Source: Tetrahymena thermophila SB210
Taxonomy: Eukaryota > Ciliophora > Oligohymenophorea > Hymenostomatida > Tetrahymenidae
Length of the DNA stretch: 64,000 nucleotides
Direction of reading: 5' to 3'
Assembly: GCF_000189635.1 (NCBI RefSeq)
Contig: NW_002476244.1
Location: 62,001 to 126,000 of the forward strand
The notes under the pieces were generated by a model, which saw only the letters and a list, made by a program, of their open reading frames with translations, was not told where the DNA came from and ran no database searches. Made by a program: the position numbers and the translations under genes. Positions within the stretch are counted from its first letter, which is position 1; each line of letters begins with the position of its first letter. Below are positions 1-64,000 of this stretch, in pieces.

Positions 1-542
1 AATTTCACCTTTCATCAAATAGATAATCTTATTTATAATTACTATTAAAATAAGTAATCAAATTTTAATTTTTTTGTAAAATTCATTTAACAGCAACAAG
101 TTCATTTATTAATTCATCCTCATTCATTTTTTTGTTTTTTTTTTGTAATTTGAAAGTAGACTATAAGGAGAGCTTGGGTTTTGCTTCTTCTTTTAAGAAA
201 TTTGACTTAGGAGTAATTCTTTTAGTTTTCTATGTTTATCTTTATGAGAGGTATCAGTATTAAATATATAGGAGTTAATAAATGATATCATTTATAATGA
301 ACAAAATTCCACTATTCCAAATGCCTTATCCAAAAAAATCATTAATTAAATTAATATAAATAATTAGATGTAGCCAAAATCATTGAGAATTATAAGACTG
401 ATTAAAAAAGATTCAATCAAACAATATAGTTAAAATAAGATAAACAAGCCATTAATATTATTAGCATCGCAAGCATAATAAAAATAGCCCATTTATAAAA
501 AATTCCTTAGGTCATAGTATATTAAATAAGGTGTTTGTTGAG
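1..542. other. AT-rich 5' flank of the first gene
   Basis: No independent gene recognised. An ATG at 368 opens a 57-codon frame (to a TGA at 539) that is offset from the downstream gene. It could be a first exon: a GT at 429 and an AG at 509-510 would remove 82 nt and join it in frame to the gene that follows. This is only a consistent splice guess. Confidence 0.35.
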
Positions 543-2027
543 ATGGAAATTGAGGAATAGCACTACTTTTAAAATCATTAAATTTAATATCAGCCATCTC
601 ATTATGAGATGTAAATAGAGACACCTTAATAATAAATAGTAAATATGAATGAATAACATAATTACCAAGTGTCAAGTGAAGGGCAAGAAAATTGTAAATT
701 ATAGGAAAGTTAAAATTTGATAAATTGCAACGCTTCAAATTCTACATTAAATGTTTTAAAGTAAAAAGAAATAGCCTAAAAAAATAAAGATTCACTTTCT
801 GTCTACTCTTTAAATTCTTCATCATCTTCTTCTTCCTCCTCTGTTAAAAAGCGCAAACCTTCAAACAATTTCGATATCGAATCAGCTCTTTCTTAAAATT
901 CTTCTGGAGATTACTCTAGATAAGTGGATTACAAGCTTCAACCAATTTATAAATAGCTGTTTCCTAATTCATTTGTGCATATTTTTGGTGATATGGTTAT
1001 CCACACTGATATTAACAACTTAGAAGATTACATTGGAATTAATTCACCTTTTAATTACATAAAAAAAATATAATAAATTTAATATAAAAAAGCAAATTAA
1101 ACACTTGAGGTTTTGCTTGATAAAACGAATACCACATTTATAGACTACGACCACCTTATTTAACTTTTTTCCAATTATCCTGAAAAAACAATCCACGAGC
1201 TAGGTAAAAACCTTGAAAGATACAAATGCTACTCAATAAAATAATAAAAAATGGTCTAGATATGCTCTTAGTAAGAAGGTTATGCTGAATTTACACGTTT
1301 GAAATAAGTGAAATTTGAGAGATTTAAGTAGAAAGCTATGGAAATAGTAGACTAATATAAAAATGAATACATATGTTATATTATGTTTCAAAGAAATTAT
1401 GATACTGGAGGAGCTGAAATGAGAATAGTAGGTTTGAATGAAAAGCTCATTTCTCTTCTTGGCACTAGTGTTAATGATTTTGAAGAGCTAACAAGGAGAG
1501 TTGGAATGTATTGCTTCTAAAATAAATACATTTATAATTACATACTAAGTAAATATATTGAATAAATGGGAGAAACTTTAAGAAAGTCTCATGAATTTAG
1601 ACAGGCTGAAAATATTTAATTAAATAGAGGAGTCGAAAAAGCTTTCTCGTTGGAATATTAAACTTCAATGTTAACTATTGACGATTTTATGGTTGATTCT
1701 ACAATTAGATTAGAGACTTATGTAGATTGTACAGATGAAGATTCTGACATAGCTCATGATTTGTTAAAATTCAGAGACATGCTCCACATTTTTAGAATTA
1801 ATATAACAGATGAAACCATAAACACATTAAGAATATAAAGATTAGGCTAAACACCAAATTATAAAGATATAATCTAAAAAGAGTCTCTCTACTATGAGCT
1901 AGAAGCATCCATATTTTTAGAAAAATTCTATGGACCTAAAAGAGAGACTTAAGAAGATATAAAAAAGAAAGAAGAACTTGAAATAATCCAAAAATAAAAA
2001 ACTTGTGGCTTCCGTCAAATAAGTTGA
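543..2027 (+). CDS. hypothetical protein, PAS-like core (weak)
   Basis: A single open frame of 494 residues read with TAA/TAG = Gln, closing at TGA 2025-2027. The start is the first in-frame ATG after a TGA at 399-401; a spliced upstream exon beginning at 368 is possible. A Ser run and a basic KKRKP patch (possible nuclear signal) lie near residues 90-105. The C-terminal two thirds contains a segment around residues 285-320 (IVGLNEKLISLLGTSVNDF) that recalls PAS domains. I do not recognise the family with certainty. A nuclear regulator is one possibility, based only on the basic patch and the PAS-like stretch. The frame is clearly coding: varied codons, higher GC than flanks, no TGA for almost 1.5 kb. 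Confidence 0.7.
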
Positions 2028-5000
2028 TGATAATAAGTAAATAATAATTAAATGTAATTTCAAATATAATTAATAATATAATTAAAATCTAAATTACTTA
2101 ATAATGATAATATATACGATTAGTAGATATTTAAAATATAATAAAAATAAACATTTTTAATTTACTTTATACATAAATTAAATGCTATTCTTATCTGAAA
2201 TTAATTTGAAATTTATTTTTAAATTTCTGTAGTACGTTAAAAAATAGAAATAACTGTGCTACCAGAAAGTCAAAAATGATGATCCCCTTAATAAAAATTG
2301 GTTTTAATAATAAAATTATACAAAAATGCATAGATAGATAGATTCATTTATTATATCTGCTTGTTTTTATCTTAGAATTCATTTGTGTTGTACATTAAAG
2401 TTTAAGATGATAATCAAACAAACTAATGAAATTAGCTTTAATTAAATTATTATTAACAGCTTTTATATGAATTTTTAAACAATAAAAATTAAAAATCTAT
2501 CTTTAAAAGTTATTAATTATAATGTAAGATACGTCTTCAATAAAATATTTCTTATTAATTTACTTAAATTTTAATTATGTTTTAATATTAACCTACATTC
2601 AAGTCTTTTTAAAATAATAATCAATTTTTGAGTTTAAAAGAATTCATTTCTGATTACAAAAGTTTATTTTCAATTTAGCTATTTTTATCCATAAAAGTAA
2701 TAACTTATTTATTTATTTATTTTTTACTTTTGACTTATTGTTAAAACCTAATTTTAAATTATAAAAATGTTTTTTAAATTTCAAATTATTATTTTTATCA
2801 TTATCATATTTATTAATTAATTGTCAATTAATAGCTTGATGTTAAAGTTTTTTAGTTAAAATAAAATTGAAATTTAATTCTTAATTTTAGTGAAAAACTT
2901 TAATTTTTAATTGCTTTACAATACAATTTATTTTGATATGAAATTTGTAAAAACCAATATAAATGGTATAATTTTTATAAACCTTTAGATTATTTATACA
3001 CCATAGGTTAATGATAGGAATGATTCTGTCTTTTTATTTTTTTATGACTTTGGTCTTTTTCTAAAAAACAGATAAAATAATAGTTTTTACTGCTTTATAA
3101 TCATGGTAAATATGATAATTCAGTATTTATAAAAAAATATTTGATTATTTTTAAATTTAGTAAAAATAGACTTAAAAGTCTTTAAATTCTTACATAATTT
3201 CTCAACTTAATAAACTTTTATATATGATTTAATATAAATTAATTTAATAATTAATTATTACATTTTTTTCACATATTAAAATTTTATTTTATATATTTTA
3301 ATCCATCATTTTTTTCTTTAAATAATGAAAAAGTTTTAAATTGCTGATAATTTTTAATTTTTAGTACCAACTTATTATTCTAATTCTAAAAAAAATTTAT
3401 TGTTAATATCCAATTTTTTTCAATTGATTATATTAGCTTATCTTTTATTTTTGGCTTTTCTATTGCTACTAATTTCTTGAGCCACCAAAAATATTTTTAA
3501 TAGGGTTAATAAATGGGCTATTTGAAGGTTATTCATCTAATCTTTTGATTTTTAGAACTATATTTTTTGTTCGCTCTTGCTTTAATAATTTAAAATTTAT
3601 TTTACTTTTTCATAAAACTGATCTTAATATTTTGTATTTTGTTTTTTAGATGTCTATATAAATATTTTTTTTTAAGTTTTAACAAATTTTTTCAATTAAA
3701 AATGATAAATAAATAAATAAATCACTTATTTTGTTTTTTAAAAAGTAAATTTAAATAGATTTGCTTTAAGAATAAAAGTAAAATTTTAATTTTATTTATT
3801 TATGAATTATTGGGCAAACATTAAGTAAAGTAGATTTAATTAAAACTTTTGTATAATGAATTCATTCTCTAATACATATATCAAATATTGATATAGAAAG
3901 AAAAATTGATTATTTTTACTCAAACATTCTTTCAGTAAAACAATAGATTTTTAGTAAGCTAATAGCATAAATCTAATTTTAATTCTTTTATTAATAAAAG
4001 TTAAACAGTAAATAGAATCGTTGTTTGAATAGATTAAACAATTTAAAATCTATTAAAAAGCTAGAAAATGAAAATTAAATGCATATTTTAAGTACAAATA
4101 AATTTAGCTGTACATTAGATATTTCTTTTAATAAATACATTTTCTAAAGTAATAAAAAGAGTTATTTATAATTGTCAATTTTTGAGAGATTAGTTTACCA
4201 TTTTTATCCTTAAAAAATAAAAATCTGAATTTTAAAATACTTACTGCTTTATTCAAATAAATATTATATTTGCGAAATAATTTTATTTAACGAAAAAAAT
4301 TAGAATAAATCTAGAATCCAATATATTTGCACATTTTAAAAGTTTTTTGTTCTTACTTACTATTTATTGATTAATTGCATGCATGATTTATCGCTTATTA
4401 AAATAAATATAGATTTGAATTTCGAAATTTCATCTATTTAAAGTAAATTAAGATTATTTTGAATAATTAAGTTTACCTTATTCATAACAAAGTCAATTTA
4501 TAAAAGAAAAAAAATTTAGTTTTTTCAAAACAATAATCTGGAATATGTGAGAGTAGTTTGAGATAAAGTATTTAGATTTTTTACTAGAAAAACAGTTCAA
4601 GTAATGCTTACTCGATTTAATTTTTTAAACTTAATAAAATATATAATTTGAAAAGGGAATGAAATAGCTATCTTTTCAATTTATTAAGCAAATTTATTAT
4701 TCAAATACAACATAAAAATATATTAAATAGTAAATCAAAATTAAAAATACTATTAAATTTTAGTGTATAATAGCATAAACTAGTATTATTATTATTATTT
4801 TTTCATGGTTAATAAATAATATTTGATAAGTAATCTGCTTTCATGGTTATTAATTTATTATTTACAATTATCAATAAATATTGTTTTAAAAAAAGTATAA
4901 TGATAACAACTATTATGTATAATCAACACACACACCACTTATTTTTTTATTAGTATCTTATCTTCTTATTATATATTTATATTGCATATAGTTATATGGT

Positions 5001-5165
5001 ATATACGATGAGAAAAACGAATTAACAAGCTCATAATCCAGATTTTTACTAGAAAATAATTGAACACAGTTTAATTAAATATATAATAAATAATTCAAAA
5101 AGTAAAACAAAAAAAATCAAAACATATCTTAAGAATTTAATATACTTACTATAAATTAAAAATAA
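2028..5165. other. 3.1-kb AT-rich gap, nothing recognised
   Basis: The longest gap in the window. Both strands were read with TGA as the only stop. I saw homopolymer A/T runs and no stretch with protein-like composition, tRNA-like fold or similarity to the flanking gene families. It separates the orphan gene from the tandem array. Confidence 0.5.
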
Positions 5166-7808
5166 ATGAGTCTATTGTTTTTAGATATCTTTGGAATAGG
5201 TATTGGTTTGCGATATATGAATAAACATGAATATTAAACCAACTTTGGTGTTGCAATCACTATCCTTATTGGCTGCTTTTTAGGAGTTTAAATATTTTTA
5301 GTAGGTAAAGAAGTAATTAACAAATCTAACCCAGAAGTTATTTTTGCAGAGAGATTTGTAGCAAGCCCTGACAGATTTAATATAACAAGGAAAACATTTA
5401 ATTTTGCTTTTGGTGCTTAATTTCCTGGAAATTTTTCTTAGTTCATAGATGAATCTATTTATACTGTTACCGCTGAGCAAGTTTCTATGAAAAAGAAGTA
5501 TAACTAATCTAGTGGAGATTATTATTAAGAATGGTAGACGCTTCCTATTAGAGTCCATCCTTGTAGTTCAAAAGATTTTGAAGTAAATGAGTCTATTGAT
5601 TATTTTAATAAGTTGGCTGGTCTAGAGTAAATGTATTGTCTAGACTATGACAGTTAAAATTTATTTATTGAAGGAAACTTTGATTAAGATTCGTATGGAC
5701 TTATATAAATTAAATTTAGAATGTGCACCGGAAAGTAAAACTGTAGAGATCCTAGCGAGATTAGAAAAATTCTAACTAACTCTTTCGTTGCTCACTATAC
5801 GAATGACCTTATAGTAAATCCTAAAAATGTTAATCCTTTCTAGACAATATCAAGGGATATGTATTGGAGTACTAATCCTATCTATCCGAAAGATGCTTAT
5901 CTTTATTACAGAAATATATATTTTTAAACTGATAACGGGATTGTTTTTGAAGAAATAGAAACTTAAAGATAGCCTTCATTAAGCTACATTTAAGAATAAG
6001 TATGAATATATTTTTCAATATTTTAATTTAGTTTTTGTTGAAAATACAATATTTAAAATAAATTAGTATTTTTCTTAAATTTCACAATTTAATTTAAAAA
6101 GGTTATTTTTGGTGAATCAGACTATTTTTTTGCGATGTATATCAGATTTGAAAAGGCTAAAGAGTCTATATATCATCGAAAATACAAAAAATTAGATAGC
6201 ATTCTTGCTGAAATAGGAGGAATTGCTAAAGCTCTAGTAATGATTGGTTTCATTATTTGTGTTCCTATAAATTAGCTTCAACTTTATAACTAACTTTCTA
6301 ACTCTTTGTTTAAGTACTCGAATTCTGAAATAGCATAAACAGAATAAGCACATCGAACTAATCATAAAATTGCAGGTAAAACGTTTGTCTAGATCATAGA
6401 AGCTCAAAAAATGTAAAGCGCTAAATAGATTGATTAAAATAGCAACTAAAACTAGTATTAAATTTATTCTTAAAAATAATTTATAGACAAAGAATAATCT
6501 TTGAGCTACGAATCACAAGTACAATCTCCATAATGTCAAAATTATATTACAAAAAACCAAATAACATCAAATTAAAGTTTAAGAGAAAAATCGATTGATA
6601 AAATTTATAAAAAGGAACTATTTTAAAAATAAAATGAAATTTTAAAAGCTAAATAAAAAGATTTTATCAATAGTGAAAAAGATTGTAAATAATTTAGGGC
6701 AGAACCTTAAGAGTTAATTAGTAACTAAAATGATCATAATACTAAATAAATAAATGTATAAAATAGTTATTATTAATAAGAAGCAAAAAATAATTTTAAT
6801 TTATTTAACATAATCAAAATCACTAAAGAAATTAAATTAAAATCTACTTAAAAACTCTAAATACCTCCTCAGCATGAGAAAGAAAAAAACATCGAAAAAT
6901 ATATACACTAAAAACAACTTTAATAAAGTATTAAAGATTATAATTATAAATCATAAAAAAGCTTAGCCAAGCTTAAACAATTATTAAATTAAAATGATAT
7001 TTAGAATTAAGAAAATGAAAGATTAAAACTGAAATGGTCTGATTACATTAGGTATTATCTTTGGCCTTTTGGAAGTTATGCAAAAAAGAAAAAACAAATT
7101 GATTACTCAGTTGAAAAGATTTATTAACATCTTGACATAATCTATATTGTAAAGAAACTTTTAGAGTTCGAAAAAGTCAAATAAGTCTTGCTGAATGAAG
7201 ATTAAAGAAAGCTTGTACAATTCTTCCCAAAGCCTCTTATAAGTGTAGAAGAAATAGAATAAGAAAAATTAGAAGAGAAAAAACTTTCAGTATCTAAAAA
7301 GTCATCCTAGAAACATGACTAAAAAAAACTATCAATAAATATTCTTAATAACTAATAAAAAGATGAAAAAGAAAAAGCAAAAGAAGCTTTCCAAGCTTTG
7401 CAAAATATTATAAAATAAGAAAAATTAAGCGAAGTAGATAAAAAAATACTAGAAATGCTCGATAACTCCATTTTAGAAAATATCCACAATAATGCCGAAT
7501 ATCTCTAAGAATAAATAAATTTCGAAGATTTAAATTCTTGTGCTCTTAATGATCAAAGGTCGATCCAGAGAGATAATATTTTAAGTTTTAATAACTAAGA
7601 TTTTAATCAATTAGTTAACATATAAAGCTAGCATAAAAATAAACAAAATGAATAAATAGATATTAAATATGATTAAAGTAACTAATAAGAAAGTTTTTTG
7701 GATGGATAAATGCCTAACGAAATAGGATCGTAAGAATTAACAAGCATGCCTTAATTAAATTTTGTAAATATTTAATAAATACAATTAAATTAAACTAAGA
7801 ATATTTGA
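5166..7808 (+). CDS. two-pass membrane protein, tandem family copy 1
   Basis: Joined exons 5166-5999 and 6102-7808 (intron 102 nt, GT...AG, phase 0) encode 846 residues. A short N-terminus is followed by membrane segment 1 (about residues 28-47). Then comes a domain of roughly 260 residues with cysteines in HPCSSKDF, MYCLDY and CTGKQNC, which I infer is luminal or extracellular. Membrane segment 2 is about 317-338 (IGGIAKALVMIGFIICVPI). The long Gln/Asn/Lys-rich tail carries a conserved block SDYIRYYLWPFG, then YQHLDIIYIVKKLLEFEKV and a FFPKPL motif. One membrane pass at each side of a cysteine-stabilised domain resembles P2X/ASIC-type channel topology, but I see no homology to those. The family resembles ciliate 'transmembrane protein, putative' expansions; function unknown. 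Confidence 0.88.
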
Positions 7809-8924
7809 ATTCGTATTAAAATTCATATTTTATAAATTTATTTTTATATAATATTCATTAATTCATAAAATTAACTTAGTTAGTTATTGATATTTAAATA
7901 AAAGCAAAACTAAAAATTTCAAACTATTTTCATATTATTCATTATCTAAATTATCTAATTATAGATAAATAAATTCATTTCTAAAATCTGGTGATAAACT
8001 ATCTCTATTTTTTATGAAAGTGCTCTATTTTTTAATTATATTTTTAAAAAATAAAACTATTAAAAATAGATTTTGATAATAATTTATTTAACATAAAATC
8101 AATTAAAAACATTTAATTTCATTTTTTTAATTTTAGCTTTTCAAAAAATTTTTAATATTAAATTAATTAAAATTTTAATTAATATATAGAGTTGTAAATG
8201 AATTAAAATATAATATATATCTATATATCACATACTCCTTCTTAGATATATTTAATTATTTACAACCTCTAATTTAAGACTTTTTTTTAAGAAAGGGAAA
8301 CTTTTAATTTACATATAATTCATACATAATTAAAAATTGTAAGCTAATTTAATTACAAGTAATAAAAAATATTATTAAATATAATCTAAATTAATTTGCT
8401 ATTTTAAGTATTTAATAAAGATAATAAATTTTTATTTTTATTTTCTAAAATTAAATCAAGTAATTCTAGTACAGTTCTATACTGAAAATAAAATTTAAAT
8501 TCAGTTAATAAAAATAACAAAACTCTTATATGGAATTCATATTTACTGGTTTATTTTTTATATATATAATCTTATGATTTTAAATATGCTTTCTCATATA
8601 TTTGTAATGTAAATTAATAAATACTTATGAACCCAGAATTTTATATAATTTATTACATTTAAAAGTTGCTATTTAGATAGGAACGAACTATTATTTGTTT
8701 ACATTAAAAAAAATTGATTACAAAATTGTCAAATATTTGATAATAAGAGGAAAGTGAAAAGCTAAACATTCAAGATTTTATAAAAAATTTTAATAGTAAA
8801 TTTGATAATTAAAAAATAGCTAATAATAATAATTAAAATAAAAGATAGAGAAAAAGAAAAAGACAGTAAAATACTTTAAAAACTAAATATTTATTTTAAA
8901 AAGCTATAAATAAATAAATATAAA
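7809..8924. other. intergenic DNA between copies 1 and 2
   Basis: AT-rich, no gene seen. From about 8340 it matches the region upstream of copy 3 (about 12530-13130), including an A/G-rich stretch AGAGAAAAAGAAAAAGACAG at 8848. This is shared 5' flanking DNA of the duplicated pair and the likely location of their promoters. Confidence 0.5.
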
Positions 8925-11830
8925 ATGAATCTTTTATTTTTAGATATCTTTGGAATAGGTTTAAATTTGCGTTATATGAATAAAAGTTAATATTAAACAA
9001 ATTTTGGTGTTGCAATTACTATCATAATAGGATGTCTATTAGGTGTTTAAATATTTTTAGTTGGCAAAGAGGTAATTTAAAAAACAAACCCAGATGTTAT
9101 TTTTGCCGAGCAATTTGTAGCCAGTCCTGCTAGATTTAATATAACAAGGAAAACATTTAACTTTGCATTTGGTGCATAATTTCCTGGTAACTTTTCGCAG
9201 TTCATTGATGAGTCTATTTACACAGTTTCTGCTGTGCAAGTTACTATGCAGAGGAAATTTAATTAAACTAGCGGTGAGTATTACTAAGACTGGAACAACC
9301 TTCCTATAGGTATTCATCCCTGCTCATCAAAAGATTTTGAAGTAGAAGAGTCTATTAATTACTTTAATACATTAGTTGGTTTAGAAAATATGTATTGTCT
9401 AGATTATGATAGTTAAGATTTATTTATGGAAGGAAGTTTCGATTAAGATTAATATGGGCTAATTTAAATTTAATTTAGGAGGTGTACTGGATAATAAAAT
9501 TGTAAAGATCCTGATGAGATAAATAAAATTTTAACTAATTCTTTTGTTTCCCACTACACAAACGACATTATAGTAAATCCTAAAAATGTTAACCCCTATT
9601 CAATTATATCAAGAGATATGTACTGGAGTACTAATCCAATCTACCCAAAAGATGCTTATCTTTATTATAGAAACATTTATGTTGAAACTGATAATGGGAT
9701 AGTTTTTGAAGACATCAGCACTTAAAGAAAACCTTCACTCAGCTAGACTGAAGAACAGGTATTTTTTTTTTTGTGAATTATATTTTAAGCTCATTTATGC
9801 GAATTTTATTTTTTAAATTTGATGTAGTTAGTTTTAAAAAAGGTAATATTTTCTATCTTTCTCTTTATTTTAATCAAAAAAAAGAATAGAAAAATTAAAA
9901 TTAAATATCATCTCTACCTAAACTATAACCAAAACAAGCTTATTTGAATCATGCGAAGTAATCTCAATAAGGTTTACTATTACCTAAAATATAGTATTAT
10001 TACTGAAAATTTTTGAAATTAATGTAAATAAAACCCAAACTAAAAATTAGAAAATTAAAATGTTTTTGTGATTTTTGTGATGTGATCTTAATTTAGAAAA
10101 TATTAATTCATTATATTTTAAATACTTTTTTAAGTTAATCATTAAATGTTGTATTTTTATTAAAACAGATTATATTCGGAGAAACTGACTATTTTTTTTA
10201 GATGCAGCTGAGATTTGAAAAGGCAAAAGAGTCTAAGTATCATAGAAAATATAAAAAATTAGATAGTATTCTGGCTGAAATAGGTGGTATCGCTAAAGCA
10301 TTAGTAATGATCGGTTTCATTATTTGTGTTCCTATTAATTAACTTTAACTCTATTACAAACTTTCTAACTCTTTATTTAAATATTCAAATTGTCAAAACA
10401 TATAAAAACAATAAACTAATAAAGCAATTCCAAAAAGTGCAGGGAAAACTTTTGTTGAAATAATAGAAGCTCAAAAGGAATAGAATAATAAATATATTGA
10501 TTAATAAAATTTAGATAATTCTTAAGTTTATTTTGAAAAATAATTTTTAGATAAAGAATAACATATAACTAAAGAATCTTAGTTATTTGTATCTTAACAA
10601 TAGTTTTAAGTCAGTAGAAATTAGATTTCTTCCAAATAATATAGAAGGGGATAATCTATGGAAAAATTTGTAACAAAAGAGCTAACTTAGAGGTAAATTA
10701 GTAAAAATAGAAAACAAGTAAATACAGACCCTATAGAATTAAACAAAAATTAAAATAATAAAATTATTAAAAATAATACATAAACTTAAGTTAATCTAAA
10801 TCAGGTTAAAAATGATTTTAATATTTTCGATATAATTAAAATAACTAAAAATATGAAATAAAAACAGTCTTAGCAACTTGAGCAGATACCTCAAGCACAG
10901 AAAGAAAACGATATACAAAATATTGGATAATAATTAAACTAATAAAATATTTAATATAATGATTACAAATAATAATAAATCTTAACTAATTGCTAGGAAT
11001 TATTTAATTAAAACGATAGTTAAAACAAAGAATATGAAGATTTAAAATTAAGTTGGTCTGATTATATCAAATATTATCTTTGGCCTTTTGGAAACTATGA
11101 CAAAAAGAAGAAATAAATTGACTACTCAGTAGAAAAGATTTACTAACATCTTGATATAATCTATATAGTTAAAAAGTTACTAGAGTTCGAAAAAGTTAAA
11201 TAAGTTTTACTTAATGAAGATTAAAGAAAGCTAATATAGTTCTTCCCAAAACCCTTAATTAATGTAGATGAAATAGAACAATATAAAAAAGAAGAAAAAG
11301 AGCTAATCAGATCATAAAAAAAAATGAAATACGAGTAAAAAAAATAAACTGTCAACATGCTAAACAATTAATAAATAAATGAAAAGTAAAGAGCAAAAGA
11401 AGCTTACGAAGCTTTGTAAAATATCATAAAAAAAGAAAAATTAAGCCAAATAGATAAAAAAATATTAGAAATGCTAGACGATTCGATATTGGAAAATATC
11501 CACAATAATGCTGAATACCTTCAATAATAATAAATAAATTTTTAAGGCATAAATTCTTGTATAATAAATGATTAAAAATAATTCTATTAGGAAGGCATTT
11601 AAAATTTTAACAACTAGATAAGTAAAGATATTTAATATCAAAATATATAAAATGAATAGAATAATATTGAAGAGATCTAAAGTAATTCTTTACAGAGCTC
11701 ATTAAAAAAAAAAATGCCAAATGAAATAGAGTCATAAGAAATAACTAGTATACAAGACATAAAATTATAAAATTTTAAATAAACTTAATTTAATTTAATT
11801 AAAAAGTTTTGAATAGTTTATATATACAAC
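8340..11830 (+). repeat. segmental duplication unit A1 (copy 2 with 5' flank)
   Basis: The copy 2 gene plus about 0.6 kb of 5' flank lines up with the block at 12530-16050: matching upstream tracts, matching long intron, near-identical exon 1 and similar gene end. ATG-to-ATG spacing is 4206 bp. Edges are approximate, judged by eye. Confidence 0.7.
8925..11812 (+). CDS. two-pass membrane protein, tandem family copy 2
   Basis: Exons 8925-9758 and 10169-11812 (825 residues). Exon 1 is exactly as long as in copies 1, 3, 4 and 5 (834 nt). The intron is 410 nt, four times that of copy 1, and contains the 17-mer discussed in the findings. Membrane segments lie near residues 28-47 and 317-338. The ectodomain cysteines (HPCSSKDF, MYCLDY, CTGQQNC) and the SDYIKYYLWPFG tail block are present. 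The tail is Gln/Asn/Lys-rich, and many of its Gln are TAA/TAG. Closest relative in the window is copy 3. It reads open throughout and shows no sign of being a pseudogene. Function unknown. Confidence 0.87.
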
Positions 11831-13130
11831 CAAAAATAGTGCTTCACTTGGCTGTATAGTCTATCTATATATGTAACACAATTGATTTCAAAAAAAAAAT
11901 TAAAGAATAAATTAATAATCATCGCTATTTAAATAAAGATGAAAATATTTTGAAAATTCTTAAGAGCATTAATTATTTATTTTTATTTTATATGAAAAAA
12001 ATTTTTGAAAACACTAAATATCTTTTCTCAAATTTTTTTACACATTTTCAAAAAAACTCAGAAAATAAAAACAAATTATTTTATTATTTAAAATGATTAA
12101 AAATAATTTTAATTAGAGTCTTATCAATTTTAACTTACAATTACCTAAATAAGAGATTAAGAAAGAAGACATTGTTAAAAATTGTGTATTTTTTATTGAA
12201 TTTTAATATAATTATCATTAAAATTATTAAAATACTTTATTTTTATTTTATAAACTAATTAATTGGTTGAGGTTTTATTGAAGTTTAAAATAAAAAGATC
12301 ATAATTTAAAAATCTACATAGCAAAAAGAAAATTCATTAAAACATTAATAGCCTTTCATTTTTAAAATCATGCTTATAAAAATATCTTTAATAAATTTTT
12401 TTGTTTGAAAATGTATTTTTTCAATTTTATGAATGGATGGATATTCATGAAAATATATTTTTTGAATTGCCTTATTTGATAGTAATTTACTATGAAATTA
12501 ATAAGTGCATTTTTAAAAATTGTATAACAAATTATATAGTTAAAAATAGCTCATTAATTTAATTGCAAGTAATCTTAAAAACTATTATAAAATATAATAT
12601 AAATTAATTTACTATTTTGAGTATTTTATTATGAAAGCAAATTTATATTTACTTTTTCTAAAACGAAATCTAATATTACTATTGCAGTTCTATTGGTAAT
12701 TAAATTAATTTAAGTAAATAAAATTAGCAAATATCTTTTATGAAATGTGTGGTTTCTAGTTGATTTATCATTTTAAATATCTAATCGTATAGTAATGTAA
12801 ATTAATAAATAAATATTTATTACCCAGTATTTTATATCATTTATATGTATTTGAAATTGGTAAGTTAATTAGGTACGAATTATTTATTATTTGCTTACAT
12901 TTAAAAAAATTAATTACAAAATAGTCAAATATTAATAATAAGAGGAAGGTGAAAAAGCTAAAAGTAAGAGGATTTATTAAAAATTTACAGTAAATTTAAT
13001 AATTAAAAAATATTTGATATCAATTAATTGAAATAAAAAACAGAGAAAAAGAAAAAGACAGTTTGTAAGTTAGTTAGTTATTTAGTATTTAAAAATAACT
13101 AAGCAAAATATTATTTAATTTTAAATATAA
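11813..13130. other. intergenic DNA between copies 2 and 3
   Basis: AT-rich with no gene seen. The last 0.6 kb is the counterpart of 8340-8924 upstream of copy 2, including the same A/G-rich tract at 13042. Confidence 0.5.
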
Positions 13131-16050
13131 ATGAAATTTTTATTTTTAGATATCTTTGGAATAGGCATAAATTTGCGTTATATGAATAAAAGTTAATATT
13201 AAACAAATTTTGGTGTTGCAATTACTATCATCATCGGGTGCGTATTAGGTGTTTAAATATTTTTAGTAGGCTAAGAGGTAATTTACAAAACAAACCCTAA
13301 TTTTATTTTTGTTGAGCAATTTGTAGCCAGTCCAGCTAGATTTAACATAACAAGGAAAACATTTAATTTTGCATTTGGTGCATAATTTCCTGGTAACTTC
13401 TCGCAGTTCCTTGATGAGTCTATTTACACAGTTTCTGCTGTGCAAGTTAGTATGCAGAAGAAATTTAATTAAACTAGCGGTGAGTATTACTAAGATTGGA
13501 ACAACCTTCCTATAGATGTCCATCCTTGCTCATCAAAAGATTTTGAAGTAGAAGAGTCTATTGATTACTTTAATACATTAGTTGGTTTAGAAAATATGTA
13601 TTGTCTAGATTATGATAGTTAAGATTTACATATGGAAGGAAATTTCGATTAAGATTAATATGGGCTAATATAAATATATTTTAAGAAGTGCACTGGAAAA
13701 TCAAATTGTAGAGATCCTGAAGAGATAAATTAAATTTTAACTAATTCTTTTGTTTCCCACTACACAAACGACATTATAACAAATCCTAAACATTTTAATC
13801 CTTATTAAATTATATCAAGAGATATGTACTGGAGTACTAATCCAATCTACTCAAAAGATGCTTATCTTTATTATAGAAACGTTTATGTTGAAACTGATAA
13901 TGGGATAGTTTTTGAAGATATCAGCACTTAAAGAAAACCTTCGCTCAGCTACACTGAAGAACAGGTATTTTTTTATTGTGAATAATATTTTAAGCTCATT
14001 TATGCCTATTTTATTTTTTAAATTTGATGAGATTAAAAAAGATAAAACTTTCTATTTATCTATCTATCTACCATTGTTTTAATAACAAAATATTATTGAA
14101 AAATAAAAATAAAAATAAAAAATTTTCTTTAATATAAGCTTTTTTGAATCATACTAAGTAACCTCAAAACTGTTTGCTATATCCTAAAATATAGTATTAT
14201 TACTAATAGATTTTGAAATTAATTTAAATAAAACCCAAACTAAAAATTATAAAATTAAAATTTTGATATAAGTTTAATAAGTTTAAGAAATATAAATTCA
14301 TTAATATTTTAAATAATTTTTATATGTTAATAATAATGTATTTTTATAAAAAAAGATTATATTTGGAGAGACTGAATATTTTTTTTAGATGAAGCTGAGA
14401 TTTGAAAAGGCAAAAGAGTCTAAATATCATAGAAATTATAAAAAATTAGATAGTATTCTGGCTGAAATAGGTGGTATCGCTAAAGCATTAGTAATTATTG
14501 GTTTCGTTATTTGTGTTCCTATTAATTAACTTTAACTCTATGGCAAACTTTCTAACACTTTATTTAAATATTCAAATTTTCAAAACATAATAATACAATA
14601 AACTGATAATGCTATACCAAAAAGTGCAGTGAAAACCTTTGTTGAAATAATAGAAGCTCAAAAGGAACAGAATAATAAATATATTAATTAATAAAATTTA
14701 GATAATACTTAAGTTTATTTTGAAAATTAATTTTTAGATAAGCAATAGCAGATAACTAAAGAATCTTAAGTATTTGCATCTTAGCAATAATTTTAAGTCT
14801 TTAAAAACTAGATTTCTTCCCAGTAATATGTAAGGGGATAATCATTCGAAAAAAATTTTTAAAATGAGCAAATTTAAAGGTAAACCAGTAAAATTAGAAA
14901 AAAATAAAATACAGAGCCAATAGAATTCAACAAAAATTAAAGTAATAAAATTATCAAAAGTAAAACATAAACTTAAACTAATATTTATCAAAACCGGGCT
15001 AAAAACTATTTTAATATTTTTGATATTATTAAAATAACTAAAAATATGAAATAAAAATAACCTTAGTAACGTGAACAGATACCTCAAGCAGAGAAATAAA
15101 ATAAGATACAAAATATTGGATAATAATTAAACTAATAAAATATTTAATAAAATGAATAAAAATAATAATAAATCTTAACTAATAATTAGGAATTATTTAA
15201 TTAAAGTGATAATTAAAACAAATAATATGAAAATTTAAATTTAGGTTGGTCTGATTATATCAAATATTATCTTTGGCCATTCGGAAGCTATGCCAAAAAG
15301 AAGAAATAAATTGACTACTCAGTAGAAAAGATTTACTAACATTTTGATATAATCTATATCATTAAAAAGTTACTAGAGTTCGAAAAAGTTAAATAAATTT
15401 TACTTAATGAAGATTAGAGAAAGCTAATATAGTTCTTCCCAAAACCATTAATTAATGTAGATGAAATAGAACAATATAAAATAGAAGAAAAAGAGCTTAT
15501 TAAATCATAAAAAAATATACAGAAATACGAGTAAAAAAAATAAACAGTCAACATACTTAACAATTAACAAATAAATGAAAAGTAAAGAGCAAAAGAAGCT
15601 TATCAAGCTTTGTAAAATATCATAAAAAAAGAGAAACTAAGTGAAATAGATAAAAAAATATTAGAAATGCTAGACGATTCGATATTGGAAAATATCCACA
15701 ATAATGCTGAATACCTTCAATAATAATACTAATAATAACAAATAAATTTTTAAGACATAAACTCATGTATAATTAATGATTAAAGGTAATTCTATTAAGA
15801 ACACGTTTAAAGTTTCAACAACTATCTAAGTAAAGATAGTAAAGATATTTAATATCCAAAAATATAAAATGTATAGAATGATATTGAAGAGATCTAAAGT
15901 AATTCTCTACGTAGTTCATTCAATTAATAAATGATAAATGAATTAGAGCCATAATAAATAACTTATATACAAAACATAAAATTATAAAATTTTAAATAAA
16001 CTTAATTTAATTCAACTAAAAAGATTTGAATCAGTTTTTTATACAAACAA
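12530..16050 (+). repeat. segmental duplication unit A2 (copy 3 with 5' flank)
   Basis: Partner of 8340-11830. Similarity covers the 5' flank, both exons and the long intron. Boundaries are approximate. Confidence 0.7.
13131..16029 (+). CDS. two-pass membrane protein, tandem family copy 3
   Basis: Exons 13131-13964 and 14356-16029 (835 residues), intron 391 nt in phase 0. It starts MKFLFLDIFGIGINLRY and otherwise tracks copy 2 closely through the ectodomain (HPCSSKDF, MYCLDY, CTGKSNC). Tail differences from copy 2 are mostly substitutions and small Gln/Asn insertions, for example an extra QQYQQQQ-like run near the end. Both membrane segments and the SDYIKYYLWPFG block are intact. The copy is fully open despite being a recent duplicate, so it is probably expressed rather than decaying. 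Function unknown. Confidence 0.87.
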
Positions 16051-17680
16051 ATATTTAGTAATTTTTTAAAATTCTAAAAATAGTATTGTTGGAAATAAAA
16101 TTTTTACCTATTAATTTATTATACAGTTTAATTCATTCATTTATACTTTTACAAAAATATTTCATAGAAATTTATTTTTTATTTTATTTCAAAAGAAATT
16201 AAGAATAATTAAAATAATTAATTAATTAAATATTCTAAAAAAAAAAAAAAATTTTGTATTATAAATTCGATTTTAGTTTAACAATTTCATAGCTTCTTAT
16301 TTATTTTAAAAGAAAAATCATAATAAATTTTAATAATATTAAAAAATTATAACTATTTTAGTTTATAAAAATTATTTTTTGAAAAAGTATAAATCAATCA
16401 AAATATTAATGAGTTTTCTTTCTCATAATCAAATAATTGAAAACAAAAAATTGTTAATTCATATTTATTGTTAACAAATTAAACATTCTTTTATTTGAGA
16501 ATATACCAAATTGCATCAAAAAATTTTCTATTTTTAAAATAAATAAAGTATCTAATTATTAATTTAATTTTTTTTACTTTAAAAGGTAACTCTTTCTATT
16601 ATCTATGAGAAATTATTTTCAAAATTAAAATGATGGAAAATAAATTTTATATTATGTATAAATCAATTAAGCATATAGATTATTGTTTTCTATTTCTTGT
16701 TGAATAATTTAATAAAATAAATAGTCTTTAAAAATTATAAATTTGATTCCACATATTTTTCCATTAGATTTACCTTAAATTATTTATTAATAACACTAAA
16801 TTATTGCTTTTTATAGTAATTATTTAAACTTTTTAAAATTGTTATAGAATTTTAAAGCAAAACTGAAATAAAATTAATATTAAAGTAACTTAACATTGTG
16901 AAAGCAAATTTACATTTATTGAAGTAAAGAATGATAGCATTATAATTCATTTTTCTTATATTTAAAAGATTTTAGAGTTAAGAATAAGTTAAATTTTGTT
17001 GGATTGTAAAATGAATAGGTAAATTAGTGGCTTTTAAAATCAGATTTGATTAATTTATGGTAAAAAAAAATTAATTAAATTTGTTATATAATAAAGTGTA
17101 AACATATTTTAAGTAAAAAAATATTCTTAGAGAATAAACATGCTAACAAATGTAAGTAAAATATATTATAATGTATATGTGGATTTAAAATTAATTTTTG
17201 TTTTATTTTCTATTGTATTTCTTTATTATTTATGCTTTAAAACTAAACCCAAAAGTAGCTATTTTTTCTCACAACTTAAGAAGCTTATAATAAATTATAT
17301 AAGCAACAACAAGCTATTTATTTAAATAATATAATATTTTTTATAAAAAATGGCTTATTATTTTATATAATTAGAATTTTATTTTTGATTTTTTCAAATA
17401 AAATGGAATTTTTTTAAAAATTAGCCTTAAAAAATAATTTTTTTCACAGTTTTTTTAAAGATTTTACATTTGAATTATTAATTATTAATATTTTAATAGA
17501 TTAAAATTCATTCATTTTGTTGGCTATAGATGTCCTTATCAAAAATATACTATTTAATTTAATGTAATTATATAATAAATTAAAAGAAAATAAAATTAAA
17601 AAACAAATAAATAAATAAGTTAAATAAACTTATAAATTTTTATACGGGCTTACAAATTCTTTATTAGCTAGTTAATTACC
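16030..17680. other. intergenic DNA before copy 4
   Basis: AT-rich. From about 16740 on it matches the region upstream of copy 5 (about 20890-21841). A 61-codon conventional ORF at 17140-17325 falls in this block, but its ATG is TTG in the copy 5 counterpart, so I do not call it a gene. Confidence 0.5.
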
Positions 17681-20340
17681 ATGAGTCTTTTATTTTTAGA
17701 TATGTTTGGAATAGGCATAGGTTTGCGTTATATGAATAAACATGAATATTAAACTTGCTTTGGTGTTGGAGTAACTATTATTATAGGCTGCATTTTAGCT
17801 ATTTAAATATTCTTAATAGGATAAGAGGTTATTTTTAAAACGAATCCTGAAGTTGTTTATGCTGAACGATTTGTTGCTAGTCCTGCTAGGTTTAACATTA
17901 CAAGGAAAACACTTAATTTTGCTTTCGGGGCTTAGTTTCCTGGTAATTTTTCATAGTTCATAGATGAAACTATTTATACTGTTGATGCTAATCAAGTTAC
18001 TATGGAGAAAAAATATAATTAATCTAGTGGGGAATATTATTAAGAGTGGAAAACTCTTCCTATAGGAATTCATCCTTGCACTTCAAATGATTTTGAAATA
18101 TAAGATTCGATTGATTATTTTAATAAATTGGCCGGAGTCTCGAATATGTATTGCCTTGATTATGATAGTTAAAATTTATTTATTGAAGGGAATTTTGATT
18201 AAGACTAATTTGGCATTATATAAATTAATTTTAAGATGTGTTAAGGAAAACCTTATTGCAGAAATACTGATGAAATATAATAAGCACTAACAAATTCTTA
18301 TATCGCTCTTTACACAAATGATCTTATTGTAAATCCTAAAAATATAAACCCATTTTCTATAATATCAAGAGACATGTATTGGAGTACTAATCCTATTTAT
18401 CCAAAAGATACGTCTCTCTATTTCAGAAATATCTATTTTGAAACTGATAATGGCTTAATTTTTTAAGATATTGAAGTTTAGAAACAAACTTAGCTTAGCT
18501 ATACTTATGAACAAGTAAAAAATAAATAACTTATTAAACTTTTTTATTACTTTTAATAAAATAATTTATATTCTAACAAAAGTTAATTAATTAATATTCA
18601 AACTTTTATAAAAAAGGTAATTTTTGGAGAAACTGATTATTTTTTTTCTATGACTTTAAGATTTGAAAAAGCAAAGGAGTCAATTTATCACCGCAAGTAC
18701 AAAAAGCTAGAAAGTATTCTTGCTGAGATTGGAGGTATCGCTAAAGCATTGGCTATGATTGGATTTATTATTTGTGTTCCTATAAATCAATTAAAACTTT
18801 ACAATAAGCTTTCTAATTCTGTTTTTAAATACTCCAAAAATACTCATCAAAAACATGAAGAAAATTAAAGTCCTAACTAAAAATTAGATGGTCAAACTAT
18901 TATTTAAATTATGTAAGCAAAAAATGAGCAGAACAACAAATACAAATTGGTTGATCTTAAAAATTAAAGTGTTGATTAGATTTAAACTTAAAAATAATTA
19001 GATGATTTAAATTAGACCTTAAATAATTAAACTTTAACTAATATACCATAAAGTATTGGATAGATTTGTAAAAACTAAATTTTATCGCAAAATAATATTA
19101 AAGGACTGCAAACGGAAACAAAAGTTAGATCAGAAGTACTTTTTAAACCAATTAATCAGTCAAACATAAAATCTAATGTAATAAGTGGAAGATAATTTAA
19201 AGTAGAACCATTAGATATTACTCATTTGTAACATAAAAAAAATCAATTTCAAGATGTAAGTGAGTTTAATTTGGTTAAAATTTCTAAATAAGCTAATAAA
19301 GCAAATTAAAATAATTAAAAGAGACTTTAAAATGAGAAAGAGCTTTAAATAATAAAGGATTAATGTAGCTTAAAGGATACTGAAATACATAAAATAGATG
19401 ATGAATTTAAAGAATTATTTACTTTAGACAATCCTTAAAGTCAAAATGATGAGAAATTATAACTAAAATGGTCTGATTATTTAAGGTATTATCTTTGGCC
19501 ATTTGGGAGTTTTGCTAAAAAGAAAAAGTAAATTGATTACTCTGTAGAGAAGATTTACTAGCATCTGGATATAATTTATATAGTTAAGAAATTATTAGAG
19601 TTTGAAAAGGTTAAATAGGTTTTGCTGAATGATGATTAAAGAAAGCTCATTTAATTCTTCCCAAAACCACTTATTGATGTAGAAGACATTTCATAAGAAA
19701 AAGAATAGGAAAAGAAAATACGTCAATCTCAAAAATAATTGTAAAAACTTAAATAAAAGAAATAAAAAATAAATTTACTTAATGACCTTCAAATAGATGA
19801 AAAGTAAAGAGCTTAAGAAGCTGTTCAATCACTTTAAAATATAATAAAGCAATAATATTTATCTGAAGTTGATAAGAAAATCATAGAAATGCTTGATGAT
19901 TCAATTTTTTAAAATATTTGTGGTAATTATGAATGGTTTAAGCAGCAATAGAATCCATAAGAAATGAAATTAATCAAATAGATAGATTAAGATAACACCT
20001 AGACATTAAGTAATTAAAATATTAATAAACTAGATAGTAATGACTCTTAAGTCTAAAAAATTTAAAATGAATAAAAAGATTTTCAAAGTTATTTAAGTAA
20101 GTCTCAAGATACTTCTTTTGATAAATAAATGCCAAGCGAGGGAAGAAAATCATAAGAGTTTACAAGTTTACCTCAAATAAAAATGTAAGTAATGAACAAA
20201 GGTAAATGAAACCCAAACTAAAAATATGATATATTTTCTTTAATTCAATATGGTAGACACTTTTCTCTTTTTAGCTATTTGCTAAAGCAAAGTAAAAAAT
20301 ATATGATCACTAAAATTTTGGATGATTTTTATCCTATTTA
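16740..20340 (+). repeat. segmental duplication unit B1 (copy 4 with both flanks)
   Basis: About 0.9 kb of 5' flank, the whole gene and about 130 bp of 3' flank match the block at 20890-24490. ATG-to-ATG spacing is 4161 bp. Edges are by eye. Confidence 0.75.
17681..20209 (+). CDS. two-pass membrane protein, tandem family copy 4
   Basis: Exons 17681-18514 and 18617-20209 (808 residues), intron 102 nt. Begins MSLLFLDMFGIGIGLRY. Membrane segment 1 (residues about 28-47), the cysteine ectodomain (HPCTSNDF, MYCLDY, CQGKPYC) and membrane segment 2 (IGGIAKALAMIGFIICVPI) are present. The tail contains SDYLRYYLWPFGSF followed by YQHLDIIYIVKKLLEFEKV. The stop codon TGA overlaps a motif AAACCCAAACTAAAAAT that also occurs inside the introns of copies 2 and 3. 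Near-twin of copy 5, with identical exon lengths. Function unknown. Confidence 0.88.
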
Positions 20341-21841
20341 TATATAATAATATAATTAATTCTAATGTATTTTATCCAACTATCAATTATGATCCTGATA
20401 TAGAATAAATTTTATTTTATTATTTTAAAAATTATCTGGCTCTCTCTTTTTGGATTTTCTAGATGACAAAGAAATATCTTTCTAAAATTATACTATCAAA
20501 AAAATAGACTTTATAGCTTCAATTTAAATCATAAGTAAAATGGAAAATGATATACATTTAGACATTTTGAAACTGAAGGAGGACCAAAATCAGCCATATA
20601 TCGTATTATAAATTAAAACGATAAAGGTATTAGCCCAATTAGGTAGCAATGTAGAGTAAGTTACCCTACAAATTTACAATAAAACGAGTTTTATATACCT
20701 TGTTTTTACACTTTACAAAATTAAATTATAAATTTTTTTTCAATAATTGAAAAAAAAAAAAATTTAAGAAAAATATGCCTTAATTAACGAGCATTTACAG
20801 TAAATAATAAATAATATTTTAATATATGTTGTTGTACGGACAGTAAACCTTGTAAAAGCCAGTACCCTATGGTACTATATATATATTTAATAAAATTGCC
20901 TTTAAAGTTTTTAATTAATTTTTCCATGCATTATTTTTTCGATTAGAAATACCTTAAAATATAAATTAATGACACTAAATTATTACTATAAATAGCAATT
21001 ATTAGAAAAAAGATTAATTTTTTCAAATTTTATCTAATTTTAAAGCAAAAACTAAAATAATACAATATTAATGCAACTTTTTAATATAACAAAGACAGAT
21101 TTATATTATCACAAATAAAATTAAATAGGATTATAATTCATAAAGTTTGTTATATATAAGTAATGCTTGAATTTTTAAGAATATGTTAAATATTGTTAGC
21201 TTGTAAAAGAATTGATGTTTTAGTGACTTTTAAAATAAGTTTTTTTTTTAATAGATTTGATTAGTTTAAGGTAAATAAATAAATTAAATTTGTTAGATAC
21301 TAAAGTGTAAACATATTTTATGTTCAAAAATATACTTAGAGGATAAACTTGTTAACAAATGTAATTAAAATTTTCTTTATTATAATTTTGGAGTTAAAAT
21401 TAATTTTAATTTTATTTTTTAATGTATTTTTTTATTATATTATTTTAGTTATTCTTTAAAACTAAACCCACAAAAATAGTAATTTCTTCTAACAACTTAA
21501 GAAGCTTATAATATATGATAAATCAAGCAGAAAACTATTATTTAAATAAAAATAATATTTTTTTAAGATATTTCTTACTTCTTTACAATTAGAATTTAAT
21601 TTTGATTTATACTTATGAAATGGAAGTTTTTTTGCATTTTTTAAAAGATTTTACAATATTTTTAACCAATTAAAATTCTTCCATTTTGTTTGCTTTTAAC
21701 GTCTTTATTAAAATATACTATTTAATTTAATATAATTATATAAAAAATTAAATGAAAATAAAATTAAAAAACAAATAAATAAATTAAATAAACTTATAAA
21801 TTTTTAAAGGTTTCCTAATTCTTTATAGCTAGTTAATTATC
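20210..21841. other. intergenic DNA between copies 4 and 5
   Basis: The first 130 bp are 3' flank shared with copy 5. A patch of less AT-rich DNA at about 20440-20740, unique to this gap, could hold a gene remnant (an ATG at 20540 opens a frame starting MENDIHLDILKLKEDQ). A perfect short inverted repeat AGTACC-CTAT-GGTACT lies at about 20861. From 20890 the sequence is the duplicated 5' flank. Confidence 0.45.
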
Positions 21842-24490
21842 ATGAGTCTTTTATTTTTAGATATGTTTGGAATAGGTATAGGTTTGCGTTATATCAATAA
21901 AAATTAATATCAAACTTGTTTTGGTGTAGGAGTAACTATTATTATAGGCTGCATTTTAGCTGTTTAAATATTCCTAATAGGATAAGAGGTTATTTTTAAA
22001 ACGAATCCTGAAGTTATTTATGCTGAAAGATTTGTAGCTAGCCCTGCTAGATTTAACATAACAAGGAAAACACTTAATTTAGCTTTTGGGGCTTAGTTTC
22101 CTGGTAATTTTTCATAGTTCATTGACGAATCTATTTATACTGTTAACGCTAATCAAATTAATATGTAGAAAAAATATAATTAATCTAGTGGAGAGTATTA
22201 TTAAGAGTGGAACACTCTTCCTATAGGAATTCATCCTTGCACTTCAAATGATTTTGAAGAATAAGATTCTATTGATTATTTTAATAAATTGGTTGGAGTA
22301 TAAAATATGTATTGTCTAGATTATGAAAGTTAAAATTTATTTATTGAAGGAAATTTTGATTAAGACTAATTTGGTTATATCTAAATTAAATTTAAGATAT
22401 GTTAAGGAAAACCTTATTGCAAAAATACTGATGAAATATAAAAAGCACTTATAAATTCTTATATCGCTCTTTACACAAATGATGTTATTGTAAATCCTAA
22501 AAATGTAAACCCATTTTCTATCATATCAAGAGACATGTATTGGAGTACTAATCCAATTTATCCAAAAGATACGTCTCTATATTACAGAAATATCTATTTT
22601 GAAACTGATAATGGCTTAATTTTTTAAGATATTGAAGTTTAGAAACAAACTTAGCTTAGCTATACTTATGAACAAGTAAAAAATAAATAACTTATTAAAC
22701 TTTTTTATTACTTTAATAAAATAATTTATTTTATAATAAAAGTTAATTTAAATTCAAACTTTTATAAAAAAGGTAATTTTTGGAGAAACTGATTATTTTT
22801 TTTCTATGATTCTAAGATTTGAAAAAGCAAAGGAGTCAATATATCACCGCTAGTATAAAAAGATATAAAGCATTCTTGCTGAGATTGGAGGTATCGCTAA
22901 AGCATTAGCTATGATTGGATTCATTATTTGCGTTCCAATAAATCAATTAAAACTTTACAATAAACTTTCTAATTCTGTTTTTAAATACTCCAATAATACT
23001 CATCAAAAACATGAAGAAAATTAATTTCCTAACTAAAAAGTAGATGGCCAAACTATTATCTAAATTATGTAAGCAAAAAATGAGCAGAGCTACAAATATA
23101 AATTGGCTGATCTTAAAAATTAAAGCATTGATTAGATTTAAACATAAAAATAAATAGAAGATTTAAATTAGACCTTAAATAATTAAACATTAACTAATAT
23201 ACCATAAAGTATTGGCTAGATTTGTAAAAACTAAATTTTATCGCAAAAAAATATTAAAGGACTGCAAACGGAAACAAAAGTTAGATCAGAAATACATTTT
23301 AAGCCAATTAATCAGTAAAACATAAAATCTAATATAATAAGTGGAAGATAATTTAAAGTAGAACCTTTAGATAATAGTCATTTGTAACATAATAAAAGTC
23401 AATTTCAAGATGTAAGCGATTTTAATTTGTTTAAAATTTCTAAATAAACTAATAAAGTAAATCTAAATTTAACTCAAAATAATTAAAAGAGATTTTAAAA
23501 TGAAAAAGACCTTTAAATAAGTAAGGATTAATTTAGCTTAAAGAATATTGAAACACATAAAATAGATGAGGAATTTAAAGAATTATTTACTTTAGACAAT
23601 TCTTAAAAATAAAATGATGAAAAATTATAACTAAAATGGTCTGATTATATTAGGTATTATCTTTGGCCATTTGGAAGTTTTGCTAAAAAGAAAAAGTAAA
23701 TTGATTACTCTGTAGAAAAGATTTACTAGCATCTGGATATAATTTATATAGTTAAGAAATTATTAGAGTTTGAAAAAGTTAAATAAATATTGCTGAATGA
23801 TGATTAAAGGAAGCTCATTTAATTCTTCCCAAAACCTCTTATTGATGTAGAAGAAATAAAATAAGAAAAAATGTAGGAAAAGAAAATACGTCAATCTCAA
23901 AAACTTAAATAAAAGAAATAAAAAGTAAATTTACTAAATGACCTTCAAATAGATGAAGATTAAAGAGCTTAAGAAGCTCTTCAGTCACTTTAAAATATAA
24001 TAAAGCAACAATATTTATCTGAGGTTGATAAGAAAATCATAGAAATGCTTGATGATTCAATTTTTTAAAATATTTGTGGTAATTAAGAATGGTTTAAACA
24101 GTAATAGAATACATAAGAAATGAAATTAATCAAATAGATAGATTAAGATAACACCTAGACATTAAGTAATTAAAATATTAATAAACTAGATAGTAATGAC
24201 TCTTAAGTCTAAAAAATTTAAAATGAATAAAAAGATTTTCAAAGTTATTTAAGTAAGTCTCTAGATACTTCTTTTGATAAATAAATGCCAAGCGAGGGAA
24301 GAAAATCATAAGAGTTTACAAGTTTACCTCAAATAAAAATGTAAGTAATGAAGAAAAGTAAATGAAACCCAAACTAAAAATATGATATATTTTCTTTAAT
24401 TCAATATGGTAGACGCTTTTCTATTTTTAGCTATTTGCTAAAGCAAAGTAACAAATATATGATCACTAAAATTTAGGATGATTTTTTTCT
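20890..24490 (+). repeat. segmental duplication unit B2 (copy 5 with both flanks)
   Basis: Partner of 16740-20340. Matches include the upstream stretch with AAAGTGTAAACATATTTT and the 3' flank starting AAACCCAAACTAAAAATATG. Confidence 0.75.
21842..24365 (+). CDS. two-pass membrane protein, tandem family copy 5
   Basis: Exons 21842-22675 and 22773-24365 (808 residues), intron 97 nt. Both exons are the same length as in copy 4 (834 and 1593 nt), and nearly every motif is the same: HPCTSNDF, MYCLDY, CQGKPYC, second membrane segment IGGIAKALAMIGFIICVPI, tail SDYIRYYLWPFGSF. Small balanced indels in the tail keep the frame open. The duplication with copy 4 appears to be the most recent in the array. 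Function unknown; expressed sites may be hard to separate from copy 4 by short reads. Confidence 0.88.
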
Positions 24491-25094
24491 ATTTATATTT
24501 AATAATATACGATAAAGGTTCATATATTAAGGCCACCTAGATTTCAGTTTAGAAATCTCACTTACAGACTTTAATGTATAAATTGGAAAATAAAAATTAT
24601 TTATTATACTTTTTAAAAAATAAATTAATTACAGTAAATTATAATTTAAGATGTTAAAAATAAATTTATATTTACATTTGTCTCAATTTAAGTCTAAGTC
24701 GTTTATATTTTTTAAATAATTTTTATAGAAAATTTTTCTTTGATATAAATGTTTTGGTGGTGTGAAGATTGAATTATTATTCATGAGTAGATAATTTTTG
24801 AAAATACTAAATACTTAAAAAATTTGAGATAAAAAAGCTATTTAAATTTAATTCATGCTAATTTTAATTTGATCTTTCATTAATTATTATCAAGTTTAAA
24901 AGTAACAAAATTAATTATTTCCATAATTATTTGATGAAAGCAGGTAAATCAAGTTAGTTACACCTAATAAGCATTTAATAAAATGATAATGAATTAATTT
25001 TATAAAAAATTTAATTAATTTTCAACCTTATATTACTATTAAAAGAGAAAGCAATTACCAAAAATATTAATTAAAGGCAGCGGCAGGTAGAAGA
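24366..25094. other. intergenic DNA between copies 5 and 6
   Basis: The first 130 bp are 3' flank shared with copy 4; the remainder is AT-rich without a recognisable gene. Confidence 0.5.
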
Positions 25095-27527
25095 ATGATT
25101 AATATATTTTCTAAACTTGATTTTTATGGAGTTGGACTGAGTTTGAGATATAATGAAGATTAGTACTTCTAAACAAAATTTGGTGGTGTAATTACCCTCA
25201 TAGTTGCATTCCTAATTGGAGTGCAATTTATTTTCAGCATCAAAGAGGTGATTGACAAGAAAAATCCTGAAGTCATATAATCTGAGTAATACAATCCTAA
25301 TCCAGAAAGATTTGATATGAAATATGACACATTCAATTTTTGTATTGGAGTATAACACAGCGGAAACTATTCTCATTATATAGATGAGAGTGTGTATGAA
25401 GTCATAGCAAAACAACAGATAATGCAAAGAGTATTCAATAATTCTACATAATTATATGAATAAAAATACATTTTTATTGACATTCCTATGAAGCCTTGTA
25501 CTCATTCTAGCTTTGGAATTGAAGAAACACAAGACTATTTTTAGAAATTACCTGGTGTAAATAGAATGTATTGTTTGGATAACGCACAATAAGATTTATT
25601 TATTTAAGGTAATTATGATCAAAATGAGTCAGGGATAGTTACAATTACATTTTAAAAATGCTCTAATAAGGCATATTGTAGATAAGAAGATGAAATAGAT
25701 AAAATTTTAACTCATTCATTCGTTGCCTTTTACTCAACTGATGTAATCATAGATTCAAAATAATATGATGCCTTTTAAACAATAGGACGTGATTTATTTT
25801 GGAACATCTCTCCTACGGTGGCCAAAGACGCCTACATTTTTTATAGGAATATATACATTTAAAATAATGAAGGATTTTTTTTTTCAGAAGTCAATTAATA
25901 AAGTACTACAACTTTTAGCTATCAATAAGAGCAGGTAATAACAAATTTATTAGCTCATTTCAATTTAGTTTATTTTAAAATCTGCTTATTTGATCTCAAA
26001 AAAATATATTTGTAATTTATTTAAATTCACAAAAAATTTCTTTTATTTTAACAGATTATTTTTGATGAAAGCTCATACTTCTTTACCCTTTAGTTGAGAA
26101 ATGAAAAATAAAAGTAGACACTAATCCAGAGAAACTATAAGAAGATTGATAGACTTCTTGCTGAAATTGGAGGCATAGCTAAGGCACTTGTAATGGTAGG
26201 CTGGGTGATATGTATTCCTTTGAATAGGCTCATGCTAAACGAAAAGCTGATGAACGATTTATTTAATTTTTAGTAAAAGAGAGATTTGAAGCTAAAGAAA
26301 AAAAAATAGCAGAAAACTCAAGATTAAAATTCTGATTCAAAAAAGTAAATGCAATACCTATACAATGACGCTAAAATAAAAATAGATAAGGATAATAATG
26401 CTTAAGATTGCAACAATAAAATTTAAAATTTGCAAAAATAAATAAATTAAGATGCTTTTCATTCAAACAATTCAAATCAAAAAGATTCAGCCCCACCAAA
26501 TTGTAAAACCCTTTCTAATCAATAAGAAAACTAGTAAGTATAGACAAAAAAAGTTAAAATATTGAATAATTAGCTAAGTCTTGGGGCTTAAAATGACCCA
26601 GACAATTTAAATGATTAATAAGACGAAGTTAATATTTAGCTGAGCTGGTATTAGTATATAAGGTACTATCTGTGGCCTTGGGGAGGATTCAAAAAACTAA
26701 AAAAATCAATAGAAAAAACAGTTTCCTAAGTTCACCACCATCTTGATATTATTTAACTTGTTAGGTTTTAATTAGAATTTGAAAAAATTAAACAATTATT
26801 ATTTGATGAAGATCAAATAAAATTGTTATAGTTTCTACCTAAGCCAATTATCAACTTGGATGAAAACAAAGACAATAACATAGACCCAAAGTACTCTTCA
26901 GCAGTTTCACTTGAAAATAACTCTATATATTATAAAAAACAACAGTCTGAGTAATAGATAAAAAATGAGGTTGAAAAAGCTTTAAATAATATTGTAAACA
27001 AAGAAAATCTTTCATAAATTGATTATAAACTTATAAATATGCTAAACAAATAAAAAGTGTTTTAAATATAATAATTCATCTAGGCAACCCCAAAATACAA
27101 CAGAAAATACAATTTTGATCGCAAATCTAGGATTTTTAAAAAAATAGAAACTAGCTATTACATTGACGAGAGTTGTGGTGATGATGTAAATAGTGAAAAT
27201 ATTACAGTTCAACCTTGTATAAACACTATTTATTAAAGTTTTCCATAAAAAAGTCATCCATCACAACAATAATTAAAAGAAAGTTCATTAGATAAAAACG
27301 AATTACAAAACTTTTCAAATATATCAAATATTTACAAAGAAAATCCTAAATAATGTTAATTAAATAAAATTTAGTAAACAAATAAATCTTCATCTGAATT
27401 ATCTATTTCTTTATAGCTTGATAACTCTCCTAGTAGCTGTTTGAAATAAGTTAATCTTGATGGATAAGTTAATAAATTACCACAATTTAAAAAAGTAGAT
27501 AATAACTATTCTAGCTAATAATTTTGA
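25095..27527 (+). CDS. two-pass membrane protein, tandem family copy 6 (diverged)
   Basis: Exons 25095-25934 and 26055-27527 (770 residues), intron 120 nt at the family position. The N-terminus is MINIFSKLDFYGVGLSLRY. Membrane segment 1 is GGVITLIVAFLIGVQFIF. Conserved ectodomain cysteines are in KPCTHSSF, MYCLDN and CSNKAYC, with an extra Cys in FNFCIGV. Membrane segment 2 is IGGIAKALVMVGWVICIPL. The tail keeps YQYIRYYLWPWGGF and LPKPII but its Gln/Asn-rich parts no longer align with copies 1-5. It is the most informative copy for separating constrained from drifting residues. Function unknown. Confidence 0.86.
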
Positions 27528-28124
27528 TTAAAAATAAATTTTCTAAAAAAATCTATAAAAACCATCTTACTTAGGATAATAAATATAAGTTGAAGCAATC
27601 AACTCAAATTATAAAGTTTTAATCAATTTTCTTTTAACTTAAAAAGCTTATTTTTTTGAGGGATTGAAAAATTTATCATAAGCTACTAATTCAATTTTCT
27701 AATATATAAAAATGTTATAGAACAATTAATTATATTAATTAATTTATTATATACTAAAGTGTAATTTATTTATTTCATTTTTAAAGTGACATGAAATTAA
27801 AAAAAAATACTTTTAAATAAAGATCATGATAAATATTTATAGTTATTTAAATTGATAAGAAATTTATTTTAATTTAAAAATTCTAAGGTAATAAAAAATA
27901 ATAGGTCAATTGTGTATATTCTTAATCTATAAGTGATTTCTCCTAAAATAATCTTTGAGCAAATAATCAAGAAATTTTGCTCTTATTTTGAGGTTGAAAA
28001 TTAAAAAATTTAATATAACCATTAATCAATTAACTTTTTTGATAAAAAAAAAATAAATAAAAAAATATATAAAATCAGTATTATTTTTATAGATAAAATA
28101 AAGTCTTACTTACATAAATACATA
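27528..28124. other. intergenic DNA between copies 6 and 7
   Basis: AT-rich; nothing recognised. Confidence 0.5.
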
Positions 28125-30573
28125 ATGAGTTCTCTTGCGTAAAGTCTTAAAAACAATTTTAGGAATTTGGATATATATGGGATAGGATTTAACTTAAGGT
28201 ATAACTAAAGTTAAGTATTTTAATCAAATTTAGGAGCTTTAGCATCTATTTTTATAGCCATTTTTATATTAGTCTAGCTTTATTTTTCTTCTTAAGATAT
28301 TATATTTAAGAAAAATCCTGAGGTAATTTAGTCAGAATAGTACTAACCTAATCCAGAATAATTTGATATGAAGAAAGACACTTACAACTTTTCTATCGGG
28401 GTCTAGTACCCAAAAAATTGTAGCCACTTCATAGATGAATCTATCTATGAAGTATTTGCTCAACAAATAACTATGTCTAAAGTAAAAAGCAATATAACTG
28501 GATAATTTGAGTAAGTTTGGAATTATTAAGAAATTCCTATGAAACCATGCAAAAAAGAAAATTTTTAATTAAATAGCACGAGCTAGTATTTTAATAATTT
28601 GCCTAACATCGACTAAATGTATTGCTTAGCCGATGAAAATTAAGATGTATTCATACAAGGAAACTTTGATTAAGACACTTACGCTTTAATTAGAATAGAA
28701 TTTAGACCATGTGTTGGTAAATCTTACTGCAGAAAATATGATGAAATTATTAAAATTCTCACTTCCTCTTATGTTGCAATGTATATGTCTGATGTTATAG
28801 TTAATCCTGGAGATTTAAATCCTTTTCAGCATGTAGGAAAAGATATATTTTGGAATAACTCACCTCGAGTTTCAAGAGACATTGATATATATTTTAGAAA
28901 TATAGTTATGTAGAGTGATGAAGGTGCCTTATTTACAGATATAGGAACTCTAAAATCAACCTAATATAGCTATTTTTAAGAATCAGTAATAACATTCAAT
29001 TATATTTAAAATAATTAATAGATTATCTAAGAATATATTTAATAAAAGCAAGGCAATTTTATTGAAATTTTCCAAATAAATTTATATTTAAGAGTTTTTA
29101 TAATATATTTAAGTATTTTTTTTAAAAAAGATTATTTTTGAGGAACAAAACTATTTTTTTTCGGTCTAATTAAGATTCGAAAAGTAAAAATAAACAAATT
29201 ACGTGAGAAAATACAAAAAAATAGATAGATTACTTGCAGAAATAGGAGGAATAGCAAAAGCTTTAATTATGATTGGATTTTTTTTTATTCACCCAATCAA
29301 TTAAATATTGTTAAAGCAAAACATAATCAATGATTTATTCATTTTCTAGAAATGTTCAGAAAAAAATGAATAGAATGAAACAAAACTTGGAAAACTAATT
29401 TAATGTAATAGTAAAGTAAAAATATAAAAGTCAAAAAAAGAGGATAATAATTTAAAAGGATAATAAAATTTAAAAAAGTAACCTTTGAAATTCTTTAAAA
29501 ATTCATCTTAATTAAATCCATAAAAAAGTCCTCTTACAATTAATATTTCTGTGAATTAAGACTAAAAGTAAAGCTCGTAATAAATTTCACCTTAACGTAT
29601 TATTGATTTAAACCAATTTCAAATAAATTAAGATGCGAGTAACAAAAATAAGAATGCTACAGGCTTAAATAAAATAATAAACCATAACAATACAAATACA
29701 TAATATGAATAAAATTAATTTCAAAAATTTTAACTTACATGGAGCTAATATATTAAATATTATCTGTACCCATGGGGTGAAATTTAAAGAGTGAAACAAT
29801 TTGTGGAATAAACAACTAAAATCTTCTATTAACATCTAGATTTAGGAGAAATTATAAAAAAATAAATTGAATTTGAAAAAATAAAATAGATTTTACTTGA
29901 TAGCGATTAGGTAAAAATATTGGAATATTTACCAAAGCCAACATTAGATATGTCTTAATTATTAAATCAAAAGAGTATTAATCTTTCCATTATTTAGAAA
30001 TCAATTATTCAGTAAAGCCCAATCCTGTTAAACTAACAAGAATAAATTTAAGAATAATAAAAGATTGAAGATGTCAAAGTTGCTGTCACACATTTAAAAA
30101 AGAAATTAGAAATCAACTAGATTGATAAAAAATTATTAAAAATAATAGAAAATAATGGCTTTTGTCATTTAAATAATCATGAAGGATTAAATGAGACTGG
30201 AGTAAATAATAAATAGACTAATTTTTAGTCGAAATACTCTGAATAAAATTAATTAGATGCTTTACTTGAGAATACTATTCCATCTCCATGTCTAGAAAAT
30301 TTGGATGAAGATAAATTTAAATAGCTAATTTACAATTCTAAGAATAAAATATAGTTTAATACGAATGGGAAAGTAAACTAAAAGTACTTAGCGGATAAGT
30401 CTACTGAGCTTTAGAAAAGAATCATTGATGATCCAAATCAATTACATGCATTTCTCTCTTCGTCTTCCTGTGTTCTTGGAATTGCAAATCCAGAAATCAG
30501 TGAGGATGGTTAAATAAATAGTTTTCCATAAACTAATAGCTACATATCTTCAAATAAATATATTAAAAACTGA
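28125..30573 (+). CDS. two-pass membrane protein, tandem family copy 7 (most diverged)
   Basis: Exons 28125-28985 and 29131-30573 (767 residues), intron 145 nt at the family position. It has a longer N-terminus (MSSLAQSLKNNFRNLDIYG). Membrane segment 1 is ALASIFIAIFILVQLYF. The four family cysteines are retained (KPCKKENF, MYCLAD, CVGKSYC). Membrane segment 2 is GIAKALIMIGFFFIHPI. The tail block reads SQYIKYYLYPWGEI with YLPKPTL. It is the last gene of the array, and the next gene downstream is unrelated. Function unknown. Confidence 0.85.
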
Positions 30574-31125
30574 AAATTCTGAATTTACTTTTAAAAAAAC
30601 TATATTATTAGATATTTATTAACAAAGTTTTGAAATTTTTGTAAGTGCTTACTCACTTCTTAATGTGTATTACTATAAAAATTTAAAAATTTTAAAGATT
30701 CTTTAATTGGAAAAAATCAATAATTTAAATCTAAATTTAATTTGATTATTTTTTTAATCTTTATCTTTTTAAAATATTTTTACTAAAAATATCAAAAGTT
30801 TATGTCTTATTTAAGTTTTTGAACTAAGCTATAAATCTGAAGCCACCAAGTTTTTATTAAATACATTTAGATTATTTCTTATTTAATTATCCTTAACTGT
30901 TTATATTTTGGAATTTTTTTAAATAATGATTATGTAGACCAAATAAATAAATATATGGTTAATATTTAACTTCCAAGCATTTCTTTTTTCTATGTATTTT
31001 TCAAGCAATTTTAATCAAACATAATTCAGTAAAGTAAATATAAACCACAAGTCTAAACAAATTATTTTGTAAGTGTATTCGTTTGTTTTGAATAATATTA
31101 AGCTTTTTCATTTAAAAAACTGATA
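30574..31125. other. intergenic DNA
   Basis: AT-rich; nothing recognised. Confidence 0.5.
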
Positions 31126-34100
31126 ATGGGAGATGATGAAACTGAAGTAAATGACCTTATATAGCTTAATCTCCTTGAAATATCTGATATTCTTCAAAAG
31201 CAAAACATAGAAATACTAAAACATCTTGGTTAATTCTCAAAAAGATTTGATGATAAATACAAAGTTTTTATAAATGAATCCATCAAAGTAAAATATTAAA
31301 GAAACTTAAAAATATATTTGATCTCATTTAAAAATTATTTTTTGTATAAATAAAATAGAACGTGAGCAAATCTCTTGAGATACAAAGCTTCAAATTCGTT
31401 GGATAGATTTGGAAATATCTTTTCAAAAATGTCAAAATGATGTAGTAATAGCAGTAATCAAAACAATTAGAAGAATAAAAATAATAGAATGAGGAAAATA
31501 ATTTGATAAAATGCGCTTATGAAGCAGCAACTATAGATTTGAAAGAATTTTTAAAGTCAAAAAAGGTTTTAGATTATGTTAATTAACAGCAAAGCTAAAA
31601 TCAAACTCTTTATGGTACTGATAAATTCAAAAATGATTAATCTACAAATGTAAATGAAGTGTAACAGCAGCAAAGATAGTTAATTAAAAATGAAAACTAA
31701 TAGCCTGAAGAAGGATTTTATTCTGAGTCAACTTCTAGACGATCATCTATTCTGATTAATGATGAATCCTTTTCATTTTAACCAGATGCTACTCAATTAA
31801 GCATCAAATCATAGCTAAATAACTCATAGATCTCCTAACTAAATTAAAAAAATTAAGCAAATGAAAATAAAAGCAATGAAAAGATTTATATTGTAAAGTA
31901 AAAAGTTACTCTTTTTGATGAGAGTTAAGCTACTTAAATTAAAAATCTGTAGAAAGAGCTCAGTTTTGCCAACAAAAAACTTTATGATATGCATCAATAA
32001 CTCCTCGATGTTACTACTGGATATATTAGGGATGTCAATCATTTCAAAGATTTAGCTTTGGGTCATTTTAAATTAAATAGCGAGGACTTTTTTGAAGTTA
32101 AATATTTTGATTCTACTTAAATACTTGATGAAAAATTAAGAATTTTACTTAATGACAAGATTGATGATATGAAAAGACAATGTTAAAAGAAATTATAGGA
32201 AATTTACATAAAATATAAAACAGCTACTAACGAGTTAGATAAGCTTACAAAATGTTTAAATACATTTTTAGAATAAAATAACTATTAATAACACTTAAAA
32301 ACAGCATTTTAATAATAGCCAAACGATTATCTATTATGGAAAGCTATTTAAGATATAAAAGGTCTTGATTTTTTATTCAACTTAATCGAGAACTAAAAAC
32401 CTCAATATGGTATTAAATATACTGAAATAGATGCGTTCTTATCAAAGACAAAAGCTTCAAAGAGATAGTTTATTTTATTTTAAAATATTCTTTAAAAATA
32501 ATATGATGAGCTGAGCTAAAACTACAAGGCTATGGTACAAGCAGCAGAAAATAATATATCGGAAAGTTTATAAAAATGCTTGGAGGTAGATTAAAGCATA
32601 GAAAAATGTATTACAGATGCTTTAAGAAGAAAAGAAGAAGCCATAACATAATAAATTGAGCAAAGATGTAAAATTTAATTAAATTTTCTGATAAATTAAT
32701 TGCAATTTTTGAATAAAAATCAGTATTTGAAGAGTTTGACCAAAAGAGGATGCAGTTGTATGAATAATTTAAATTTGATGATACTTCTGCAAGGAGATTG
32801 TAAGCTCTTGAAAGAAAATTAGCATTCTAAAAATGGAGATTTTGTGTTTAGATTTTGATGAATAAACAAATATCTAAAGAAAAGCTAGTGAATCTTTTAA
32901 ATTTTTAAAATAAGCTCAAGAGAAATATTCCAAGTTCAATTGAAGAGGTTTATGAAAATATCAAAGTAAATTTTATATTTAATAAAAATAAAAAATGTTT
33001 AACAAATAAAAAATATAGGATGCAAACGAAGAATAGTAAGTAAATACTACTTAATAGAATACCATTTTTAGATATGAGTGGAGTTATGAATAAGAGCTAG
33101 AAAAGAAAGAACTTTAAATTATGGAACAAAATGAAATAATTTAAGTTCTTTAAAAAAAAATTTAATATTTATATGAACAAAATAAGCAAATTGCTTCAGA
33201 TAGGTTTAAAATTTTACAATAAAAAATCATATTAGATGGGAAAGTATCACTTTTAAAGCTAGCCTTCAAGGAAATCTGCAAAGTGGTGAAGTATGAATAT
33301 AATCTTTAGATCAATGAAGCATCCTTCTAAAGTGAAGAAACAAAAGGAAGAGTAAAGTAATTTTTAAAAGATATTCGTTATTCTGCAGAAGACGATTAGG
33401 TTCTGATATAATATTAAATAGACAGTGCAGCTTAAGCTATGTCTAGCTTGGTTAAATAAAACAAAGGATACTTAAGTAATTCATTGAAATAAATAAAGGA
33501 AATAGATGTGTAAACTGATGTTAAGGGTATTAATTAGTCCTTAGATAAACTTGAAAAAGAAATAATGTCTTTGAATAGAGAATTCAATGAGTTATAAGTT
33601 TCGAATTAATAATTTACGCAACTTCAGGTTAGATTTATTTAAAAGAAATTTATTTATCAATTATTTATTTAGTTATTTTTTGTTTTAAAAACCAAAAAAA
33701 GCTTGAGAATATTTAAAAGTAAAAAATCCAAAATTAAATTGCAGAAAAGTTAAATGAAAGCAATACAATAGAGATACTCTAAACTTCTAGCTAAAAAAAA
33801 TAAAATAAAAAAATTATAGATTTGGAATCTGAATAATTCAAAATGATAAGATAAACATCTTAAAATTTGCAAAGGAGTGGCAGCTAGAGTCATGATGAAG
33901 ATGATGATACACATTATTTGGCATTAAAAAAAATACAACACAGAACTATTGAAAAAAGCAGTTTAAATCATTAAGTGAAAATTAATTCACCAAAATAAAA
34001 TCTTAATCACAGCAATTCATTTATCTAAAATACACAATCACCAATCATCTAAATGACACAATTTGAAAGAGGTGTTTTTAATAGATTGTGGAATGAAGGA

Positions 34101-35243
34101 AGTAAAAAAAAGTAGAGGCTTGATAAAATGAAGGCAGAATAATAAAAAAAGGATTTCTAAACATGGTAAGAGACCATTTCTTCTTTTAATTAAAATCAAA
34201 GTGGTTAAAATAATTAACTTCAAAATCAAGCGAATGAGGTCACCTAATTAGATAGATAAAAATCAGATATGCAGCAACATATGTAAAGTTATTTTAATGG
34301 GTTTTAGATAATTAATGTGTATTTTTTTAGCCAACAGCTATAAATGATGAATAATTCAGGGTTTTTAAATTAAAAAATGTTGTAATAAGGAAACACAGAT
34401 TTAAAATAACACATTATGTAATAAAATATTTCTGGAGGTATAAATGTTATTCTAGATTCTGAATTTATAAGAGAAAATGCACAAAATAGGAATTATTCTA
34501 AAACTCCAGTAAACTTAAATAGTAATAATTAAAATCCTAATAAAAGTAACTCCCCTTTAGTTATGGCTAATTCTAGGAGTTATTATTAAACTTTAAAGAA
34601 GTAATAAATATTTTATTATTGTAATAAATGAAATTTTTGTTTATCATTATTTATAAAATAAAATAGTTCTGCTATTAAGACGGAAGGAGATTAAAAGAGT
34701 AAAAAACAAGAGTCATTTATAAGATATTTTAATGAAGAAAACGAAGGTCGTCAGACCATATTCTTTCCCCAATAAAATAAAAGTATTAATTTTTTTTTTT
34801 TTTGATAGAAAATTAAAATAATTTTATGTTAAGCTCCAATGAAAGAATAAAAATAGACATAAAATTAACAAAGGTCATAATCAACTATAAATAATAATGA
34901 AAAATCAGGTAAATTATTAATCATTCCTATTTTAATATAATTTTTAATAAAATTAGAAATGGTTAGACTTAGGAGGAATAATCACTCAAAATCAATTTTA
35001 CCTGCTACAAATTAAAATAATTCATAAAATTAAAAAAACTTTATGATTAAAGATGGTAGTATACAGCTTTTACCTTCTATAGATAACACTCACAACAAAT
35101 CACCCACTATAACATAAAACTTTAATCAAAACGTATAGAAAAAAAGGAAGTTAAACTTAAAATAACCAAACACAAACTAAAATTTAACATTCGATTTTTC
35201 TTCCTTGAGAATAGATTTACAAAATAACCATAAATAATCTTGA
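31126..35243 (+). CDS. large coiled-coil protein, Gln/Asn-rich tail
   Basis: Eight exons: 31126-31287, 31359-32667, 32724-32965, 33019-33627, 33702-34600, 34667-34782, 34834-34908 and 34957-35243. Seven GT...AG introns of 51-74 nt, all phases consistent, give 1232 residues. It begins MGDDETEVNDLIQLNLLEIS. Residues about 240-800 are dense in Lys/Glu/Leu/Gln with heptad-like spacing (for example RILLNDKIDDMKRQCQKKLQ and EKKELQIMEQNEIIQVL), typical of extended coiled coils. The last third is Ser/Asn/Gln-rich and likely unstructured. No catalytic motif is visible. It could be cytoskeletal or basal-body associated, but that is a guess from composition only. Without splicing the frame breaks at TGA several times, so the exon model is well constrained. 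Confidence 0.8.
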
Positions 35244-36310
35244 AATTTTCAATTAATAAATAAATATACTACTCTATCATTTTATCAATTTTAGAAAATT
35301 CTAAGTGAGCTTTATGTATTTGAATTGTCATTTTTAAATTAAATTTTTGTAGTTTTAGATGATATGTTTTATATTCTTAAAAATATAAAACAGAAAGTAG
35401 AAATATTTTTATCTTATGACTGTAATAGTAACTCTCTCTTTAATTGTTATTTAATGTTTGAAAGTTCTATGCAGAGTTAAAATTATTTATCAAATAAACC
35501 AAAATGGTAATATAAAATTCCTACAAAATATAATTAATTAATTAAGATTTCATCTAATGTAGATAATTTTAACTCTTTTCTTTTTTACTAAAGTTTATTA
35601 AAATTTTTATCTTCATTTTTGTGGTTATGATAATTAAATTAAAATGGAGATGTCTATATTCAATAATCTTCTTATCACTTCATAGATGTTTTTGCAGATT
35701 ACTGATTAGCTTTGAAATTTGATTTTGAAATTTAAAAATTAAAAAATGCATGTCCAGTGCAATATCTTAAATTAAAAAGTCAGTAAAAAATTATAAATTT
35801 ATTTGCTTTTGATAATGAGTATGTAATTTATCTATGAAGTTATAGGAATAATTAACAAAATGAAAGGTATATGTTTTTTTTACCGATAGTTAGAGATTTT
35901 ATTTGAAAATATTTGAAAAAATATCTAACAAATAAAATGATTGATTTATTTTTTTAAAAATGATGACTTAAATTTTAGAGATCAAATTGAAAATTCAAGC
36001 TAGCATTTAATATTATATATGCACATATAAATGCTCGTAGGCATGTATGTATTTATATTTGTATGCAGAGTTTTCAAATAAAAAGAAAAATATAGCTTAT
36101 TAAATATAATTTATTTTTTGCATCTGAAACATCTTTTTGTGTGGATTTAGATTAATATATTAGGCAAGAGAAGATAGCAATAAAATTAAATAAAAAAATA
36201 ACACTCTAGTAACTTTTACAAAGAGAATAAAAATAGTGTAAGCCTTCTGCGATAAAAAAACATTCTGAAGCCAATTTTTATATTAATAAGACATAGGTTA
36301 TTGTCAAGAT
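35244..36310. other. intergenic DNA
   Basis: 1.07 kb, AT-rich; no gene or RNA recognised. Confidence 0.5.
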
Positions 36311-39300
36311 ATGGAAATAGAATAATTAAGACCATACTAAGTGGATTATGATAAATTCAAGACCCACTTCGAGTTTATCGAGAATGGCACAAGTATAGCA
36401 TTTGGAGATTATAAAGTAATGAAAAATGTAGAAACTGGGCAATTAGTCTTAATTAAGCCTTAGGAAACCAACTCTTTACAAGAGACTGAAGAACTTTTAA
36501 CCACTATTCAAGATATCAATATTAGACTTAATTAGTGTCCTTACTTCCTTTAGTTTTTAGGCTTTACTGAAGTTCCTCCTGAGGATCGTATTACAGAACT
36601 AAATTCTTCAGGTCGTAAATTAAACTAAAGTGTAGATTAAAATTTGATATACTTAGTTTTCGAGTATTTTAAAGATACAATTGAATAACTTTGGCCAACC
36701 ATTTCCCGTTCAGGAGAAGAAAAAGTTGAAGAATTATTAAAGCGATTGTCTGTTTCTATGACTTAGAGTTTCGCAACTTTAGAACTGATAGGACAAGCTC
36801 ATACAGATGTCTCTTTATAGAATATAATATGCTATAAAAGCGAGACTGATGGATTACATCATTTTAAATTAATATATTCTTAATATACAACCTCAGCTTT
36901 CAGACAGGTTATGGATTTTCAATAAAATTAAAGCAAGTAATTCAATTATTTATCAATTAAAACTTTTTTAACCATGATTAATAGAGTGATATACCAAATT
37001 AAATAATGCAAATGCTTAGAATAAAATAGGTTAATTACTTATAAAAGTTAAAGCTCTGAAAATAGAGGATATTTAAAACTTAAGAAAATTGCATTTAGCA
37101 TTTAGCAAAGCAAATTCTTTAAGCTTCTACTGATAAAAATGAAGAAAGAAAAAAATATCAAATGAACAAATATAGAAATTAACTAAAAATAGATTAATCT
37201 TTTATTTATATTTTTGATAAAAAATAATGATCAAATAGAGAGAGATAATTTTAAATAATCAGCATTAAGATTCATATTGCATTTATCAATCAGATATTGT
37301 TTAAAGAAGCTCTATTTTTGAATAAATAAATAAAAAACAATGTTTTTTGAAATACATTTTATTTATTTATTTATTATTTATTTTAATAGTTACTTTTTGG
37401 CTCCAGAAATAAGAGAAAAATTAGATAGCAAAGTTAGATCATCAACAGGGTTAGACCCATAAAAGATTGATGTATACGCTTTTGGATAGATGGTTTTATT
37501 TTTAGCTAATTTTAAAGATGAATCATTAGATATGAATATGAAACAAAACTTAAGAGATCCTGCATTTATAACAAAATTGCTTAGCTTCGTTAAGAATAAT
37601 TATTCACATGAGTTTTATTACTTAATTAACTAGATGATAGATAATGACAATCATAAGCGTCCAACATTCTAGATGATTTCTTTTAGACTATAGCATATTA
37701 ACTTTTATAAAAGTAAATTTATATCGATTTTATGCATCAATTATAACAAAAATATATGTATATAGCTGCTGACGACCGTAATTGGGGAACAAATTATTCT
37801 AATTAGGGTAACGGAAGTAATAGTAAAGTAATTAGCCCTTAGCTTCAAAGTTAGTTAAATCATTTAGAGAAAAAGCCTTTAATAGAGCGTGCTCAAGAAA
37901 TTAGATAGGAAATTTTCTCTACAAAAAGAAATTTAAATGGCGAAAATAATCATTTACCTTATCGTAGACATGATAGAAGCGTATCCCATAACTAGAATAT
38001 CAGTAATTATAATGGTGCCAGTAAATATGGAAACGGTTCTCAAATTTCTTATTTCACACCTGGTAGATTAAATCATCAGAAAAAAACGAGCAATCAATTA
38101 ACTCCTGGAAGTCAGTAAAGATTCAGTTACAGTCCTGTAAGTCATAGTCCTTATCAACGTAGAATAAATAATGTTTCTGTTCATCCTAATTAAGCAGGCA
38201 GCAATATCTACCAAAGCCAATATGGTCATGGATTTCGTACTGATAATTAGTCTAATTATAGTCGTTAATCTCCTTATAATAACTAAAGCAAGAGTAAAAT
38301 GTATAATTAAGAACTTTACAACTAGGAATTCTTTGAGAAGATGTTGTAGGAATTAGAAAAAAGCTTGATAATAGATGATAATTTAAATTTAAAGACTGAC
38401 GTAGTGCGTAAAGAATACCAAGATGGATCTGTCTATATTGGAGAAATAGGATTTAATGAATTGGGATAAGAAGTCAGATAAGGAAAAGGTATATATTATT
38501 ATAAAAATTTTGACGGTAATAAAATATACACCTAGCTTATTCCTTTATCTTAGTTCGGGGAAGTTTATGCTGGGGATTGGAAAAATAATTTATTTGATGG
38601 AAATGGTGTTTATTTGTTCTCTTCTGGGGAGCGTTATGAAGGGCAACTCCAAGAGGGTTAGAAAAGTGGTAAAGGTACTTATTTCTACTCTAATGGAAAC
38701 TAATATGAAGGCGACTGGTACGATGACATGAAGAATGGGTATGGACATTTTTACTTTAATAACATCGGAGAAAGATACGAAGGTGAATTTTAAAATGGTT
38801 AACGTCATGGTCATGGCACATATGTTTTTTCAAATGGAGATATGTAACTAATTAGACAATTAATATACTTATTTAATATCTGTATTTAATTAAAAGATTT
38901 ATTGGATAATGGTATTTTGGTGAAAAAAATGGAAAAGGAGAAGTATAATTTGTTGATGGATCTAAGTTTGAAGGAGAGTGGAAAGCAAACTAACCTAATG
39001 GTTATGGCAAAATGTTATACCAAAATGGTGATATTTATGAAGGAAATTTCACATGTGGTATCAAAGAAGGAGAAGGAATATACATCCACAAAATGGCAAA
39101 TTCCAAGTATTAAGGAACTTTTAAAGTAGATGAGCCATAAGGATATGGTTAATTCCTTTATGCTAACAATGATGTGTAAGAATTTAGATTTTATTAAAAA
39201 TAGATTAAATCAAATAAAATATTTAGGTATGAAGGTGAAATTAAAAGTGGGTAAAGACATGGAAGAGGAGTTTACACTTATATGTAAGAAAAGTTTAAAT

Positions 39301-39729
39301 TAAGTAGTTTTAATTATTTTTGTTTTAATAAATTAGTAATGGTGATAAATATGAAGGAGAGTGGAAGTTTGACAAAAAAAGTGGATATGGTGTCTTTTCT
39401 TTTTCTGATGGTTCTTTGTATGAAGGATAATGGAGTATGGGACAGATAAAAGGTCAAGGCTAAATGCAATATGGGTAAGCTTATCATAAAAATTATAATT
39501 CATTATTGAAAAAAATAATTATAATAAAAATAGCAACGGAGACTATTATAAGGGAGAATGGCTAAAAGATAAAAAGCACGGAAAGGGATACTATAAATGG
39601 GCCACAGGCGACTCTTACAAAGGAGACTGGAGAAATGATAAAATGAATGGTAAAGGTATTTTCATTTCTAGAACAGGTCAAACCTTCTCTGGAATGTGGA
39701 ATGATAATAAATTGGTTGCTAAGATTTGA
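36311..39729 (+). CDS. pseudokinase with long MORN-repeat tail
   Basis: Seven exons (36311-36936, 37390-37712, 37766-38843, 38897-39175, 39227-39283, 39337-39474, 39534-39729) give 898 residues. The kinase-like domain spans about residues 25-315: Lys49 (VLIKP) matches the beta-3 lysine, the catalytic loop reads HTDVSLQN (164-171), and the APE motif is FLAPEI (211-216). The DFG position reads KLIYSQ, so the Mg-binding Asp is missing and the loop Lys is Ser; I infer an inactive or atypical kinase. The middle is Ser/Asn/Gln-rich. The C-terminus has about 13-14 MORN repeats (consensus GDxYEGEWxxxxxxGxGxYxY). MORN repeats commonly associate with membranes or cortical structures. Intron 1 (453 nt) is unusually long. 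The protein is likely a cortical scaffold. Confidence 0.83.
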
Positions 39730-41340
39730 AATCTGTAAATCTTCGGAGCTGCTTTGCTTTTTTCTTTTATTTATTGCATCTCACATAATTGTGTTTACAA
39801 TATTTTCGTTTAATAAATTTTGTCAGCTTATTAATATAAAAATTAGTTAAGCTGAATATTTTTAATACTAAAAAATCCTTCGTTCATTCGTACAAGCTAA
39901 AAATATAAAGCAAAAATAAATAAAATAGATAGATAGATAGATCGATAAATAAATATATTAATAGATAGATAAATAAATAAATAGATAGTTATTCTTCATG
40001 AAGTAAGTCCTTGAAGAGTAAGTTATCATTTTTATTAAATACCATATAAAACTTAAAAAATATCAATAAATCCAAATTAATATAGATATATAATATATAC
40101 TTATATAAATTAAATCCAATATTAATTATTTTTGTATAAAGTGTAAACATATTAATCTTTCTTGAATAACTTATATCCTCTATTTATCAGTCTATTATTT
40201 TGTTACACTTTTTTTTGTTCGTTGACAATTTATTTATACTTGATTAAGCAAATAAATTATATAAAAAAAAATTAATTATTGAAATTATAGATCATTTACA
40301 GATATTCTTTGTCATTCTAATGTGCAATTATTCGAGTCTTTACATATTTTAATAAGGAATATTTGTTTAAGTAAAAAAAAACTTAAAAAATACAACCTAG
40401 CTAATTTATTTAATGCAAACGCCTTACTTTAGGGCATAGAATTTTATAATGTACTGATCTTCTTCTTTTTCATAGATACTTATTAGAATCATTTTCATTT
40501 ATCGTTATTACAACAATTAAAAAATTGAATATCCTTTTGAAAACCAAAAATTATTTAATTTTTAATATTCATTTTTGCTTAAGACAAAAAAGTAAAAATA
40601 AATAGAAACATGCATAGCAGGGCTAAACATATAAATAAGTTCAAAAATTAAGCTAACTTTAATATTCAATAATTACTACTAGGTTTTTTTAAATGATGTC
40701 ATTCATAACAAGATAAGCTTTTCAATGCGTCATTTATTTGAATAAGGATAACAATTTTAAAAAAGTTTTTGTGAAGAAAATTGAGATTGTTTAAATTGTC
40801 TGATAAAAAATAGGAAAAAATAAACAAGTAAAAGATCTTTGGGATTTATCAAAATATAATAAATAAATCATCCACTAACAATAATTTATCTAAGATTAGT
40901 GAATTTTGACCTTATTTAATTTACAAAAACCTTATTTAAAATATCTTGTTCATACAAACCATAAAAATAAAAAGCAAGAAATAATTTCACTATCACTTAC
41001 CCTTTTTAAATAAGAAAAAAGAGAGCTGAATTTTAAATATAAAAATTCTTAAAAATAATAAATTCTATTTATTATAAATAATATTCTTTCTATAAAAAAA
41101 ATACTCCTTAATTGTTTATAAATACACAAACAAACAAACTATGTTTTTGCAAAATTTTCTGATTTCTAGTAAGGATAGAATGAATGAAATTGTTATTATA
41201 ATGTTTTGATGAAATTTCTCTTGTTAAAATTTAATTAAAACTCTCTTTAAAAAATATCTGTTTTTGATAATAATCAATAATATTATTTAATTAAATAGAT
41301 CTTTTACAAATAGATTGTTTTTAAGCAGCGGAGAAAAAAA
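39730..41340. other. intergenic DNA with ATAG microsatellite
   Basis: 1.6 kb, AT-rich. Tetranucleotide ATAG/ATAA repeats occupy about 39925-39988. No gene seen. Confidence 0.55.
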
Positions 41341-42881
41341 ATGTTAATCTTTGCTTATTTAGATACAATTTTCGAAAAGATTTCTGCTGAGGTAGGTATC
41401 GCAGATGATTTGATCAAAGTTGTTTTTACATGGTTAGCATGTATTCCCTTAGGATTCATCCATGGTTTTTTAAAAGATCACTTTTTAAGAAATATGTACT
41501 CCTTGTTAACAGGACTCTTCTTATCCTACATGTGTATAAAAGAAAATATGTATGTAACTTTAGCTACTTCCATATGCACTTATATCCTTACTAGCATGCT
41601 TTAAAAGAAGTCACCTATTCCAGTCTTCATAATGACCTTTACTGTTCTAGTTTCACTCCATATTCACCGTTTTATAGTAAATATTTATCATCGAATAGGT
41701 TAAATAATTAATCAATTTTTTTACTTTTTTTAATAATAGTATGACCCTATGGGATGGAAAATGGATGGCACTACCTCTCTCATGTTAATTATTTGCAAGA
41801 ATATTTATTTTTCTACCTACGTAGCTGATGGTCGTATCTCAAAAATCCCCAATTTATTAGAATATTTAGGATACGTTTACTTTTACCCCTCTGCTATTAT
41901 TGGTCCAGCTTTCAATTTCAATATCTACAGCGACTTTATTCAATTAAGAGATCACTATGCAAATATTCCTCTTAAGGAAAAAACAATTGCTGTTTTAAAG
42001 CATTTAGGATTAGCTATTGCAAATATTATTGGTATGCAAAAAATTTATCCACATTTCTCTATTGAAATTGTTGATTAAGACTGGTTTATCAATGGAAATT
42101 TCTTTATTTAGGTTTTAAGCATTAATCTCCTTGGTGTAGTTTTACGGTAAATCAAACATTTAACATTTTAAATATAATAAATTATTAAAAAATGTATAAA
42201 ATAGTTTTAAGTATTTCACAGCATGGAAATTAGCATAAGCAGGTATGAACGCTTCTGGTATCACTTATAGTGGTAAAGATTTCAATAAAATTTAATGTAT
42301 GGGTGACAGATTCGAAATTGAACCTAACCCTCGTTTGAAAACAGAAATGTGGAATACTTCTGTTTAGGTTTGGTTGAAAGATTGTGTTTATGATAAGTAA
42401 ATAATTTTAATTACCAAAAATTATTTATTTTTTATTTTTATTTTTTAAAATTATTATTAGAGTACTCCCTAAGTTTGGTCAAAACAAAAGTTTATTAATT
42501 ACTTTCGTAATTAGTGCTCTTTGGCACGGAGTTCATCCCATTTATTACTTTACATTTTTACACTGGGCTATTATGAATGATGTTTCTAAATTCTTCTACC
42601 GTGCTAGATCTAAATTCTCCTGGCTTAAGGGACCTTTAAGATATGTTGTTTTCTGGTTCTTAGGAAATACAGCTGTCTGTTACATGGGTATTGGTGTTGT
42701 TTTGCTAGATTGGACTAAAGCCTTAAATTTCTATAAGTCCATGTACTTTATTCCAACTTTTATTCAAGTTTTCTTGTATGTTTTCTTCTTGACTACCAAG
42801 TGGGGCTCTGCTAGAGAAAAAAAAGAAGTATCTGCAATTTCATAAAAAGAAACAAGCTCACCCTCTAAAAAGAAAGATTGA
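41341..42881 (+). CDS. MBOAT-family lysophospholipid acyltransferase
   Basis: Exons 41341-41676, 41740-42146, 42205-42396 and 42461-42881 (introns 58-64 nt) give 451 residues, usual for the family. It is a multi-pass membrane protein of the membrane-bound O-acyltransferase family, which transfers acyl chains from acyl-CoA to lysophospholipids in the ER (Lands cycle). Evidence: the HIHRF...GWKMDGTTSLM region corresponds to the family's conserved early block. FYPSAIIGPAFNF matches the usual P...GP.F motif. The invariant Asn is in WNTSVQVWL (Asn298), and the invariant His is in SALWHGVHPIYY (His334). Several hydrophobic helices are spread along the chain. The WHG-x-H/R-P-x-YY signature favours the LPCAT/ALE1 side of the family over GOAT, HHAT or DGAT1. 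Exact substrate cannot be told. Confidence 0.92.
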
Positions 42882-43802
42882 TAATATAATATAAAAAAAT
42901 AATTAATTAATTATTTTTAAAGTATAATTGTTAATTTTATTTTCAAAAAATAAATAAGTGTTTTATTTTTGTAATAAATAATAATCATATAATTATTATT
43001 ATTATGCCTTAAATCTAATAATATAGATATTTTTTTAATTTAAAATAGATAAACAACATTCATTTAAAATAAATGTATATACTTTAAAGCTTTATAATTC
43101 TTTTAGATTTTAATTTTTATATTACAAAATATTTATTATTTAATAATTTTAAAAGTATAAATTAAAAGTTTTTTTAAAATTAAAAATATAGAAAATAAAT
43201 AGTTTATATTACTCAATAAATAAATAATTTGTAAAACTAAATTTTTTTTGTTTAATCAAAGTTAAAATAGAAATTCTATAAAATATAATAAATAAAAATT
43301 TCAAGATTATTTTGATATTTTTTTAAAAATTACTTTAAGAATAAATTTTAAAATCTAATTTTAATTTTAAAAGAAGAAAAAAATAGCTTTAATTTTAAAA
43401 AGATATTATTGTGTAACCTAAAGAAATTGAAAAAATGTAAGTTAAAACTTTTATTGATATAATTAATAGAATTTGCAACAAAAATTATGAATATTTTAGA
43501 TTCAGAATGATTAGTTATTGAATAGATCTAATTTTACCACTAAAATTATGGATTTAACGATTAAATTGTAAAAATCCTTTTCAAAATAATTTAACTAAGA
43601 GGCTTTATTAAGGCAATATCTATAAATTGAATTTGAAATATATTTTAACGTAAACTTAATTTTTATTCAAAATAGATAAAAAGATCAAGAAGCTTTATTA
43701 TTTAACTAAGAATATTTGGCATAATTTATTTACTTCATACTTATAAGCAAACAAAGAAATTAATAAATAAACAAAAAATAAAGGATTTATTTCAAAGAAG
43801 TC
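42882..43802. other. intergenic DNA
   Basis: AT-rich; no gene recognised. Confidence 0.5.
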
Positions 43803-46800
43803 ATGGGGCAGATTTCTTCATAACAGTAGCAATCAGCTCAAACAATCAAAAAATCTTTGAGCATTTTTCATGATAGAAAACATAATCCTTATGGACAAAA
43901 AAGAAATTAATGTTTAAAAACTGAAGAGGATGAGAAGAACTTTTATGAAGAATATTCAATAATAGAAAGAGACGATGATATTTTTCTAGGGGATTGTATT
44001 ATTATGAGGGAAAATAATAGTAAACTAAAAGTATGCGTTAAAGAGATGGCAGTTTAGAGTAGAGAACATATGAGATACATTTAGTAGAATCTACTCAATA
44101 ATTTTAATTGTTATAACAATGAAGAGGAAATAAACGAATCTAAAACTAATCTTGCAAATGTTTATTAAAATGATCCACTTTCTTATTACGATATAGTAGC
44201 AAAAAGAGAGGAAAATAATGGTAAAAATAGCAATCAAAAGCTTGTTAATAACTATCATCTTAATTTGATAAGTGTAGTTAGAGTTGTTAAAGCTAAAGAT
44301 GAGCTAGATTTCTTTATCTGCAATTAAAACTTCAGAATTTTGTATGCACTTGAGTACTCTGATTTAAATCTGTAAAATTACTTTTTGGATGAAAAAAATT
44401 CTTTAAATGAGCAAGATATATGGTAATTACTTGAACAGCTGACAAGCGCCCTTTTATTCCTTTAACAATAAGGAAAATCGCATAGCAATTTAACAAGTAG
44501 ATCTATTTTCATTATGCCATGCAGCAATTGTCTTCATAGATAATAATAATAATAAAGTATTTAATAAATATGTGAGTGCTTAGTTTAATTTAAATGGTAT
44601 AAAATTGTTGAAAGTGAGCTCGTAAGATCTTAAAACATGTATGAAAGAATATTTTAAGATGTTTTTTATAATAAAACAAACTTCAAAGATAGCAAATATA
44701 GTTAACTTATAAGAGGATTTTACTTATCCCCTGAGATGATAGAAGACATAAATTAAAATAAATATAAATCTTATCTTGACCCTTACAAGGCAGATGTATT
44801 TACTTTAGGTTGTGTCATTTTAGAGGTGATGAGTAAATCTCTAAGAAAATACTCACTCAATGTTTCTCTTGATGGTATTTTTGAGTATAGATTAGTTAAC
44901 ACTCAAAATAAATGTTAATTTAATTAAGAAAAATTAAAAAGTGTAATTCAAACGGTATCATTCAGCTGTGTTTATAGCGAGAGCTTAGTGAATATTATCC
45001 GCAACATGGTTATTTTGGAATGCTCTAAAAGACCTGATTTCAAAGAGCTGGCTGCTATGCTTTAAAGAATTGGGAAATATAATACATCTACAAACAGATA
45101 ATTATTGAATAAAGAGATAGAAGCTATTTCTTCATTTAATATGACTAAAAGTGTTTAACTTAACACTTTAAACTCTGAATAGGCAAATTATTCAGAAGAT
45201 TTTAATAATGGTTAGAAAACTAATTCAGGATAAAATCTACTAGATTGCTTATAATAAATTTAATAAAAATAGTAATAAGCTAGCTTCTAAGTAGAAGCAA
45301 CTTATAAAAATGAATGTTAATTTTAATCTAATTTTAATAAAAATATTATGAAAAATTAAGAAAAAAAGGAGGAAATCATAAGTATAACTCCTATTTAAGA
45401 AGTAAATTACACCTAAGAAATAATGAAGTTAGATGTTGCAGATGAAGATTAATAATTTTTATAAAATTGTCCCGAAAAATAATAAAATGGCTATAATAAT
45501 AATAATATAGCACCTTAAACATAAAGAAATTAATGCAATAAAGTAGTATATGCTTCTAACTCCAAAGTGCTAAACAATATAATTAATAAAGAAAACAAAT
45601 AAAAGCTGGACGAGAATGACACTACAATAGGATCATTAATAAGTAAGCTATTATTATAAATTTTAATGTTTATTTTTTTATATTTTAAATAGATAAAACA
45701 TCTAGAAATGATTTATCTTCTTTGAACACTTCCATCGTATCAGGAGCAAAAGGTAATTTTATAAATACTATTTTAGCTTAAAGTCTTATAAAAAAATATT
45801 TTAATAGGAAGTAGCAGAGTAATTCTATAAGAAAATAAGCAGATTTTAAATAATTAAGAGCTTATCAAGTAAAAACCTGTTTTTGATTCTTACTAAACAG
45901 AAAAAAATATTAGCAAATAGCAGAATTAAAGCTTTGATAAATAGTTTCCACAAGTTTAAACTTACAACAAAGAAGTTTATGATATGATAGATAATAATTA
46001 TAAGAAAAATTTAATAAATTACTAACACAGAAGATCTAATTCGACATATATTTAATCTTAGAATTTAGATTAAGGCAATACTCTAAATTTTTGTTATGAT
46101 TCTATGAAAAAATATCCTCTTTCAAATTACGATTCTCATTCCACAAGTTCAAATAAATTAGTTTTTAACTAGAATGAAGATTAGAATTTTTAAAAGAGAA
46201 GTTCTATTATTCAAAAGGTCAACTAATAAAACGAAACTAGGGATTTTGATAGTCTTATAATTAAAGACACAGATAAATTTGACTACAATTCTAATAACTC
46301 AGTAATTCAGCAGTAATAAACTATTTAAAATAATTTTTCCACAGTCATTCCATAGATTAAATCACAATTTAAAAGTTACATATCAAGTAACAATAACGAA
46401 ATTGGTAAAAATCTTGAAAATGCTATTAGACAAACTAATTAAATTATACAAAATTAAAGATAGCAACTTATTTAATACATGTAAAGTAATTTTAATGACC
46501 CTTCTAATATCTAAAAAGAAGTGAAAAATGAGAGAAATTTATTAACTAATAATATTCCTTTACCTACAGATTAGGGATGGAAATTATAGGATAGCTTACC
46601 AAGCCATAGAAGCTAATCTTAAAAAAATAGTAACAATAATTTCAATAATAATTAAGATGGATAGAGATTACAATCAGTTCATATTGAAAATTTTGATTAA
46701 TCATTTCATGGAAGTGAATCATAACTCTCAATAAGAAGTTATTAAACAAATAAACTAAATGGAACTCAGTAGACAATATGCACGCCATAGATTTCAACTT

Positions 46801-48494
46801 AAACTTATTTATCGAACTAATATAATTCAGAAAATATTAACAATTCTTCTAAAATTGATCCTAAAATTTATGAAAACTCAGTCAAATTAAAAAAATTAAG
46901 CAGAAATATGAGCTTGAAAGACCAATCAGAATTAAGACTTCTAGATTAGCAATATAAAATTAATAAACCTAATTAAAATATTTCAAATACATCTTTTAAT
47001 AATAACAGTATTTCATCTTATTTAACCCCAAGAGAAAAAAAATCTGAAAATATTAAAAAAGTCGAGTATGAACTATAATTTTATCAAAATTAGAAATTGC
47101 CTCTATTAAAGATAGATTAAATCAAAGAAAAATAGGCATAGAAAATACCTTTAACAAATCCTATTTAATTAGGTTAAAATACAGAGTCTATTTTAGATTG
47201 TAGCTTGCTTAACGACAATAAAAGTAACTCTTAAATTTACAACAATTAAATGCAATTATTTACTTATTCAACTGGTACTCTTCCATCTTCTACAAGAAAT
47301 GGGTGTAAAAGGAGAACTCAAAGCAGTTATATAAATGAAACTTAATACACAAACTAAAATAATTGCATAAATTAAAATTTAAATGGTCATTTAAATTCTT
47401 ACTTAGACTCAGAGCTAACTTTAAATACATTAAATAATTGCGAAATAAAAATATCTAGCAATTAGAATTCTAATAAAAATTCCTTAGATTAACTCTAATT
47501 ACAAGAAGCATAATCTGAAAGTACAAGTCTTATTAAAAATTAAAGTTACAAAGATGCCCCAAAAACAAAGAATGTTGCATTTTCATAAAAACAATAATTA
47601 AATTCTTTATAGTTGAATTCATAAAGAGCTTAGAAATTTGATTTAGAAACTGTCTAAGAATTAAAAGAATCATAATTCAACTAAACGACTAATATAAGTG
47701 CTAAAAAATTGACCTGTTAGAGTGCATAAGGATATTAAATAGATGCATCAAATGTGTTATTGACTTCTTTTACGCCAATAAAAGCCAGCTAAAACTTGAT
47801 AAATAATACAAATATATAATCATAAAAAAAAGAAAAACTTTCTTCATCTAAGATACAAGAAAATAACTTACTATCTTAGCATTCTCCACCTTAAAATAAT
47901 AAGATAATAGCCAAAAAATACTTAGAAAAGGAAGAAGAAAAGTTTTAAAAATGCAGTAGTGTTACCAATATTCAAAAAGAGTATGTATATGAGAAATATG
48001 AAGATGGTGCATACTATGAAGGAGAAAATTGGGGAACATTAAGATGGGGATTAGGCAAATTTGTTTATGCTGATGGTGCATGCTATGAAGGAGAATGGGA
48101 AAGAGGTTAAATGAACGGATATGGAAAACTTTATTACCCATCCGGCTAATTAGCGTATGAAGGTAAATGGAAAGATGATAAATTTGATGGAAGAGGAGTT
48201 ATTTATAATGAAAAGCCTATCCCTATAAGCTATGGAGAAGAAATAGACTTTTAAGATTTTAATAAAATGTCTGAAGAATGGACAAAGTTTGACGGAGAAT
48301 TTAAAATAGATGAAAAAACTGGATTTGGAACCTTTTATTTCAGTAATTCTTCAAAGTTTTAATGTAACTTTATGAACGATATGGCTGAAGGAGTGGGTAC
48401 TTTCACATTATCAGATGGAAAAACTCAAATCGTTGGGGATTGGAAATAAAACATTTTAGTTAATATTTACCAATAAAAATAAATAAATCATTGA
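43803..48494 (+). CDS. large pseudokinase-MORN protein
   Basis: Exons 43803-45642, 45693-45752 and 45808-48494 (introns 50 and 55 nt) give 1528 residues. Starts MGQISSQQQQ (Gly2 could be acylated). The kinase-like domain lies at about residues 50-430: Lys80 in VCVKEM fits the beta-3 lysine. The catalytic loop reads HSNLTSRS (227-234), with Asn for the catalytic Asp and Ser for the metal-binding Asn; no DFG is seen. YLSPEM replaces APE, and DVFTLGCVILEVM matches subdomain IX. I infer a pseudokinase. About 900 residues of Asn/Gln/Ser-rich sequence follow, then about five MORN repeats (YYEGENWGTLRWGLGKF, CYEGEWERGQMNGYGKLYY). Same architecture as the gene at 36311-39729 with a far longer linker. 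Probably a cortical or membrane scaffold. Confidence 0.82.
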
Positions 48495-49385
48495 ATAATC
48501 AATAAATTTAAATAATTTTGTTCAAATATTTAGAATGAATTAAAACAAAATAAATTTTTAAAAATAAATAAATCTCATTTACAGATTTAATAGTGCAAAC
48601 AAAATAATTATATTAAGGTGACTTATAATAAATTTAAATGGTAATTTTATTGAAAATATAAATGGTTATATAATTAATTATTAATCTTATCTTTTGTATT
48701 AATAAAGTGTTTATTTTATAATTAAAATCAATAATAAATAATTTACTTTTGTGTAAAAAATACTTTTTAAATTAATTTTTCAACACTTAGTTTAATTTTA
48801 GAAAATTATATTTTAAGTTTAAAATTAAAAAAAAGTATTATATTCAATCTTAATTTATAAATTTTACTATTCAAAATATATTAAATGATTATAAAAGTAA
48901 ATTCAAAAAAATTTTATTTTTTTTCACCAGGTTTTATTTGTAAAAATAAATTTTGATTATTAATTTTAATTTATTTATTATTAACAAGGTGTTTTCTTAA
49001 GAATTTTTATATAAATTTTTAATACAAACAGCTGAAACACGAATTATTTATTCACAGTTTAAAATTGTGTTAATAGGTTTTTAAACAAATTTATCTAAAT
49101 TAAATTTGAGAATAATAATATAAAATATATTAATGAATTGTGAGTAGTATATTAACAATAGAACTAAATTATAATTATGGTCAATTTAGATAAATATTTT
49201 ATTTTTTATTGTAAGCAATTTTTATTACTGGTATTTTTTTATTTTTTTTTTTGTTGTATTTTGAAAGGAAGAGTTAAAGATATTGTTTAGAATTGAAGGA
49301 AAATTAAAATTTATTTAGGTACAATGAGTTGTTTTTTTTATTTTTAAAAAGTATGCTGGATTTTAGAGAGATTGAGAAATATTTA
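48495..49385. other. convergent intergenic DNA
   Basis: Lies between the 3' ends of two converging genes. AT-rich; no gene recognised. Confidence 0.5.
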
Positions 49386-52300
49386 TCAAGATTCCCATAT
49401 AATTCTGACTATTTTTCCATCATTTTCAAGATTTAGAACTGTGTTGAAAGCAGCATATTAACTCACTTTTTTATTTTAGCAATATGATTTAGCTATTGCT
49501 CCTAATATTCCTTGGCTCATTAGCTAAGATCCTGAAATATATATTTTAACATTTGATTCTTTTTCATCTATGTGCTCTATTAGTTAAGAAAATTGATCCA
49601 ACTAGCTTTCAAGGAGAAGTTGAATTGAAGAAGTATTATTTTTAGTTGATATGTTACTGATAGAAACACTTTCTAATTAAATTTTTTCGCTTTTGTTATC
49701 TCTAGAAGAAATTTCCATGTTATTTGATGTTGTTAGAGCAACTTCTAATTTTTTTAGTATTCCTTCTTTCTCGAATTCTTAGAGTTCATTTTGATAAAGA
49801 TACTCATTATTTTAAAGTAAGCGAGATCCATAATACAAATATATTTCATGATTATGGCAATTGTTTACTTATCTTATTTCTTACAAGTATGATCTAAAAA
49901 ATCCTATACCTTCATCAATACATATTAGTACAACACGAATATTTATTTCGTTTAGCGGTAATTAAAAAGGGTTTGGACTGCTTTTAATTCTTACTTCTTA
50001 TGGTTTTTATTTTTGAATTTCTTAATAAAGATCTAAAAAATAATTTGAAATCAACCCAAGGCTTCTGGTTTCCATAGGATTAGATACTTTAGCTAATGAA
50101 TTATGTCTAGATTTTGCTATTTCCTCTTCCTATACTTCTGATTTCCTTAATCTATTTGATGATGCCTAAAAATTCTCTGTTATTTCGTCATTAAGTTTAG
50201 GAATGTTACGTAGATGAATTCTTACGGTTAATTGTATTATATTTGGATTTTGTAAAAAGCTTGAACTGATTATGAAAGTTCTTGGTTTTATTAAATTACC
50301 AAGTCCAAAGAGAATATGAAATGGAACTTTGATGTTATAATTAATAATGAGAGATAATAACGAGTGTTATTCTTGCTCATATATTTCCTTATCGAACCTT
50401 TCTCTTTCACTAAATTTGCAGATATTATTTAGTGTTTCTTTGTCAACTTAATCGCTAGCAAAATTTGCTAACTCAAAGACTTAATTTTTGTCAAGTTTAC
50501 CATGAATATCAAGATATTCTTTCATATATTATTTCACTGTTATAGGGAACGGGATAGGATATTTTAATTCAGAAACAGTGATATTGCATGGGTTGTAGCT
50601 TTATTCTTTGATTGATAAACTAATGACAGCATTTTCATTTAGTCCTAAAAATTCGCAAAGTCTTTTTATGCTAGCGTCATCGTTTTAAGGATAAATTTGA
50701 ATTAATCCTCCTGTTTCGAATTTAGGTTTACCAGGAGGAGATGGTAACTTGGAAACATCAAGGTCAATGAGCATGTATTAGTGTTGTTAATTGAATAGCT
50801 TAGAGCTAATTCCTTATCTAGAGGCATGCGCAATAACATTACTCTGACTTTGTTAAGTGTATGAATGTACAGTAATTGTATCCTTAATACCATCACATAC
50901 AAGATATTGCATTTTTAAAATGGGAACATCTGTTGAATTGAAATAGTCCCATAGCTCATCTTTTAATACATATTGACCTCTGCTTTGTACGTTTTTAATA
51001 TTAAACATTTATTCAAGTTCCTTTCGGTTATTTGCTCCTTTTGGTAACTATATTTTATTAGTTTAAAATAAAATTTATAAACGATACTTTAATAAATTGT
51101 AAGCTAAATTTTATTTAATTAACAATTCATAAAATTTTGAAATAATTTATTGATATTTTTATTGTCTATTTTTCTATAAACCAAATTTGATGATTTTACT
51201 GACTACGTTCATAAACAGAAGATATTTATTTAGATCTTTAAATTTAGGTAAGTCAGTCAAATCAAGATATGAATGAATTTTAATTTAGTTATTTTTTTTG
51301 ACAATAATAGATATATATTTGGGTGTGATAATAGAAAATATTATTAAAGATAAATTTGAGTAAAAAATGTATTTTATAATTAATTAGAAGAATTATTAGT
51401 TAATTTTGGTGATATTGAATTTGGTTAGTGTAAATAAAATTTCTATTTTACTTTATCTATAGAGCAAATATATATGTTCAAATTATAAAGTAGGGCTTCG
51501 TTATATATAGCATCCTCTGGCTTTTCTTGAAACTCAAATTTTTATGTAAGGAGAGTTATCATACCATTTTTGAACTAATTAAAACTTTCTTTTAAAAGTT
51601 CATCCTTAGAGCTATCTACCTATACAAAATTGTAAAATCTCTTAGCGCCTACTTCCTAGAATAGCATATCTATTCTCTAGCCCATTGATTTTATTTTAGT
51701 TTATTTTTTATTCATGGCTTTTTAAAACCTTACGCTTTAATTCATATTTGCTTCAATTTCTTCATTATCTTACCTCTAACTATTCATATTATTATTTATA
51801 TAGCTACTGGGTTCAATATTATTTGTGCTATCTACTTCAGTATCATGATTTGCGTTTGTTTGAACTGTTAATTTCTTCATTTTAGAGTTGTATAAGCCAA
51901 AAATACTATAATTTAAAGAGGAAAGAGGTTTACCCTAGTTGTCAAAATTATTTAGCCACAAATAAAATTACTGGGCATCATCTGTAGGACCACCCATAAT
52001 TCCATAGCTAGCTAAAAAAAAGATAACTAAATTGCAATTTCTAAGCATTTTAGGCTCAAATGTCTGTATATGAATTACTCTTACATAAAAACCATTTTAT
52101 TCGCATTCACTTGCAAATTAAGTGGCTAACTCACTAGTCGTACCTTGCGTAGTCCCATAAAAAATATTTAAAACGGCTCTTTATTTAATGTTTTTCCATT
52201 TTATCTCATTGCCTCTCATTTCACTGCCTCTACTATTATTTAATGGATTGACTGGACATTATACGCTTTCATAATTTTATTCTTTTTTTGTCGAATTTTA

Positions 52301-52528
52301 GGTTTTGCTTTGTGAGCTGTTAAGTTTACCATTAACATTTGAAGCTGAAGTATTCTAAGTAGATTGCTGCTAAGTATAAACATTATTCCCTATAGATTTT
52401 TTTTTCTACTCATTTAGTTCAGGAGATTATACATCATTGGGTATCGCTTAATTTTTTCCATACTACACTTCTTCTTCAACTATTTAATTATTTGTAAACG
52501 AGTTGCACTAACTTTGGCATGATCCCAT
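49386..52528 (-). CDS. NADPH-dependent diflavin reductase, possibly N-acylated
   Basis: Exons 52528-51452 and 51047-49386 (intron 404 nt, phase 0) give 912 residues. The start is the first in-frame ATG after a TGA and gives MGSCQSQC, which fits an N-myristoylation/palmitoylation signal. After a 110-residue polar linker comes an FMN flavodoxin domain (about 118-300; NIFYGTTQGTTSELATQFA, LASYGIMGGPTDDA). FAD and NADPH domains follow: KPRTFIISSSF (613-623, RxYS-like), GLISNYF (690-696), DEGIGFFRSYLQE (738-749, the GTGIAPFR position), YYGSRLLQNNEYLYQNEL, and a C-terminal Trp910. The order matches cytochrome P450 reductase and its relatives, which pass electrons from NADPH via FAD and FMN to haem proteins. 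The FAD and NADPH signatures are diverged and the linker is unusual. It is divergent from the multi-globin gene, its plausible partner. Confidence 0.87.
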
Positions 52529-53728
52529 ACTTTATTCAAATGAAACTGTTTTTCTATAATATGATAGTTCAATAAAATATATTTTATTTTTATAGTTTGG
52601 ATCTATTTAACAATTTTAAAATCACAGTAATTGCAGCTAATTATTTTTAAACCTATTATTCTTTATTAATTGAAATCGATTGATTGTATGTATAAAATTT
52701 AATAGCAAAAGTCTTTACTGAAAATTTGTTTTAGTAATTGGCAACTTTTATTCCAAACGAAATATAAAGTTTTAATAGGTGCATTTTTTTTCCATTTAAT
52801 AAAATACATCTTTCAGTACATTTGCTTATATCAATTTATTGTCAAATTATTATTGTTAAATCGAAAGTTAAAGTTTAAAGAATTCATTAAAATGCTAACA
52901 ATACACAAAATTGTTCTCAAAAAGTTAATTAAATCTAAATTCACTATTCATTCATTCACCCATCCATCCATACCTGTTTTAATTGTTTATATATAATTAA
53001 TCCAGCTTTTATAATAAATGTATTTTAGTTCTGCTTCTATTTTATTCCTTCAAATATTAAAACTATTAATTTTTTAATTAGATATGAAAATGATAAAATT
53101 AAAATATTAAATATAGTTAGGTACGTACTAACTACTTTATTTAAGACCATTTATTTATTAAAATAAATTAAATAATTTTTTGATTTTTATCTTCACTTTA
53201 ATTCTACAAAAAATCATTTATTGTAAAAAGATATTATACACTAACTAACATACGTTAATAAATATTTTAAGCTGAAATAAATCGGATAAGCTCATCTTTC
53301 GATTTTCAATCAAGCTGATAAATTATTTACAAATTGAGAAGCATTTATATATATACCATGCCATTTTTAATTTTTGAATCAGTTTACAAATTTGAATTAA
53401 AATAAACGATTTTTCTTTCTGTTATTTTGTTATTTTTACTAAAATAAAATATAAGAAGGAGTTGAAACAGGTTTCCATAATACAATTAATTATGTGCGTT
53501 AAATAATTTATAAAACATAAACTGTGTAAATTAACAAAGAATGAGTAAATTGTATTTAGAATTAGAAATAATTAATTCATTTACTAAGATTAATTAGTTT
53601 TGTTGACTTGAGAAGCAATAAATTAAATAAAAAGAAGATTAATATTAAATAATCATTAATAATTCAAGTTAAAAGCAAGGCAATATTTTTTAATAAACCA
53701 ATTAAAATTTAAGGTTAAGGAGATAAAA
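52529..53728. promoter_or_regulatory. shared divergent 5' region of reductase and globin genes
   Basis: 1.2 kb between two outward-facing start codons, with no coding sequence recognised. It contains CATT/CATC short repeats near 52949-52977. The arrangement would allow co-regulation of the two genes. No specific factor site can be named. Confidence 0.4.
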
Positions 53729-56700
53729 ATGGGAAATTGTTACGAAACTAAGAGGAGTTAATATAATTATGATGATAATACAATAGATGCACCTACTCCT
53801 GAATAAAGTAAAAAATATTTAAACTATTTTAAATATTATTTATTTTTGACTGAGTAGGATTTTGATTTTTCGTTAGCCGAAGAAATTGATAGCTCAAAAT
53901 TGTTTGCTTTTTATAAAAAATGCAAAATAAAATCTTAGACTGATAAACTTTAAATTATTATTTAATAAATTATTAGAATCTAGGCCCAGAGAGCGTACAT
54001 AAAATGAAACTTCCATGAAATTTATTTCTTAACAAGCTGATGATGATAATTACTTTGGTACGCAAGATGATTTATAAAAATTCATGGAAGTTCCGAAGAA
54101 AATGATTAGAAAACAAGCTCCTAAATTTGAAGCAAATGCATACCATGATGGATATAATGATAAAGTTAAAAAGATTAGTTTAGATGATTATTAAGGCAAA
54201 TATTTAGTGTTATTTTTCTATCCATATGACTTCAATAAATAATTTCAAGAAGAAATTCTTGACTTTTCAGAGAACTATCCAAAATTTAAGAAATTGAATT
54301 GTGAGTTATTAGGATGCTCAATAGATTCTCACTTTTCGCATATGAATTATTGTAATAAGCCAAGAAATGAGGGCGGCCTAGGAAACATTAATTTTCCATT
54401 GATGGCTGATGTAGATAAAAAAATAGCAGCTGACTATGGTGTATTAAATAAAAATGGAAACGATTAAGGAACTTGTTTAAGAAGCACATTTATCATAGAT
54501 GACTAATAAATAGTTCGTCATTTGGCTATGAATGACTTTGCAGGGCATCTCAGAGCTGAGGAAATATTAAGAATGGTGAAGGGAATTTAAGAAAATGATA
54601 GAATTAGACCAAAATCACAAACTGCAGGTAAATAAATAAATAAATGAATCAATAAATTATTTTTAATTTTACTAATTTATTGCTCTTAGATTCATAAAAA
54701 TATGCAATTAAATGTAGAAATAAAATTTATAAATAATTTCAAATTTACTTATAAAAATATAACATTTTACATATAATAATAAAAAAAAGCTGATAAGTCT
54801 TCTGCTAAGGAGGCTAAATAGGAAAGTAATAGTAAATCCTTTAGCAATTTACCTTCAAATAAAAAAACGATATTCGAAAAAATTGGAGGAGAGGAAGCCA
54901 TTGAAGCAGCAGTTAAGATATTTTATAAAAAGATGTTAGCAGATCCTAAGGTTTCCTAATTTTTTAAAGATATTGATATGACCAAGTAGCACTCTTAGTA
55001 AGTTAGCTTCCTTTCTTTTGCTTTAGGTGGTCCAAAAAAGTAATTAATACAATTTTTAAATTAATCTTGCAAAAAAATACTGAGAAAAAATTTTTTACAC
55101 AAAGATCAGCATAAAAATAAATAAAAATGAAAATGATATTAATTTTATGTTAACATTGTTAGATATGTAGGCAAAAGCATGAGAGATGCACATTAGTATC
55201 TTAGGTTAACTAATGCAGAATTTGATATTACTGTAGGACACTTAGTTTCTACACTTAAAGATTTAAATATAGACGAAGCAGTTATAACTGAGATTGGAAA
55301 AATGATTGAACCTTTAAGGAAAGATGTCGTTTTTACGTAATCAACATCTATATATGACTAAATTGGAGGTGAAAAAGCAATGGAATAAGCTGTAGAAATA
55401 TTCTATAAAAGAATGTTAGAAGATCCAAAAGTGTCTGGCTTTTTTAAACCAATTGACATGACTAAGCAAAAATAAATGTAAAAGGCATTTCTAGCTATGG
55501 CTTTAGGTGGACCTAAAGAGTATAATAAATTCATTTATATTATATTTTTTAAAAATATATTTACTATTTGGCATATTTAGGTACAAAGGAAGGAATATGA
55601 AAGATGCACATAGTCATTTAAATTTGACTGATGAACATTTTGATGTTACTGTAGGCCATTTGATTGGGACTTTGAAATAACTTAATGTAGATGATAAAAT
55701 TATAAAATAAATTGGAGTTTAGATTGAGCCTTTAAGAAAAGATATTGTCAGTTCTAAAGCAAGCCAACCATCTTAGCCTTAGCTGTAATAAAATATCTCT
55801 GTCTAATCACAAAAAGAGTAAGCACCAGCTAATCAGTAATCAAAAATTTTAACAGCTCCTGCTCCTTAACAATAGCAAAAAAATAAACTGCTAATAGATA
55901 GAATTGGAGGAGAAGCAAAAATAGAGGTTTTAGTAGGTTTACTAGTAGATAGAATTTATTCAGATTAAAGAATTAACTCCTTTTTTGCTACTGTAGAGTC
56001 ATAGAAGCACAAAGAAACTTTGAAATCTTTCCTTATTTAACTTACAGGAGGTCCAAAAATGTATTTTAATTTACTTTTTAGAATTTTGATTTTAAGTTAT
56101 TTTTTAAATTTAAAAAGCTACAAGGGAAAAAATCTTCGTGAGGCTCACAGTGGATTAAAAATTAATGATGTCTAATTTAATGCATTCATGACACATTTAA
56201 GAGAAAGTCTCAAATAAATGAAAGTAGAACCATCTGTTTTTCATGATTTTTGTGGATTTTTTGAAAGTCTTAGGCCTTAAATTGTTACTGTGAAACTTTA
56301 AATTTTTGAGCGTTTAGGAGGTGAAGCTGCACTCAATAATCTTAGTGATAAACTTTATCAAAAAGTAACTGCTGACGATAGGATAAAAGACTTTTTTACC
56401 AATATAGATATGGTGAAAATGAGAGAACAGCAAAAAAATTTTCTTATGTTAGCTACAGGAGGTCCTAACATGTAAAATAATTTGCTTTAAGACAGTATTT
56501 TAAAACTAAATTTTTTAGGTATAAAGGTAAAAACATGAAAGAAGCTCATGCAAAATTAAAAATAAACGATTTACATTTTAATGCCTTTAAAGAGAATCTC
56601 TTACTTACCTTAAAAGAAGAATTAGTTGATCCATAAACATTCCTGGAAATCTCGAATTTAATTGAAACATAGCGTATGACCATCGTCACATAAAGTTTAC

Positions 56701-57994
56701 CTCTATTTGAAAGAATAGGAGGTGAAAAAGGTGTACAATAGATAGTTAATAGGTTTTATGATAGAATTCTTATGGATCCTAGAATTAAGAAATTCTTTTA
56801 AGGAGTAGATATGACTCGTTTAAGGGATATTAATCGTTAATTCCTTCTTTACTGTGTTAAAGGAGCTCCAAGGTAATTTTTATTTGGATTTAACAAACTT
56901 TAGTATGAAAATAAAATATTCTTAAATCAAAAGTTATAATGGAAAAAGCATGAAAGAAGCTCATATGCATCTAGGTCTTAATGATACACATTTCAACTTA
57001 GTTAAAGATCATTTACTCTAAGCCATGAAAGATTGTTCTAAGGATCCACTTAGTTTAATTGAAGTAGGTGGCACTATAGAAGGTTTACGTAGCGATATTG
57101 TATCTGTAAAAGTACCTCTTTTTGATAGAATAGGTGGTGAGCAAATCACAAAAAAAGCTGTGGAAAGGTTATATGTAAAGCTGCTAGCTGATGTAAAATT
57201 AAAAGATTTCTTTAAAACTGCTGATATGCAAAATTTAAAAAATAATTAATGTACTTTCTTCACTGTTATATTGGGAGGCCCGAATAAGTAATTTTACAAC
57301 AATTAGAAAACCTATAAATAAATATTAATCTTATTTAATAAAGCTATAAAGGAAAATCTATGAAAGATGCTCACTAAAATCTTAAGTTAAATGACTCACA
57401 CTTTAACATATTTAAAGAGTTGGTACAATAATCATTTAGAGAAGTTGGGGTTGATAATATCACAATTGCTGAAATAGCAAGAGTAGTCGAATAAATTAGA
57501 AAAGAAATAGTTTCAGTAAGACCTCCTCTTTATGAAAGAATCGGAGGAGAAAAATCACTTGAAAGTAATTCATTCATTCATAGATTTATTAAATTTCTAA
57601 ATTATTTTATAAAAAAAGTTATCATTGAGAAGTTTTATGATAAGTTAATCAAAAACCAAGCTATTGGTTAATTTTTTGTCAAAACTGATCCAATAAAGCA
57701 AAAGAATATGCTTAAAGCTTTCTTCACAACTATTTTTGGAGGCCAATAAATGTAAAAAAATATTCATAGTTAAAGATTATCTTTATAAATAAACAATTTT
57801 CAATTTAAAAAAGGTATAAAGGCAAAAAATTAAAAGATGCTCATGCTAATATGAAAATTACTGATGCATAATTTAATGAATTTAGAAGTTGCATGGAACA
57901 AACTTTAAAAGAAGTTAACTAGTTTAACGTTCAACTAATAAAAGAAGTTGCTGCTGTAATCGATCATTTTAGAAAAGAAATAGTTATTCCATGA
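53729..57994 (+). CDS. peroxiredoxin-like domain fused to seven truncated haemoglobins
   Basis: Eleven exons (53729-53901, 53939-54627, 54790-55039, 55163-55519, 55581-56060, 56118-56471, 56519-56872, 56934-57287, 57344-57564, 57619-57751, 57814-57994) give 1181 residues. Starts MGNCYETK. A 2-Cys-peroxiredoxin-like domain (about 118-285) keeps FYPYDF, GCSIDSHFSHMNY and EGGLGNINFPLMAD, but the peroxidatic site reads DFNKQFQEE where active enzymes have a TFVCPTE-type motif, so the Cys is Phe. Seven group-I truncated (2/2) globins follow, starting near residues 314, 431, 593, 710, 828, 946 and 1064. Each begins IxxRIGGE or similar, has a GGPxx turn in most copies, and carries the proximal His in (M/L)(K/R)(D/E)AH. 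A 45-residue Gln/Pro-rich linker separates globins 2 and 3. Likely role: O2/NO chemistry at a membrane (inference). Confidence 0.9.
56118..57287 (+). repeat. three 354-nt globin exons (118-residue unit)
   Basis: Exons 56118-56471, 56519-56872 and 56934-57287 are each exactly 354 nt, with the same phase at both ends. Each runs from the proximal-His half of one globin to the distal half of the next. This is the footprint of internal duplication with the intron carried along. Confidence 0.88.
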
Positions 57995-58956
57995 GCAGTT
58001 TTTATAGAGCTGTTTATTTAATTTAAATGAATAATAATATAATTGCAATATCAACCAAACAAGCAGCAGTTATTCAAAGTAATGTGTTGTATAAATTATA
58101 AAAACTAAATTAAAATTATAATTGGTCTTATTATTGAGTGAAATAGGATTTGTATAAAATAATGATTACCATCAATAAACCAATAAATCTTATTGCTTTA
58201 ACTATCAATTTTGGTTAAACTTTATCTAAGAATATAATTTATCTAATAAAAATAATATAGTTAATAAACTATCTATTATAAAAACATATAATCATCTTTC
58301 TATCTATCAACCTATCTATAATGTAAAAACTAAAAATATATTGTAACTTTTTATTCTCTTTGTATGTATAATCTTTCTTCAAATTTATAATAAAATATAC
58401 TTTATTATTTCTATTCTCATATTCTATTTGATTGTTTTGTATTAAGAAAATTTTAATTTTTATTCAAAAAACTACAAATTATTTTGCTTAATTTATGAAT
58501 GTTTGATATATTTTATTTTATTAGGTATAAAGATAATTTTTATAAAACCTTAGAATTGTATTTTTAATGGATCAAATATAAATTTTTAATTATGCTCTTT
58601 TATTTTAGTAAATTCTTTTAAAATTGCTATAATTAGTAAATATCTCATCGCTAAACAAATTATCAACTAAGAAACCAAATCAAAATCTATAAATTTTATT
58701 TATTTATTAAATATTGTAATATATTTATTTATATATGTTCTGTATTTAAGTTATTGTAGAATATTATAGAGATGTTTTAAGAATATACATAAAGCTAAAG
58801 ATATAAATTTAAATAAAAAATAAATTTCTGATATTCATTAAAAATTATTCTACCATATTCAAGAATTTGATATCTAAAATATACATCAAAAAACATAATA
58901 TAACATAATCATTTATTAAAGTTTATATAAAAGTTAGATTTAGTAAAACATGCTAA
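57995..58956. other. convergent intergenic DNA
   Basis: Between the 3' ends of the globin and SAXO genes. AT-rich; no gene recognised. Confidence 0.5.
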
Positions 58957-59793
58957 TCAATCCCAGTGATTTGTTTCTGCTTGATAATGGATATGATTTT
59001 TACCAGGAGAACAGTTACGAGGTCTGGGAGGTAATTCGTAGATTTTACATCTTTCTTTTTCATATGCATGCTATTTGTGCTTAATATAATCTTATTAGTA
59101 AGAAGTTTTTCCGTCGAATGGAGTAGAGTTGTGGTAAGTGTTAGATTTTTTACCAGAGTTTTCGGTTCTTGGAATGTCGTGCTAGATATATTCCTATTTG
59201 TAGGTTGAAGTTCCATTGAATGGAACATGAGTATTATTACCTGTCTAGGAAAGATATTTAGGTATATTGTGATCAGGTCTGTGACCTTCATGACCCTTAT
59301 AGCATTCTTGGTAAGTAGAGTTAGCGTTAAAGGGAACATTATATTAGTTTTTGTTAACGTTGTGCTTATAAGGCTAAGCAGGAGGGACGTCATTTTTAAT
59401 GTAGCTAACTTTATATTCAGTATCTCCATTGAAAGGAGTATTAGAATTAATATATGGATTCTACTCACGCTTTTAAGGAGGAGAAACCTTGTGAGGGGTG
59501 TAGTCATTTTAGTAATTACTTTTGATGAGATCTGGAGAGTAGTTTGTAGGAGCATACTTATGGCCTGATTTCTTAACTGGTTCTTTGTTAATATCATATG
59601 CAGGATAGTCATTCTTAAATGTGGATTTAATGATATCAGGAGCGTAGCTCATAGGTTTTGGAGGACATCTATGCTTATTACAAGTACAAATTTCACAAAC
59701 ACACTTACCAGAGATGTGTTAGTTTGGTGAATCAAAGCTGTAAGAGCTTTAATGATGGCCATTTTTTTAAGGGGTTTGATATTTAGCACTCAT
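58957..59793 (-). CDS. SAXO-family axonemal microtubule protein
   Basis: Intronless, 278 residues, starting MSAKYQTPQKNG and ending ETNHWD. A Cys-rich N-terminal motif CVCEICTCNKHRCP (residues 31-44) and a chain of repeated blocks of the form PFNGxTxYxxxYxxH (near residues 119-133, 153-165, 190-204 and 224-238) match the STOP/SAXO (FAM154) family. SAXO proteins bind and stabilise cilia and basal-body microtubules through such Mn-type repeats, with the Cys-rich N-terminus as the family hallmark. This fits a ciliate, whose cell surface is covered with axonemes. The sequence has few TAA/TAG-Gln codons and higher GC than neighbours, typical of a well-expressed gene. Two conventional ORFs on either strand here are shadows in other frames. 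Confidence 0.88.
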
Positions 59794-60909
59794 CTTGAAA
59801 ATCCTACTTAATATTTATTTATCTAAGCTTTTGTTATTCTTTTCCTTTTAGAGAAAAAAAAAATTTATTTATTTATTAATCAAATAATTACTTAAATAAT
59901 AAAATTTCTATGAACCAATTTCAATCAATCAATCAATAATTTGCGCATCCACTGATTGCTTATAAAAGTTATAAATATTGATTGTAAATGCATACATATA
60001 TATGCATAATCTCTAGAGAATTTAAGATCTCTTGAATGCAAATTAATTTTATAAATCTTTATTAATCATCATAATATCTAAACTGGCTCAAAATAAATAA
60101 TTACTCAAGGTTCTAATAAATTAATTGATTTGTGAATGCAAATGCTTAGAATAAATTTTGCCACTCAGCTAATTAATTAAATAAATAATAAATAAACTTT
60201 AACTTCGCAGATTTTTTAGACAGATTAGAAATTTTATTTATTGAAACTTATCAAAGAAAATAAATAAAATCTTGATTTTTTTTGTGGTTAATATAATCTT
60301 AAACAAATAATTTAAGTAGATTAAAACATTCTTGCTTCACCACAAGGAGTGTTAGGAGTATTTAAAAACTGTATGATTCTCTTATTAAGCTAAGATATTT
60401 ACTACACCATTCAAATTATTTTGTTTTATTTTTTTGAACCATTAATTTTTTTTATTATAAATAAAACAATGAAATTATAATTTTGAAAATATAAATAAAT
60501 AAATGATTTCATAAACACTTAATTCTATTGTTTGTTTGCTTGCTTGTTTTTTTCTTTATTGATGAGAAATTTAAATTTATCTATCTAAATCTTTGAAATA
60601 AACTTACTTTTATAAATTGAATATTATACCTATAAATATATAAGAAGATATACGAATAAGAATAAAATTAGAATTTCACTTTTTATTTTAGGAATAATTT
60701 ATTGTTTGTACATTTAGGTTAGTTATGTTGATAGAAATAAGAAGTATTGAATTCAGGATTAATCAATTTTCTTGACTTCTATTTATATAAATTATTAGTT
60801 TTTATATAGCTAGCAAATATAGATTTAAGTATAATTTTTCAGGTCATTATGCTTTTTTTATAAAATTATTATTTACTATACTTTTTTATTTTTCTATTTT
60901 TATTGGTTC
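59794..60909. other. intergenic DNA upstream of the SAXO gene
   Basis: AT-rich; contains the SAXO promoter side and the helicase 3' side. Nothing else recognised. Confidence 0.5.
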
Positions 60910-63849
<2,940 letters not shown>

Positions 63850-64000
63850 TTTTTAATTAAATATACTCTACCTAAATTTCTATTTATTTTTTGTGCCTAA
63901 TTTTAATTTGATTTTTAGTTTTTTAGATTTAATTGATTATGATAAATTTCTTAGACGCTAGCTTATCTGCCTTATTTTTATATATTTTTATCTATCAGGT
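63850..64000. other. 5' flank of the PRP43 gene
   Basis: AT-rich upstream DNA cut by the window end; no gene visible. Confidence 0.5.

Follow-up and report, generated by a model that had tools for sequence, protein, structure and literature searches.

The Tetrahymena thermophila SB210 window analyzed here (64,000 bp of contig NW_002476244.1) contains a single 11-exon gene of 1137 codons, read in the ciliate code and closed by one stop, that codes for a peroxiredoxin-fold protein followed by seven truncated hemoglobins, as the original prediction had described. The product, referred to here as the heptaglobin, starts with MGNC and continues with a single peroxiredoxin-fold domain, behind which come seven class 1 truncated-hemoglobin domains (G1 to G7; Table 1). 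Pfam PF01152 (Bac_globin) matches the spliced product in seven stretches (E 4.7e-131), the best spanning 1-119 of 121 positions, and the AhpC-TSA match lies upstream in the same frame. These E-values and the identical domain order at three loci indicate that the architecture is not a chance arrangement. There is no Rfam match at gathering thresholds in positions 50000-60000.

Table 1. Features of the heptaglobin locus and its head-to-head neighbor
Feature	Position	Strand	Basis
Diflavin (cytochrome P450 reductase-like) protein, MGSC start, ~912 codons, head-to-head	49386..52528	-	Pfam, PDB relatives
Intergenic stretch, ~1.2 kb between start codons	52529..53728	.	Sequence
Pseudo-peroxiredoxin heptaglobin gene, 1137 codons + TGA	53729..57994	+	Splice model, Pfam
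Heptaglobin exons 1-6	53729-53807, 53977-54627, 54790-55039, 55163-55519, 55581-56060, 56118-56471	+	Splice model
Heptaglobin exons 7-11	56519-56872, 56934-57287, 57344-57564, 57619-57751, 57814-57994	+	Splice model
MGNC start, dual-acylation-type motif, first ATG in frame	53729..53740	+	Sequence; MG(N/Q)C at both paralogue loci
Peroxiredoxin-fold domain (AhpC-TSA)	54105..54521	+	Pfam E 4.7e-35; PDB phmmer
Phe codon replacing peroxidatic Cys (DFTFVCPTE to DFNKQFQEE)	54243..54245	+	Alignments
Globin 1, split between two exons; B10 Y, E7 Q, E11 Q, F8 H	54867..55331	+	Pfam, pocket alignment
Globin 2; B10 Y, E7 Q, E11 Q, F8 H	55347..55749	+	Pfam, pocket alignment
Gln/Pro/Ser-rich linker, 46 residues, between globins 1-2 and globins 3-7	55750..55887	+	Sequence
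Globin 3; B10 V, E7 H, E11 L, F8 H	55888..56286	+	Pfam, pocket alignment
Globin 4; B10 Y, E7 M, E11 Q, F8 H	56299..56687	+	Pfam, pocket alignment
Globin 5; B10 Y, E7 L, E11 N, F8 H	56700..57102	+	Pfam, pocket alignment
Globin 6; B10 Y, E7 L, E11 Q, F8 H	57115..57512	+	Pfam, pocket alignment
Globin 7, spread over three exons with an additional intron; B10 Y, E7 Q, E11 L, F8 H	57525..57985	+	Pfam, pocket alignment

All 10 introns are GT-AG, and the nine that were retained unchanged in the final model are 83-89% A+T, compared with 68-75% in the exons of the first model. The lone in-frame TGA is at 57992-57994, and no stop lies between globin units. All six globin-globin boundaries fall inside an exon of the model, so that separate globin genes are disfavored, and this arrangement was rejected. 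Comparison of the three 354-base repeat exons gives differences of 0.58-0.69 at codon position 3, 0.47-0.50 at position 1, and 0.34-0.35 at position 2, the pattern expected of coding sequence. Intron 1 was placed at 53902-53983 in the first model and moved to 53808-53976 after comparison with the paralogue at C251, with which its phase agrees. It is the least certain join, as several alternatives stay in frame; the Bac_globin stretches also number seven with the earlier splice.

Two unlinked paralogues in the same genome, at C251 and C122, likewise code for a peroxiredoxin domain without its peroxidatic cysteine followed by globins, four at C251 and six at C122. The heptaglobin is thus not a lone case. 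No peroxiredoxin-globin fusion is among the matches listed in the open-licence literature. Intron 2 (54628-54789) sits between the peroxiredoxin domain and G1 and could in principle divide two genes. If it is retained, a TGA follows soon after the peroxiredoxin exon, as would be expected if adjacent peroxiredoxin and globin genes, not joined in one transcript, had been combined by annotation. However, C251 has the same order and an equivalently placed phase-1 intron, and at C122 a single uninterrupted stretch of 383 codons runs from the peroxiredoxin through globin 1 to the middle of globin 2; a two-gene split is therefore disfavored, and we regard it as highly improbable. At C122, no convincing splice links the MGNC exon to that of the peroxiredoxin, so that only the start exon defines the N-terminus there. 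Three acceptors were tried for the C122 intron at 4575, of which 4934 was kept, 4970 is also open, and 4953 breaks the frame.

The proximal histidine (F8) is present in all seven globins, within DAH in G1, G2, G6, and G7 and within EAH in G3, G4, and G5, as originally described. All seven also have Phe at CD1, and six have Tyr at B10. At the positions that we take to be B10, E7, and E11, the combination of Tyr, Gln, and Gln occurs only in G1 and G2, and the pockets of G3 to G7 are changed; the same Y/Q/Q pocket is common to three of the four single-domain globins found in the genome. This feature describes the O2/NO pocket and not the fold family. The high capacity originally proposed is in keeping with seven proximal histidines, but the Y/Q/Q pocket is confined to two of the seven domains. 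G3 to G7 repeat with a strict period of 118 residues. A domain tree, built to see if the arrays predate the three genes, leaves 15 of its 18 inner branches open, with only the G1-G2 pair starred; the seven window globins form no group in it, and several array domains are on long branches.

The closest solved relatives of the peroxiredoxin-fold domain are typical 2-Cys peroxiredoxins (Prx1/2/4 and relatives; phmmer against PDB, E ~1e-42), with which it shares the fold and much of its sequence. Unlike these, which have a peroxidatic cysteine, its associated threonine, and a resolving VCP motif, the window protein has none of the three, and its peroxiredoxin looks dead by sequence. The peroxidatic cysteine is gone from all three fusion members (Phe in the window protein, Ser at C251, and a degenerate loop without cysteine at C122), whereas VCPTE is kept at all four loci that the genome was found to have for peroxiredoxins standing alone. 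The DSHFSHMNYCNKPRNEGGLG stretch is still recognizable in two of the three fusion members (window and C251). VCP is present at the peroxiredoxin loci L013 and L015; in the window protein, there is no cysteine past the domain core that could act as the C-terminal resolving residue. C122 has a single cysteine, in CDP close to the end and not in VCP, and C251 has GCP seven residues past the place of VCP in L013, so that one paralogue may keep some thiol chemistry. The peroxide handling originally proposed for the protein finds no support in this domain, for which a peroxidase function was rejected because of the absent cysteine.

MGxC starts are myristoylation/palmitoylation-type motifs, and MG(N/Q)C is found at all three family loci and MGSC at the diflavin reductase. 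Of the 260 first-ATG reading frames of at least 100 codons across the window and both paralogue regions, two start with MG.C, those of the reductase and C251, a count that excludes the other two family start exons as too short. N-myristoylation rules favor Ser or Thr at position 6, which is E, Q, and N in the three globin proteins and Ser/Thr only in the reductase. The heptaglobin is probably tethered to a membrane via a putatively acylated start. The membrane location originally suggested is indirectly supported by the motif at the three family loci, with the reservation that the C122 start exon is unjoined to its peroxiredoxin exon.

The heptaglobin has no reductase domain by Pfam, but the head-to-head neighbor codes for a diflavin protein with clear FMN and FAD domains (Flavodoxin_1, E 9e-16; FAD_binding_1, E 8.6e-25). 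NAD_binding_1 matches less strongly (E 2.6e-4; 22.1 bits, the cut-off being 22), and SGSQ stands where CGDA would be expected, so the NADPH site looks diverged. The neighbor's intron (51451-51048) has two alternative acceptors, giving 925 or 903 codons. The stretch between the two start codons is possibly a control region common to both genes. A genome scan gives four Flavodoxin_1 and five FAD_binding_1 matches at four loci, the neighbor among them (two at C13 and one each at C3 and C264), and none on the contigs of the C251 and C122 paralogues.

The reading we favor, tentatively and at somewhat less than even probability, is that the heptaglobin is a membrane-tethered, multi-heme O2/NO-handling protein built on a pseudo-peroxiredoxin scaffold; it is supported by the seven PF01152 domains with their proximal histidines, the Y/Q/Q pocket of G1 and G2, the MG(N/Q)C starts, the lost cysteine, and the diflavin neighbor. 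The acylated MGNC start would anchor the polypeptide at the membrane, and the peroxiredoxin fold, having lost its usual peroxide reduction, may be retained as an assembly or docking platform, perhaps through oligomerization. The G1-G2 pair, with its class 1 pocket, would bind O2 and carry out NO dioxygenation, with the flexible Gln-rich linker joining it to the five-globin run, in which heme should still be bound but ligand affinity and redox state would differ. Oxy-heme would thus convert NO to nitrate at the membrane, and the ferric heme could be re-reduced, plausibly by the diflavin reductase. In the Tetrahymena pyriformis globin, the B10-E7-E11 network is described as important for bound O2 and NO detoxification (Igarashi 2011). 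Flavin reductases, whether fused or operon-linked, are reported as donors or likely donors to hemoglobins, including truncated ones, an accessory role of P450 oxidoreductase has been suggested for cytoglobin, and acylated membrane globins are on record (PMC3820574). Against this reading are the apparently diverged NADPH site of the neighbor, the GCP of C251, the lack of a reductase match on the paralogue contigs, and the lack of Ser or Thr at position 6. Moreover, with five of seven pockets off Y/Q/Q and no proximal histidine in two of the six C122 globins, not all units need be heme enzymes. A very doubtful extension has a dead peroxiredoxin decamer forming a ring scaffold that displays tens of truncated hemoglobins (up to 70 for the window protein) on the inner membrane face, fed electrons by the co-regulated and co-anchored reductase, a two-gene NO/O2 machine made of the parts that form flavohemoglobin elsewhere.

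The other readings start from the same features. Animal covalent globin arrays bind O2 for transport or storage, and seven heme sites per chain, each with its proximal histidine, would give capacity to a polymeric myoglobin acting as O2 store or facilitator on the membrane side. Such a protein would buffer O2 by the pellicle, the cilia, or the mitochondria and would not turn over NO enzymatically. Covalent arrays of this type are known as animal hemoglobins (PMC4503718), yet the heptaglobin pockets are diversified and not copied, a variety that a pure store would not need, and the diflavin neighbor points to redox turnover; we consider storage rather unlikely. The same pocket variety (Q, H, M, or L at E7 and Q, L, or N at E11) would suit a redox or gas sensor hub, in which heme domains of graded O2, NO, or peroxide affinity signal through the pseudo-peroxiredoxin as a partner-binding module. 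Loss of peroxiredoxin catalysis while the fold is kept fits such a role, as does the acyl-type start, but Pfam at E 0.001 shows no output domain (kinase, cyclase, or DNA-binding), and sensing seems unlikely. Finally, all or many of the globins could serve as spacers within an assembly of the cortex or the cilia, with heme binding incidental, as the strict G3-G7 period, the C122 globins without proximal histidine, and the long branches of several array domains might suggest; the window protein's retention of every proximal histidine and CD1 Phe, and of B10 Tyr in all but one domain, makes a mostly structural repeat quite unlikely.

Multidomain class 1 truncated hemoglobins of ciliates and green algae are reportedly covered by Vinogradov et al. 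2013, in which those of ciliates are, as a class, probably already listed. The best solved match to the queried exon (half of G1 and half of G2) is the class 1 truncated hemoglobin of T. pyriformis (PDB 3aq5-3aq9); 3aq5 is presumably this globin, in agreement with the title of Igarashi 2011. Over two printed stretches of 3aq5, G1 is 52%, G2 48%, and G4 46% identical, and the other globins are 29-40% identical. The T. pyriformis protein has the B10 Y, E7 Q, and E11 Q of G1 and G2 but is a single domain of 121 residues, whereas the heptaglobin has seven per chain, five with altered pockets. Animal polymeric hemoglobins are extracellular, are made of 3/3 globins, and are not known to carry a peroxiredoxin or an acyl-type start. 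Like the heptaglobin, they are tandem covalent arrays, described with nine domains in Artemia, at least 10 in planorbid snails, and 14-28 in another group (PMC4503718). The cryptomonad Guillardia theta is likewise described as having protist multi-globin chains, two chimeric proteins of 1060 and 1497 residues in which a putative cytochrome b5 start is followed by six globin domains (PMC4101818), although these are 3/3 globins, are fewer per chain, and follow cytochrome b5 rather than a peroxiredoxin fold. Flavohemoglobin and truncated hemoglobin-nitrate reductase fusions also pair a globin with a flavin reductase (PMC3820574), but on the same chain, whereas here the candidate partner is a separate, diflavin-type neighbor gene. 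Precedents thus exist for tandem globins, in animals, and for multi-globin chimeras, in a cryptomonad alga. In this family, all three paralogues have an enzyme fold that has lost its catalytic residue, with globins multiplying behind it. Knock-out and tagging are routine in Tetrahymena, making the role of ciliate hemoglobins, a long-standing question, directly testable.

The three fusion proteins hold 17 of the 21 globin domains found in the genome, counts that are lower bounds because the globins of C251 and C122 were absent from the ten matches of the first PF01152 scan. The single globin at C332 is divergent and without a near-identical PDB entry, and that at C291 is identical to the printed stretches of 3aq5 at 94 of 112 residues. 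Within the arrays, the 354-base exon is phase 2/phase 2 and codes for two half-globins from successive units, so that it can be duplicated without breaking the frame, and the intron at a matching place inside the globins suggests a route of array growth.

The window gene is a single gene whose product is a pseudo-peroxiredoxin heptaglobin, and the original prediction of seven globins behind a peroxiredoxin-like domain in one spliced frame is borne out, with all six globin-globin boundaries (G1 to G7, in order) lying inside exons. It was translated with TAA and TAG as Gln and TGA as stop; introns are 83 to 89% A+T versus 68 to 75% for exons (first model, from which the final one differs only at intron 1). 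In Pfam, the spliced product has one match to AhpC-TSA (E 4.7e-35) and seven stretches that match Bac_globin (E 4.7e-131).

Coordinates of the heptaglobin gene, its paralogues (on contigs C251 and C122), and its neighbor
Feature	Position	Strand	Description
Pseudo-peroxiredoxin heptaglobin gene	53729-57994	+	Splice model with 11 exons, 10 GT-AG introns, 1137 codons, single TGA
Diflavin reductase-like gene	52528 to 49386	-	Head to head with the heptaglobin gene; about 912 codons, one intron; MGSC start
C251 paralogue	C251:119328-123016	+	800 codons; peroxiredoxin plus four globins; MGQC start
C122 paralogue	C122:1008031 to 1004072	-	Peroxiredoxin plus six globins (own count; five stretches in Pfam); MGNC start

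Each of the seven globins is interrupted by a phase-2 intron at an identical site, after a GGP-type motif and before Y-x-G, so that inner exons run from midway through one globin to midway through the following one. Of these, three have a length of 354 bases (118 codons) and differ from one another most at the third codon position, and G3 to G7 start at residues 549, 667, 785, 903, and 1021, an exact 118-residue spacing. The simplest account is that the array grew by duplication of a phase-2/phase-2 exon, which would keep the frame. The single-domain globins on contigs C60 and C160 are interrupted at the same place, and those on C291 and C332 are not. Intron 2 (54628-54789), between peroxiredoxin and globin, is the sole junction of unlike domains that depends on splicing; a phase-1 intron occupies the corresponding position in C251, and in C122 a single uninterrupted frame runs from the peroxiredoxin through globin 1 to halfway into globin 2. 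Mid-globin introns measure 47 to 123 bases in the window gene, compared with 770 bases in C251 globin 1 (extracted locus L021, 5821-6590), where A+T-rich stretches such as TTTATTCAAGTAAATTTGTTGATTAGAAATATTTATTCAA recur.

The family was sought in the ciliate genome (101 Mb, 445 contigs; the window is C264:62001-126000) with a PF00578 scan, our own globin profile, and single-protein queries. Pfam supports the globins (C251, E 1.1e-42; C122, E 7.5e-54) and the peroxiredoxins (E 2.2e-30 and 2.2e-18, respectively) of both paralogues. All three fusion loci have an MGNC or MGQC start, that of C122 on an exon that could not be joined to its peroxiredoxin exon. Apart from the fusions, the scans found four single-domain globin genes (C291, C60, C160, and C332), and 17 of the 21 globin domains found belong to the fusions, these counts being lower bounds since the best candidates alone were scored and an initial PF01152 scan missed C251 and C122.

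The peroxiredoxin of the window protein looks dead. With the peroxidatic Cys position set by alignment to a solved peroxiredoxin and to other peroxiredoxin loci of the genome, this residue is Phe in the window protein (codon 54243-54245) and Ser in C251, and C122 has a shorter, degenerate loop there; the four Cys kept in the window domain include none at this site and none after the domain core. The eight places in the PF00578 scan are the three fusions and four stand-alone loci, one seen twice (L018 and L020), and a VCPTE-containing frame, the motif looked for, is present in all four stand-alone loci (L013, L015, L016, and L018). A GCP lies in C251 seven residues past the position of the resolving VCP in L013, and C122 has a CDP, so that the paralogues may retain traces of thiol chemistry. 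Both the LR-motif Arg and the stretch DSHFSHMNYCNKPRNEGGLG are retained in the window protein; the latter borders the decamer interface, which makes a scaffold role plausible.

All seven window globins have CD1 Phe and F8 His. Three further pocket positions (B10, E7, and E11) were read with the C291 globin and PDB 3aq5 as guides and are YQQ in G1 and G2, VHL in G3, YMQ in G4, YLN in G5, YLQ in G6, and YQL in G7. YQQ is present in three of four single-domain globins (C332 has KYS) and in none of the 10 paralogue globins; C122 globins 3 and 4 have no proximal His. A Gln/Pro/Ser-rich linker of 46 residues separates G1-G2 from G3-G7, so the two pocket classes match two architectural blocks. G1 and G2 share 61% identity and form the only array-domain group with starred support (95/95) in the domain tree, the remainder being unresolved. 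The C332 gene (L010, C332:383303-383647, minus strand) codes for a highly divergent single truncated hemoglobin with long N- and C-terminal extensions. The C60 and C160 globins (L011 and L012) have a hydrophobic stretch ahead of the globin, and by eye their N termini resemble membrane anchors, suggesting that membrane-bound hemoglobins may be common in this ciliate.

Vinogradov et al. reportedly state in a 2013 abstract that many of the class 1 truncated hemoglobins of ciliates are multidomain. No peroxiredoxin-globin fusion is among the literature matches listed, whose coverage lies mostly outside subscription journals. Among animals, globin arrays of nine domains are described for Artemia, and larger ones for snails (PMC4503718). 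According to PMC4101818, two proteins of >1000 residues in the cryptomonad G. theta carry six globin domains in total behind a putative cytochrome b5, whereas the window protein has a peroxiredoxin fold in this place. The tandem-globin protein is of a sort already known; relative to the matches listed, its partner domain and pocket diversity are new, and it belongs to a small gene family.

The start codons of the window gene and its diflavin neighbor are separated by 1.2 kb. The neighbor has flavodoxin, FAD, and borderline NAD domains, and among solved structures its FAD-NAD part is most closely related to NADPH-cytochrome P450 reductases; its flavodoxin part has an apparent low-complexity insert, and its NADPH-binding motifs look diverged. 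Genome-wide, four loci account for four Flavodoxin_1 and five FAD_binding_1 matches. With the genome taken to have roughly 25,000 genes, random placement would put one of four reductase-type genes beside one of three fusion genes with a probability on the order of 0.1% by our own arithmetic, for an adjacency noticed post hoc when other partners would have impressed too. The Flavodoxin_1 and FAD_binding_1 scans gave no match on the contigs of either paralogue, which counts against an obligate globin-reductase pair.

Taken as a whole, these features suggest, tentatively and at somewhat less than even odds, a membrane-tethered heme protein that processes O2 or NO, for which we infer every functional step. 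The acyl-type start would place it at a membrane with the dead peroxiredoxin as a platform, G1-G2 would be heme sites that bind O2 and oxidize NO as in T. pyriformis, G3-G7 would be sites of different affinity, and a flavin reductase would re-reduce the heme (compare PMC3820574, in which flavin reductases, fused or operon-linked, are described as donors or likely donors to hemoglobins, truncated ones included).

Elsewhere in the window, a minus-strand gene at 58957-59928 is related to SAXO/STOP microtubule-stabilizing proteins (PDB 8ou0, E 2e-11). Several long plus-strand reading frames at about 5064-30570 have common motifs, such as FLDIFGIGIxLRYMNK, and seem to form a local gene family.
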